IMG/VR virus record: IMGVR_UViG_3300027983_000043
Span: 1 to 37,245 of that record
DNA: 37,245 bases
From: a virus
Strand: one strand, 5' to 3'
The notes beneath the pieces are model-generated. The model was not told where the DNA came from. It made no database searches and worked only from the letters and a program-made list of their open reading frames with translations. Shown here one piece after another: positions 1 to 37,245 of the stretch. How positions within the stretch are numbered: the first letter of the stretch is position 1; the number at the start of each line of letters is the position of its first letter. The position numbers were made by a program, and so were the translations under genes.

Positions 1-1
1 C

Positions 2-985
2 ACGACAAGTTCCGTCGTCAGAACTACAGACCTGAACGTAGCTCGCGATATGGATCTGCAAGGTGAATTCACTGTCCCTATCGCCGAATGGGCCGGTTCC
101 GGCACTGTGAATCTCGGTGCAAATGATTACGAGGTTGCCTACACGACTGGCTCTTGGGACGCTGACAGCACTGCAACAGCCTACGGTTGGACCGGCGCAA
201 CGATCTCTGGGGATTTTGCAACAACCTTTAGATCTAAAACCGTCACATGGCAAACGCCTATCCAGAATGGCGAAGAGGTTGTGTTATGGATGAAGCCTAC
301 CGCTGGACCATGGCAACCAGCAGCATTCATCCAATCAGGTAACAACATATCTTTACAGCCTTTCAATTACACAACAGGCACGGGCGGTGCGGAAAGCTTT
401 GGCTTTTCTGTAGTAAATACATCCACGACTACAACACGTGTCAATTTTGGTCGATATGGATCAGCTAATATGGCGGGTGCAGCACGTGGCTGGAACTCTG
501 ACTTCCTCAACTACCAGTGGGCGGTGGTTAAGGGAAAAATTGGCAGTGCAGTCGGCTTCTCACTAGCTACGGCGACTGAGAGTGGTTTGGTTAAGGCAAA
601 TAGAATACAGAAAAAGACTGCCTCAGGTTCTTGGTCTTCGAATACGTCAAGTATAATTACATTCAGCAATTTAACTTTGGGCGTCGTCTACCGGATAACC
701 TATGCAGGTGTGCGAGTGTACCGAACTGCAAGCGGCGGGATAGGTGCATTAACCGTCCTGCACAACTCGGTTGATATTGTGAACGGGACATATCATCCGG
801 GACTAGGTGATACTGGCAGCACAACTGAATCGGCGGAAGTTATTAACGGTCTGGAATCTTCCGCAATTTTTACGGCAGCAGCAACAACGGTTACCATTGA
901 TGTAAAAGCCGGTAGCGGCGGAGTTATAGACGCATATGCCTTTTTAGAAGAACTAAACAACTACAGCATAACTACAGCTTGGTGA
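2..985 (+). CDS. Tail fibre / tail-associated protein, C-terminal part (5' end cut by window)
   Basis: The frame is already open at base 2 and runs into the first in-frame ATG (base 50) without a stop, with protein-like sequence (TTDLNVARDMDLQGEF), so the gene very probably starts left of the window. The visible 327 residues are rich in Gly, Ser, Thr, Ala and aromatic residues with alternating beta-type patterns and almost no Cys. This is typical of tail fibres and other trimeric receptor-binding proteins. The stretch around WDADSTATAYGW and the later GDFATTFRSKTVTWQTPIQ resembles a module I associate with distal fibre regions of many phages. There are no enzymatic motifs. The lipoprotein gene follows after 4 bases, so the two are probably co-transcribed. 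Function is inferred from composition and position next to the lysis genes. Confidence 0.7.
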   Translation, partial: TTSSVVRTTDLNVARDMDLQGEFTVPIAEWAGSGTVNLGANDYEVAYTTGSWDADSTATAYGWTGATISGDFATTFRSKTVTWQTPIQNGEEVVLWMKPTAGPWQPAAFIQSGNNISLQPFNYTTGTGGAESFGFSVVNTSTTTTRVNFGRYGSANMAGAARGWNSDFLNYQWAVVKGKIGSAVGFSLATATESGLVKANRIQKKTASGSWSSNTSSIITFSNLTLGVVYRITYAGVRVYRTASGGIGALTVLHNSVDIVNGTYHPGLGDTGSTTESAEVINGLESSAIFTAAATTVTIDVKAGSGGVIDAYAFLEELNNYSITTAW

Positions 986-989
986 ACTA

Positions 990-1889
990 ATGAACCTCCT
1001 CCCATTCCTACTCCTACTGACCTCCTGCTCATACCTCACTAAACACGAGGGTAAGCAGACGGACGCGAGTTTGCCGTTGGACGGTTTGCGTGAGAAATAT
1101 AATGCGGTTTATCAGGAGGTTTTAGATGGACTTGACCCAGCTACAGGATGGATCAGCCATATTGACTGCGATAGTTTGCTTTGGAACGGCTTAGCATGTT
1201 CACTAGGTTTCCCCGTGAATATCGAGTTAGCAGAATACGAACCTGGCTTAATGGGAAGGCGTCCGAGAGAACCGCATGGGCAATGTTTTACTGAAGAAAA
1301 TGGCGATGTCGGTTCAAAAAGCTCAATGTCACGTGATTCAGCTACGGGATATCTTTCTTGTCTCTGGGGGAGGAAAGATCTGTTAGCTATGCAGCGGTTT
1401 GCTACTAGGTCGGAAAATAACGATTGGTTTATTGGAATACCTAAAGATCGTTTTTTTGAAACAAATCTCTATTTCAATCTCGCTGGATTACTTGGGAGAA
1501 TGATTTACGTAGCAAGTTCCGGGGCCGACGATAGATACTACCGAAGGACCGGATATCTCTACCCACCTGTTGAGAAAGACTTTGAACGTAACATACAAAC
1601 TCAGGGAATCTTGTTACAAGACGGCGTTGATGCGGCATACAATCTTACAACAGCTATAAACAAAGAAATGCTTGATAGGTTAAAGGAGAATGCGGCTGCT
1701 TATCCTGATGATTTTCTTTTTAGCGCGGCACTGGGGCGTTTCACAGGTGATCAGTCTCGCGCACTGGATCTTCTCCTATCTGACACTCTGGTTTGTCCGT
1801 CATACGCACGCGGTGAAAGGCCGGACGTTTACTGTAAAATTATTTGGATTCAAGCAGCTAAAATAGTGCTTGATCATTTAGATGATTAA
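990..1889 (+). CDS. Putative phage-encoded lipoprotein, unknown function
   Basis: This 299-residue protein begins [16 protein letters not shown], a short hydrophobic leader ending in a lipobox-like L-T-S-C with Cys13 as the expected lipidated residue. The rest is soluble, with several cysteines (around [15 protein letters not shown] and [16 protein letters not shown]) and helical C-terminal segments. I do not recognise the family. The start lies 4 nt after the tail-fibre stop, so it belongs to the late operon. Its 3' end overlaps the convergent HNH gene by 32 nt. Late phage lipoproteins can act in lysis (o-spanin type) or superinfection exclusion. It is much longer than a typical o-spanin, so exclusion or a virion/host-surface role is as likely. 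The Shine-Dalgarno (SD) sequence is weak, suggesting translational coupling. Confidence 0.75.
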
Positions 1890-2442
1890 CTTCTTTAATT
1901 TTCCTTCGCGCTTCTTTGCATCGTTCGTTTTTGCACGTTCGACATATGCGATAGGGAAGTTGGCTGGGAACAAGGTTTGCTAGTTCTAAAGCGTGACCTT
2001 TTGGACAATGTGTTTTGCTTTGGCAGTGTCTGCGTTTTTTTAGTGCGCAATCTTTATTATTATCAGAAGCAGTCCCGAGAAAGAGATGCGCTGGATTTAC
2101 GCAAGCTGGAACATCGCAAGTGTGACAAACAAAAAGATGGCCTGGATCTATTCCTGAAGCTATTTTGTAGCTTAACCGATGGGCTTTTAAAGGTCTTTTC
2201 CCATCGTTAATTTGGCCGTAGCCATGTTCGTTCTTAGAGCCAACCCAAGGCCAACAGGCGCTGTCGCTGTTTTTGTTTACGTATTTCCAGAATCTTTCAG
2301 CTATGTCGATGCGCGGTCTTGGAGGCTTAGGAATAATGTCGTAAGAGCCGGTTCTTTTTATTCTATAATAGTGCATATAGCAACAACCGGCTGTGCTCGC
2401 TTTCTTTTCACAACCATCTATTTTACATTTTTTGAAAGTCAT
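1858..2442 (-). CDS. Free-standing HNH homing endonuclease
   Basis: The 194-residue product starts [16 protein letters not shown], carrying an N-terminal Cys-rich segment. It then has the classic phage HNH core: [11 protein letters not shown], then [22 protein letters not shown], then TASDNN. The His, Asn and His catalytic and metal positions are visible, and CHTC plus CVNP can bind structural zinc. The C-terminal region [10 protein letters not shown]...CRTCKNERC is a second zinc-binding module common in this family. I place the start at the ATG preceded by AAGGGG, not at a longer upstream start. It is antisense to the late genes, its 3' end overlaps the lipoprotein gene by 32 nt, and it separates the tail genes from the holin pair. 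This is typical of a mobile homing gene inserted into a neighbour's operon. Confidence 0.9.
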
Positions 2443-2568
2443 AAAACCCCTTAGTAAAGTAGCCGGAAAATGACACAAGAGTCTAAACCCAGTATAATTT
2501 CAGTATCAGTTATTACATTTTTTTCGAGTATTTTGGAAGTACCGTTCCACGTGAAACAAGGGGATTAA

Positions 2569-2739
2569 ATGGAAATCGAAAAATACATTTCTCAGATAAT
2601 CATTGCCCTGATCACGGGTGTTGTCGGCTATATCGTTAACAAAATCGAGAGAGTAAGAGAATCGCAGGTCGATCTAAAGAAAGACCTCGATATCGCTTTT
2701 AAGAAAATACGTGCATTAGAAGGGGAAGAACGTGAGTGA
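2569..2739 (+). CDS. Small single-TM protein with coiled coil, candidate lysis accessory
   Basis: This 56-residue ORF begins at an ATG preceded by AAGGGGATTAA, a strong SD of the type seen at several other genes here. The product has an N-terminal hydrophobic helix (YISQIIIALITGVVGYIV) followed by a charged heptad-like helix (RESQVDLKKDLDIAFKKIRAL). The stop overlaps the GTG start of the next, holin-like gene by 8 nt, so the two are translationally coupled. One TM followed by a coiled coil is seen in small phage lysis accessory and i-spanin-like proteins. No family is recognised with certainty, so the lysis role is inferred from topology and neighbour. Confidence 0.7.
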   Translation: MEIEKYISQIIIALITGVVGYIVNKIERVRESQVDLKKDLDIAFKKIRALEGEERE

Positions 2740-2953
2740 AGAACAAATACAAGCTGGAAGCGTAAGCGGAAAACCGATCTACGTATCTAAGACCATGATC
2801 GCAGCAGGACTAACTGCAATCGCGCCGTATATCCCGTATGTCAGAGACTGGGTGCAGGCTGATCCAACTTCTGCAATGACCGTAGCTGGAATTTTGTTTG
2901 CGGTTCTACGTCTGGTATCGACGAAAAAGCTTGAGTGGAAAATAAAATTTTAA
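2732..2953 (+). CDS. Holin-like membrane protein
   Basis: The 73-residue product starts at GTG, overlapping the previous stop. The segment KPIYVSKTMIAAGLTAIAPYIPYV is a hydrophobic helix with the K-P-x-Y-x-S-K-T pattern I associate with a widespread group of small phage holin-like proteins. A second hydrophobic stretch (SAMTVAGILFAVLRLVS) is followed by a positively charged tail (TKKLEWKIKF). Two TM helices, small size and a basic C terminus fit a class II-type holin. It would permeabilise the inner membrane and release the endolysin, whose candidate gene is far away at 13.6-14.0 kb. Its 3' end overlaps a convergent minus-strand ORF by 113 nt. Confidence 0.65.
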   Translation: MSEEQIQAGSVSGKPIYVSKTMIAAGLTAIAPYIPYVRDWVQADPTSAMTVAGILFAVLRLVSTKKLEWKIKF

Positions 2954-3095
2954 GTCTCTTAATTTCTGCCAGTAAGACCGGGATATCTTGTACGAGCTTG
3001 TAGGCTGCGGCGCTACATGACAGGATATCCTGCAACTTTCGCGGCGAGATTGAGCAGTATCTGGTGCGTATGATGTTTATTTCTTCGGGGGTCAT
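2841..3095 (-). CDS. Small early protein, last gene of minus-strand operon
   Basis: This 84-residue ORF begins MTPEEINIIRTRYCSISPRK with SD AGGAAACTAA. The ATG shares ATGA with the stop of the preceding gene. The first half looks like a small phage helical protein (VQDIPVLLAEIKRLK, common near the ends of short phage proteins). The second half is out of character and is antisense to the holin gene, so the ORF probably ran on after losing an earlier stop. No function is recognised. The start is well supported; the C-terminal third could be a chance extension. Confidence 0.55.
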   Translation of the reverse strand: MTPEEINIIRTRYCSISPRKLQDILSCSAAAYKLVQDIPVLLAEIKRLKILFSTQAFSSIPDVEPQTKFQLRSLQKLDQPAPSL

Positions 3096-3307
3096 TTAGT
3101 TTCCTTCAGTTTTTCAAGTGCTTTATCTAAGTTACCCCAATATAAGTTACTTTCAGTATCCATAAGATCAGAGTATTTCCACATGACCTTATCTGCCGCT
3201 TTCCAAAGCTCAATCAAAAGGGGAACGACCGACATTATTTCGGTGTCATTCGCTGGTGATTTGTATTTCCTGCCGTCGTAGGTTCTTTGTAAGTCGTCGG
3301 GGGTCAT
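3092..3307 (-). CDS. Small early protein, unknown
   Basis: The 71-residue product begins MTPDDLQRTYDGRKYK. The chosen ATG has a well-placed SD (GAGGAAACGAA) and shares ATGA with the stop of the upstream gene; a longer open frame upstream lacks an SD. The first residues, MTP, and the ending ETK* mirror neighbouring genes because the SD of the next gene is encoded in the C-terminal codons. The protein is helical, with VVPLLIELWKAADKVMWKY and LDKALEKLKE, and has no Cys. It belongs to the coupled array downstream of RecE/RecT. No function is assigned. Confidence 0.65.
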   Translation of the reverse strand: MTPDDLQRTYDGRKYKSPANDTEIMSVVPLLIELWKAADKVMWKYSDLMDTESNLYWGNLDKALEKLKETK

Positions 3308-3549
3308 TTCGTTTCCTCGTCCAAAGTCCAAGCTGCTATCCGTGCAAGTTCTTGTCCTGTGTGCTGGCACTCTGATCCTGTCACTGCAATTGACAATGAT
3401 CTGTGCGAGTGCTGGAGTTCTCCGTTTATACCTGTTGCCTTGTCTAAGATAATTCGGGCAATGTTTTTGTCCATTTTGTACTCCGTATAACCATCGCTCC
3501 GTTTTACGAATTCCCTACCGTTTGAGTCAAATCCTGTCGTCCAGCTCAT
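3304..3549 (-). CDS. Small early protein, unknown
   Basis: This 81-residue ORF starts MSWTTGFDSNGREFVKR at an ATG with SD GAGGAAACG that overlaps the upstream stop (ATGA). It ends DEETK*. The 15 bases 3304-3318 (its own end) and 3546-3560 (the preceding gene's end) are identical, so the two junctions are copies. The middle (DKNIARIILDKATGINGELQHSHRS) is probably helical. There are no recognised motifs. It is likely an early accessory protein of the RecE/RecT operon. Confidence 0.65.
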   Translation of the reverse strand: MSWTTGFDSNGREFVKRSDGYTEYKMDKNIARIILDKATGINGELQHSHRSLSIAVTGSECQHTGQELARIAAWTLDEETK

Positions 3550-3740
3550 TTCGTTTCCTCTTCCATCCATTTGCGACACTTGATTAGATGCTCGATAATT
3601 TTCTCCAACTCGTCCATATCTAAAGTATCTAAACCGCATTCGTTTCTAAACTCGACAAGCTTGCGTACTTTTTTATCTGCCTTCCAATTTTTGCAGGTGA
3701 CTTTAAAAAGGAAAGTTTTTAGTTGGCGGGGTTTAGTCAT
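3546..3740 (-). CDS. Small basic early protein, unknown
   Basis: This 64-residue ORF begins MTKPRQLKTFLFKVTCKNWK at an ATG placed 2 nt after the upstream stop (TGAAGATG), with SD GGAGGG. A TTG two codons earlier would give MKM, but the ATG has the better context. The N-terminal half is strongly basic and the C-terminal half (MDELEKIIEHLIKCRKW) is helical, ending EEETK*. Basic N-terminal composition allows nucleic-acid binding but no fold is recognised. Confidence 0.6.
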   Translation of the reverse strand: MTKPRQLKTFLFKVTCKNWKADKKVRKLVEFRNECGLDTLDMDELEKIIEHLIKCRKWMEEETK

Positions 3741-3742
3741 CT

Positions 3743-3988
3743 TCAACTTTCGCCCTCCACAAGCCTAAGTGCTCTCTCTGCCCAATACTCTAATCTGTGT
3801 GAATCGTCTCCGTTGTAACATGACTCTACACTTGATATGTCTCTGATAAAATCAGCCATTGTCTGCAAACATTGTTTGCAATTTGCTTCGCCGCAGTCTT
3901 CAGAATACCTGTGCTCAGATTCATATGTGCCACAAACCACTGCGGTATCCGCTGGTCCTTTTTGTCTAAGGGTCAGATGTATTGTCAT
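3743..3988 (-). CDS. Small Cys-containing early protein, unknown
   Basis: The 81-residue product begins MTIHLTLRQKGPADTAVVCG, with SD CTAGAGG. The start overlaps the upstream stop as ATGA. The middle carries EDCGEANCKQCLQT, where C-x4-C-x2-C could bind a metal, and the C-terminal SHRLEYWAERALRLVEGES is helical. It ends GES*, its last codons encoding the SD of the next gene. No family is recognised. Confidence 0.65.
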   Translation of the reverse strand: MTIHLTLRQKGPADTAVVCGTYESEHRYSEDCGEANCKQCLQTMADFIRDISSVESCYNGDDSHRLEYWAERALRLVEGES

Positions 3989-4155
3989 TTCTTTTCCTCT
4001 AGTTTAACCGTCCCACGGTAGTCACAGGACGGATCTTTCCCGCCGCCGATAAAAGTGCACCAAACGTCTCCCCGCTGATTTAAAAGAATCGTACTACAAC
4101 ACTTTGGACACCTTGGAGCGACTAAAAGAATCGGCCATTGTTTTTGTTCACTCAT
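3985..4155 (-). CDS. Zinc-ribbon small protein
   Basis: This 56-residue protein starts MSEQKQWPILLVAPRCPKCC at an ATG nested 8 nt inside the previous gene's end (ATGAGTGA). The pattern C-P-K-C ... V-W-C ... S-C-D-Y is a compact zinc ribbon, as in many phage transcription- or DNA-associated small proteins. A longer frame upstream exists, but the SD GAGGTTGAAG precedes this ATG. It is translationally coupled within the early array. Zinc binding is inferred from the motif; the role is unknown. Confidence 0.65.
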   Translation of the reverse strand: MSEQKQWPILLVAPRCPKCCSTILLNQRGDVWCTFIGGGKDPSCDYRGTVKLEEKK

Positions 4156-4375
4156 CTTCAACCTCAATAACCACGGCATGTTTCTTTTTAAATTTGTCGC
4201 AGGCATGATCAGAGGACGATGGGCCTTTTGAATAACCCGTCATGTTTCTGTGCTCTCTTGGGCATTCAGATGTTTTCATCCAATGGTCACATCTCCCGCA
4301 TTCATTTATTAAGCCTTCAATTTTCGCTTTATCGATTAGGGCCATTGTTATTGCATAACGAAGATCTTCACTCAT
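4148..4375 (-). CDS. Small Cys-rich protein
   Basis: The 75-residue product starts MSEDLRYAITMALIDK at an ATG overlapping the previous stop by 8 nt. It carries CGRCDHW...SECPRE...HACDKF, a C-x2-C ... C-P ... C-x-K-F arrangement that I recognise as a recurrent type of small putative zinc-binding phage protein. It ends VIEVEDE*, exactly as the preceding gene does, because the 22-nt junctions 4147-4168 and 4367-4388 are identical. No biochemical function is known to me. Confidence 0.65.
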   Translation of the reverse strand: MSEDLRYAITMALIDKAKIEGLINECGRCDHWMKTSECPREHRNMTGYSKGPSSSDHACDKFKKKHAVVIEVEDE

Positions 4376-4517
4376 CTTCAACCTCAATGACTCCAGTAGC
4401 ATTACAAATCTGACATTGAATAATTACAGGTTCGCCGCAACATTCGTCGCTCCCCATTCCGCAACATTCCTGTGTCGCACCGTAGCCACCGCAGTGATGG
4501 CATTTTTGTTCAGTCAT
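4368..4517 (-). CDS. DnaJ-type Cys-rich mini zinc-finger protein
   Basis: This 49-residue protein starts MTEQKCHHCGGYGATQECCG. It contains two C-x2-C-x-G-x-G-like knuckles (CHHCGGYG and CQICNATG) enclosing a further Cys-rich loop (ECCGMGSDECCG). This resembles a single DnaJ zinc-finger unit without any J domain. It ends VIEVEDE*. The start lies in the 8-nt overlap ATGACTGA with the upstream gene. Such mini-DnaJ fingers are frequent among small phage proteins; the target is unknown. Confidence 0.65.
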   Translation of the reverse strand: MTEQKCHHCGGYGATQECCGMGSDECCGEPVIIQCQICNATGVIEVEDE

Positions 4518-4779
4518 CTTCGACCTCTTTTTGTAACCGCGGGAAAAACCGAACATCGTAATCAGCAGTAACGTTGTATTTAAATACCCTTCCTGGGTCA
4601 TCTACAGCCCGGACTTCGACGATAAGATTAAAATCATTAGCGTCACAATCCCCGTCACCCTGATCCCAATACTCTTCTGCTACGGTATGTGCCACATCTT
4701 CTATACTCCACGTATTGCCTAAAAACTCTTGCCATTGGTCGCCGTGATTTTCATGCCGGTATTCATACTTAGGTTTCAT
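4510..4779 (-). CDS. Small acidic early protein, unknown
   Basis: The 89-residue product begins MKPKYEYRHENHGDQWQEF and is strongly acidic in the middle (EEYWDQGDGDCDANDFN) and at its end (KEVEDD*). It starts at an ATG that overlaps the upstream stop (ATGA), with SD GAGG in the end of the upstream gene. An acidic DNA-mimic role is possible from charge alone, but no family is recognised. Confidence 0.65.
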   Translation of the reverse strand: MKPKYEYRHENHGDQWQEFLGNTWSIEDVAHTVAEEYWDQGDGDCDANDFNLIVEVRAVDDPGRVFKYNVTADYDVRFFPRLQKEVEDD

Positions 4780-5123
4780 TCCTCAACCTCAACGACCACG
4801 GCTGGGTATTCAGTAATTAAGCGAATAGCACGCTCTGGTTTTGTCTCGTACAAATCGGAAGTAATCCAGTAGGTATGATTACTAATGTTTCTGCACAAAG
4901 CTGGATACAGCTTCACCGTTTTCTTTTCAGGCGGGAGAATGTCGTAAACGGATTCTCTACCACTGTCGCTGAAACTACCGCTCAAAAATCTAACTTGTAT
5001 TATCTCGGTTTTCAAACACATAAATATTAACTGTGACCTAGCCTTAGCCTCCGGTGCGTACATCAAAAACTTGTACTCTTTGCCATCTCTGTCTCTGTAA
5101 ATCTCACCCACTTTAAATATCAC
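4776..5123 (-). CDS. Small early protein (MIFKVGEIY start), unknown
   Basis: I choose the GTG at 5123, preceded by GAGGAGAGGAGACGAG. Its coding start MIFKVGEIYRDRDGKEYKF resembles the start of a small beta-barrel domain. A TTG at 5156 would add 11 residues but would overlap the upstream gene by 44 nt. The choice is supported by a related copy of this start (MKFKVGENV) in the minigene at 5412-5441. The 115-residue protein is mixed beta with two cysteines and ends VVVEVEE*. Function is unknown. Confidence 0.6.
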   Translation of the reverse strand: MIFKVGEIYRDRDGKEYKFLMYAPEAKARSQLIFMCLKTEIIQVRFLSGSFSDSGRESVYDILPPEKKTVKLYPALCRNISNHTYWITSDLYETKPERAIRLITEYPAVVVEVEE

Positions 5124-5415
5124 CTCGTCTCCTCTCCTCGGTGCGGAGTTCTTCAATAGATTTTTCGAGTCGTTTTATACGTTCCTGAAGAACTGGAAAT
5201 TCATTGAATCGGTTAACCAGTTCGATAGAAACCAACATACATTCATCTGTATATTCCCTAGCAGGAAACTGCATCCATGGCTGAATGAAATAGAAGTCTT
5301 TTTTCGATGTGAACTCACAAAAGTCAAAGCTTTTGTCGAATTCGTAAAAAATATCGAAGCCCTTCCCGTTGACAGTGTTTTTGGCAGACAGTCTAAGCTT
5401 TCCAAAATCTTTCAT
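5113..5415 (-). CDS. Small early protein with C-terminal coiled coil
   Basis: This 100-residue ORF begins MKDFGKLRLSAKNTVNGKG; its ATG shares ATGA with the stop of a 9-codon minigene. The C terminus (LQERIKRLEKSIEELRTEERRR) is a clear coiled coil. The pattern LVSIELVNRFNEFPVLQERIKRLE echoes the helical end of the 2841-3095 gene (DIPVLLAEIKRLK), suggesting a shared helical module. The last codons encode the SD for the next gene. Function is unknown. Confidence 0.6.
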   Translation of the reverse strand: MKDFGKLRLSAKNTVNGKGFDIFYEFDKSFDFCEFTSKKDFYFIQPWMQFPAREYTDECMLVSIELVNRFNEFPVLQERIKRLEKSIEELRTEERRRGDI

Positions 5416-5441
5416 ACGTTCTCACCAACTTTAAATTTCAT
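5412..5441 (-). CDS. Coupled minigene MKFKVGENV (9 codons)
   Basis: A 9-codon reading frame, MKFKVGENV*, begins inside the ATGA stop of the upstream gene and ends in another ATGA, which starts the next gene. Its sequence matches the start of the gene at 4776-5123 (MIFKVGEIY) at both protein and DNA level. It is therefore probably a truncated duplicate retained as a translational coupling leader. The geometry is certain; whether the peptide has a function is unknown. Confidence 0.4.
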   Translation of the reverse strand: MKFKVGENV

Positions 5442-5644
5442 TTCGGATTATCCATTCTAAAAATACATGCCAAGCAAGTAGTCTCACTCCGAGTTTTAAC
5501 CACTTTATTCACCGAACTCGCGTCTTTTCTACAAGCCAGGATGGTTCTCCCGGCCTGTACTCCGACTATGAAATGCGCCCTTTTGTTCTTATCCCTGCCG
5601 AGCGGTTGACCTTCGGGCAGTGGTTTGAATTTCCGTCTATTCAT
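5438..5644 (-). CDS. Small basic Cys-containing early protein
   Basis: The 68-residue product starts MNRRKFKPLPEGQPLGRDKN at an ATG inside an 8-nt overlap (ATGAATAG) with the preceding gene, with GGTG just upstream. It is basic and carries C-x-n-C-x2-C (ILACRKD...TTCLACIFRMDN), which could bind zinc. Four codons of open frame upstream (MVIT, TTG start) are less likely. It ends in ATGA overlapping the minigene. No family is assigned. Confidence 0.6.
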   Translation of the reverse strand: MNRRKFKPLPEGQPLGRDKNKRAHFIVGVQAGRTILACRKDASSVNKVVKTRSETTCLACIFRMDNPK

Positions 5645-5777
5645 CGTTATCACCAAAAACCTTTCCGTAGGCTATTGAAACTACTTTTCCGGCGCAGACG
5701 TTACACAGTGGTTTCCCTTCTATCCAGATGCAGTAGCGCACTGGCTGAGGCTTTTCACACAGCAAACAAATGGGCAT
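5637..5777 (-). CDS. Short zinc-knuckle protein
   Basis: This 46-residue ORF reads MPICLLCEKPQPVRYCIWIE followed by GKPLCNVCAGKVV. The two pairs C-x2-C and C-x2-C, with an extra Cys between, give a compact zinc ribbon. The ATG directly follows AGAAGG. A GTG at 5801 would add MKKFPLRR but lacks an SD. The stop (TAG) overlaps the next gene's ATG by 8 nt, the same geometry as its neighbours, which supports it as a real gene despite its size. Confidence 0.55.
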   Translation of the reverse strand: MPICLLCEKPQPVRYCIWIEGKPLCNVCAGKVVSIAYGKVFGDNDE

Positions 5778-5838
5778 CCTTCTAAGCGGGAATTTTTTCA
5801 CCGTTCAGTGTCATGCCTGCTCTGCTCCGTGGCATTGT

Positions 5839-5994
5839 TCACAGGACGTTCCTCGTATAAGACTTTATATCCCTGAGCGCATTCACCGCGATTGCGAGGC
5901 AGCTGCTAAAGTCGTTATTGGTTTTCACCAGGGTCTCGCAAATATTAATCAAAGCAGAATCGGCGATGGTCTCAATCACTCCACGGAACTCCAT
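5839..5994 (-). CDS. Small early protein, unknown
   Basis: The C-terminal part of this frame reads ETIADSALINICETLVKTNN and looks like a genuine helical protein. The start is uncertain: ATG 5994 gives 51 residues. GTG 5979, inside an 8-nt overlap with the upstream stop (GTGATTGA) and preceded by GGAG, gives 46 and matches the junction style of the array. The longer frame back to 6102 overlaps the upstream gene too far. Between this gene and the next lies a 10-codon frame (MTLNGEKIPA, 5782-5814). Confidence 0.5.
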   Translation of the reverse strand: MEFRGVIETIADSALINICETLVKTNNDFSSCLAIAVNALRDIKSYTRNVL

Positions 5995-6256
5995 TAAGAT
6001 CACACTGGGATCTGTAGTATTTGAGTTCTCCGAGGTGTTTCGCGAAATTTCCGAGTAAATCTCTGATATTTGATTCAATAGAGTCAAGTTCTTCCGTGTC
6101 ATTGATATGCTCCTTTACGCAATCGGTTATGTCTTTGAACAAGTCGGTCATTTCCTCGGCGGTGCTTTGCAGCTGCTTTGCTCTGGACTTGGCGCTGACT
6201 TGAAAGCTCAGGTTCACGCTTTCTGAGTCGCTTTGCGGAATATAGGGCCTAGCCAT
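5972..6256 (-). CDS. Helical early protein downstream of RecT, unknown
   Basis: The 94-residue product starts MARPYIPQSDSESVNLSFQV at an ATG nested 8 nt inside the RecT stop (ATGGCTAG); an earlier ATG at 6265 is less typical of this array. The central region is a long acidic amphipathic helix (EEMTDLFKDITDCVKEHIND, then ELDSIESNIRDLLGNFAKHL). Tight coupling to recT suggests a co-regulated accessory role, but no family is recognised. Confidence 0.65.
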   Translation of the reverse strand: MARPYIPQSDSESVNLSFQVSAKSRAKQLQSTAEEMTDLFKDITDCVKEHINDTEELDSIESNIRDLLGNFAKHLGELKYYRSQCDLNGVPWSD

Positions 6257-6941
6257 CAACGTCATTGGCCTCTATTACCTCGAACCTGCTTTGGAGTTCT
6301 GACGCAGGACTTGCAATCGCCGTCGCAACCAGGACGCCCTCATCTTCAGGGTTAACATTTGCATCGTATTCAGCGATCGCGATACCGTTCAGCGCGTCAG
6401 GAAATTTATCTTTTAGTGCCTGTGAACGGGCTCTGTAGCGCAGCATTCTCTTGGCGTATTTTTTCCAGGTAACGTTACCTAGCAGGCCAGCTTTATCCGC
6501 TTCAGCCAAAGTAAATGAGCACTCTTCAACTTCGGGGTCGCCTCGGCGCTTGATCTGGATAGCCGCTCCGAAAACCTCTGCTAAGAGATTTCCATTTTCG
6601 GTACAGATCTTTTTCTGGTCCTTGTCGAACCACCATTCCCTTTTCCATTCTACGAGATTTTTTGCGTAGCAAAGTGCCATGGGCAAATCCCCCCAGATGC
6701 TGGGATTTCCGTTAATAACTGAAATCTGCCTTAGTGCCGTCATAGGCTTCAGACCGAGTTCGCAGGCAAACTGCATACCGACGAAAACCTGCTCGGGTGT
6801 TTTATACTGGGCGGGCATCATGCCTGACATACATAGGGCTTTCGAGACCCTGAACGCCTCATCGATAGTCGTAGGCAGGACTACCCCGTCAACCACCATA
6901 ACCTCTGGTTTTTTAATTTCAACTGCTGCCGTCTTTTCCAT
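6249..6941 (-). CDS. recT: RecT-family single-strand annealing protein
   Basis: The 230-residue protein has the phage RecT-like core: ELGLKPMTALRQISVINGNP followed by IWGDLPMALC, then FTLAEADKAGLLG, then WKKYAKRMLRYRARSQALKD. In this family these segments form the DNA-annealing fold that coats and anneals single strands at recombination ends. Start ATG 6941 has SD AAAGGGG and gives MEKTAAVEIKK. It lies 11 nt after the RecE-like gene, its usual partner. Together they should perform strand resection and annealing for recombination and concatemer formation. Confidence 0.9.
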   Translation of the reverse strand: MEKTAAVEIKKPEVMVVDGVVLPTTIDEAFRVSKALCMSGMMPAQYKTPEQVFVGMQFACELGLKPMTALRQISVINGNPSIWGDLPMALCYAKNLVEWKREWWFDKDQKKICTENGNLLAEVFGAAIQIKRRGDPEVEECSFTLAEADKAGLLGNVTWKKYAKRMLRYRARSQALKDKFPDALNGIAIAEYDANVNPEDEGVLVATAIASPASELQSRFEVIEANDVDG

Positions 6942-6952
6942 ATAAACCCCTT

Positions 6953-7780
6953 TCAAGAGATAGAAATTGTTTCGAACTTCATTGGATATCCCGGCCATTT
7001 ACCGGTTTTTAAGCACTCAGCGTATTTGTCCAGGGCTTCCCTATACAGGGTGTTTCCTGTTTCAATTGTTATTTGGTCGGCGGCGTAAAAGCAGGCACCA
7101 TAGGGACGAGATTTTTCAACAGCGAGCCACGCGAAAAAGTTTACCGGCATGAACTTAGAAAAACCCTCCAGGTAGTAAGCGGCTGACAGGTGATATTTGA
7201 GGTATTTTACCGAACTCTTAAAATCGCCGACGGCATTTATGCAGGACTTCAAATCGATTACGGTATCAGCGTTTATGATGTCAGCCCGGACCTTGCACAG
7301 GACGCCTGTTTTCTCGTCGGTCCAGTAGGCGCTCACTTCGGTGTAGTTTCCTGCCAGGAGTTTCATAGCCATCGGGTTTTGATTTAGCGTAGCGGCGAGA
7401 CCTGTTACTAAATCGTAGTCAGATTGATCGACGCATTTTTTATCCTTGTTTTCAGCGAGAAAAACAGCCTTTTCAGCCTGGCTGTCTTTTGATCTTCCGA
7501 ACTTTTTAGATATGACTACCGTTGACGCGAATAGGTCTGGCTCCAGTACCGCGAGATGAATCAAGGTTCCCAGCGCCATCGCAGGGGTTTCTTTTTTCTC
7601 GCCCTCTTTGGATACCTGGTAGTGAGCTGGCGACCGCAGGATTTCTTTTAGGCCGGATGAGCTAATGCCAGGGCCTGCGTGGTAGACCTCGTTAGGTAGG
7701 TCAAAAAGTCCAGTGAGTTCTCCTGACTCATTAAGCTTATTGAGTTCCTCAACAGAAGTTATCCGTTTGAGCTCTGACAT
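6953..7780 (-). CDS. recE: RecE-like exonuclease (PD-(D/E)XK)
   Basis: The 275-residue protein has the C-terminal RecE/exonuclease VIII-type domain. Its N-terminal part carries LPNEVYHAGPGISSSGLKEI and SPAHYQ. ALGTLIHLAVLEP is a family hallmark helix. The catalytic core KVRADIINADTVIDLKSC supplies the D-x-K metal site, and YHLSAAYYLEGF follows. ATG 7780 (MSELKRITS) has SD CGGAG. It is first in the minus-strand early operon, directly before recT. The product would be a 5'-3' double-strand exonuclease generating 3' tails for the annealing protein. Confidence 0.9.
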   Translation of the reverse strand: MSELKRITSVEELNKLNESGELTGLFDLPNEVYHAGPGISSSGLKEILRSPAHYQVSKEGEKKETPAMALGTLIHLAVLEPDLFASTVVISKKFGRSKDSQAEKAVFLAENKDKKCVDQSDYDLVTGLAATLNQNPMAMKLLAGNYTEVSAYWTDEKTGVLCKVRADIINADTVIDLKSCINAVGDFKSSVKYLKYHLSAAYYLEGFSKFMPVNFFAWLAVEKSRPYGACFYAADQITIETGNTLYREALDKYAECLKTGKWPGYPMKFETISIS

Positions 7781-7803
7781 AAAAACACTCCGAGATTTTG
7801 GAT

Positions 7804-7832
7804 TTGACAAATTTTCAGTAAAAAATTATAAG
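7804..7832 (+). promoter_or_regulatory. Sigma70-type promoter, plus strand, overlapping a minus-strand -10
   Basis: On the plus strand TTGACA (7804-7809) and TATAAG (7827-7832) are separated by exactly 17 bp. The minus strand has TATAAT at 7830-7825, within the same palindromic TTATAA, but no good -35. This pair could transcribe the plus-strand regulator (via a leader of about 220 nt) and the recE operon in opposite directions, and the two would compete. A 7-bp hairpin (7831-7837 with 7858-7864) lies just downstream on the plus side. Confidence 0.55.
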
Positions 7833-8000
7833 GGGCTCAATCCCGACAAAAGATTAAAGCCCCTGTATGCGAACAGCGCGAACGCTGGAATCACCAAATT
7901 TGCCTCTATCAAAGGCGAACACCCTTTCAGCACCTATCCGGGTAATCAGCCCTTAACTCACATCGCCAAAGCGTCGTGCGTGATTGCTTTATTGCACCAC

Positions 8001-8036
8001 TTGCCACTTAGGTCAAGAAATTATAATTAGTGGCAA
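8001..8036 (+). promoter_or_regulatory. Operator-like inverted repeat overlapping a promoter before the XRE gene
   Basis: TTGCCACT (8001-8008) and AGTGGCAA (8029-8036) form a perfect 8-bp inverted repeat with a 20-bp spacer. The left arm overlaps a -35-like TTGCCA and the spacer contains TATAAT (8022-8027), though the -35/-10 gap is only 15 bp. The neighbouring CCACTTGCCACTT includes, on the minus strand, TGGCAAGTG, one base from the TGGTAAGTG core repeated at 18.3-18.7 kb. This suits autoregulation by the downstream HTH protein. There is no gene between 7781 and 8055. Confidence 0.5.
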
Positions 8037-8055
8037 TTATCACGACAGGCAACCG

Positions 8056-8439
8056 ATGAACTTTACAAGAGAATATGCGATATCTGAGTCCGATATTTTG
8101 AATGGGCTAAGAATGGTTCGCAAGGTGCGCGATGCCTTTGCACTTGGGCTTGGTAGGCTCATGCGGTCGCAGGGGTTATCACAAAAACAATTTGCCCAGA
8201 AATTCGGGACCACTGAAGCAACGGTTTCTCGCTGGATGACTGCGGAAAAAATACCGAATTACCCGACAATTGACCGGATCTGTGAGTTCTTCTCAGTTGA
8301 CCCTCAGGTGCTTTTGTCGCCGGACGAATCATTGAGTATCGCTGGTCACGGAAAAATCGTTTTAGACCTTGAGAAGATCGCAGCCGAATCAGGCTATATC
8401 ATTCAAAAAAGGACTCTTAAGCGACCAAAGAAAATGTAA
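8056..8439 (+). CDS. XRE-family (Cro/CI-like) HTH transcriptional regulator
   Basis: The 127-residue product starts MNFTREYAISESDILNGLRM; a longer frame from 7984 has no SD and would run through the operator. Residues about 35-90 hold a canonical XRE helix-turn-helix: LGRLMRSQGLSQKQFAQKFG, TTEATVSRWMTAEKIPNYPT, IDRICEFFSV. The C-terminal tail is short and basic (KRTLKRPKKM), with no S24 peptidase domain, so it is not a RecA-cleavable CI. It lies between divergent early operons beside an operator-like repeat and probably controls both. The SD is weak. Confidence 0.85.
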   Translation: MNFTREYAISESDILNGLRMVRKVRDAFALGLGRLMRSQGLSQKQFAQKFGTTEATVSRWMTAEKIPNYPTIDRICEFFSVDPQVLLSPDESLSIAGHGKIVLDLEKIAAESGYIIQKRTLKRPKKM

Positions 8440-8475
8440 AATCGAAAACATATGATTGAGGTTTTTCCTGACTGC

Positions 8476-8508
8476 TTGACAAACTCAGCTCTTCCGTTTT
8501 AAACGGAA
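8476..8508 (+). promoter_or_regulatory. Palindromic operator with -35 element before the primase gene
   Basis: A consensus TTGACA (8476-8481) is followed by a perfect 17-bp palindrome TTCCGTTTTAAACGGAA (8492-8508), which covers the expected spacer and -10 position. The -10 itself is poor (TTAAAC at 17 bp). The arrangement suggests a repressible promoter for the replication operon. Confidence 0.45.
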
Positions 8509-8530
8509 AGCACCTTTCTCAGTACCATTA

Positions 8531-8568
8531 GGGGACTATCACTACCGGATTTATCACCCGGTAGCCCC
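8531..8568 (+). promoter_or_regulatory. Strong hairpin in the primase leader
   Basis: CTACCGG (8542-8548) pairs with CCGGTAG (8558-8564), extended by GGGG (8531-8534) with CCCC (8565-8568) across a bulge. No U-run follows, so it is not a classical terminator. It could be an attenuation, processing or protein-binding element in the 200-nt leader of the replication operon. Confidence 0.35.
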
Positions 8569-8647
8569 TTACATCCGGATTTTCCTCCCGAACCTAGCAG
8601 CCGCTGGGTATTTTTCGTTTTAAAATATATTTTGAGTTTTGAATAAG

Positions 8648-9460
8648 ATGCAATTCAGTAGACATCCAAGCTATTTCGATTTCGATCTAGCGCGAAAACA
8701 AGGCGACTACGCAAAGCGGTTCACTGCTGGTTACGAGATCGCGTCTACTGTAAAAACCGGGCTCTCTCTTTTTGAAAAAAATGTCTGGGCTCCTGCGCTG
8801 CTTAAAGACAACTACCGTTTGCAGGAAAACTTCATTCAAGCGCAGCTGTTTGGTATCGATATCGACGATCCTGGGTACGACTTAGCGCAGGCATTAAACG
8901 AGTGGTGCGATAGCTTTCACATTATCGGCACAACAAAAAATCATCAGAAGCTAAAGCGCGGTCTGGTCTGTGATCGGTTTAGAATCATCGGTGCATTTGA
9001 AAAACCAATCACTGATTCTGCGCAGTATGTCCTTAATATAAAAAGCATTCAAAGCAAATATGGCGGCGTAGACACATCATGCCAAGAGCCCGCTCGTCTA
9101 TTTTATCCTTGCGCTAAGGTACTTAGTCACTGCTACGATGGATACCTCTACCCTGTGCAAGAATTTCAAGTGCGCAAAAGACCTCAGATTCAAAAAATCT
9201 ACGAGGGCGGAACACTGCCTTTGTGGGTTGTTCATTTTCTTTCGAAAGGCGAGCTACCAGCATTTAACAAGTTTGCAGACAGCCGAAACTGGACGATCTG
9301 GCTAGTGGCTCTTGCGATGCTGAACTCTGGTTATTCGCCAAGTGATATCGAATCTAGGGTCAATGCTGCTCCGTTCAACAGGGAAGGGATAAAAGACAGC
9401 GACGTGAAAAGTCGAATCAAGAGTGCAGTGAAGAAATATGCAAAGGAGTGCGAAGTTTGA
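8648..9460 (+). CDS. Archaeo-eukaryotic primase (PrimPol)-type DNA primase
   Basis: The 270-residue protein begins MQFSRHPSYFDFDLARKQGD; a TTG three codons earlier is possible. It has the AEP core. FGIDIDDPG supplies the D-x-D metal motif, and SFHIIGTTKNHQK supplies the x-x-H motif. DRFRIIGAFEKPI and SCQEPARLFYPC supply the third strand/basic motif. A C-terminal helical region (SPSDIESRVNAAPFN) is like those of phage primases. It is followed with a 4-nt overlap by the helicase-like gene, giving a split primase plus helicase rather than a fused enzyme. It should synthesise primers for phage replication. Confidence 0.8.
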   Translation: MQFSRHPSYFDFDLARKQGDYAKRFTAGYEIASTVKTGLSLFEKNVWAPALLKDNYRLQENFIQAQLFGIDIDDPGYDLAQALNEWCDSFHIIGTTKNHQKLKRGLVCDRFRIIGAFEKPITDSAQYVLNIKSIQSKYGGVDTSCQEPARLFYPCAKVLSHCYDGYLYPVQEFQVRKRPQIQKIYEGGTLPLWVVHFLSKGELPAFNKFADSRNWTIWLVALAMLNSGYSPSDIESRVNAAPFNREGIKDSDVKSRIKSAVKKYAKECEV

Positions 9461-10977
9461 AAAATAAAAAGATCTTGATGAATTACGAGAAGGTCGCTCA
9501 CCCTGATAGCCCGGATAAGCCTTCAAAAAGGCACCTTAACCTCGCTGAAATCTACGAAAACTGTGTTGCCCTGATCAATGGCCACAATATTTTCAGCGTA
9601 AATTTATCGGTCATAGTGGACGATGGCGGAAAGATCCTGATCCTAGAAAAGACAGATGCACTATTCGCTTGGTTTGGTCGCATCGGTTTAAACGTAGTTT
9701 GGACTCATGGCGGGTGCTCAAAAAACGAATTCTTTCAATTCATGCGGCAAGATCTCCGGCAGTATGACCGTATTGATAAGTACCCACACTTTCCAAAAAT
9801 ACCAAATGTCTACTACTGCGCTAGTGTTCCGAAAAAAGAGTACACAGGAGCGATCGACGAGCTGCTTTCTCTCTGGGAGTTTCATTCAGATTTTGACCGC
9901 GATCTGGCGAAAGCTTTCATCTGTACTTCATTCTGGGGCGGACCCACAGGAACACGTCCAGCATTCTTTATTGAAGGAGACGGCGGCGCTGATGGGCATG
10001 ATAAAAACAGGGGCGTAGGAAAATCCGAGTTAGCTAAATTGGCCGCATCTTTGACAGATACCAGTAGCATCGATTGCTCACCAAGGTTATCAGGTGAAGA
10101 GATCGCGAAGAAAATTGCAAATTCAAGAACCGACACGAGGGTGATTGTTTTCGATAACGTGAAATCTATCAAACTCTCAAACGGTGACCTTGAAGGATTT
10201 ATAACCAGTGAAGCAATCTCGGGCTGGAAGCTCCACACTGGTCAAATCTCGGTTGGTAATTACTTCAGTTGGGTTTTCACGATGAACGAAGCGAGCATGT
10301 CAAACGACTTTGCTACTCGCGCCGTATGTATCAGGCTTTCTCGTCCTCAGTACCACACCGCTTGGGGGCGTAAAAAAAGAGATCTCATCAAAAACAGAAG
10401 AGACGATATTATATCCGATATTCAAAACATTCTGGCTCGCCCAGCTGTTGAACGAAATACGAGTTTTAGGTTTTCAGACTGGTATCTTGATGTGATGTCT
10501 AAAGTTAATCCGAGTGATGAGTTCGATAAGAAAATAAAAGAGCGGCAAGCGAGTGTAGACGGTGACGACGATGACGGTGAGGATATAAGCGAGAAGTTTT
10601 GTCAGGAAATATCTGACAGGGTTGTTTACGGGGTTAACCACAACCAAGAAATCTCGCTTGACCCGAGTACGGGTGTAATCCTAGTCAGCAAAGCTATTGC
10701 CGCGAAATGGGTCAGGGACTTATTAAACACAAAGTACATGAGCACGAGATGCGCCACTTCGTTAATAAAGCGAAGCAGAGTCCCAGGAATTCTTGGTGAA
10801 TTCAAAACCAAAACGGCTCGGTGCTGGGTTTTTTCGTTCGTTAAAAACGGTAACTTTAAGGGAGCTTATTTGATCGATAACAACCTTAGAAATGTGAAAC
10901 TTCATAGTTTTGATAAGGGCGGATACGACATCGGCGATAACGTAGTTCCTATAAAAAAAGAGGGGCTGGGGAAATGA
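9457..10977 (+). CDS. AAA+/SF3-like replicative helicase
   Basis: The 506-residue product is assigned from TTG 9457, which has AAGGAG eight bases upstream and overlaps the primase stop (TTGA); an ATG at 9478 is an alternative. The ATPase core is central: FFIEGDGGADGHDKNRGVGKSE (split here as FFIEGDGG and NRGVGKSE) contains Walker A G-V-G-K-S, and VIVFDNV is Walker B. YFSWVFTMNEASM holds a sensor-1 Asn, and FATRAVCIRLSR supplies arginine-finger candidates. The C-terminal region looks like a winged-helix DNA-binding domain. It works with the adjacent primase. Whether it is strictly SF3 is not certain by eye. Confidence 0.8.
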   Translation: MKNKKILMNYEKVAHPDSPDKPSKRHLNLAEIYENCVALINGHNIFSVNLSVIVDDGGKILILEKTDALFAWFGRIGLNVVWTHGGCSKNEFFQFMRQDLRQYDRIDKYPHFPKIPNVYYCASVPKKEYTGAIDELLSLWEFHSDFDRDLAKAFICTSFWGGPTGTRPAFFIEGDGGADGHDKNRGVGKSELAKLAASLTDTSSIDCSPRLSGEEIAKKIANSRTDTRVIVFDNVKSIKLSNGDLEGFITSEAISGWKLHTGQISVGNYFSWVFTMNEASMSNDFATRAVCIRLSRPQYHTAWGRKKRDLIKNRRDDIISDIQNILARPAVERNTSFRFSDWYLDVMSKVNPSDEFDKKIKERQASVDGDDDDGEDISEKFCQEISDRVVYGVNHNQEISLDPSTGVILVSKAIAAKWVRDLLNTKYMSTRCATSLIKRSRVPGILGEFKTKTARCWVFSFVKNGNFKGAYLIDNNLRNVKLHSFDKGGYDIGDNVVPIKKEGLGK

Positions 10978-11001
10978 AATACACGCAGGCGAGAATAAAA
11001 A

Positions 11002-11520
11002 ATGAGAAAAACAATAACAGCTGAGTCAATTGTTGCGATTTGTGATAACCGTGAACAGTTGCCATTAGACCTTTCGCCGCTAAAAACAATTCGCGGAACT
11101 TTGACTACCGCAGATTATACAGTTTTAGGACTTGAATCAAAAATTGCCGTCGAACGCAAATCCCTCCCCGATTTCCTAGCCTGTGTCGGCAGAGAGCGCG
11201 AACGATTCGAAAGAGAGATCCAGAGAATGCTCGGATATGAGTGCCGAGCTATCGTCGTGGAAGCAACATGGAACGAAATCGAAGCTGGCTTATGGATCGC
11301 AAATCCTAATCACTACAAATGGAAATCAAAGGTTACTCCCAATGCAGCAATTGGCTCTGCACTTGGATGGATCGCGCAGGGTATCCCGGTCATCATGACT
11401 ACAGACCATGACCGGGCAGGGCGTTTTGTATCTCGACTTTTATTCACGGCGGCTCGCCGTCGATGGAATGAACTTAGATCATTTGGTGACGCAATTTTAA
11501 AGGAGGTAGAAGCAGGATGA
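11002..11520 (+). CDS. ERCC4-domain nuclease
   Basis: This 172-residue protein is a single ERCC4 (XPF/MUS81-type) nuclease domain. AICDNREQLPLDLSPLKT gives the D-x-R-E element, and TTADYTVLGLESKIAVERKS gives the D-Y and E-R-K-S catalytic core. VGRERERFEREIQRM follows, and a C-terminal beta/alpha region includes GIPVIMTTDHDRAGRFVSRL. In phages such stand-alone ERCC4 nucleases act in recombination or branched-DNA resolution. It is between the helicase and SSB genes and overlaps ssb by 4 nt. A 16-codon frame (10974-11024) starts inside the helicase stop and may couple translation. Confidence 0.85.
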   Translation: MRKTITAESIVAICDNREQLPLDLSPLKTIRGTLTTADYTVLGLESKIAVERKSLPDFLACVGRERERFEREIQRMLGYECRAIVVEATWNEIEAGLWIANPNHYKWKSKVTPNAAIGSALGWIAQGIPVIMTTDHDRAGRFVSRLLFTAARRRWNELRSFGDAILKEVEAG

Positions 11521-11891
11521 ACAGAATTATTTTATGTGGACGCTTGGGGAAAGATGTTGATTTCAAAAACGTGAAGGATACGTCCGTCGCAAATTTCAGC
11601 ATCGCGACTTCAAAGAAGGTGAAAGATCAGACCTACACGCAATGGCATTCAATAGTGGTCTGGGGAAAACTCGCAGAGATTTGCTCCAAGCATATCGGCA
11701 AAGGTAGCCAGGTAATCATCGAAGGTGAAATGACCTACCGCGACTGGGAAGATAAAAACAAAGTCAAGAGAACGCAGGCTGAGATTGTTGCGAGTAGCGT
11801 GGAATTCATTGGGAGTAAACCGCAGGGCTCACAGAATCAACAACCAGAATCTACTGGCGATGCGTTTGATGTAACAGACATCCCTTTTTGA
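11517..11891 (+). CDS. ssb: Single-stranded DNA-binding protein
   Basis: The 124-residue protein shows the bacterial SSB OB-fold: MNRIILCGRLGKDVDFKNV, VANFSIATSKK, TQWHSIVVWGKLAEIC, GSQVIIEGEM and AEIVASSVEFIG. It has a Gln/Ser linker and an acidic C-terminal tip (DVTDIPF) that in this family recruits partner proteins. The start has the strong SD AAAGGAGG and overlaps the upstream stop. It protects ssDNA during replication and RecE/RecT recombination. Confidence 0.95.
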   Translation: MNRIILCGRLGKDVDFKNVKDTSVANFSIATSKKVKDQTYTQWHSIVVWGKLAEICSKHIGKGSQVIIEGEMTYRDWEDKNKVKRTQAEIVASSVEFIGSKPQGSQNQQPESTGDAFDVTDIPF

Positions 11892-11898
11892 GGTGATT

Positions 11899-12252
11899 AT
11901 GATCGACCGAGTTATTACGTTGCGCGAAACTATTCGAGGTGTAGCTGAACGTTGGAAGCAGCAATATTTCAAAAACGGTGACTGGCGATATGATGACAAG
12001 CAACATATTTTTGATGAGCTAAAAAAACTCGACTTGAACACGGCTTCGAAAATCACGGTAGATGGAATTATCGGCAATAGAAGCTGGACAAACGTCGAAT
12101 GTAGCGAGTGTGGGTATTTTCATGACGCCGTAAGAGAGTGCGGAGCAACATATAATTACGAATCAGCTACAGCGATGTTGTGCCGCGACTGTCTTAAAAA
12201 TGCGCTTGACGAACTTGAAGATGCGTTGGCTGATAAAGGAAGATGTGTATGA
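11899..12252 (+). CDS. Small protein with Cys4-type putative zinc site
   Basis: The 117-residue product starts MIDRVITLRETIRGVAERWK at ATG 11899, with SD GAGG right after the ssb stop. The middle holds CSECGYFHDAVRECG and later LCRDCLKNALDELEDAL: two C-x2-C pairs likely to bind zinc, followed by an acidic helix. It is cotranscribed with the replication genes. No family is recognised beyond the zinc pattern. Confidence 0.65.
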   Translation: MIDRVITLRETIRGVAERWKQQYFKNGDWRYDDKQHIFDELKKLDLNTASKITVDGIIGNRSWTNVECSECGYFHDAVRECGATYNYESATAMLCRDCLKNALDELEDALADKGRCV

Positions 12253-12428
12253 ATTTCATTCGTTCGCTTTTGTGCTGGTATAGATCCCGTGGACATTTGT
12301 GGGAATGGCGACACATGAGTGTCGTCAGGTCAGGCTCAGGGACGAGTGGAAACGTGATGCGTTGCATTCACTGCGGTGCGCAGACCGTGGTTAGAAATCA
12401 GAAATCTTTTGGAGTGGTGGGGAAGTGA
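12249..12428 (+). CDS. Small CxxC protein, unknown
   Basis: This 59-residue ORF begins MNFIRSLLCWYRSRGHLWEW; ATG 12249 shares ATGA with the upstream stop and has SD AAAGGAAG six bases upstream. It carries Cys/His near the N terminus (CWYRSRGHLW) and MRCIHCGAQTVV near the middle, which together could form one zinc site. It is part of the small-gene tail of the replication operon. Confidence 0.6.
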   Translation: MNFIRSLLCWYRSRGHLWEWRHMSVVRSGSGTSGNVMRCIHCGAQTVVRNQKSFGVVGK

Positions 12429-12607
12429 TGGACGACGACAACCGATACTGGCAGCCGATTATTTGCGAGGTGTGCAAAAAACAACTTGGGTGGGCCCCTT
12501 ACGGTCGTAGCGACTATCAATGCCTGACCTGCAACAACCTCCCAGAAAACTGGGACGAAATACCCGAATGGGAAAAACGATACGACCAATACTTAATTGG
12601 TAAGTAG
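12428..12607 (+). CDS. Small zinc-ribbon protein, unknown
   Basis: This 59-residue ORF begins MDDDNRYWQPIICEVCKKQL; the ATG overlaps the upstream stop as TGATG, with GGGGAAG upstream. CEVC and CLTC, 20-odd residues apart, make a standard zinc ribbon, followed by an aromatic acidic tail (PENWDEIPEWEKRYDQY). Its stop region includes TTGGTAAGTA (12597-12606), a match to the core of the 18-kb iterons. This is the last convincing gene of the plus-strand replication operon. Confidence 0.6.
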   Translation: MDDDNRYWQPIICEVCKKQLGWAPYGRSDYQCLTCNNLPENWDEIPEWEKRYDQYLIGK

Positions 12608-12960
12608 AAACACCGTGACTCGCAGACCGGCTGTGATATTCTTTGGAAGTCGCAGCGGGATTTGCGATTGTTCGCCTGCCCAGTATTATGGACCGCCTGG
12701 GTACGACCTTCTGCCTTCTCTACCCAGGCTACCCCAACACCGGATACCGCATGAGGATGGCAAAACACCACGGAGATCTCTGTAAACGGCCAGAGCTTGG
12801 CCTGGGTATGGTATGTGGGCGCAACGCACCAGCGTTGGTATTTGACGGGCTGCCTATATTCTGATCACCTCAGCCCAGATTTGGATTGAGCAAACCACCG
12901 GGCTAGAATAGCGTGACCATGCGATGCGGGTCCGTATAGCTATAGGCCCGTTCTTCTCCG
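12608..12960 (+). ncRNA. Structured non-coding stretch, candidate small RNA or 3' UTR
   Basis: About 350 nt between the last replication gene and a strong terminator contain no convincing gene: the open frames here overlap each other and lack SDs. It is G+C-richer than its surroundings and has several strong hairpins. CAACGC (12822-12827) pairs with GCGTTG (12832-12837) around an ACCA loop. CCCAG/CTGGG pairs occur near 12680-12705. GGCC-AGAGCTT-GGCC lies at 12788-12802. GGGTC pairs with GGCCC just before the terminator. I do not recognise a known RNA family. Confidence 0.35.
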
Positions 12961-12961
12961 G

Positions 12962-12993
12962 AAGGCTTCAAAGAAATTTGAGGCTTTTTGTTT
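12962..12993 (+). terminator. Rho-independent terminator of the replication operon
   Basis: AAGGCTTCAAA (12962-12972), a GAAA tetraloop and TTTGAGGCTTT (12977-12987) form an 11-bp stem with two G-U pairs, followed by TTGTTT. This is a strong plus-strand intrinsic terminator. Confidence 0.85.
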
Positions 12994-13099
12994 GTGTAGG
13001 ATTTGATACAGCGTTGGATTGCGCTTTAATAAAAAAGAATCTGACGCCGATAGATCAGGCTAGTGAATTCAGTAGATAGAACTAGCGGCGGAGGTATTT

Positions 13100-13339
13100 T
13101 TATTCGTTGTTCCGCTCTGGCTGCTCATCGACCTTGCCGGTCCTGGCGATCTGATCATCGCGGATGGACTTACCGACCCACATGTAAGCTTCCTCTAGTT
13201 TGGTGAGGACCAGGGATTTTGCTCTGCCATCGGCCAGAACATTAACCGATGCTTCTAGTGCGTCGAATGAAGTTTTGAAATCACCCTGCGCTTTTGCTGC
13301 TTGCTCATCGTATTTCACATAACTGAAACGTTGACTCAT
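13100..13339 (-). CDS. Acb2/Tad1-type hairpin-domain protein (anti-CBASS candidate)
   Basis: The 79-residue product begins MSQRFSYVKYDEQAAKAQGD. The segment RAKSLVLTKLEEAYMWVGKS followed by IRDD matches the conserved helix of the Acb2/Tad1 hairpin family (T4 Vs.4-related), whose typical pattern is S-L-x-x-T-K-L-E-E-A-x-M-W-x-x-K-x-I. Known Acb2 proteins form oligomers that sequester cyclic di- and trinucleotide second messengers and so block CBASS effectors. SD GGAG precedes the ATG. It lies downstream of a terminator (13372-13415), as its own unit at the end of the minus-strand accessory block. Family assignment is from motif memory; ligand specificity cannot be read here. Confidence 0.75.
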   Translation of the reverse strand: MSQRFSYVKYDEQAAKAQGDFKTSFDALEASVNVLADGRAKSLVLTKLEEAYMWVGKSIRDDQIARTGKVDEQPERNNE

Positions 13340-13371
13340 AGTAAATTCTCCAATGTTGTTTTTCTCACCAT

Positions 13372-13415
13372 AAAAAAAGACCCCGGAAAAATCCAGAGCC
13401 TTCTTGTGAGGTCTT
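13372..13415 (-). terminator. Rho-independent terminator after the endolysin operon
   Basis: On the minus strand AAGACC (13415-13410) pairs with GGTCTT (ending near 13377), with an inner CTGGA/TCCGG stem, followed by an unbroken T-run (13378-13372). It separates the endolysin/recombinase unit from the Acb2-type gene. Confidence 0.75.
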
Positions 13416-13590
13416 AACGGGGGATCAGTATCATGATCCTCAGCAGGGTAGTGTTGCCAGGCCGTTTTACATCAAGCCTTAGCAACCCGCAGTTAGCTTT
13501 TACTAGGATTGCAGATCGCGGATTTGATAACCACGCTACGAGCTTCGGAGTCCGGCTAGTATCACCGCAAAGATAACGTGGACTAAGCAA
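13414..13590 (-). CDS. Possible small CDS after endolysin, unknown
   Basis: A 58-codon frame starts at a TTG overlapping the endolysin stop by 8 nt (TTGCTTAG), the same geometry as many coupled genes here, and ends exactly at the terminator. The product would be basic (LVAWLSNPRSAILVKANCGL, LLRLDVKRPGNTTLLRIMIL). No SD is close and no family is recognised. It may instead be non-coding sequence. Apart from this frame nothing else is visible between 13416 and 13582. Confidence 0.3.
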   Translation of the reverse strand: MLSPRYLCGDTSRTPKLVAWLSNPRSAILVKANCGLLRLDVKRPGNTTLLRIMILIPR

Positions 13591-13990
13591 CGCTATCAAA
13601 TTCCTGCGCAGGTTTCACTAATTCAAAATGAACGAAATCTTTAAATGAAACGAAATTTCCGCCCCACCTAATTTTGATACTCATCTTATCAGCCTCTTCA
13701 AGCATCACTCGGCCGAGTTCCTTGAATAGAGGGATATCATTCCATGATAGCTTTCCATCGGGTTGAAGCGGTGCAATGTCTACCGCTAGGCTAGGTGCGC
13801 AGTTGTGCTTACTGTGAGGCCAAGGGAGTTTAGATTTACCCGCTAAGAAAGCCTCATTCTGCTCTGTCTTACCTCTAAATCCACAGATTACTAACAGGCT
13901 CATCCGGTCGCTAACAACCTGAACTAACCGCTGAATATCGTCATGGCATTCAAGGAGCTTCTTACGAGAACTTGCGGAATGGATCGGCAT
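13583..13990 (-). CDS. M15-family peptidase endolysin
   Basis: The 135-residue protein matches the M15C L-alanyl-D-glutamate/D-Ala-D-Ala peptidase type. LVICGFRGKTEQNEAFLAGK is followed by LPWPHSKHNCAPSLAVDIAP (His and Asp zinc ligands: S-x-H...VDI), FKELGRVMLEEADK, IRWGGNF, and DFVHFEL (final His ligand). It is a bare catalytic domain with no wall-binding module, as expected for Gram-negative hosts. SD TAAGGGG precedes ATG. Unusually it lies in a minus-strand unit behind the recombinase, about 11 kb from the holin-like gene. Confidence 0.85.
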   Translation of the reverse strand: MPIHSASSRKKLLECHDDIQRLVQVVSDRMSLLVICGFRGKTEQNEAFLAGKSKLPWPHSKHNCAPSLAVDIAPLQPDGKLSWNDIPLFKELGRVMLEEADKMSIKIRWGGNFVSFKDFVHFELVKPAQEFDSVA

Positions 13991-14008
13991 ATAGACCCCT
14001 TATAGACA

Positions 14009-14036
14009 GAAGCCCCGACGCAATTGCCGAGGCTTC
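14009..14036 (-). terminator. Hairpin between recombinase and endolysin genes
   Basis: GAAGCC and GGCTTC arms (14009-14014, 14031-14036) enclose CG pairs and an inner GCAATTGC palindrome. The U-run on the minus strand is weak (TGTCTAT), so it may be a partial terminator or processing site. Confidence 0.4.
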
Positions 14037-14117
14037 AAGTTCGATAGGAGTTCAAAATTAGGTATCCGGAACTCCATTCGGAATATTGGCTCTCAAAATT
14101 TAGCACCTTCTTACGTT

Positions 14118-14759
14118 TCATGCTTCTTTTAGTTCTGCGGGGTCCGGCGCAAAGCAATAACCCTCTGACTTGAGAAAACTCCAGACTGTTGTTCTACTGA
14201 TTCTTAACTTCCTGGCAATTTCCGCTTTAGGTGTTTGGATATCGAAGAGCTCAATAATTTGTGCCTTCTTAGCTTTTGATATCCCCCTCGGACCGAGCTT
14301 CTTACCCCTGCGCACCGCTGCTGCAAGACCGTCTTTCACGCGCTGGACGATTACATCACGTTCAATCTCTGCAATCTCGGAGAACGCTGCGAGCATGGTT
14401 CTTCTAAATGGATTTTCATGCCCCAGGTTTAGGATCGGCTGAGTGATCGAGATAAACGCAACGCCGCATGAATCGAGTTCTAAGATGGTTCTGATGGCAA
14501 AGGATGCTGACCTGGAGAAACGGTCGAGCTTATAGCAAACGATTGTGTCAACTTCACCGGCTCGCGCTAGTTCTATCATCGTCGCAAAACCCGGCCTGTT
14601 GTTGTCCTTTCCGCTGCGGCCTTCATCCTGAAACATTCGGACCTTCTTAGGCTTCTTATCAGCTGGCAGGCTTTTCAACCAGGCTTCTACGGCGTCGCGT
14701 TGTATTGTCAGCTCCTGCTTCACAGTAGAAATACGAAAATAAATGGCTATCGAATTCAT
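14118..14759 (-). CDS. Small serine recombinase (resolvase/invertase type)
   Basis: The 213-residue protein starts MNSIAIYFRISTVKQELTIQ, with catalytic Ser in the Y-x-R-x-S-T motif. FQDEGRSGKDNNRPGFATMI, DTIVCYKLDRFSRS and FRRTMLAAFSEIAEIERDVI (E-helix) follow, then a C-terminal HTH_7-type domain (KAEIARKLRISRTTVWSFLK). All catalytic landmarks of the Tn3/Gin-like group are present and the length is normal. SD CTAAGGGG precedes ATG. No large serine or tyrosine integrase is visible, so this enzyme may resolve multimers, invert a segment or, less likely, integrate. A recombination site was not identified. Confidence 0.9.
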   Translation of the reverse strand: MNSIAIYFRISTVKQELTIQRDAVEAWLKSLPADKKPKKVRMFQDEGRSGKDNNRPGFATMIELARAGEVDTIVCYKLDRFSRSASFAIRTILELDSCGVAFISITQPILNLGHENPFRRTMLAAFSEIAEIERDVIVQRVKDGLAAAVRRGKKLGPRGISKAKKAQIIELFDIQTPKAEIARKLRISRTTVWSFLKSEGYCFAPDPAELKEA

Positions 14760-14818
14760 TTTGTCCCCTTAGTTGTTTGCAGGGTTTTTACTTCTTAACC
14801 GAGCTTCTTAATTAATTT

Positions 14819-14989
14819 TTATTCCCTCTTAGTAGCTTCAATTTGTTTAAGGGCTTCTTTAATTATTCGCTCCATCATACGATCGGATGGAGTAAAACGG
14901 TGTCCGCAAAAAATACACGTCATCACAATGACATTATTTTCAAACGTAGAAATATATTGAACATCGGGGCATCCGCATACAGGATTCAT
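14819..14989 (-). CDS. Small CxC/CxxC protein, unknown
   Basis: This 56-residue ORF reads MNPVCGCPDVQYISTFENNV, then IVMTCIFCGHRFTPSDRMME and a charged helix. C-x-C and C-x2-C-G-H make a likely zinc site. The SD TTTAAGGGG is well placed, and the start lies 11 nt after the stop of the upstream gene. It is cotranscribed with the recombinase. Confidence 0.65.
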   Translation of the reverse strand: MNPVCGCPDVQYISTFENNVIVMTCIFCGHRFTPSDRMMERIIKEALKQIEATKRE

Positions 14990-15000
14990 TTTTTATCCCC

Positions 15001-15198
15001 TTAAATTTCTTCCTGCTGGATCGTGACTTCAAAGCCAAGCCGTTTAATAATTTTTAGTTGTTCTAATGTCAGATTGTTTTTCTGCTCAACAAGTTCTGCA
15101 AATATTTCAGCTGTTTCGTTTGCGCAAAAATACATTGGGCGCCCAAATGCTGATTTGGGTATTACCAAAAGCTCTCGTTTTTCAGTCTTTTTTGCCAT
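15001..15198 (-). CDS. Small protein, unknown
   Basis: The 65-residue product starts MAKKTEKRELLVIPKSAFGR with SD AAGGAACG. It has a basic N terminus, a helix (ETAEIFAELVEQKNNLTLEQ) and ends in a beta-type tail (GFEVTIQQEEI). It is the first gene after the promoter at 15241-15267, so it probably leads the transcript that includes the recombinase and endolysin. No motif is recognised. Confidence 0.65.
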   Translation of the reverse strand: MAKKTEKRELLVIPKSAFGRPMYFCANETAEIFAELVEQKNNLTLEQLKIIKRLGFEVTIQQEEI

Positions 15199-15225
15199 TG
15201 CTACGTTCCTTCAATTGCCGTTTAG

Positions 15226-15267
15226 TTGACCGTCAATTGTATTATAACATTGTTGGTTTAATGTCAA
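15226..15267 (-). promoter_or_regulatory. Minus-strand promoter with palindromic operator
   Basis: On the minus strand a consensus TTGACA (15267-15262) and TATAAT (15246-15241) are 15 bp apart; TAATAC at 17 bp is the alternative -10. Just downstream, TTGACCGTCAA (15226-15236) is a perfect 11-bp palindrome that would block the start site. This should drive the recombinase/endolysin transcript. Confidence 0.65.
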
Positions 15268-15272
15268 GCTTC

Positions 15273-15488
15273 TTAGGTCTTTTTTCGTTTTACAATTTCA
15301 ATATCAGCCGAGCATGTGCCCTCAATTTTAAAATTATCATCGTAAGAAAAAATACCATTGGTATCAGCAATGGAGATTTTTGAAAAAACAGGCAGGCTAT
15401 CCCATGCCTCAAGTTTTTCATCGCCGTTTTTCATACGTTCAAATAAATGTAATAATTCTTGTGACGGTCCGGTACTCAAAGATTCCAT
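15273..15488 (-). CDS. Small acidic protein, unknown
   Basis: The 71-residue product starts MESLSTGPSQELLHLFERMK with SD AAGAAGGGTGAACC. It is acidic in the middle (DEKLEAWDSLPVF, FSYDDNFKIEGTCS) with a basic tail (VKRKKT). It is preceded by repeat copy A (15491-15525). It is one of a cluster of unknown small genes with shared leaders; an accessory or anti-host role is plausible but not shown. Confidence 0.6.
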   Translation of the reverse strand: MESLSTGPSQELLHLFERMKNGDEKLEAWDSLPVFSKISIADTNGIFSYDDNFKIEGTCSADIEIVKRKKT

Positions 15489-15490
15489 GG

Positions 15491-15525
15491 TTCACCCTTC
15501 TTAGTTGGTTTCTGATCAAGCTTCT
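15491..15525 (-). repeat. 35-bp gene-leader repeat, copy A
   Basis: It matches 15971-16005 at 34 of 35 positions and lies directly upstream of the ATG at 15488. It includes the SD (GAAGGGTGAA on the minus strand) and TTGATCAGAAACCAAC. Confidence 0.85.
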
Positions 15526-15547
15526 AAGCAAATTTAGCCGCGCCTTC

Positions 15548-15967
15548 TTACCCCAGGAAACTCTCGTATTTGACAACCATGCACATACCTGCGGGCAAAA
15601 CGGCAAGCCTTCTTGAGATCTGGTTGAAAGATAAGCCTGGTGGTATCTCGCCGATTGAAGCGCCTTTGAAGTAAACGAACAGGCCCGTCATGTCGTCTGG
15701 TGTCTGGTAGTTATCAATGCTTTCCATTTCAATCGTAATGGTTGACATAAGCTCGTTTAGTTCTGCATCGTTATCAATGCCTGCGGGATCTTGACCATCG
15801 TCTGTTGTTATCCAATATGGGCTGGTCGAAAAATCAGTAGACTTTGCCTGATCCTCGTCGCACCAGTCTTTTTGATCCGAGATAATGTTTTCGCTTGTTT
15901 GGATGAAAACACCAAATTTCACCATACCGCCGCAATCTATAAAATCTTTGATTCTTTGAACTGACAT
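15548..15967 (-). CDS. Acidic accessory protein, unknown
   Basis: The 139-residue product begins MSVQRIKDFIDCGGMVKFGV. It is clearly acidic (DQKDWCDEDQ, TTDDGQDPAGIDNDAELNEL, IEMESIDN), then has a more hydrophobic C-terminal half (LFVYFKGASIGEIPPGLSFN, LAVLPAGMCMVVKY). It uses leader repeat copy B. No family is recognised. Acidic phage accessory proteins sometimes mimic DNA to block restriction or other DNA-binding defences, but that is only a possibility here. Confidence 0.65.
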   Translation of the reverse strand: MSVQRIKDFIDCGGMVKFGVFIQTSENIISDQKDWCDEDQAKSTDFSTSPYWITTDDGQDPAGIDNDAELNELMSTITIEMESIDNYQTPDDMTGLFVYFKGASIGEIPPGLSFNQISRRLAVLPAGMCMVVKYESFLG

Positions 15968-15970
15968 TTG

Positions 15971-16005
15971 TTCACCATTCTTAGTTGGTTTCTGATCAAG
16001 CTTCT
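15971..16005 (-). repeat. 35-bp gene-leader repeat, copy B
   Basis: It is the near-identical partner of 15491-15525, lying just upstream of the ATG at 15967. It also overlaps the 3' end of the gene at 15996-16190. Confidence 0.85.
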
Positions 16006-16190
16006 TGTTGGTATCGATCAGTTTCTTTTTTTAGTTCTGGCCGATGTTCTAAGACGTACGCGATTGTTTCCTGAAGAAAACCATTCAGCCTGGCAGAGTC
16101 TAAGACCCTTCCCACATCGCAGCCCCTTAGTTCTTCAATTGAATCCGCTGCTGCATTGACCCACATGTTTATTCGACGTTGCAATTCCAT
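15996..16190 (-). CDS. Small helical protein, unknown
   Basis: The 64-residue product starts MELQRRINMWVNAAADSIEE and is almost entirely helical, including LDSARLNGFLQETIAYVLEH. SD AAGGGTGAACC is contributed by the 27-bp repeat 16188-16214. It has no Cys-rich or catalytic motifs. Confidence 0.6.
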   Translation of the reverse strand: MELQRRINMWVNAAADSIEELRGCDVGRVLDSARLNGFLQETIAYVLEHRPELKKETDRYQQEA

Positions 16191-16214
16191 GGTTCACCCT
16201 TCAGTTTGTTTGTT
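16188..16214 (-). repeat. 27-bp gene-leader repeat, copy C
   Basis: It is identical to 16501-16527 over 27 bp, spanning start codon, SD and leader. Its first part also matches copies A and B (ATGGTTCACCCTTC on the plus strand). Confidence 0.85.
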
Positions 16215-16503
16215 AATTATCCGCAAATTTTCTTAGTTCAATGACTGCGTCCAAAAAACCGTTCGCCATTTGATAATCAATTTTAAATGTGTGCAATTTA
16301 CCGTCGGTATTAATACTGAAATACATTTGTGGGTTATTAGACGCGGAATTGAAGTCTAAATCGCCTAACGGGCCAATGTTTACCCTACCGGAATAATTCT
16401 TATGGTCCCATCCCACCTTTAGCCCTTTACTTAGGGCATAATTTATAAATGAGCGCAGACCGTCATCGCCGTCAATATTACTTGCAGACCTAATTAGTTT
16501 CAT
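16213..16503 (-). CDS. Small protein, unknown
   Basis: The 96-residue product starts MKLIRSASNIDGDDGLRSFI, followed by NYALSKGLKVGWDHKNYSGR and a beta-rich section (LGDLDFNSASNNPQMYFSIN), then a C-terminal helix (DAVIELRKFADN). The start has the repeated leader copy D. No family is recognised. Confidence 0.6.
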   Translation of the reverse strand: MKLIRSASNIDGDDGLRSFINYALSKGLKVGWDHKNYSGRVNIGPLGDLDFNSASNNPQMYFSINTDGKLHTFKIDYQMANGFLDAVIELRKFADN

Positions 16504-16527
16504 GGTTCACCCTTCAGTTTGTTTGTT
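16501..16527 (-). repeat. 27-bp gene-leader repeat, copy D
   Basis: It is identical to copy C (16188-16214) and covers the start and SD of the gene at 16213-16503. Confidence 0.85.
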
Positions 16528-16528
16528 T

Positions 16529-16753
16529 TTATTTTTTCTCACTATTAACGAATGTTCCTAAATCACCATTCCAAAATATAGTTGGTTCAGATATTCCTAA
16601 TTTTTTTGCATTTTCTATTAAATTTTTTCGTGCAATTTCTTCATTACTGGTATCAGCTATTAAAGGTGAACTTTTATAAATTACCCTATACATGGTTATT
16701 CCATTTTGATTTTTACTTTGCGATAAATATAGATCGGGTATTTTATTTTCCAT
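16529..16753 (-). CDS. Small A+T-rich protein gene, unknown
   Basis: The 74-residue product starts MENKIPDLYLSQSKNQNGIT. The gene is noticeably more A+T-rich than its neighbours. The middle and end (YRVIYKSSPLIADTSNEEIA, RKNLIENAKKLGISEPTIFW) look like an alpha/beta miniprotein. The SD is weak (AAGGAATTAAAAA). It lies downstream of a terminator, so it may depend on read-through. Confidence 0.55.
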   Translation of the reverse strand: MENKIPDLYLSQSKNQNGITMYRVIYKSSPLIADTSNEEIARKNLIENAKKLGISEPTIFWNGDLGTFVNSEKK

Positions 16754-16792
16754 TTTTTAATTCCTTATTTCTGATTCAATTGGTTTGTTAGG

Positions 16793-16830
16793 AAAAAGCC
16801 CGGTCAGCCTGGTCAGCCTGGTCAACCGGG
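16793..16830 (-). terminator. Minus-strand terminator with internal 9-bp repeats
   Basis: On the minus strand CCCGGT (16830-16825) pairs with ACCGGG (16804-16799), followed by CTTTTT. The loop contains repeated GGTCAGCCT units (plus strand) that can pair internally. It lies 8 nt after the gene at 16838-17500. Confidence 0.75.
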
Positions 16831-16837
16831 ACAGTCG

Positions 16838-17500
16838 CTATATTGCCGATTCTAATTCTGACCTTGCTTGCTCAAGTTTTTTAGAAAGTTCGGTGACGTT
16901 TCTAAATTTAATTTCTATTTCTGCTAGCGTGTCGCCACCTTTACCCATTGGTCCTTCGTATTCGGACAAATTGACAGCAGCATATATAACCAGCGTATGC
17001 CAGCCGTTGGCGCTACCTTCGTACATGGCGCGGTAGCCGAACCATATGTGGCTGCTCGTGAGATAATCGCGGCAGTATTCATCCATTTTTTCGGCTATTT
17101 CGTCCTGTCCTGATTCAATAAGACCATGATAATCGCGCTTATCTTCAGGCATTAACGCCAACAAGGCTTTTGTTTCTTCGCTTGCGTCATATTTTATAAA
17201 AGTTTCTCGCGCTTCATCGTATTCGTTATCAGCTGATGTTTGATCATACTTACCGACGCCAGCGCCTGATCCCCAAATGGAACTTAAGTCAGTGACCCAT
17301 GACTTGTCGAAACCACCGCAGTTATGACTGTGCGCACTAAAACCATCACGGGAACGACACTCAATTGAATCGATTTTTTTTATTAGATAACCATCACTGT
17401 AATTGGGACAGAGACTGTCAATATAATCACGGATGATAGATTCGAATTCCGGTAGCTGATCTAAATAAACTTTGTTGCTATATGAATAATTGGCTCTCAT
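16838..17500 (-). CDS. Acidic 220-residue accessory protein, unknown
   Basis: It starts MRANYSYSNKVYLDQLPEFE at an ATG with SD AGGAGACG; a longer frame upstream to 17617 has no SD. Notable segments are IECRSRDGFSAHSHNCGGFD, an acidic centre (SADNEYDEARETFIKYDASE, MPEDKRDYHG), SSHIWFGYRAMYEGSANGWH and a C-terminal coiled coil (VTELSKKLEQARSELESAI). The paired His/Cys near the N-terminal third could bind metal. I do not recognise the family. It is the first gene of the minus-strand accessory block, next to the putative origin, and is closed by its own terminator. Confidence 0.65.
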   Translation of the reverse strand: MRANYSYSNKVYLDQLPEFESIIRDYIDSLCPNYSDGYLIKKIDSIECRSRDGFSAHSHNCGGFDKSWVTDLSSIWGSGAGVGKYDQTSADNEYDEARETFIKYDASEETKALLALMPEDKRDYHGLIESGQDEIAEKMDEYCRDYLTSSHIWFGYRAMYEGSANGWHTLVIYAAVNLSEYEGPMGKGGDTLAEIEIKFRNVTELSKKLEQARSELESAI

Positions 17501-17607
17501 TTGTTCGTCTCCTGATTTGGTTTGTCTCCCCAGACTCTCACTGGATACTAATTGTATTGCAATTGCAGTGCCATTGAATCTCAATAGACAATCACAGGAA
17601 TACCGCT

Positions 17608-17619
17608 CACTTACCAAAA
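17608..17619 (-). repeat. Outlying inverted copy of the iteron motif
   Basis: Read on the minus strand this is TTTTGGTAAGTG, matching the T-T-G-G-T-A-A-G-T-G core of the array at 18351-18732. It is inverted and sits about 110 bp upstream of the gene at 16838-17500. Confidence 0.6.
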
Positions 17620-17829
17620 CGGGCAGTGGTTAAGGATTCGACGCTTTTGGATAGGAAAGTTAAGAAATCGCGTAGGTGTGCAGAAATATAGCAGATTCGC
17701 TGTCTAATGCCTGGGCAGTGAAATTGGTTAAGGATTATACAGTTTCGCCGGTTTTAGTAAGTTTAGGGGTTTTGCCTGAATACCGGAAACACGGAAAAAC
17801 GAGATATTGGTGGTTTTGAGCGGATCTGT

Positions 17830-17843
17830 CAGCGTTAACGCTG
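17830..17843. promoter_or_regulatory. 14-bp perfect palindrome
   Basis: CAGCGTTAACGCTG is a perfect palindrome in the gene-free region, with the form of a dimeric repressor or replication-protein site. Nearby, GTAACC (17946-17951) and GGTTAC (17963-17968) form a further inverted repeat. Confidence 0.45.
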
Positions 17844-18067
17844 CTATATAATTGCTGAAATCGGCTTAGTGACGCACTGACAGATAAATTCCGGTTGAAA
17901 GCTCAAATTTCGAAAAACGTCCAAAAAAGAGAAAAAATTTCCTCTGTAACCCCTTGATTCCTGGTTACGAAAGAACGGTGACGCAAACGAGTGTTTTTGA
18001 GTGTCTTCGGATACGCCAATATATTCATACGCTTGAGGGCGATGACCCGGTGACACAGTCATCCGTA

Positions 18068-18124
18068 CCTTTATATATATATATTTTATATTATACTTAT
18101 TTATTTATTTTACTCTATTAATCT
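18068..18124. other. A+T-rich tract, candidate DNA-unwinding element
   Basis: About 55 bp consist almost only of A and T (TATATATATATATTTTATAT and following TTATTTATTTATTTT). It lies about 230 bp from the iteron array, as AT-rich unwinding elements do in iteron origins. Confidence 0.5.
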
Positions 18125-18184
18125 TAAAAGAAGTGTCACTCAGTCATTATAGGTATAACCAGTATAAAATCATTGGATAAAGAT

Positions 18185-18214
18185 GATGACAAAAGGGATG
18201 ACAGAGCGATGACA
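18185..18214 (+). repeat. GATGACA triple repeat
   Basis: GATGACA occurs at 18185, 18197 and 18208, that is at 12- and 11-bp steps, one helical turn apart. Related GTGAC/GTCAC motifs occur between 17870 and 18150 (GTGACGCA, GTGACACAG, GTGTCACTC). It is a second candidate protein-binding repeat family beside the AT-rich tract. Confidence 0.45.
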
Positions 18215-18350
18215 CAGTATTTTATCTGGCATTGTATTGATTAGTATTAAGGCAGCTGAGAGCTCTGCATACCATCCAGGGGCGTTGAAGGCGGAGCCGA
18301 GTGCATGGTTTTTGATCAGCTGAGGGTCTCGGTGGTATGGCGCTGTTGAG

Positions 18351-18732
18351 GTATTGGTAAGTGTGACTTATAAGTTACAGGTTGGTGGGATTGAGTAATT
18401 AATAGGCTGATCGTGTTCGGATCATAGATAGGCCAGAGAGATCTCTTAGGGCGGTTTGGTGTGGCTGATGGTATTGGTAAGTGATGAACGTTGCTGCTGA
18501 CAGGAATGGTAAGTGATGGGTAGCGGTATTGGTAAGTATTGAGGGTTATAGTCCGCAGATGCTGAGGTATTAAGCAGTGAAGTACGGATACCGACAAGAA
18601 TGGTAAGTGAACCGTGTTGGTATTGGTAAGTGGATGTTGAGGGTTTATGCAAAAATGGTAAGGGAATCTCCCCGCTCCGCGTACAAAAATGGTAAGTGTG
18701 GCATATAAGACACACTTGGTAAAATACCAAGT
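18351..18732 (+). repeat. Iteron array (TATTGGTAAGTG family), candidate replication origin or operator array
   Basis: Direct repeats share the core TGGTAAGTG preceded by TAT or GAA/AAA. They lie at 18351, 18471, 18504, 18526, 18598, 18620, 18653 (TGGTAAGGG variant) and 18687. The array ends in a 19-bp inverted repeat ACTTGGTA-AAA-TACCAAGT (18714-18732) containing the core in both directions. Most spacings are 22, 33 or 34 bp, so sites are roughly helically phased. GTACT/AGTAC (18741-18754) follows. The region from 17501 to 19201 otherwise holds no convincing gene. Iterons plus an AT-rich tract fit a theta-type origin; a multi-site repressor operator is the alternative. Confidence 0.7.
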
Positions 18733-18872
18733 CCAAAAATGTACTTTTCAGTACAGTTAATACTGCTCAGCATTAAATGATCAATCATACCAGGCGCTTA
18801 AGGTGCTCTAGTGTCTCATTTTGCTGTTCATTAATCAGTAGTCCATTGAACGCTACAAAGACTTCCACGCAC

Positions 18873-18908
18873 TAACGTGATTTATTTACCCCTATAATCA
18901 GCACGTTA
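18873..18908. promoter_or_regulatory. Inverted repeat flanking a -10-like box upstream of the late genes
   Basis: TAACGTG (18873-18879) and CACGTTA (18902-18908) are perfect inverted arms around CCTATAATC (TATAAT at 18893-18898). No good -35 is visible, so this could be an activator-dependent promoter for the structural block or an operator. Between 18910 and 19201 I see only short hairpins (for example GGGGGTGCCCCC near 19021). Confidence 0.4.
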
Positions 18909-19201
18909 ACAGACAGAGCTCGGCCAGCGTACGCCAGCTGATAGATTAGCGTATGAACTGCTATATTTTTAGGCAGTAAATCATATGATCTGGGCAGGAC
19001 TCCAATAATATCAACAACATAGGGGGTGCCCCCCAACATGGTTGTGTTTAGTGAATCTCTTATCCACATCCCCAACAACCCCTAAAACCCAAAGTGAGCC
19101 TCCCTTGTCCGATCTCCCCCAACCAGGAACACCACCTTCCGATGCGAAATCAGCCTCCAGATCGCCGAGCGATTATCTTCCGGGCGTGCAGGAGGGGTCG
19201 G

Positions 19202-19591
19202 ATGCATAACCAGCAGCTTTCAGATTATTGGGTGCGATTTTGCCAGGAGACCGGCCTGGACGGTTTTTCCGTGGACCAGATGAAGGAGTGTGAGACCCAC
19301 GATATTTTTGTTCGCCTGTCGAAGCGTTTTGAGGCGCGGGATCTCGAAGATCCTTTATACCTCAATGCGGTTTTCGACCGCCTCCGGGAAAAAGTCATGG
19401 GTTCCCCTGCTGTTTGCGAAGCCTTAGCAGGTGCAGAGAATGAATTAGACGCCGCTCTCAAAAAGGTGAGTGAGCTTACTGCCAGGGTAGAAGGGCTTGA
19501 GCGTTACCGCTCCTACTACGAACTCGACATTGTTTCGCGCACCGGGAGTTCCGAGGGCGTGGCGGTCGCTAGAGATTTGGTGAGCCGATGA
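19202..19591 (+). CDS. First gene of the packaging block, unknown
   Basis: The 129-residue product starts MHNQQLSDYWVRFCQETGLD at an ATG with the perfect SD AGGAGG; a longer frame from 19094 lacks one. The centre is helical, and LDAALKKVSELTARVEGLER is a coiled coil. It lies upstream of the terminase genes and overlaps the next gene by 4 nt. It could be a DNA-packaging accessory, but no family is recognised. Confidence 0.65.
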   Translation: MHNQQLSDYWVRFCQETGLDGFSVDQMKECETHDIFVRLSKRFEARDLEDPLYLNAVFDRLREKVMGSPAVCEALAGAENELDAALKKVSELTARVEGLERYRSYYELDIVSRTGSSEGVAVARDLVSR

Positions 19592-20022
19592 AACCCTCCG
19601 ATCTAAAGCGTGGCGATATTTTCTACGATGCCTCTGGTGATTTTGAGCCTCCGCACTGGCGTCATGTGTGCGTCCGAGTTGACCAGGATTGCGTCTGGTA
19701 CATGGATGCGAACTGGAACTGGAGTGCGATGCTGGTTAAGCGGTTGGCTGGATACGTCATTTCTTTTCCGCAAGATTCAGGAGAAGAGCAAAATGTTGCC
19801 GATGTGCTCGCTGGTGAGGCCGACAACAGATTTCCTTGGGGTCCAGATCCAAAGCCCATTAGCGTGGAAGATATGCGAATTATCCAGGCGTCGCTCGATG
19901 AATATTTAAAACCAGAACTCATGGCTAAGGAGCTGTCTGGATTTTCGATGCTTAACGAATTAAAAAAAAATAAATGGCGGGGGGGCGCGATCAAGGTTCC
20001 TTTTCTTAGAGGTAAAAAATGA
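19588..20022 (+). CDS. Unknown protein of the packaging block
   Basis: The 144-residue product starts MKPSDLKRGDIFYDASGDFE; the N-terminal portion (LKRGDIFY...WRHVCVRVDQDCVWYMDANW) looks like a small beta-barrel, and the C terminus is basic (KKNKWRGGAIKVPFLRGKK). The start ATGA overlaps the previous stop with GGTGAG upstream. No function is assigned. Confidence 0.65.
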   Translation: MKPSDLKRGDIFYDASGDFEPPHWRHVCVRVDQDCVWYMDANWNWSAMLVKRLAGYVISFPQDSGEEQNVADVLAGEADNRFPWGPDPKPISVEDMRIIQASLDEYLKPELMAKELSGFSMLNELKKNKWRGGAIKVPFLRGKK

Positions 20023-20288
20023 AACTAATAACCTACCAGGGCCCCGAGCCGAAAATAATCCCAGCCGATTCTGTCTTGCTTGCGCAGGAGGGTACTCGTT
20101 GCCGCGTCGAGGAAGTTGAGCATACCAGGCCAAAGGAAGATTTAGAGATCAGGTTCGAAGGTATTAACCAGGTAGTTCTCGAAGGCAAACTCATTACCAA
20201 GGACCAATTTGAGAAAGCCTGGCTCGATATAGGTGTGGGCAGTTTACGCGATCGCGATAATTTAGCGGCGAAGTTAGGAATAAAATGA
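20019..20288 (+). CDS. Unknown small protein of the packaging block
   Basis: The 89-residue product starts MKLITYQGPEPKIIPADSVL with SD AGAGG. It is beta-rich, then has a helical end (TKDQFEKAWLDIGVGSLRDR). It overlaps both neighbours by 4 nt. No domain is recognised. Confidence 0.65.
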   Translation: MKLITYQGPEPKIIPADSVLLAQEGTRCRVEEVEHTRPKEDLEIRFEGINQVVLEGKLITKDQFEKAWLDIGVGSLRDRDNLAAKLGIK

Positions 20289-20491
20289 CCCGAATTTTCT
20301 CCCACGAGCATCCCGACGGTGCCCCGATAACCCAGGCTGAAGTCACTTACAGGTTTCGGTGTTATGTCTGCGAATTTGTGCAGGACGTAAAAGGCAGAGA
20401 CGAGATTCCTGAGGTTTGTCCGAATTGCGAGAAACCGCAGAGCAGGAAAAAAACAAATTGGATTGAGCGTCCCAGGGAGCGTGAGTTGTGA
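20285..20491 (+). CDS. Zinc-ribbon small protein
   Basis: The 68-residue product starts MTRIFSHEHPDGAPITQAEV. RCYVCEFVQ and EVCPNCEKPQ give C-x2-C ... C-x2-C about 20 residues apart, a rubredoxin/FmdB-like zinc ribbon. The C terminus is basic. It is coupled (4-nt overlaps) with the putative small terminase gene. Confidence 0.65.
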   Translation: MTRIFSHEHPDGAPITQAEVTYRFRCYVCEFVQDVKGRDEIPEVCPNCEKPQSRKKTNWIERPREREL

Positions 20492-21306
20492 GTGATTTAG
20501 AAGCAGAAGTTACACAGGCAAACACCGACGACGAGATTGAGATTCATTACGACGACAAGGGTCTATCGTTAATGAAGTTGATCAAAAATTGGCTTGGCAC
20601 AACCAAAGCGATAAGTGAAATCCCTGCCGAGCTTTTCGAGTTAACCGAACGCGAGTTAATGAAAGAGCCCGACGATGTTCACAGGCGTCTAAAGATTTCT
20701 TTTTGGAACGAGTTCAGCGCAGCGCAGCGTCAGAAATCCGAGTACATGACTTTGCAGAATGTGATTCACGGCGTTTGCTCTTATTCGTATTGGAAAAATA
20801 AAGTTGTTACTAATCCCACTTTACTTGCGTGGCTTATCACGCCTCCCGCGCATCAGACCCTGGTATGGCAGGAGTTAATTCAGCTCGGCGAGAATAAGTT
20901 GCGCAGGGCTCTCAAGATTCAGCTCGTAGAAAAAAGATTCTGGAAAGACAAGACGGGCGAGGTCCATGTTGAGAAACGTGCGAACGTGGCTTTGATAAAA
21001 GAAGTCCGCTCCATCGTGGAAATGTTGCAAAACCGCTTGCATGGTACGGTCGTCCAGCGGCAGGAAATCCAGTCTAAATCTTTGCACGTGAATGTTAATC
21101 AGAATCAGAAAGATGTGGCACAGGACAAGCCGATGTCTGCTGACGAGCAAATGGGCGAGATTGACAAAATGCTTAAGCGCATTGAGAAAGTCGCCGCTGC
21201 CATGCCCGAGTTACCTGAAGCCGAAGTTGAGAGCGAAAGCGATCTCGTAATGAAAAAAGAAAAGAGAAAAAAGTTTGTCGAAACAGAGGCCACTTACGAG
21301 GAGTGA
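20488..21306 (+). CDS. Putative terminase small subunit
   Basis: The 272-residue product starts at GTG (MSDLEAEVTQANTDDEIEIH) with GGGAG upstream. It has a helical central domain (IPAELFELTERELMKEPDDV, LLAWLITPPAHQTLVWQELI, KLRRALKIQL) and a C-terminal part with a Gln/Asn-rich stretch and a coiled coil (QMGEIDKMLKRIEKVAAAMP), then a basic/acidic tail. Its position directly before terL, with a 32-nt overlap, and its oligomerisation-type helices fit TerS, which recognises phage DNA. The assignment is mainly from position. Confidence 0.6.
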   Translation: MSDLEAEVTQANTDDEIEIHYDDKGLSLMKLIKNWLGTTKAISEIPAELFELTERELMKEPDDVHRRLKISFWNEFSAAQRQKSEYMTLQNVIHGVCSYSYWKNKVVTNPTLLAWLITPPAHQTLVWQELIQLGENKLRRALKIQLVEKRFWKDKTGEVHVEKRANVALIKEVRSIVEMLQNRLHGTVVQRQEIQSKSLHVNVNQNQKDVAQDKPMSADEQMGEIDKMLKRIEKVAAAMPELPEAEVESESDLVMKKEKRKKFVETEATYEE

Positions 21307-23674
21307 GGAAAAACTCCTCGCTGATAAAAAGCGCGTTTTGCTCCAGAAAAGAGAGGAGTTCAAAGACGGGCTCCCCTTTTTATATGGGCACAAGTGGTAT
21401 TCTTGGCAGAGGCAATTTTACAATTCACGCTGTAATATGCGGTTATTCTCGGCTGGTAATCAATTGGGCAAAAGCTCGGTACATCAATGGGATAAAATAA
21501 ATCGCGCAACAAATTTAAAAATGCACGAAGAGTTTTGGCCAGGTAGAAAGCCGGATCTTTTCTGGTATTGGATGACTGACCAGGCGACACTAGACCGCGA
21601 AGTAAAATTAAAATGGATGCGCTGGTTACCGCAGGGTGCGTTTAAAGATTCTGACCAGTACGGTTGGAAACTCGATGCAAATAAAAAAGGGGAAGAAGTC
21701 AAGGGTATTATTTTTAACTCAGGAATAACACTTGAATTCAAGCTTTACACTCAGAGCCCAAGGAATATTCAGAGTGCGACCGTGTTTGACATGGGATGCT
21801 TTCCTCACGGCACACCCATCATTACAAAAAGGGGCACGATCCCTATCGAGCAGGTAGTGGTCGGCGATCTAGCTCTAAGCGAAGCCGGTTGGAAACCTGT
21901 TGAAAAAGTTATGACCAGAAGGTCGGACGTACTAACAAGAGAGTTTGAAAACGGTGAGATAGTTAGGGCTACTCCAGAGCATCCATACTGGACAAAAAAT
22001 CGCGGTTGGATTGCATTTTCAGACTTGAAAACAAGCGATATTTGCGTTAAACATCCCCTATGGAACCTGATAAAGAAATCGTATTATTCGAAGGTAATTT
22101 GTACACGCGTTTTCCGCAAAGCGATGACGTTCGTATCAAGAATTACTTTAGAGGCTCGCTCGGTAAGAGAAACTCTTCGAAGTTTCTCCATGTCGCTATT
22201 TGGGAAAGCCATAACAGCAGAACCGTTCCAGATGGATATGTTATCCATCACAAAAATTTCATCGCCCTTGATAATCGATTATCCAACCTCCAGCTGCTCA
22301 CCAGAAGCGAGCACACCACAATTCACAAGCTTGAAGAGTGGAAAGAAAAAGGCGTTTACGAATGTACATGCCAGAAATGCGGAGAAGTTTTCGAAACCAG
22401 GAGCTCTAAGAAATTTATTAGGTTCTGTTCTATTAAGTGTAGAAGGGTTACGGAAACTCGCAGTTGCGTATGTTGTGGAAAAGAGTTTGAAGTCAGGGGT
22501 CGGCCAAGCGAACTCAACAAGGTCAGAATTACGTGCTCGCCAGAATGTCGCAATATTAAAAGAATCCAATCAAGAGGTCATCAACCTCACAGTAGCTGAT
22601 TCTCATACCTATTTTGCCAACGGAATTTTAGTTCATAACTGTGACGAGGAAATGCCCCTTTCGTTCTGGGATGAGGCGTCCCAACGTATATCCTCAACAG
22701 GCAGACACTTTTCAACGGGTTTCACCGCGACACTAAATCAACTTATGTGGTGGCGAGCACTGGAGGGTAAAGGTGCATCAGAGAAGTTCCCGGATGCTTT
22801 CAAGTTACAGGTTTCGAAGTTTGATTGTTTGGTGTTTGATGACGGATCACCAGGTTTGTACACTGAAGAGCAAATCCATGAAGAGATTAAGAACTGTTCT
22901 TCCGAGGCCCAAGTAAACCGCAGGATTTACGGTAAATTCGCACCCGAGTCAGGTCTTAAGTATCACGCGTTTGATCCAGCGAGACATTACATCGACCCGG
23001 TGCCGATCCCGATCGACTGGCTAAGATATTCGGGTGTTGATATTGGTTCAGGCGGTGACAAAAATCATCCCGGCGCATTTTTTTTCATCGCTGTGCGTCC
23101 AGATATGAAACTCGGTTATGTATTCAAGGGCCGCAGGCTTGACGACATCGTTACAACCGCAGGCGATATTTTAAATTACTACATCGTCGAACGAGCCTCT
23201 GATGAAATGACGGATCAGGCTTACGATTATCATTCGAAAGAGTTTGGTCTCATAGCTGAGCGGGCCGGTGAAAGTTTTTCGATGGCTAACAAGTCTCACG
23301 AGCTTGGCGAGGACACGATCAACACGTTATTTGCCAATGACATGCTTTTTCTTTTCGATACCCCTGAGGTCAGAAAAATCGGGGAAGAGATGCTGACATT
23401 GATGAAGAGTACGGACAAGAGAAAGGCTGTTGACGACGCTATAGATTCGTGCCGCTACGGATTGATGTGCGTCCCATGGGACTGGACAGCTGCCATTAAA
23501 AAACTAAAGCCCGTTGATAAGAAAGAAGAAAAACCCAGAGCCCTAACGAATGAGGAATATCTTGCCGATGAAATCAAAAGACGCCGAGGCGAAACCAAAG
23601 AGGACGATCAGGAAGGCTGGGGGGAACTCGGAGCAGAGATCGATTTCTGGAACAGTTTATATTCCGGATTCTGA
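21275..23674 (+). CDS. terL: Terminase large subunit, interrupted by an intein
   Basis: The 799-residue precursor starts at TTG (MSKQRPLTRS); no ATG occurs before the ATPase motif. Walker A is GNQLGKSS at residues 61-68. Walker B, TVFDMG|CDEEMP, is split by an intein between Gly174 and Cys456. Removing residues 175-455 restores a continuous motif and a 518-residue protein, normal for TerL. The C-extein carries the nuclease domain (RYSGVDIGSGGDK, KAVDDAIDSCRYGL with acidic residues). It powers DNA translocation through the portal and cuts concatemers. A complete HNH gene overlaps the intein in another frame. Confidence 0.92.
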   Translation: MSKQRPLTRSEEKLLADKKRVLLQKREEFKDGLPFLYGHKWYSWQRQFYNSRCNMRLFSAGNQLGKSSVHQWDKINRATNLKMHEEFWPGRKPDLFWYWMTDQATLDREVKLKWMRWLPQGAFKDSDQYGWKLDANKKGEEVKGIIFNSGITLEFKLYTQSPRNIQSATVFDMGCFPHGTPIITKRGTIPIEQVVVGDLALSEAGWKPVEKVMTRRSDVLTREFENGEIVRATPEHPYWTKNRGWIAFSDLKTSDICVKHPLWNLIKKSYYSKVICTRVFRKAMTFVSRITLEARSVRETLRSFSMSLFGKAITAEPFQMDMLSITKISSPLIIDYPTSSCSPEASTPQFTSLKSGKKKAFTNVHARNAEKFSKPGALRNLLGSVLLSVEGLRKLAVAYVVEKSLKSGVGQANSTRSELRARQNVAILKESNQEVINLTVADSHTYFANGILVHNCDEEMPLSFWDEASQRISSTGRHFSTGFTATLNQLMWWRALEGKGASEKFPDAFKLQVSKFDCLVFDDGSPGLYTEEQIHEEIKNCSSEAQVNRRIYGKFAPESGLKYHAFDPARHYIDPVPIPIDWLRYSGVDIGSGGDKNHPGAFFFIAVRPDMKLGYVFKGRRLDDIVTTAGDILNYYIVERASDEMTDQAYDYHSKEFGLIAERAGESFSMANKSHELGEDTINTLFANDMLFLFDTPEVRKIGEEMLTLMKSTDKRKAVDDAIDSCRYGLMCVPWDWTAAIKKLKPVDKKEEKPRALTNEEYLADEIKRRRGETKEDDQEGWGELGAEIDFWNSLYSGF
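21797..22639 (+). other. Intein in TerL at Walker B (281 codons)
   Basis: Block A starts at Cys1 (CFPHGTPIITKRGTIPIEQV, VVGDLALS). Block B has the T-x-x-H motif (TPEHPYWT, precursor residues 233-240). Block F is VINLTVADSHTYF and block G is LVHN followed by Cys+1. These are the standard splicing residues of a class 1 intein. The roughly 170 residues between blocks B and F are not a LAGLIDADG or HNH domain in this frame; they are the out-of-frame translation of the HNH gene at 22060-22599. The functional part is therefore a mini-intein with a long linker. Confidence 0.92.
22060..22599 (+). CDS. HNH homing endonuclease nested in the intein in an alternative frame
   Basis: The 179-residue product starts MEPDKEIVLFEGNLYTRFPQ, a full-length HNH N terminus. 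The core is KFLHVAIWESHN, then DGYVIHHKNFIALDNRLSNL, then LLTRSEHTTIHK, with the H-N-H residues visible. Two Cys4 zinc modules follow (CTCQKCGEVF...CSIKC; CVCCGKEFEV...CSPEC). The frame is -1 relative to terL, with an in-frame TAA at 22048-22050, so it must initiate independently. No SD is visible. Its last codons overlap intein block F. By analogy with other intein endonucleases it would cut inteinless terL alleles to drive homing. Confidence 0.88.
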   Translation: MEPDKEIVLFEGNLYTRFPQSDDVRIKNYFRGSLGKRNSSKFLHVAIWESHNSRTVPDGYVIHHKNFIALDNRLSNLQLLTRSEHTTIHKLEEWKEKGVYECTCQKCGEVFETRSSKKFIRFCSIKCRRVTETRSCVCCGKEFEVRGRPSELNKVRITCSPECRNIKRIQSRGHQPHSS

Positions 23675-24023
23675 AAAAAAGGAGGATACAAAAACTGCCT
23701 CTGGACTAATTTTGGATGTTAAGTCAATATGTAAGTTAATAGAATCATCCTCCAAGTGCGGTGTCTCCCGATTGAAACTCGGAGACCTTGAGATCCGCTT
23801 TAATGACTCTGCAAAGCCCGCAGAGCCGACATATCCCCAATATGATGAATTCGCTGAGTCTAACGACATTGAATCAGCACCAACGTCAGGCGATAGACCG
23901 TCGGCCAAGATCCCTAAGGATTTGGTGCAGCGTTTTGCTGAAGAGCAACAGCTAATCGACGATCCTCTTGCCTTTGAAGACCTGCAAGTTGACATGCAGC
24001 AGGGACTTTTTGGGGATGGATGA
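23568..24023 (+). CDS. Unknown protein between terminase and portal
   Basis: The likely start is ATG 23568 inside the end of terL (151 residues); ATG 23550 and TTG 23712 are alternatives. The segment LILDVKSICKLIESSSKCGV, then SRLKLGDLEIRFND, is a short helix-plus-strand motif seen in small proteins next to portal genes, and the C terminus is acidic. A perfect AAGGAGG at 23679-23685 lies inside the gene but has no in-frame start within 15 nt. It overlaps the portal start by 4 nt. Function is unknown. Confidence 0.6.
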   Translation: MKSKDAEAKPKRTIRKAGGNSEQRSISGTVYIPDSEKKEDTKTASGLILDVKSICKLIESSSKCGVSRLKLGDLEIRFNDSAKPAEPTYPQYDEFAESNDIESAPTSGDRPSAKIPKDLVQRFAEEQQLIDDPLAFEDLQVDMQQGLFGDG

Positions 24024-26164
24024 AAAAGCACAGCGCATCTGAGCTGAACACGATGTATGACGAGGCGGTTTCCGTTGATCGGGAGCTGTTTGCTGAAATG
24101 CGTTCGAATGTTCTGCTTTTATCGGGCGAGCACTATCAGAAAAAAGACCGTGACGGCCTTCCGTCTCGTGATCATACCAGGGCTAGAAGCGAAAGATTTC
24201 AGCTTAGGCTCGTAAAAAACCATCTTCATAAGATTATAAGACACTATGGATCTTCAATTCTCTCTTCTGCTCCTGGCGTTGCTGTTACGCCCCAAAATGA
24301 CGCCGACCTCCAGGATCAAAAAGACGCCGAGCTTAATCAGGCTGTTTGGCAGCAACATAAGACTGATTACCGGATTAAAGAGCGAATTCGGCAGTGGGCG
24401 CAGGACTTCCCGAGTGTAGGCGAGCTTTGTTCGTTTATCCGTTGGGAGCCGAATGCTGGCGATGTCACAGGCTACAACCAGAGAGTCGATGAGAAAACCG
24501 GCGAGCTGATGTTTGACGAGATGGGCCAGCCTCTTGGCGACGAAGAGAGCCCGGTCTTTACAGGCAAGTTCGTAATCGAGGATCTATTCGGAGCCAACGT
24601 CTTTAGAGATCCATCCGCGAAAAATATGCGCGATGCCCAGATGATTGGCTTCACCAAAGAGACCAAAAAAGCTGATTTAAAAGCTCGCTACAAAGGCCAG
24701 GAAGAAAAACTCGAAGGCATCGAAAACGGAGCCAAAGAAGAGTTTGTTGTCTTTGATAATGCTAAAAGTTCATACAGCAAATCGGCTAAAGATAGCGTTT
24801 TGCTCAGACATTATTTTTTCAGGAAGTGTGGTGATTACCCGGAAGGGTACTTTTATATTACCGCAGGCCAAACCGTTTTGGAAGAGGGTCCGCTCCCGTT
24901 CGGTATTTGGCCGATCATCTGGGCAGGCTTCGACGAGTTACCGACTACGCCACGCGCAAGATCAATAATCAAAGTAGCGCGTCCATATATCGCCGAGATC
25001 AACAGGGCATCCAGTCAGCTTGCGATGCACCAGATCACGATCGGCGACGACAAGATTCTGTATCAAAAGGGTTCTAAGCTGGAACAGGGCGCACTCTTAC
25101 CAGGCGTTCGGGGCATAAGCTTTCAGGGACGAGAACCGACTGTCCTACCAGGCAGAGACGGAAGTCAGTTCCTGGGTTACATCCAGCAGCAAATCAGCGA
25201 ACTCTATTCTGTTGTTATGCTTTCAGAACTCTCTGAAGAGACGATGACCCAGATGGAGCCGATGTCCCTTTTGTACAGGGCGGCGAGTCAGCAGAAGAAA
25301 TTTTCTCTCTATATTGAGAAATTTGAGCAATTTTTGATCGATTTCGTCACAACTTTGCTTGAAATGTCAAAACACTACCTACCTGATGAAGCCGTTATTG
25401 GAGCCGTCGGTAAGGGTGAACTGATCAATCTCGAAGAGTTTAGAAAAACATCTCCCCTTCGCTACCAGATAAAAGTAGAGCCCCGAGCCGATACTTTGGA
25501 CCAAATGCTAGGTCGTCAGATGACTTTCCAGAACATACTGCAATATGTCGGAAAGCAGCTCGATAAAGAAGATATCGGTAAGGTCATGGCTCAAATGCCG
25601 TATGCAAATAAAGATGCGTTTTCTGATTTCACTATTGATGAGCAAAACGCGAAAAACGACATGCTCGCAATGGAGCGGGGCCAGTATCCTCCGATTGGCC
25701 GGGGCGATGATCCTGCGAAGATGCTTAAGAAAATTGAAAACCGGATGCGCAAGCCTGACTTTAGGTTTTTAGAACCTCAGATTCAGCAGCTATATGAACA
25801 GCGCGTTCAAGAATACATCGGGATGCAGGCTCAAATCCAAGAGCGCGAAATCGCCATGCAGTCGGACTATATCCCTATGGACGGTCCTTCGGTCAAATGC
25901 GACATGTACACCCAGGATGACCCAACAAAAGCAGCCAGCAGAGCCATGTTCCCGCAGAACGCACTCGCTTGGCTTAAGAAGCGCCTAGAAGCTCAGGGCT
26001 CTTCGTTCCAAATGCTTGAGCAGCTATCACCGCAAATGATGGCCCAGCTCGCTGATCAAATGAATAACGGTAATCAGCCAGGGGGGCCTATGACAGATCC
26101 CTCAGCCGCAGCAAACGGTGGCGGATTACCTCAGGCCATGCCAGGCCAAATGGGGACTATGTAA
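24020..26164 (+). CDS. Portal protein
   Basis: The 714-residue protein follows terL and has the podoviral portal pattern. Near the N terminus are SGEHYQKKDRDGLPSRDHTR, LRLVKNHLHKIIRHYGSSIL and RIRQWAQDFPSVGELCSFIR. A beta-rich middle (LFGANVFRDPSAKNM) follows, then a long helical region with QISELYSVVMLSELSEETMT. The Gln/Met-rich C-terminal helical tail (QMLEQLSPQMMAQLADQMNN) resembles a P22-like barrel. Length is close to P22 portal (725 aa). The dodecameric portal would be the DNA channel and terminase docking site. Confidence 0.85.
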   Translation: MKKHSASELNTMYDEAVSVDRELFAEMRSNVLLLSGEHYQKKDRDGLPSRDHTRARSERFQLRLVKNHLHKIIRHYGSSILSSAPGVAVTPQNDADLQDQKDAELNQAVWQQHKTDYRIKERIRQWAQDFPSVGELCSFIRWEPNAGDVTGYNQRVDEKTGELMFDEMGQPLGDEESPVFTGKFVIEDLFGANVFRDPSAKNMRDAQMIGFTKETKKADLKARYKGQEEKLEGIENGAKEEFVVFDNAKSSYSKSAKDSVLLRHYFFRKCGDYPEGYFYITAGQTVLEEGPLPFGIWPIIWAGFDELPTTPRARSIIKVARPYIAEINRASSQLAMHQITIGDDKILYQKGSKLEQGALLPGVRGISFQGREPTVLPGRDGSQFLGYIQQQISELYSVVMLSELSEETMTQMEPMSLLYRAASQQKKFSLYIEKFEQFLIDFVTTLLEMSKHYLPDEAVIGAVGKGELINLEEFRKTSPLRYQIKVEPRADTLDQMLGRQMTFQNILQYVGKQLDKEDIGKVMAQMPYANKDAFSDFTIDEQNAKNDMLAMERGQYPPIGRGDDPAKMLKKIENRMRKPDFRFLEPQIQQLYEQRVQEYIGMQAQIQEREIAMQSDYIPMDGPSVKCDMYTQDDPTKAASRAMFPQNALAWLKKRLEAQGSSFQMLEQLSPQMMAQLADQMNNGNQPGGPMTDPSAAANGGGLPQAMPGQMGTM

Positions 26165-27145
26165 ATGACAATTGAAGAAATCACCACAGTTGAACCAACG
26201 GAAATCCCAGTAACAGCACCGGAAGCACCGGCTCCTGTGAGTTCACCTGACGAGGGAGAAGGCGCACCCGTCGTAGTCGCTCCGCCTCCTTATCAACCGA
26301 ATCTGTCCTACAAAGTCCGTGGGCAGGAAAAGAAATTTGATGAATGGGTGACTCCGGTCATCAAAGACGCCGAGACAGAGAAGAAAGTCCGAGAACTCTA
26401 CGAAACCAGAGACGGCATCTCCTTTGTGAAGCAGGACCGTGAAAACGTCCAACGTGAAAATCAGCAGATGAAACAAGCTGTTCAGGAAAGATATCAACCT
26501 GCACTGGAAACGGTTCAGCAGCTGACTCACTTTCGCGATCAAGGTAATTTACCGGCTTTTTTCAAGCTTTCAGGCATTCCATTGCAGGAAGTTTTAAAAT
26601 TTGCGGTGAATTACGCAAACCTCCCGCAGGATGGCAGGTCTCAGTTAGAGAATGGCGCGATGTCAGGCATCGAAGCCTACGGGGCTCAGCGTCAACATCA
26701 ATCATCAGAGCAGATGGCACAACAGCAAGCGGCAGAATTTAAAACCCGTGAGTTTGAGATGCTTTCCACATACGATCCTCAAGTTTCGCGCACAGTAGCC
26801 GATTTCGATGGGCAACATGGACAAGGCGCATTTTTTGAGCAAGTGAGACGCACCGGCATGTATCATCACCAATCTCGCGGTGTAGATATCTCGGTCCAGG
26901 AAGCGGTCTCAGAAGTAATGAAGCTATACGGGAGAGCCCCGCAAGGTAATCCCTCAGCCCCGTTGTCGTTAGCGCCAAGCCAGGCACCAGCGCAACCAAA
27001 TATGGTATCGACGCCGCAAGCGCCGACGCCAAAGCCGGTAATACCGGGATTTTCGGGGAACGGCACATCCCCAGTTAAAAAAGTAGCCAGTTCTTTTGCC
27101 GCTCTAAAACAGCGAGCCAGAGATTTAGAAGCAGCTGACGACTAA
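26165..27145 (+). CDS. Scaffold-type capsid assembly protein
   Basis: The 326-residue product starts directly after the portal stop. Its N terminus is Pro/Glu/Val-rich and disordered (EITTVEPTEIPVTAPEAPAP), the middle is a charged coiled coil (FVKQDRENVQRENQQMKQAV), and the Ala/Pro-rich end finishes with a basic helix (VKKVASSFAALKQRARDLEA). Helical charged composition, a basic C-terminal coat-binding-type helix and the portal-to-capsid location fit a scaffolding protein. Confidence 0.7.
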   Translation: MTIEEITTVEPTEIPVTAPEAPAPVSSPDEGEGAPVVVAPPPYQPNLSYKVRGQEKKFDEWVTPVIKDAETEKKVRELYETRDGISFVKQDRENVQRENQQMKQAVQERYQPALETVQQLTHFRDQGNLPAFFKLSGIPLQEVLKFAVNYANLPQDGRSQLENGAMSGIEAYGAQRQHQSSEQMAQQQAAEFKTREFEMLSTYDPQVSRTVADFDGQHGQGAFFEQVRRTGMYHHQSRGVDISVQEAVSEVMKLYGRAPQGNPSAPLSLAPSQAPAQPNMVSTPQAPTPKPVIPGFSGNGTSPVKKVASSFAALKQRARDLEAADD

Positions 27146-27207
27146 GCCGCTTTAGGGTTCTGAGAGAGACGACATCTCCAGAGAGAACACCCATGTTTTT
27201 TAGGGGC

Positions 27208-27233
27208 CGGAACCATACCCCGCCAAGGTTCCG
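27208..27233 (+). promoter_or_regulatory. Hairpin between scaffold and capsid genes
   Basis: CGGAACC (27208-27214) pairs with GGTTCCG (27227-27233) around a 12-nt loop, without a U-run. The 138-nt gap before the capsid gene is otherwise empty, so this may stabilise the abundant capsid transcript. Confidence 0.4.
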
Positions 27234-27283
27234 CTAAGCGTTCCCGTAACTAAAAAACAAATTTCTCTTTGGAGTCTATTCCC

Positions 27284-28525
27284 ATGGCTACTTCACGTAC
27301 TTTTTCTGCGATGCTTAACGAGCATCTGACCACAAAACTCATGAACGAAGAACTCTCTAAGCGTTGCTGGTTCATGGATACAGTCGAAATGAAAACCAAC
27401 TGGAAGTCTGGCACTTTGCCGGTTCCTTTCATGGGTTCAGTCGCATCCTCAATCAGCTTCGGAGCTCTCACAGCGTCTAACGACATTGCTGAAGCTGAAG
27501 CTGTTCGCGGCGAAGTGACTTCCCAGCCTGAAGCTTGGTTGTCTTTAATCTTCAATCAGCGCGACTTGCAAGAGCATGACGGCAAGATCCCAGAAAGCAC
27601 TTTCCTTGATGTCTTAACTGACACCATGGAACCTGCGATGGATCTTTTCAAAGATCAGTTGAGCTACCAGTTTTTGGGCGGCACTTCGATCGTCACCGTA
27701 ACTGATGCAACAGACGCAGCGTCCGGTCTTTTGGTTGTTGACCGCATTGAGCGTTGCTTTAAAGGCCAGAAGCTTGTTTTGGATGACGCCAACACCGCAG
27801 CAGCTGATGTTTACATCACAGCTGTCAACCTAAACACTGACACAATCACTGTTTCAGCTACTCGGGGCGGCGCGGCTTTTGATGCTTCTGATTACAGCGT
27901 TGCTCAAGGCTCTAAGCTCTATCACCAGGGCGGACAAGCTGGAACGTTCACCTCAATGAAGGGCGCACTGCTTTCTGCTACTAACGGCGGATCATCTTCT
28001 CTCTACGGTGTTACCAAAGTAGACCACACCCACACCCAGGCAATCAACGTCTCGGGCGCGGACATCACTGCTTCGAACATCCTGGAAAAACTGTTTCTCT
28101 TTTACGTCGCTGTCCGTAAGAAAAACCGTGGCAAGGCTTCCAAGCTGGTTTGTTCTCTGAAGCACTGGGGATCAGTAATGGTTTCTCAGCAAATCACAAA
28201 AGGCGCTTACCGAGTTGTCGGCGAGCCTAAGAAGTCTGATTACGGCTGGTGGGAAACTACTATCGCTTCATCTTCGAACGGCGAGTCTCTGGTTTTATGC
28301 GCGGTTCCTGAGATGGATGACGATTTCATCACTGCATTCGACCCAACGTCGGTCAAGATTCAGTCAAACGGCGGCATCAAAAAGCACAAGACTCCAGACG
28401 GAAACGAATTTTTTGTCGTCAGGAATACTACAGGATATCAGTACATTGTTGATATCTGCTTCCGTGGCGATGCAGTCTGGTACGGCCCAGGCAAAAACGG
28501 AATCTTGCACTCAATCCCAGCTTAA
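27284..28525 (+). CDS. Major capsid protein
   Basis: The 413-residue product is assigned from ATG 27284 (MATSRTFSAMLNEHLTTKLM) with SD TTTGGAG; five upstream codons are less likely. It follows the scaffold, and its sequence has coat-protein features: an N-arm with helices, RCWFMDTVEMKTNWKSGTLP and an inserted beta domain with SKLYHQGGQAGTFTSMKGAL. VRKKNRGKASKLVCSLKHWG and a C-terminal FFVVRNTTGYQYIVDICFRG follow. The fold (HK97/P22-like) is inferred from position and length. Confidence 0.8.
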   Translation: MATSRTFSAMLNEHLTTKLMNEELSKRCWFMDTVEMKTNWKSGTLPVPFMGSVASSISFGALTASNDIAEAEAVRGEVTSQPEAWLSLIFNQRDLQEHDGKIPESTFLDVLTDTMEPAMDLFKDQLSYQFLGGTSIVTVTDATDAASGLLVVDRIERCFKGQKLVLDDANTAAADVYITAVNLNTDTITVSATRGGAAFDASDYSVAQGSKLYHQGGQAGTFTSMKGALLSATNGGSSSLYGVTKVDHTHTQAINVSGADITASNILEKLFLFYVAVRKKNRGKASKLVCSLKHWGSVMVSQQITKGAYRVVGEPKKSDYGWWETTIASSSNGESLVLCAVPEMDDDFITAFDPTSVKIQSNGGIKKHKTPDGNEFFVVRNTTGYQYIVDICFRGDAVWYGPGKNGILHSIPA

Positions 28526-28544
28526 ATCGTACCAAGATAGCGGT

Positions 28545-28564
28545 TCTGGGGAATTGTCCTCAGA
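28545..28564 (+). terminator. Hairpin after the capsid gene
   Basis: TCTGGGGA (28545-28552) and TCCTCAGA (28557-28564) form an 8-bp stem with one G-U pair and an ATTG loop, followed by GCCCTTTCTT. It is probably a partial terminator that reduces expression of downstream genes. Confidence 0.5.
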
Positions 28565-28601
28565 GCCCTTTCTTGCTCACCTTCCTTGAAAGGGAAACAA
28601 A

Positions 28602-29000
28602 ATGGCTATCAGCGACGACAACAAATACCTACTGAATAATAAAATGGGCGCGGTAGCTCATAAAGTTCAGCTTGGAACTCTTATCGAAGCGGCGGAAGAA
28701 GGCGGACTTGCAGCAGGAGCGGTTGCTTTAGCTAACCTAGCTACAGGCATTGTTCCTAGTCACGTTGTTAAGTTTGCAGGGAAGCACACATCGACCGCTA
28801 ACGGCGGCGGAGTAAATGCAGTCACTGTCACAGGCGTTGCAGCTACTGACGTTGTAATTGCTACGCTTCAGACTGCTGGCTCTACACCTAGAACTATCCT
28901 CACCGCAATTCCTACTACGAATACAATTACAGTTACTTTCAGCGGTGATCCTTCAACAGATCATATCGTTAGCTACATGGTTCTTAGAGCGGCAGCCTAA
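28602..29000 (+). CDS. Small capsid-associated protein, candidate decoration protein
   Basis: The 132-residue product starts MAISDDNKYLLNNKMGAVAH with SD GAAAGGG. The N-terminal helix is followed by a beta-rich domain (ANGGGVNAVTVTGVAATDVV, TNTITVTFSGDPSTDHIVSY) typical of small phage head proteins that sit on the capsid surface. It lies directly after the major capsid gene. There are no enzymatic motifs. Confidence 0.65.
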   Translation: MAISDDNKYLLNNKMGAVAHKVQLGTLIEAAEEGGLAAGAVALANLATGIVPSHVVKFAGKHTSTANGGGVNAVTVTGVAATDVVIATLQTAGSTPRTILTAIPTTNTITVTFSGDPSTDHIVSYMVLRAAA

Positions 29001-29026
29001 ATAAAAAACATTAAGGAGACTAGAAT

Positions 29027-29560
29027 ATGAATTTTATCAGATTAATTACTTTTGTTATCACCGCGTTTTTTCTCTCGTCATCGGCCCAGGCATCTTGGAA
29101 CCAGATCGATATCACTAATGCTAACAACGGTGAATCTGTGACCAAGAATGCAACCGATCACGGTAAAAAGTTTGGAAGCGGAAAGTGCGTATTTAATCCA
29201 AGCGCGACCTCTGCTTCAAGGGCTGTTGCAGCTCATGGTTGCGGCCTGACCATTCCAAAAAATGCAATTGTTACCAGAGCGGTTTATAAAGTTGTAACGA
29301 CTTTTACATCTGCTGATGATTCCGCTACGCTCGCTATTAAGATTGTAGGTGCAAACGATGTTGTAAGCGCAGCTGCTATTAGTTCGGGCACTACATGGGA
29401 CGCTGCTGGTCCAATTTTAGGGATACCGGTTACAGCGACGGCAGCAACATGGCTCACCACGACCGTTGATAGTGAAGTAACTTTCACAGTAGCGGTTCAA
29501 GCTTTGACAGCAGGAAAGCTAGTCCTCTGGGTTGAGTGGTTTTACTTCGGTGATATCTAA
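29027..29560 (+). CDS. Structural-type protein with an N-terminal Sec signal peptide
   Basis: The 177-residue product starts MNFIRLITFVITAFFLSSSA, then QASWNQ: a clear signal peptide with an AQA-S cleavage-type site. SD AAGGAG is ideal. The mature part (YKVVTTFTSADDSATLAIKI, LTAGKLVLWVEWFYF) looks like a family of phage head/decoration-type beta proteins. Two Cys are present (KCVFN, HGCGL), which could form a disulfide in the periplasm. A secreted structural-type protein is unexpected within a head gene cluster. Confidence 0.7.
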   Translation: MNFIRLITFVITAFFLSSSAQASWNQIDITNANNGESVTKNATDHGKKFGSGKCVFNPSATSASRAVAAHGCGLTIPKNAIVTRAVYKVVTTFTSADDSATLAIKIVGANDVVSAAAISSGTTWDAAGPILGIPVTATAATWLTTTVDSEVTFTVAVQALTAGKLVLWVEWFYFGDI

Positions 29561-29569
29561 ATAAAACTG

Positions 29570-29585
29570 GGGAGCTTCGGCTCCC
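29570..29585 (+). terminator. UUCG-capped hairpin
   Basis: GGGAGC-TTCG-GCTCCC forms a perfect 6-bp stem with an extra-stable UUCG loop. There is no plus-strand U-run; on the minus strand it is followed by CAGTTTTATTT and could stop antisense transcripts. Confidence 0.5.
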
Positions 29586-29602
29586 TACCTCTGAGGTGAT
29601 AC

Positions 29603-29827
29603 ATGGCAGACCGTGGACATTTGCAGACCCAAGCGCAAGAACTCATAAAACAGTACATCGTTTATGATGCGAGTTTGCGACCAGAGTACGTTTATACGGT
29701 TCAGGCCGATGCTTTAAACGGCACTCCCTGTTCAGCTGTTCGCTACTCATATGACGGCGCAACTAGCCGCGTGGTATACATGAAAGAATTCACCTCAGTA
29801 TGGAATTCGTCTTGGGAGGTTTTCTAA
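29603..29827 (+). CDS. Small structural-region protein, unknown
   Basis: The 74-residue product starts MADRGHLQTQAQELIKQYIV with SD GAGGTGAT. Short beta-type repeats (YVYTVQADALNGTPCSAVRY, SYDGATSRVVYMKEF) suggest a virion or assembly protein. It is followed by the tail-fibre gene after one base. Confidence 0.65.
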   Translation: MADRGHLQTQAQELIKQYIVYDASLRPEYVYTVQADALNGTPCSAVRYSYDGATSRVVYMKEFTSVWNSSWEVF

Positions 29828-29828
29828 G

Positions 29829-31892
29829 ATGATTTTCAACCACCACCGGTTCCAGATCTGGAGTAAATCTCAGCATCCATATGTCCACGCACTGGCGGAC
29901 TTTGGATACAGTAATGCTGCGTTACCTGCTGGTTCAGTGACGAATCTGGAACAGGCGATGAACTGGGTTTTTGCGGTTCTGTATCCGAATACTCAGGATG
30001 CGGTCGCAACAGTCGGCGATCTCCCTGCCGTTGGAAATACAATCAACGACATGCGCGTTGTCATTGATGACGGCGACGGCAAAGCAGCAACGTACCGCTG
30101 GGAGCAACGTGAGGGTTCCGCCTCTGCCTCCTGGCACAAAATCTATGATATGGATTGGGGTTATGACTCCATTCTATCCGGGTTCCTCGGACATACGCAA
30201 GATTTATATGTGAATAAATACGGCAGAGACGATGTTGACGCAGCTGGCGACTTGCTTACAGGCATTAACGCTGGACAACATGTTTACGGCGGCAAAACTG
30301 CTGGCTCTCATCTTACTTTACATGCAAACAGCGGCGACGGGACGGGAGCGCAAACAGGCTACATCCAAGCAGCTGACAATATAAGACCGGCTACAGATAG
30401 CGTATCGTCTCTCGGAACAACAGGTGAGAGATGGCTTAAGATTTGGTCCGATGAGATTACGGTAGGAACGCTCACGCTCTCAGGCGGCTCGATATTAGAT
30501 TCCTCGGGAGCTATCGATTTCGGAAATGAGAATCTTACCACTACAGGAAGCGTCGGAGCCACCTCCGCAGGCATTGGAACGCTTTCATTAGTCGGCGGTT
30601 CCATAACCGATTCAAGTGGAGCTATTAGTTTTAACAATGAGAATCTTTCGACTTCTGGTTCTATTACTGTTGGCACTCTACTTTTGGCTGGTAGTTCTAT
30701 CACCGATAGTAGTGGGACAATAAATTTTGGAAACGAAGATCTCGGGACAACTGGGAACGTCACTGGCACAAATATATTTGGCGGCACTGGTGATTTCGGG
30801 AATATCCTGATATCTGGCAATACGATTTCGACCACTAATGCCGACGGCGATATTCTCTTAGATCCAAACGGGATCGGAGATGTCGAGATAGTCTCGGGCA
30901 CCCTCATAACACTTCATCAAATGGTGACAGGCGATGTCGCTATTGTGGGGTCTCTCGCGGCCGACGACCTGCTTTTAAACGGCAGCACAATCTCAACAAC
31001 AGCTGTAAACGCAGATATAACTTTCGATCCAAACGGCTCAGGAGATGTAATCTCAGCCGCGCATTTTATTCCCGCAATTGACGATTCTTTAGACCTGGGG
31101 GCTCCGAGTTTATCCTGGAATAATGCTTATATTTCAAACAGCATCAGTGACGGCACCAACGCGATAACGATGGCGAACCTGCTTACTTTTAGAGCAGTCG
31201 GCACTCCAAGCACAGGTCACAGTCTCTTTTGGGACGGCACAAAGTGGGTTTCCTCTGCTGCTGATACTGAGATCGACCACGGCACTATATCTGGTCTGGG
31301 CGACGATGATCACACCATATATGGTCTCTTAGCAGGCAGATCTGGGGGTCAGACACTAACAGGTGGCAGCGCAGCTAATAATAACCTGACTCTTGAATCT
31401 ACCTCTGACGTTACCAAGGGGAACATTCTATTTTCCTCGGTTCCAGCGCCAACAGCAGATAACGCGACTACGCTCGGAGCCGTCGCAAAACGTTGGACCG
31501 ACCTCCACATGAACGGCCAGGCTTTCGGGCTTAGGCTTGCCAACTACACAACCGCAGGGCGTCCCGCAGCTTCCGCAGGCGCAATCGGTCGCGTGGTTTA
31601 CGATACTGACCTCAAAGATATCTTCATCGATCTCGGCGGGACTTGGTATCAGATCTCAAGCGAAAAATATTATGTAGAGGACGCAGCCAACTGGGACGGC
31701 TCTCAAACTACCGTCACCTACGACGTATCTGGCACAGTCGATAACTCAAGGGCGCTCAACTGGGTCTTAAAAAATAACAGCAACAATTATATGCAGGTCG
31801 GCGCTGAAATCGATTTCCCTACCGTAGGGCAGGTCAGGGTCACCGTAGGCATTGAGCTCGCAGCCGGTACTTACACATTGGTTGGGAGGTAA
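29829..31892 (+). CDS. Tail fibre / tailspike-like protein with internal repeats
   Basis: The 687-residue protein starts MIFNHHRFQIWSKSQHPYVH. The middle has three copies of a module like GTLxLxGGSITDSSGAIxFG followed by NENLTTTGS (about 30465-30765) and two like STTxADGDIxLDPNGxGDV (30805-31060), typical of elongated trimeric beta fibres. The C-terminal part includes LHMNGQAFGLRLANYTTAGR and a lectin-like ending. It is probably host-receptor binding, with the N terminus attached to the tail. Confidence 0.75.
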   Translation: MIFNHHRFQIWSKSQHPYVHALADFGYSNAALPAGSVTNLEQAMNWVFAVLYPNTQDAVATVGDLPAVGNTINDMRVVIDDGDGKAATYRWEQREGSASASWHKIYDMDWGYDSILSGFLGHTQDLYVNKYGRDDVDAAGDLLTGINAGQHVYGGKTAGSHLTLHANSGDGTGAQTGYIQAADNIRPATDSVSSLGTTGERWLKIWSDEITVGTLTLSGGSILDSSGAIDFGNENLTTTGSVGATSAGIGTLSLVGGSITDSSGAISFNNENLSTSGSITVGTLLLAGSSITDSSGTINFGNEDLGTTGNVTGTNIFGGTGDFGNILISGNTISTTNADGDILLDPNGIGDVEIVSGTLITLHQMVTGDVAIVGSLAADDLLLNGSTISTTAVNADITFDPNGSGDVISAAHFIPAIDDSLDLGAPSLSWNNAYISNSISDGTNAITMANLLTFRAVGTPSTGHSLFWDGTKWVSSAADTEIDHGTISGLGDDDHTIYGLLAGRSGGQTLTGGSAANNNLTLESTSDVTKGNILFSSVPAPTADNATTLGAVAKRWTDLHMNGQAFGLRLANYTTAGRPAASAGAIGRVVYDTDLKDIFIDLGGTWYQISSEKYYVEDAANWDGSQTTVTYDVSGTVDNSRALNWVLKNNSNNYMQVGAEIDFPTVGQVRVTVGIELAAGTYTLVGR

Positions 31893-31895
31893 ATC

Positions 31896-34427
31896 TTGGC
31901 ATCTTCCGACGTTTCAGATTTTGTCCTCGGGATCACAGATAACTATCTGGACGGCGATCCTCGTGCGGCAAAAAAGCTAAATAACCTCGTGATTAACGAG
32001 AATAATAAGCTTGTCCAGCATCCTGGTCTGACGATTTATAACTCGTCGGCTCCGCAGCTGCCCCCAGGAAATCAGTCGGTTGATAGCCTCTATTACTTCG
32101 ATTCGACTCTTTTTGCGAAGTCTGGAGCGAGGCTCTATTTGATAAAAGACGGAGACTCGTCCTGGACGACTCTAGCAGGGCCAACGGGAAACGATGCTTT
32201 CGCAGATTCAGAACTCGGTGCGAAATGCTCATGGTCTGAGTCTCGCGGCCATCTGTTTATTACTCCAGGTCCAAGCACTAATAAAAAAGGCGGATGCCGG
32301 ACGGTAAAGGTTTACAGGAATGCAGCGAATACTTGGTATCTGGTCCAGGCTGGATTGCCTCGCTACAAAGATGCTACGGGCGGGGTCTCCGTGGAAAGCG
32401 ATGTTATCGGTACAAACGTTGTCTATTTCCGATATCTAGTTATGTCGATGTTTACCCGTACCTACGTTGCAAAAATCAACGGTGTTGACACGACTTTTAG
32501 GGATTTCGGTCAGCCAGTTGTGTTTGCAGACAGAGACAATGTAACAACTGGTACAAATATTGATTACGCTGGCAGCGAGAGTTATGTAAATAAAACGAAC
32601 GAAAATTTTGATACCACCGGGCTCAGGCTGGATACTTTTCGAACGAAAGCCGACGGAACCGAATTTTATATTGCGGTTAGCCAGCGCCAAGCCACTGGAC
32701 CGCATCCGTCCGATTCTACGCTGGGAACCATACAGGCCAAATGTTCTGTTCAAAGTTCAGCGTCTGCGGCGTCCGGACTCCATACTATGCACGTGGCGGA
32801 TATCGCTTTTTTCTATGTTGGTCAGAAAGTTACGCTTGATGACGGCGACAGCTCAGCAGTAACCAGATACGTGAGGACAGTTAGCTACACCACAAATGTT
32901 GTCGGACTTTCTGCGACTTTGGGAGGCGCAGCCTCGAATGACAGCGCATACACGACGGCACAGTCTTCTTACATAACATTCGACTACAGCGCCGATTCTC
33001 CGTCTGGATACGCCGAAGGCAATTATAACGACCCTACGCCTCCCTGTTATTTCTCGTCGATTGTGGACGGATATGGATGGTATGCAGCTCCTATTGATAC
33101 ATCCCTAACCAATAGGGACGCAGCCCACAGAGCGACCAGGGTTTTGCAGAGCAAGCCAACAGATCCGGACGGATGCCCATCGGGAAACTATGTCGATCTC
33201 GCGGTCGATGTCCTGACTGCCATGGGATATTTCGGCCAACATCCAATTGCCTGCTCAAGAAATAAGACCTACCGGATCGAGGGCCGACTGGATGCTTTCG
33301 GCGGCGGCGGTCTCCGTGGTGTTTTGGTATCTGAGACCGAGGGCGCAGTTTGCCAGGAAATGATACCGACTCCTTTCGGGCTATTATTCCAGTCTGAAAC
33401 AGGTTGGTGCGTAACTGACGGTTTCCAGGTCACAAACCTGAGTAAGAATCATCTTAGGACGACATATTCGGCTTTATCGAACAAATCCAAAGGTTCCGCC
33501 TGTTTTGACGCCTTAAACCAGAGAGCCTATTTCGGAACAGAATCGGCAGCTTTAACCCCGGCTGTATCTGGTAAAAATAACTCTGCATTTGTCCTAGATC
33601 TTAAAAGAAGCAAGGGCGGCGAGAACGGTGTTTTCACCACAATCTCGGCTGATGATAATTTTCAACCGGCAGCACTGCACTATGACTCGAAAAACAACAG
33701 GATTATAGTCGGCGACTCTCGCGGCTATGTCTTTAAGTTTGATGCGTCTAAAACAACGTTTCCCACCGTAAATACAGCTGTTGCGTATTCAACTTGGGGA
33801 GTTTCAGCGATCGTCTGGGAATGGATCACCTGCGCATTCTCGTTTGGTTCGTCCCGGATATCTAAATGGATGAGTGAGATTTGGCTGGTTTGTAAGAATC
33901 TCACAGGAAACCTCTCGATTGATTTCACATCGTACAAAGATGACCGCACTACGGGCGTAAGGATGAAAGCTGCGAGAGACCGCTCGATTACCTCTGGTTT
34001 ACATAAAATCAAACGCGGTTTTCCGAAAGGAAACCTGTCCTGTGTTTATGCTCAGCTGCAAATTAAAAAGGGTTTTGTCGTAATCGCCAGGAGTGATGAC
34101 TATGACCAAGCGGCCTTCAACAACGCGGGAAACACGGCTCTGATCGCATCGGGTGTATGGCCTTCTGACGGCACCGACGCCATGGTTGGTCATTACCTTT
34201 TTCCTGAGATTGCTGGGGCATATGATACAGGCTGGGTGATTTCGGCTCATTCAGGCGATACGCTCACGGTCTCAGATCCATCAAATAACTTACCTACCGC
34301 TACCAGCAATTGGGTCATTAAAGGCTATCCAAAAGCTGAAGGCGTTGAGATCCATTCACTCGGAATAGAACACCAGGTTCTCGGCGAGGGTTATCCGGAA
34401 AGGAGTGGTCAAGGTGGCAACACGTAA
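31896..34427 (+). CDS. Tail nozzle / tail-tube stabilisation-type protein
   Basis: The 843-residue protein uses a TTG start with an excellent SD (GGGAGG). Its N terminus (DFVLGITDNYLDGDPRAAKK, LNNLVINENNKLVQHPGLTI) is the hallmark of podoviral gp12/P22 gp10-like nozzle proteins. The beta-rich body with repeated LYYFDSTLFAKSGARLYLIK-type blades and VLDLKRSKGGENGVFT supports a propeller fold. It lies immediately before the adaptor, as in other podoviruses. It closes the tail channel after packaging. Confidence 0.75.
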   Translation: MASSDVSDFVLGITDNYLDGDPRAAKKLNNLVINENNKLVQHPGLTIYNSSAPQLPPGNQSVDSLYYFDSTLFAKSGARLYLIKDGDSSWTTLAGPTGNDAFADSELGAKCSWSESRGHLFITPGPSTNKKGGCRTVKVYRNAANTWYLVQAGLPRYKDATGGVSVESDVIGTNVVYFRYLVMSMFTRTYVAKINGVDTTFRDFGQPVVFADRDNVTTGTNIDYAGSESYVNKTNENFDTTGLRLDTFRTKADGTEFYIAVSQRQATGPHPSDSTLGTIQAKCSVQSSASAASGLHTMHVADIAFFYVGQKVTLDDGDSSAVTRYVRTVSYTTNVVGLSATLGGAASNDSAYTTAQSSYITFDYSADSPSGYAEGNYNDPTPPCYFSSIVDGYGWYAAPIDTSLTNRDAAHRATRVLQSKPTDPDGCPSGNYVDLAVDVLTAMGYFGQHPIACSRNKTYRIEGRLDAFGGGGLRGVLVSETEGAVCQEMIPTPFGLLFQSETGWCVTDGFQVTNLSKNHLRTTYSALSNKSKGSACFDALNQRAYFGTESAALTPAVSGKNNSAFVLDLKRSKGGENGVFTTISADDNFQPAALHYDSKNNRIIVGDSRGYVFKFDASKTTFPTVNTAVAYSTWGVSAIVWEWITCAFSFGSSRISKWMSEIWLVCKNLTGNLSIDFTSYKDDRTTGVRMKAARDRSITSGLHKIKRGFPKGNLSCVYAQLQIKKGFVVIARSDDYDQAAFNNAGNTALIASGVWPSDGTDAMVGHYLFPEIAGAYDTGWVISAHSGDTLTVSDPSNNLPTATSNWVIKGYPKAEGVEIHSLGIEHQVLGEGYPERSGQGGNT

Positions 34428-34911
34428 AAATCACCAGCTTGATATCAATCTTTCTAGCATCAAAGATAACGCGGTGCGATCTGCACTCGATTCTATTGTG
34501 TCCCAGGTAAACGCTCTTTCTCAAAACATCTCGGTTTCGACGAGCGTAAAGGCTCAAAAGATATCGACTCATAACGAGCTTTTCAAAGTCGATGAAGATG
34601 GGATGGTTCGCTGTAACTCATTAAATATTGACGGCGGCGGGCCGATAAAAATGAAGTCTTACAGCGGAACATTGGCTGGCGGCGGGACAACAACTCTCAG
34701 TTTCCCTACAGGCACTAAAATCATGGGCATCAGTGGCTGGTCTCAGTACGACGGTAATGCAGGCCAATACGCGCCTTTGGGTATTTTTTCCGATACCGTT
34801 CTCGCCGTCTATCCATCTGGTTCAAACAGTATTGTTTTGCTTAATGATGACGCTGTCGATTCAAACGACTACAGGATTATCGTATTTTACAATGACAGGG
34901 ATGATAAATAA
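34414..34911 (+). CDS. Virion-associated protein, unknown
   Basis: GTG 34414 (MATRKNHQLDINLSSIKDNA) has AAAGGAG eight bases upstream; GTG 34405 is too close to it. The 165-residue protein has an N-terminal helix (VRSALDSIVSQVNALSQNIS) and a beta C-terminal domain (KSYSGTLAGGGTTTLSFPTG). It may be a small fibre or tail plug, lying between nozzle and adaptor and overlapping the former by 14 nt. Confidence 0.6.
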   Translation: MATRKNHQLDINLSSIKDNAVRSALDSIVSQVNALSQNISVSTSVKAQKISTHNELFKVDEDGMVRCNSLNIDGGGPIKMKSYSGTLAGGGTTTLSFPTGTKIMGISGWSQYDGNAGQYAPLGIFSDTVLAVYPSGSNSIVLLNDDAVDSNDYRIIVFYNDRDDK

Positions 34912-35646
34912 ATGGCGATCACAACTAAATTTTGGACATGGACTGAGATCTGGGCAAAGATCAAATCAGAGCACGATATCGACGATGAAGATGATTTTAT
35001 CGACGAAGCCGAAGCCATGGGCTATGCAAATGACGCGATCGATGAGGCAGAAGCCGGGATCGCAACAATATACGAAGATTACTTCCTATCGAGGGCTTCG
35101 CTAACGCTGGTCAGTGGGCAGGACGAAATCGCAATGCCTGGGACGATCTACGCGCATAAAATCCGCAAAATCATCTATTTCAACGGCAGCATAATTTATC
35201 AGGTCGCACGCATCAGAGGGCTGGACAAATTCTTAGAATACAGACATTCTAGGTACAACCCAACAAACACCGCTGAATATCGCTATTTCATAGAAAACTC
35301 GACCGCTGGAAGCCCGAAGATTCTCATTTCCCCGGTGGCGTATGAATCAGGCGATAAAATGGAAATCTGGTTTATCCGCCAGGCCAACCGGATTGCAACA
35401 GGCACAGATGTTGTCGATATCCCTGAGTTCGCAAGTTTCGTTATGGATTTCCTCAGAGAGAGAATCGAAGCAAAACGCGGCGCTGGTAGCCCTCGGCATC
35501 AGGCGACACTTATGAAATTAAACGGGAGCCCAGACGGAACACTTACAGGCACTCGTCAGCTGATGATCGATACCCTGACAGCAATGGTTCCTGACGGAGA
35601 TAACGAGATTATCCCGGATTATTCACCATATAACGACATGAATTAA
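34912..35646 (+). CDS. Head-tail adaptor (podoviral connector)
   Basis: The 244-residue protein has the known podoviral adaptor pattern. FWTWTEIWAKIKSEHDIDDE is followed by GYANDAIDEAEAGIATIYED, YFLSRASLTLVSGQDEIAMP, IYAHKIRKIIYFNGSIIYQV, EYRYFIEN, and KMEIWFIRQANRI. Related proteins in short-tailed phages bind under the portal and connect it to the nozzle. The start directly follows the previous TAA. Confidence 0.8.
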   Translation: MAITTKFWTWTEIWAKIKSEHDIDDEDDFIDEAEAMGYANDAIDEAEAGIATIYEDYFLSRASLTLVSGQDEIAMPGTIYAHKIRKIIYFNGSIIYQVARIRGLDKFLEYRHSRYNPTNTAEYRYFIENSTAGSPKILISPVAYESGDKMEIWFIRQANRIATGTDVVDIPEFASFVMDFLRERIEAKRGAGSPRHQATLMKLNGSPDGTLTGTRQLMIDTLTAMVPDGDNEIIPDYSPYNDMN

Positions 35647-35657
35647 GGAGTGAAAAT

Positions 35658-36368
35658 ATGAGCGGTTGGGGCGGAGCGTTCGACGATCCATCTGGTGGTC
35701 CTGGCGGAATAGACCCAAGAACAGGTCTCCCGGATCTTAGTTATATGTATGCTGGGAATAAACTCAGTAACGATTTTACTCTCGGAAAAAATAATTACAA
35801 TACCGGGCAAAGCCATGTTAACAACCTGTCGAAATTCGCAAACAGTAAGGGTCCGAGTGCCTGGGCTGGAATGCAGAACCAAATGACAGACAACTACAGT
35901 AAGTTAGCTGCCGACCAAGTTGGCCGGGATGCTTCAGCTGCCTATGGCGGCGGGATGTCAAACCTCGCATCCTCTGGCGGTCTCGATGCCGGATCTCGCG
36001 AAAGACTTGCGTCTACCTCAGGCTTAGGCCGGATGCAGAATCTTCAGAACGTAAGCGGTCAAGGCAATATGCAAAAGATGCAAACCGGGATCGCCGATCA
36101 GCAGATGAAAATGGATGTCATGAAACAACTCCCAGGTATGCAGATGCAGCAGGGTGCGTTTAAAGCTGGCCTTGATCAGTTTGATGTGAACAACAACCTC
36201 GGCATGGGCAAGATGATTTACGGCGAGGGTGTTAAGTACCAGTCTGGTCAGGATCTCGCGGCGGCGCAGAAAGAAGCTGCTGATACAGCAAAGAAAACTG
36301 CAAACTATAAATTAGGAAAATGGGATTGGGTGGGCGGCAAGTTAGATGAAGCCAATAAGTGGTTTTGA
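35658..36368 (+). CDS. Internal virion / ejection-type protein
   Basis: The 236-residue product starts MSGWGGAFDDPSGGPGGIDP with SD AAGGAGTG. It is Gly/Met/Gln-rich (NLQNVSGQGNMQKMQTGIAD, LPGMQMQQGAFKAGLDQF) and helical, with few Cys. Composition and location behind the adaptor suit the internal core or ejected proteins of podoviruses, which cross the periplasm. It is not a recognised enzyme. Confidence 0.6.
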   Translation: MSGWGGAFDDPSGGPGGIDPRTGLPDLSYMYAGNKLSNDFTLGKNNYNTGQSHVNNLSKFANSKGPSAWAGMQNQMTDNYSKLAADQVGRDASAAYGGGMSNLASSGGLDAGSRERLASTSGLGRMQNLQNVSGQGNMQKMQTGIADQQMKMDVMKQLPGMQMQQGAFKAGLDQFDVNNNLGMGKMIYGEGVKYQSGQDLAAAQKEAADTAKKTANYKLGKWDWVGGKLDEANKWF

Positions 36369-36393
36369 ACAAATTAGATACTAGGGGATTTTT

Positions 36394-36723
36394 ATGGCTT
36401 GGTGGATACCATTAGCAATGGCAGCGGCCAGCGCGGCGCAAGAAAAGCAAAAAGTAGATAAAGCGAACGCAGTTCAAGCTCCAATTAATCAGGCAAAGGC
36501 AAAGTGGTCAGGCTGGACTGGGATGGAGCCGGGGCAGGTACAAATCGCCGATATGTTGGGTGCGGGGATGCAAGGCGCAGGCGCCGGAATGGCAATGAGT
36601 CAGAATATGGACAGGTCCGACGGCTACAACAACTGGTTGAACAGGCAGACAACAGATTCATCTGGAAATAGCTCAGCTTGGGGGCAGACAAGCCCTAATT
36701 CAGGCCAATACCGGACACCGTAA
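36394..36723 (+). CDS. Small ejection-type protein
   Basis: The 109-residue product starts MAWWIPLAMAAASAAQEKQK with SD AGGGGATTTTT. The N-terminal aromatic/Ala-rich amphipathic stretch and a Gly/Ala/Met-rich middle (MLGAGMQGAGAGMAMSQNMD) resemble phage proteins that interact with membranes during DNA ejection. It is part of the run of ejection-type genes. Confidence 0.6.
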   Translation: MAWWIPLAMAAASAAQEKQKVDKANAVQAPINQAKAKWSGWTGMEPGQVQIADMLGAGMQGAGAGMAMSQNMDRSDGYNNWLNRQTTDSSGNSSAWGQTSPNSGQYRTP

Positions 36724-36741
36724 TTTAAAAGGATCTGACCG

Positions 36742-37245
36742 ATGGATGGTTATAACGAGAATAGAGACCGGCAAAGCATGCAGGATTGGGCTTCGCTGTT
36801 TAATAATATGAAAAACGGTGTGCAAAGCGGCGCTGGTTCTGCGTGGGAAGCGGTAAAAGACGGGTTTAGCAAAATCCCTTCTCCGGCTGACAATATGCGG
36901 CGAATTGCAGGTAATACCTCGCAAGCAGGCGTTCCGCAAGGCTCGACATTTTCCGGCGAAGATCCAGTCAATCCTTACTCAGTAGCCATGCCCTATGACC
37001 GGGAGAACTTTGTCGAACAGATGCAGGCTCCGGATACTCAGGACCAACTATCAAGAATTTCCTCGGGTGCTCCGGCAAATAAAAAGCAGCGCGGACTACC
37101 TGCTTCAAACAACGGCAGTCCAGTCGATCCGACCTACGCAAATCTTTTAAAGCAAATGTACGACAAGGGGAATTCTACCGCCGAACTCCAACGCGGCGCA
37201 GCAGATGACATGCAGCCATTTGTTGACCAGATGTCTCAGGGTAAT
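36742..37245 (+). CDS. Ejection/internal virion protein, 3' end cut by window
   Basis: The frame from ATG 36742 (MDGYNENRDRQSMQDWASLF) has SD AAAAGGATC and remains open for 168 codons to the window edge. It is hydrophilic, Gln/Met/Pro-rich and low-complexity (FVEQMQAPDTQDQL, ADDMQPFVDQMSQGN), like the preceding genes. It probably continues as a large internal virion protein, perhaps with a lytic transglycosylase domain beyond the window. Confidence 0.6.
   Translation, partial: MDGYNENRDRQSMQDWASLFNNMKNGVQSGAGSAWEAVKDGFSKIPSPADNMRRIAGNTSQAGVPQGSTFSGEDPVNPYSVAMPYDRENFVEQMQAPDTQDQLSRISSGAPANKKQRGLPASNNGSPVDPTYANLLKQMYDKGNSTAELQRGAADDMQPFVDQMSQGN

Follow-up and report, generated by a model that had tools for sequence, protein, structure and literature searches.

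Why do small genes of one phage, whose proteins do not resemble one another, end in the same few residues and hand over to their neighbours through the same few nucleotides? The question is raised by the window, that is, the whole 37,245-base stretch of DNA analysed here, the record of an uncultured virus without terminal repeats; the stretches of it that were searched against public phage records, by near and by distant searches, gave no nucleotide match. On its minus strand, the sequence and the ORF list give a chain from 2841 to 5777 made of 13 ORFs of 46-116 codons and one 9-codon ORF (Table 1), which the earlier note had counted as at least fourteen genes. Overlaps of 4 or 8 nt, described there as the rule, hold for 11 junctions (4 nt at seven, 8 nt at four), while D and E overlap by 11 nt and g5 and g4 are separated by a 2-nt gap or, should g4 begin at TTG 3746, share TTGA as an overlap. 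The 3′ 113 nt of g1 are antisense to a plus-strand gene at 2732-2953. None of the array genes matched Pfam above the cut-off, and PHROGs returned weak matches only, with D matching phrog_29630.

The chain does not stand alone. A leftward operon begins near 7,800 with a RecE-like gene followed by a RecT-like gene, and a helix-turn-helix regulator (7984-8439) diverges from it. The tiny-gene array forms the distal part of this RecE/RecT strand, presumably on a single transcript, and the best explanation makes it the accessory section of an early phage operon that runs from RecE through RecT to the tiny genes.

Table 1. Array genes, exact junction repeats and upstream recombination genes in the window.
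Feature	Position	Strand	Description
g1	2841..3095	-	84 aa (MTPEE...), final gene of the chain
g2	3092..3307	-	71 aa, tail KETK, 4-nt overlap with g1
g3	3304..3549	-	81 aa, tail EETK, 15-nt direct repeat at either side
g4	3546..3740	-	64 aa, tail EETK; separated from g5 by 2 nt (alternative start: TTG 3746)
g5	3743..3988	-	81 aa
Z	3985..4155	-	56 aa, CPxC zinc-ribbon-like, tail LEEKK
A	4148..4375	-	75 aa, cysteine-rich phage family, ends HAVVIEVEDE, 22-nt direct repeat at either side
B	4368..4517	-	49 aa, CxxCxG-type zinc-binding-like, tail VIEVEDE
C	4510..4779	-	89 aa, tail KEVEDD
D	4776..5123	-	about 115 aa from GTG, tail AVVVEVEE, resembling the A tail
E	5113..5415	-	100 aa, 11-nt overlap with D
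9-codon ORF	5412..5441	-	MKFKVGENV-stop, 4-nt overlaps at both ends
F	5438..5644	-	68 aa
G	5637..5777	-	46 aa, zinc-finger-like, 8-nt overlap with F
15-nt junction, copy 1	3304..3318	-	sense GAGGAAACGAAATGA: EETK-stop, SD, start
15-nt junction, copy 2	3546..3560	-	sense GAGGAAACGAAATGA
22-nt junction, copy 1	4147..4168	-	sense ATTGAGGTTGAAGATGAGTGAA: IEVEDE-stop, SD, start MSE
22-nt junction, copy 2	4367..4388	-	sense ATTGAGGTTGAAGATGAGTGAA
RecT-like ssDNA annealing protein	6249..6941	-	phrog_561, E 2.6e-21; upstream of the array, same operon
RecE/exonuclease VIII-like nuclease (DUF3799)	6953..7771	-	phrog_412, E 7.7e-76; upstream of the array, same operon

Two junction sequences of the array occur twice without a mismatch, TCATTTCGTTTCCTC over 15 nt and TTCACTCATCTTCAACCTCAAT over 22 nt, and variants of them are present at 3092, 3985, 4510 and 4776, all as the earlier note had reported. 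In sense orientation, two local families of junctions can be told apart. The first, (A)GAGGAAACGAAATGA and its variants, is found at 3095, 3307, 3549 and 3988; the second, TTGAGGTTGAAGATGANTGA and its variants, at 4155, 4375 and 4517, at 4779 in a form with a 4-nt overlap, and at 3740 in a shortened form. A single junction does encode the C terminus of one protein, the SD and the start of the next, as is borne out by the tails of g2, g3, g4, A, B, C and D in Table 1. Genes A and g3 are each exactly bracketed by a direct repeat, and recombination between the bracketing repeats would delete exactly A or g3 and leave a working junction behind.

When the array proteins were compared with each other, no similarity was found at E ≤ 1. 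Identity is thus limited to the gene boundaries while the bodies are unrelated, which is the pattern of boundary mosaicism and upholds the claim that unrelated proteins share tails. An old tandem duplication could in principle leave such a picture, if paralogues had diverged beyond recognition in their bodies while the ribosome-site constraint held their ends; Z, A, B and G do have their small size and richness in cysteine in common, the heads of Z and B follow M[ST]EQK (MSEQK and MTEQK, respectively), and similar junctions adjoin. We nevertheless regard this as very unlikely, given that the bodies have no similarity, that A comes from a separate phage family whose C terminus is different, and that third-position identity over 22 nt is unlikely to survive complete divergence of the bodies. 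It is extremely unlikely that the tails are shared as functional peptides under protein-level selection, for example as a degradation or partner-binding signal. Although VIEVEDE and EETK recur among unrelated proteins, the identity is at the nucleotide level, extends to synonymous positions and has its centre at the start codon and the SD, and the relatives of A in its family lack the tail.

A third alternative, one without any copying, is convergence, in which selection for coupled translation (SD, spacing, stop/start overlap and A-rich spacer) and the phage's codon bias would suffice. It accords with the junction core, which consists of precisely an SD and an overlap, ATGA or ATGANTGA, and with the g5/g4 junction, which has GTTGAAGATGA in another reading frame. 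Pairs of junctions were scored with an offset-tolerant scheme (match +1, mismatch −2) in a set of 186 SD-bearing overlap junctions taken from the window and related phage loci. Among the 91 array pairs, 14, 9, 5 and 4 score at least 11, 13, 15 and 17, respectively. By comparison, 14,378 cross-record junction pairs lead to expected numbers of 0.39, 0.10, 0.03 and 0.01, and 300 simulations that held each junction's SD core, start and stop fixed and drew the rest afresh from the array's own codons lead to 0.24, 0.03, 0.007 and 0; junction pairs being non-independent, these are strong but not exact probabilities. Similar junctions also cluster spatially (adjacent-pair permutation p=0.018; Mantel p=0.020). 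Duplicated records aside, an exact match of at least 14 nt through the start codon was seen in one cross-record pair, L019/L049, which has related upstream genes.

Furthermore, the other overlap junctions of the same phage lack the array's junction sequences, and the similarity is local and extends into tails and heads past the ribosome site: the A and D tails have GCCGTGGTnnTTGAGGTTGA in common, the Z and B heads TGAACAAAAA, and the g1 and g2 heads ATGACCCCCGA. The array junctions look copied, to a degree that, as the earlier note had supposed, goes beyond mere SD constraint, and convergence alone is unlikely.

Convergence does bear on the core of the junction. The exact 22-mer was found in no other viral contig, in a search that leaves out the window's own record; looser patterns gave 5 stretches in viral contigs, and the 20-nt junction form gave 6 in bacterial and archaeal genomes totalling 257 billion bases. 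All 6 of these bacterial stretches are gene junctions with dual use, whereas few of the viral stretches resemble genuine junctions. The 20-nt form, TTGAGGTTGAAGATGA[GC]TGA, is present in at least two unrelated types of bacterial gene pair. One of them is presumably a RelB-like antitoxin/YoeB-like toxin pair, ending in LIEVEDE before the stop codon and starting with MSEK, while the other we take to be MazG-like proteins that end in LIEVED[ED] before the stop codon and are followed by another gene (both were recognised by sequence, not by a family search). As these occurrences suggest, the string is a good solution to translation coupling that unrelated lineages have attained by convergence. We reject the idea that the 22-nt string is a specific recombination site, since unrelated bacterial gene pairs reach its 20-nt core, and the possibility that the junctions are recombination hot spots, which the earlier note had listed for a check, finds no support, the sequence being an ordinary translation-coupling junction. 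Yet the string is so rarely reached, with only 5 and 6 stretches in whole collections, that copying accounts better for two exact copies at a distance of 220 bp.

Gene A offers a view of one such event from its own family. A matches the Caulobacter phages CcrBL9/CcrSC and a gut phage scaffold, and its family comprises 11 other viral loci, the two Caulobacter phages among them; a search for the family in isolate genomes found none. Common to the family are C26, C29, C38, C59 and a G-S-GPS core, the core spanning C26-C59. Past the last core cysteine there are 29-43 residues in 11/11 family loci versus 16 in A (counted by eye), and the HAVVIEVEDE tail of A matches its neighbour B across the 22-nt repeat. 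Apparently, A traded its family's C terminus for the array tail. In addition, the 9-codon ORF agrees with the start of D at 85% of 26 nt, with MKFKVGE aligned to MIFKVGE (of MIFKVGEIY). This points to copying, the ORF being a putative leftover of a gene start that repeats D's.

Relatives of the portal protein were recovered from 44 loci by alignment, and 30 viral records were searched further. RecE was present in 5/30 of these records and RecT in none of the 30, and the array genes matched the relatives' DNA that was searched no better than E 0.02; when viral contigs were queried with RecT, D or RecE alone, no relatives of use came up. By these comparisons, the array's content is lineage-specific, and since no relative carrying the array was found, its breakpoints cannot be mapped. 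The check called for by the earlier note, that cassettes be gained or reordered with breakpoints inside the junctions, comes out positive instead in other phages with an A-family gene.

In L061, L062 and L064-L066, the A-family gene is framed by short linkers that follow the pattern TAACCC...TGGAGGnnnCCATG. Around this gene, these phages resemble one another over a block whose start is at 2864-2889 and whose end, in most pairs, is at 3209-3223; these limits fall at the linkers or within a few nt of them, and the neighbours differ. A GGGRR-type gene follows A in L061 but precedes it in L062, where it stands behind the same linker. A tail-plus-linker segment is common to L065 and L066, although their upstream genes look unrelated. 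Read from their sequences, these phages do show the A-family gene swapped singly, with breakpoints at short linkers. A comparable case is given by the phrog_1273 genes of L019, L049 and L048, in which the same AKARGES tail/SD/start segment precedes three unrelated downstream genes; tblastn with the L019 phrog_1273 protein against public phages gave no match. That small genes are swapped or duplicated at their junctions thus draws its support from the signs of junction copying, the A tail and single swaps elsewhere, but not from relatives of the array, none having been found with its genes.

We therefore consider it probable that translation selects the junction core, and that longer segments are copied by short-homology recombination during the gain, loss or duplication of single genes. 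Each gene ends in a short dual-use segment composed of its last codons, a ribosome-binding site (GAGG) and the overlap with the next start, and translation would probably be coupled from gene to gene via these segments, the core of which it would select. Copying of the longer segments from junction to junction may also proceed by illegitimate joining, and a gene inserted between two junction copies would stay translatable and take the local tail. The array itself may have originated by single-gene swaps like those of the A-carrying phages, with RecE/RecT or illegitimate joining as the copier.

The earlier note had assigned the swapping to the operon's own RecE/RecT. Both genes are present, but the exact repeats of 22 and 15 nt lie at or below the reported minimum exact pairing length of 23-27 bp for Red-beta, although Rad52-like recombinases promote exchange where homology is short or diverged (PMC3945230). 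For want of direct evidence, we reject the view that RecE/RecT is the proven agent, and since the repeats fall short of this minimum, their part as candidate agents of junction copying is plausible and is one that we infer. It is doubtful that the junctions are reusable cassette joints at which the phage, using its own RecE/RecT, would exchange, add and drop single genes during infection. If this were true, the junction would restore ribosome site, overlap and frame, such that an incoming gene would be expressed at once with the local tail.

How phage accessory arrays are assembled is debated, the choice being between boundary homology and illegitimate joining followed by selection. In the mycobacteriophage Island3, as in the array, adjacent unrelated genes have a C-terminal tail and junction DNA in common: gp67 and gp68 share 18 C-terminal residues and ~50 bp, which was read as boundary recombination, and the related Brujita lacks gene 68 (PMC3029335). 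With the present scoring, the gp67/gp68 junction pair scores 34, so that the published case is recovered. Island3 provides one ~50 bp pair and a related genome, whereas the array has several shorter copies and no close relative. The boundaries of lambdoid phages are classically common to different phages at equivalent positions, unlike the array copies, which sit at different positions of one genome. Such boundary or linker sequences, short and conserved, have been suggested to direct the exchange of modules (Susskind and Botstein 1978; Clark et al. 2001, on HK620; as cited in PMC3029335). The same scoring found no junction pair of at least 11 in the lambda O-to-Q region, contrary to our expectation of similar junctions in the lambda nin region.

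In cluster K mycobacteriophages, SAS/ESAS elements are repeated just upstream of the starts of unrelated small genes, the SAS having one 13-bp consensus across the phage cluster, sometimes with inverted repeats (PMC3203893). The array likewise repeats a short sequence at the starts of many unrelated small genes, but its junctions are inside coding sequence and of two local types, and its 22-mer is in no other viral contig; the SAS consensus, GGGATAGGAGCCC, is in neither junction type. ATGA-type start/stop overlaps between serial genes, with translational coupling, have been described (PMC6728339, PMC10666635), and coupling of this kind accounts for the junction core of the array, not for the long identities between junctions.

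Given the precedents of Island3 gp67/gp68 and the lambdoid boundary sequences, the array belongs to a known type of phage gene shuffling. Junction-copied shuffling is already known in phages, and the array is unusual in its copy number and in the location of the copies within coding sequence. With at least eight junctions in two copied families and one apparent tail swap, it constitutes an unusually dense record of boundary copying, and common C-terminal tails among small phage proteins need not imply homology or the same function.

The same KARGES tail ends the phrog_1273 genes of three viral loci, L019 (5464, minus strand), L049 (5182, minus strand) and L048 (1830, minus strand). In each case the tail holds the ribosome site for the next gene, and the three genes that follow are mutually unrelated. 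Two similar start junctions were also found in L004, a 4-kb viral contig with a RecE fragment, at 855 and 1058 (score 18 over 30 nt, at +1 per match and -2 per mismatch).

Repeated short intergenic linkers lie on the flanks of relatives of the array's gene A in phage contigs L061, L062, L064, L065 and L066 (~2864-3223). Among these five contigs cassettes have been exchanged and their order has changed, with the breakpoints falling within the linkers.

The 20-nt stop/start junction of the window phage is also present in bacterial stretches L074, L075, L078 and L079, and in L076 and L077. The bacterial gene pairs that carry it are unrelated, being RelB/YoeB-like, or MazG-like plus another gene; the junction common to these pairs and the phage is convergence.

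Elsewhere in the window, the large terminase gene contains an in-frame intein-like insert that matches an intein splicing domain (E 6.9e-08), with an HNH endonuclease ORF nested in its DNA.

Terminase gene and the ORF nested in its insert
Feature	Position	Strand or frame	Remark
Large terminase gene	21275-23674	+	contains intein-like insert 21797-22639
HNH endonuclease ORF	22060-22599	nested, other frame	HNH_3, E 2.5e-14

A free-standing HNH endonuclease gene (1858-2478, minus strand) lies between a tail-side gene and the lysis-like genes. Close to the latter is a small plus-strand gene (2732-2953), which the array's last gene, on the minus strand, overlaps in antisense by 113 nt (2841-2953). 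It is as if the last array gene had lost its own 3′ end.

Follow-up and report, generated by a model that had tools for sequence, protein, structure and literature searches.

The locus described here raises the question of whether a series of short direct repeats, located in a large intergenic region of a phage genome, belongs to an origin of replication or serves the late operon at whose head it lies. The window, i.e. the whole stretch of DNA that was analysed, is a linear IMG/VR virus record of 37,245 bp. Besides genes for an ERCC4-type nuclease, an SSB, a serine recombinase, an endolysin and other structural proteins, it comprises the following genes, with the primase-like and helicase genes spanning 8.6-11.0 kb:

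8047-8439, XRE protein (HTH regulator)
8642..9460, + strand, primase-like protein (PHROG DNA primase, E 2.7e-8)
9448..10977, + strand, likely D5-type helicase (weak DUF5906 match, E 0.011), candidate initiator for the adjoining origin
17500 (likely ATG), - strand, leftward gene next to the intergenic region
19202..19591, + strand, first late gene (start codon placed by us inside ORF 19094-19591)
20488..21306, + strand, positional terS, with homologues in approximately 70 relatives and a small-terminase role assigned from its position
21275..23674, + strand, large terminase gene (TerL), interrupted by an intein
24020-26164, portal-type protein, named from position and size, without family match

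Searches of phage and plasmid collections by DNA similarity found no named phage or plasmid resembling the window, and searches with the helicase and portal proteins found no match in named phages. A scan for the helicase across viral contigs gave zero matches, and its structure model was too poor for use (pLDDT 36). One contig (L008) is 99.92% identical to the window and carries an identical array; its array is not independent evidence, because the contig is a second one of the same virus. Twelve of the 14 differences between the two are packed into 224 bp (30755-30978) of a putative structural gene (29829-31892), representing either local hypervariation or misassembly. The DNA of the TerL intein contains, in another + frame, an ORF for an HNH endonuclease (22060-22599; Pfam HNH_3, E 2.5e-14), across which the intein frame stays open; this ORF resembles the hidden out-of-frame HNH described earlier (PMC11855218), with the difference that it sits within an intein. 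A 79-aa protein encoded at 13100-13339 (- strand) matches the Acb2/Tad1 hairpin domain (E 2e-8), which suggests a putative counter-defence protein against cyclic-nucleotide signalling.

The intergenic region (17501-19201) contains no recognisable gene, as stated in the initial annotation for some 1.7 kb, and the antisense ORFs over the repeats have no PHROG match. Its cis elements are:

17608..17616, - strand, ninth repeat copy, inverted, exact TGGTAAGTG, situated approximately 108 bp before the leftward gene
17824..18235, origin-like cluster of GTGACA-type sites (17824, 17874, 17942, 18047, 18131, 18195, 18206, 18224) flanking the AT tract on both sides
18065..18135, AT tract (86% A+T), candidate unwinding element
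18355..18698, + strand, array of eight direct TGGTAAG(T/G)(G/A) copies (TGGTAAGTG-like)
18362..18379, palindrome TGTGACTTATAAGTTACA, overlapping array copy 1
18714..18732, terminal palindrome ACTTGGTAAAATACCAAGT
19022..19034, GGGGGTGCCCCCC, possible degenerate counterpart of a G-run found in relatives (see below)

The inverted copy, the GTGACA/TGACAG cluster and palindrome TGTGACTTATAAGTTACA were absent from the initial annotation. The eight-copy repeat itself, already described there, is far above chance: with at most one mismatch, the motif has 16 sites in the whole 37-kb window compared to 5.5 expected, a number reached by none of 100 shuffles, and the 8-mer ACTTACCA occurs seven times within 520 bp compared to 0.04 expected. 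The copies start at 18355, 18475, 18507, 18530, 18601, 18624, 18656 and 18690, all on the + strand, and are spaced by 120, 32, 23, 71, 23, 32 and 34 bp instead of mostly by 22, 33 or 34 bp as proposed earlier. The near-helical spacing claimed for them does not hold: no significant phasing was seen at 10.5 bp (R=0.42, p=0.26), and a common helix face, the mark looked for in a cooperative operator array, is not supported. A palindrome closing the array is indeed found at 18714-18732, and is composed of TTGGTA half-sites only, not of two opposed full copies; its interpretation as a terminator was rejected, as it has no clear T-run. The array region has an ordinary predicted RNA fold (z -1.3) and no match in Rfam.

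Two types of unit recur in the array, GGTATTGGTAAGTG and C(A/G)(A/G)(A/G)AATGGTAAGTG, and a search of viral contigs for exact GGTATTGGTAAGTG returned at least 120 stretches, nearly all with single matches, and was uninformative. A 39-nt block occurs twice, 94 bp apart, similar blocks of 25 nt are separated by 335 bp, and the array grew partly via duplication of longer blocks. This visible segmental duplication could be taken to mean that the array arose merely by mutational expansion of a single site and that its copies add little to what one would do; we regard this as very improbable, given that the cores are constant among copies while the intervening sequences differ, and that repeats recur at the corresponding position in other lineages.

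Direct repeats beside an AT-rich tract in a gene-free region represent the general architecture of iteron origins, and the initial annotation proposed on this basis a plasmid-like or theta-type origin or, alternatively, a cooperative repressor array. The AT tract is, as it stated, a real feature: no other 70-bp stretch of the window is richer in A+T. It is surrounded by the second repeat cluster (GTGACA/TGACAG), distinct from the array repeats. Several of the relatives that show a primase-helicase gene carry lineage-specific iterons downstream of it, around the part of the locus with the highest AT content: GTGACA in L140 and L158, GGGTGCAA in L148, GGGAGCTA in L179 and a TGGACGG-type motif in the contig of L009. 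Locus L163 presents a similar picture with GGGTAACA and a primase-helicase gene match approximately 1.9 kb away, and seven of the 11 origin-type array regions of relatives contain the AT maximum of the fetched locus. A matrix trained solely on the GTGACA sites of the L140 and L158 origins was applied to the whole window. The densest 450-bp stretch in 37 kb was 17801-18250, with 8 of the 44 top-scoring sites compared to 3 in the runner-up stretch, and none of 300 column-permuted matrices equalled this cluster. The matrix derived from L158 alone gave the same result; with L140 alone, 0.7% of the permuted matrices reached the score anywhere in the window and none at 17801-18250. Because the matrix from the relatives' origins peaks at this position around the AT maximum, the likely origin is the GTGACA/AT element to the left of the array, at 17824-18235, where repeats of the type seen at relatives' origins lie by the AT-rich tract.

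The intergenic region thus very probably holds, as judged from its sequence, a theta-type iteron origin, whose iterons are the GTGACA sites and not the TGGTAAGTG repeats to which the initial annotation had assigned this role. That the TGGTAAGTG copies would themselves be the origin iterons, with the AT tract as their unwinding element, has in its favour the proximity of direct repeats to the AT-richest tract of the window within a large gene-free region. We nevertheless consider it improbable: GTGACA iterons like those at the origins of relatives already stand on either side of the AT tract, the first array copy lies 220 bp away from this tract with these other iterons in between, the array spacing is irregular and unphased, and 11 origin regions of relatives show no enrichment for a TGGTAAG matrix (p=0.85). 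The latter result lowers rather than excludes an origin role, because iterons differ between lineages.

A likely replication function of 17824-18235 is predicted by precedent. The oriL and oriR of phage SPP1 consist of direct repeats by an AT-rich unwinding element and are bound by a phage initiator (PMC6316719); their layout of repeats plus AT-rich DNA is like that of 17824-18235, and the TGGTAAGTG array lies outside this element. SPP1 differs in using gp38 with a DnaB-type helicase, whereas the relatives of the window encode a primase fused to a D5-type helicase. In satellite phage P4 the alpha protein binds repeats at the origin, and pRN1 has an essential cis element downstream of its replication gene (PMC4234260). 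Both possess an SF3/D5-type primase-helicase with a winged helix, to which we liken the system of the window; pRN1 has a stem-loop instead of iterons, and the replication genes of the window are located 7 kb from the origin-like element, a misfit with the layout in relatives. The place predicted by that layout, between the SSB gene and the leftward genes (12.6-13.1 kb), was rejected as origin, no array being found there.

The array lies between the leftward genes and the late operon, upstream of the terminase genes, at 1.8 kb from terS with four small genes in between. Relatives were recovered with portal and TerL profiles (44 and 73 viral-contig loci, partly overlapping, and approximately 100 in all), and are distant. 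Three more TerL relatives (L250, L251 and L252) come from genome assemblies that carry the labels Bdellovibrionales, Acidobacteria and Bacteroidetes, which are possible host leads. In most relatives with the region in view, a G-run, GGGGGG(T/A)GGGGG, precedes the gene at the terS position (e.g. L140:7261, L172:2460 and L193:8543), often with a C-run approximately 30 bp after it. In 19 of 37 loci (window included), the 500 bp preceding the G-run contain three or more occurrences of one 8-mer, compared to 11% of control windows; four or more are seen in 5 of 37 (window included), compared to 1.7%. These repeats are lineage-specific: TGTAAnTTTTACA directly before the G-run in L140 and L172, CAAAGGC in L154-L156 (with L160 similar), and CTTGAGCC in L210. 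The position of the array corresponds to that of these repeats. The canonical G-run is absent from the window; its possible degenerate counterpart GGGGGTGCCCCCC is approximately 290 bp from the array, compared to approximately 50 bp in the layout of relatives.

At least 120 viral contigs contain the exact G-run 14-mer GGGGGGTGGGGGTC, and in nearly all of them no TerL or portal belonging to this group was detectable; an apparent TGGTAAG enrichment upstream of it in these non-family contigs was a composition effect, gone once the matrix columns were permuted. As for contig ends that might reflect terminase cleavage, one contig (L247) starts in the G-run and three unrelated contigs end 22-39 bp past such a run; G-runs also break assemblies.

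Conservation of the repeat motif among related phages, which the initial annotation proposed to check and which is not seen at origins, is modest upstream of the G-runs (p 0.013-0.19). The TGGTAAG matrix scores at least 11 bits in 5 of 39 such regions, compared to 1.3 expected (p=0.013), other statistics under a strict column-permutation control giving p 0.02-0.19; a laxer control gave 2.5e-5 and is not relied on. CATTGGTAAGTAGTTG is found in L143 and L170, approximately 48-57 bp before the G-run. The arms of the copy-1 palindrome match palindromes that L188 and L203 (also L191 and L193) carry approximately 40-60 bp ahead of the G-run: GTGTGACTTATAAGTTACAG is identical to GTGTGACTTATggctATAAGTTACAG, the L188 palindrome in reverse complement, except for a shortened centre, and 13 nt are common with L203. 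In a scan with half-sites of five relatives, these arms rank 8th and 10th window-wide. This sequence link to the relatives, modest and in part drawn post hoc, is suggestive, not decisive. Another palindrome upstream of the G-run, TGCACGATAATAnnnnTTATCGTGCA, is common to L163 and L176, whose TerS are just 22% identical.

Our preferred explanation, to which we give an even chance, is that the array consists of lineage-specific recognition sites in a control region that heads the late (terminase) operon, distinct from the origin iterons. A phage DNA-binding protein would occupy the direct copies. For its role we favour packaging initiation as most likely, by analogy with known systems, with control of late transcription nearly as likely. 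In packaging, the small terminase subunit would bind the array and TerL would cut near the downstream G/C-run element, while the origin adjoining on the left (17824-18235), with GTGACA iterons around the AT tract, would probably be bound by the phage primase-helicase. At the pac sites of SPP1 and SF6, direct repeats are arranged in several sets around the promoter of terS and show no more than moderate conservation among related phages, with SPP1 TerS acting at the repeated pac boxes (PMC4737164); in SPP1 this repeat-carrying site at terS is separate from the origins (PMC6316719, PMC4737164). The array occupies the same kind of place, its repeats lying ahead of the terminase operon, in its presumed promoter region, as those of relatives do; the SPP1 pac overlaps terS itself, whereas the array is at a distance from it, and the DNA-binding domain of SF6 TerS showed little specificity for pac repeats. 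Against packaging count the missing canonical G-run, the four genes before terS, the modest motif link, the lack of a TGGTAAG array of comparable size among the relatives, the fact that TerS identity tracks upstream k-mer sharing no better than TerL identity does, and the model of the TerS-position protein, which had no significant PDB match (Foldseek best E 0.5; VIA-align best Z 3.6) and listed an SPP1-like small terminase at an insignificant level only.

The position of the array at the late-operon head also fits cooperative binding by a regulator. The array would then be an operator or activator array through which a regulator, e.g. the XRE protein (8047-8439) or another, switches the late operon and, via the copy at 17608, leftward transcription as well. 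The eight copies point to the late operon and the inverted one to the leftward operon, an HTH regulator is encoded in the window, and operator-like palindromes recur at the corresponding place in relatives. On the other hand, sigma-70 promoter-like matches are no more frequent than expected and no promoter is clearly tied to the copies, while the G-run associated with the relatives' repeats corresponds to no promoter element that we know of. We treat such an operator array as possible, yet less probable than the broader reading of lineage-specific recognition sites.

For the recognition-site reading, one further step is tentative and rather unlikely, slightly more so than the operator array: the terminase-proximal region would represent a new type of packaging signal, in which a conserved G-run, accompanied in some members by a palindrome approximately 50 bp upstream, is combined with lineage-specific, fast-changing arrays (here TGGTAAGTG) that set terminase specificity.

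The array and the neighbouring likely origin belong to known kinds, a phage iteron origin plus terminase-proximal repeats. Their distinction separates two cis elements, an origin and a terminase-operon array, that reading of the sequence alone would merge, and origin iterons are recognisable across phages whose replication proteins are barely similar. Proof of a packaging role would make the wider G-run/repeat pattern the more interesting result; should array and G-run together constitute a packaging signal, this large uncultured phage group would allow changes of the terminase recognition site between lineages to be studied.

Follow-up and report, generated by a model that had tools for sequence, protein, structure and literature searches.

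The terL-like gene in this stretch of viral DNA (the window, positions 1 to 37,245 of IMG/VR record IMGVR_UViG_3300027983_000043) carries an insert that we read as a mobile composite intein, in which a HINT intein is combined with an HNH homing endonuclease made separately from the −1 frame. We put the probability of this reading at roughly 0.8. The presence of an out-of-frame HNH gene within the intein is confirmed as real; it is no mere oddity and does not come from faulty sequencing, and the window is not unique, since nested out-of-frame HNH genes in inteins form a widespread class. In the proposed mechanism, the intein frame would provide the HINT splicing domain and a middle linker needing only freedom from stops, and the same middle, read in the −1 frame, would encode a homing endonuclease of the zinc-finger HNH type, synthesised as a separate protein. 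Splicing would take the insert out of the packaging protein, making the insertion harmless, and the HNH would cut inteinless terL alleles so that repair copies the element in. Stops arising in the intein frame would break the element into two intein halves on either side of a free HNH gene. The features of the window are collected in Table 1.

Table 1. Composite element of the window and its host ORF
Feature	Position	Strand	Basis or remark
terL-like host ORF	21275-23674	+	799 aa precursor; 518 aa predicted after splicing
Intein, 281 aa, in Walker B motif (FDMG^CDEEM)	21797-22639	+	PF14890, TIGR01445, TIGR01443; AF2; gp41-1 intein match
N-terminal splicing region (blocks A-B)	21797-22048	+	Profile match; alignment
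Intein-frame linker, ~167 aa	22060-22561	+	By-product of reading the HNH gene in the intein frame; low pLDDT; identity as expected from the HNH protein alone
C-terminal splicing region (blocks F-G)	~22562-22639	+	Profile matches; first 38 nt overlap the HNH 3' end
HNH homing-endonuclease gene, 179 aa, ATG	22060-22599	+	−1 frame relative to terL; PF13392; AF2 pLDDT 88.5
HNH_3 catalytic core	22180-22314	+	PF13392 match, residues 41-85
Paired CxxC..CxxxC zinc-finger region (Cys104-Cys163)	22369-22548	+	Invariant or nearly invariant Cys columns

In the ORF list, the terL-like frame is open across the whole intein/HNH region. Its product has a Walker A-like motif (GNQLGKS), the interrupted Walker B-like motif (VFDMG^CDEE) and, beside these, a nuclease-type motif of the form D..D..CRY (AVDDAIDSCRYG). 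The spliced protein gave a weak match to the PHROG terminase large subunit (E=0.0036) and none to the named phages, and profile–profile comparison aligned only the nuclease motif, again weakly. The label ‘TerL’ used in the sequence-only reading is thus backed by the motifs, but weakly for the window itself, where the ORF may be the terL of a divergent phage; for ten relatives in the survey it is secure, the host gene being terL in all 10 of the 10 diverse composites tested. The window phage is very divergent in general. Only two of ten other large proteins tested (50-36723) had a PHROG match, one of them primase-like (8639-9460), and one relative, L003, was found, at ∼65–69% nucleotide identity.

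The intein frame matches Pfam PF14890 (6e-9), TIGR01445 (7e-5) and TIGR01443 (5e-5), and the −1 frame matches none of them. The insert begins CFPHGTP, with Cys1 at 21797, has TPEH as its block B, ends in ANGILVHN, with the HN at 22639, and is followed by Cys+1; it therefore has a nucleophile at position 1, TxxH, a terminal Asn and a Cys/Ser/Thr residue at +1. The AF2 model shows HINT blocks in the N and C parts of the insert with pLDDT values of 94–98, and its top PDB match is the gp41-1 intein 6qaz (Foldseek, 2.5e-6). At intein residues ∼140–240 the values are 38–60, and the linker is mostly without confident structure. The intein ORF is unbroken, with the N- and C-intein on one ORF rather than on two as in a fractured gene or split intein. 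A Pfam/TIGR profile search matched the intein frame of the window to no endonuclease family. No group I intron was found either, as no Rfam family at all reached its gathering score in the window. The insert looks like a splicing-competent intein and probably splices.

The HNH ORF is nested within the terL-like ORF at a codon offset of +2, that is, in the −1 frame, and only in this frame is PF13392 (HNH_3) matched, at 2.5e-14. A stop in the HNH frame (TAA, 22048-22050) lies just upstream of the gene. In the family alignment, the window protein keeps the invariant H63, H64, N72 and H85 and two four-Cys zinc motifs, and so has the HNH_3 core with intact H-N-H residues that marks an HNH homing endonuclease in sequence. 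The AF2 model is confident; the structure closest to it, in a weak match, is that of the homing enzyme I-HmuI. The window HNH stands on a long branch and is without the EWHxSEEGRxWH (EWH..GRxWH) segment of most relatives. No close HNH-bearing relative was found for it, and we therefore judge its activity from the intact residues, which suggest that the window's own copy is probably active. Much of the sequence-only reading is borne out by these results: the splicing blocks are complete, nothing endonuclease-like is found in the intein frame, an intact −1-frame HNH gene with its own ATG is present, the last part of this gene (to 22599) runs into the C-terminal splicing region, and the linker, given there as roughly 170 residues, has ∼167, without conservation of its own.

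That reading had proposed that a frameshift error placing the HNH in frame with the intein would overturn it. L002, a contig named independently, agrees with the window at every position of the element; over 10.6 kb the two differ only at 25735 and 25744. The same architecture is found in 61 other non-redundant loci. An assembly or frameshift artefact is ruled out by this contig together with the recurrence of the arrangement in 62 composites. When the window HNH gene was shuffled synonymously, the intein frame stayed open in ∼3% of shuffles. A chance ORF on the HNH side is excluded by the HNH profile match.

The composites were surveyed with profiles built from the first examples and run on 148 loci from IMG/VR, named phages and GTDB genomes, which fall into 119 clusters at 90% HNH identity. 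Since the loci were picked by similarity to a composite HNH, the figures that follow are counts and not prevalences. Non-redundant, unbroken intein ORFs with an overlapping HNH number 62; the HNH is at −1 in 61 and at +1 in the other, and an in-frame HNH was seen in none. Of the other clusters, 14 are split elements, 34 lack an intein and nine are partial loci. A tblastn search with the window HNH against named phages found matches inside the annotated terL genes of Tetrasphaera phage TJE1 and Acinetobacter phage Highwayman, and further composites were found in Rhodobacteraceae phage LS06-2018-MD07 and a human-gut phage scaffold. In all four, terL carries an intein with the HNH at the same −1 offset. 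A scan of the genome collection gave three composites among 19 relatives. Insertions are usually in the nuclease motif (D..NH^C.D..RY), the window's being in Walker B. Amongst the 56 composites in which both blocks could be scored, Cys1, the terminal Asn and Cys/Ser/Thr+1 are each present in 56, and TxxH in 54. One composite intein (L128 1160-3742) apparently ends in Gln (MIAAQ^C) rather than Asn. The sole composite with a +1-frame HNH (L148 2929-3474 / L149 1562-2107) has as its sister on the HNH tree a free-standing HNH (Poludnitsa, L017).

Across the class, selection acts on both frames. The intein frame is stop-free in 61/61 of the −1 composites, against 5.2 expected to be open from within-gene synonymous shuffling, or 0.7 from free-standing codon usage; expressed as stops, there are none where ∼2.7–4.9 are expected. 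The equivalent frame has 6.45 stops in free-standing relatives (6.77 expected) and 7.21 in split elements (7.16 expected), and in the +1 composite, L148, the intein frame is open against 8.2 expected stops. An absence of stops in composites, with the expected numbers in free and split elements, argues that selection keeps the frame open wherever an intein needs it, and nowhere else. In the HNH phase, the third codon position is the most variable in 164/164 pairs with at least 50% HNH identity, a figure that expresses consistency and not 164 independent tests, because the pairs have branches in common. By these codon positions, purifying selection acts on the family in its HNH phase. For divergent pairs, linker identity was 0.157, 0.191 and 0.234, where conservation of the HNH alone would give 0.154, 0.187 and 0.226. 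The linker thus has no sequence requirement of its own, and a linker selected for its sequence is ruled out, its similarity being matched by HNH conservation alone. Taken across the class, the patterns support the view that both frames are functional, the one as an open intein frame and the other as an HNH protein.

Comparison of alleles indicates that the composite elements are probably mobile. A search with one spliced TerL found terL genes without the insert (L157–L165) whose exteins are up to 99% identical to occupied ones. Between the empty L157 and the occupied L166 (4180-5133), the difference is a 954-bp insertion of intein plus HNH, with flanks that are 97.8 and 97.7% identical in nucleotides, and it is at the level of the class, in this pair, that presence and absence at a fixed site, as expected of a homing endonuclease, is seen. 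The +1 codon is GGA (Gly) in L157 and TGT (Cys) in L166, so that the splicing nucleophile appears to be co-converted, arriving with the element. At one site, L166 and L184 have exteins that are 91.7% identical, inteins at 34% and HNH proteins at 35%, both at −1, which points to independent invasions or turnover. No empty allele of the window's own element was found among terL relatives. At the window's Walker B site, the search for related TerL inteins that had been suggested gave only L003 and the near-identical contig L002; the first intein of L003 is a mini-intein at this very site without an HNH. The proposal that an HNH gene invaded a mini-intein is supported as far as the composite itself goes, whereas two sequences do not polarise gain of the HNH in this lineage against its loss in L003.

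Several loci are in other states. In the second intein of L003 (6732-7448, at the nuclease motif), the core of the out-of-frame HNH is deleted and the intein frame is still open, as in a decaying intermediate. The N-intein, HNH and C-intein are separate ORFs, with mixed frame offsets, in L034, L092, L054, Brochothrix phage BL3 and Vibrio phage 1.245.O. In BL3 (L014 727-2607), terL is split into N-intein, truncated HNH and C-intein, annotated as ordinary genes. Vibrio phage 1.245.O (L015 161-3037) has a further Walker A insert together with a broken nuclease-site intein with HNH. On the HNH tree there are at least 12 state changes, four of them forced by well-supported branches; open, split and free states therefore interconvert repeatedly, and a single origin of the composites is ruled out. 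The life cycle may run from mini-intein to nested HNH, decayed HNH and split intein, and it is plausible that the split N-intein/HNH/C-intein loci are a route to natural split inteins.

The manner in which the HNH is translated bears on two alternatives. Programmed −1 ribosomal frameshifting would make the HNH as a fusion of TerL-N, intein-N and HNH, and would fit both the −1 frame of nearly all composites and their weak Shine–Dalgarno sequences as a class: a strong one was found in 33% of composites and 23% of control ATGs (p=0.19), compared with 13/13 of the split elements scored. Many composites that lack one come from an A/T-rich group including a Bacteroides contig (L103), and Bacteroidota seldom use Shine–Dalgarno sequences. 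However, in-phase slippery heptamers occur in the permitted zone of 11/61 composites, where 6.8 are expected, with none in the window, and the 61 composites have no conserved slippery site. Nor is frameshifting needed for the offset, as the −1 frame of HNH genes is the stop-poor one (∼3 expected stops, against ∼22 in the other), and one composite is at +1. In addition, the median distance from the HNH match back to the preceding stop in the HNH frame is 24 nt, and ATG was the chosen start in 53/61 composites. We consider frameshifting very improbable, and infer that the HNH is translated separately from its own start. The other alternative is that the class works as described but that the window HNH is no longer expressed, its intein being in the course of losing its nuclease. 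The ATG at 22060 has no Shine–Dalgarno sequence, though most other window genes have one, and the long branch and missing segment would also fit. As the catalytic and zinc residues and the 179-codon ORF are intact, the predicted fold is confident, and many composites under selection likewise lack a Shine–Dalgarno sequence, we regard this as unlikely, though still deserving some weight.

Two further readings concern what the HNH does. It might be an accessory nuclease of the terminase, overlapping terL and acting in packaging rather than homing; the family is indeed terminase-associated, its free-standing members adjoin terL, and some phage HNH proteins help terminase in DNA packaging (PMC11855218). 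Against this, terL genes with 98–99% identical exteins do without both intein and HNH, the composite HNH sits inside a splicing element at the intein insertion site, and the closest structure, albeit a weak match, is a homing enzyme; a packaging role therefore seems improbable. A dead remnant of an in-frame intein endonuclease, left by paired frameshifts or assembly errors, is scarcely credible: although the deleted core in the second intein of L003 shows that out-of-frame HNH genes do decay, 0/62 open composites are in frame, purifying selection in the HNH phase is seen in 164/164 pairs, the HH..N..H core is present in 60/61 composites, and the element is unchanged in the independently named contig L002. 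The composite intein with a separately made homing endonuclease is thus the reading we prefer. For the wider proposal, in which these elements are a large overlooked class of phage inteins that free HNH genes enter in the stop-poor −1 frame, decoupling nuclease from splicing and forming an intermediate to split inteins, we lean slightly in favour.

Intein endonucleases are taught as in-frame domains freed by splicing. Like such bifunctional inteins, the window element has a HINT domain interrupted by an endonuclease and would home to a conserved position within an essential gene; unlike them, it has no LAGLIDADG or HNH domain in the intein frame, its nuclease lies in another frame and is not releasable by splicing, and its linker is not conserved. 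A canonical terL intein, at Walker A and with an in-frame LAGLIDADG domain, is present in L222 (1530-3851). The fractured genes of Dassa et al. 2009 are reportedly split inteins flanking a free endonuclease gene. They resemble the present elements in having the endonuclease as a separate gene between intein halves, and L034, L092, BL3 and Vibrio 1.245.O are related loci with the same HNH family, whereas the window and 61 other elements have an unbroken intein ORF overlapping the nuclease gene. Group I intron-encoded and free-standing phage HNH enzymes of the I-HmuI type share the HNH_3 core and the phage homing context, but here the carrier is an intein. Closest in layout are the ShiLan domain and the Pacc40 insertion, with an out-of-frame HNH in phage DNA methylases and explicitly without splicing domains (Arsenault, Gosselin and Gogarten 2025, PMC11855218); another methylase of the ShiLan kind is mentioned in a later announcement (PMC12613952). 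As here, a phage gene has an insert that is open in the host frame with an HNH in another, the distribution is mobile and no ribosome-binding site was found; the hosts there are methylases, with no intein blocks and no known splicing, and the window has a complete, removable intein in terL. No overlapping-frame endonuclease in an intein was found in the literature searched, though a study of actinobacteriophage inteins with ‘non-canonical architecture’ (bioRxiv 10.1101/2025.01.02.630785) may be related. A mobile intein with a homing endonuclease is therefore known; what is new is the genetic arrangement, common to a large class and apparently overlooked.

In dozens of phage packaging genes, then, one DNA stretch would be read twice, as a throw-away linker and as a nuclease. 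Gene callers keep only the long ORF, and the nuclease is therefore invisible; in TJE1 and Highwayman the annotation names only a terminase. The elements also offer a natural case of overlapping genes in which one frame is demonstrably unconstrained save for the avoidance of stops. Finally, with mini-intein, nested HNH, decayed HNH and split intein all represented, the way in which naturally split inteins arose can be tested directly.
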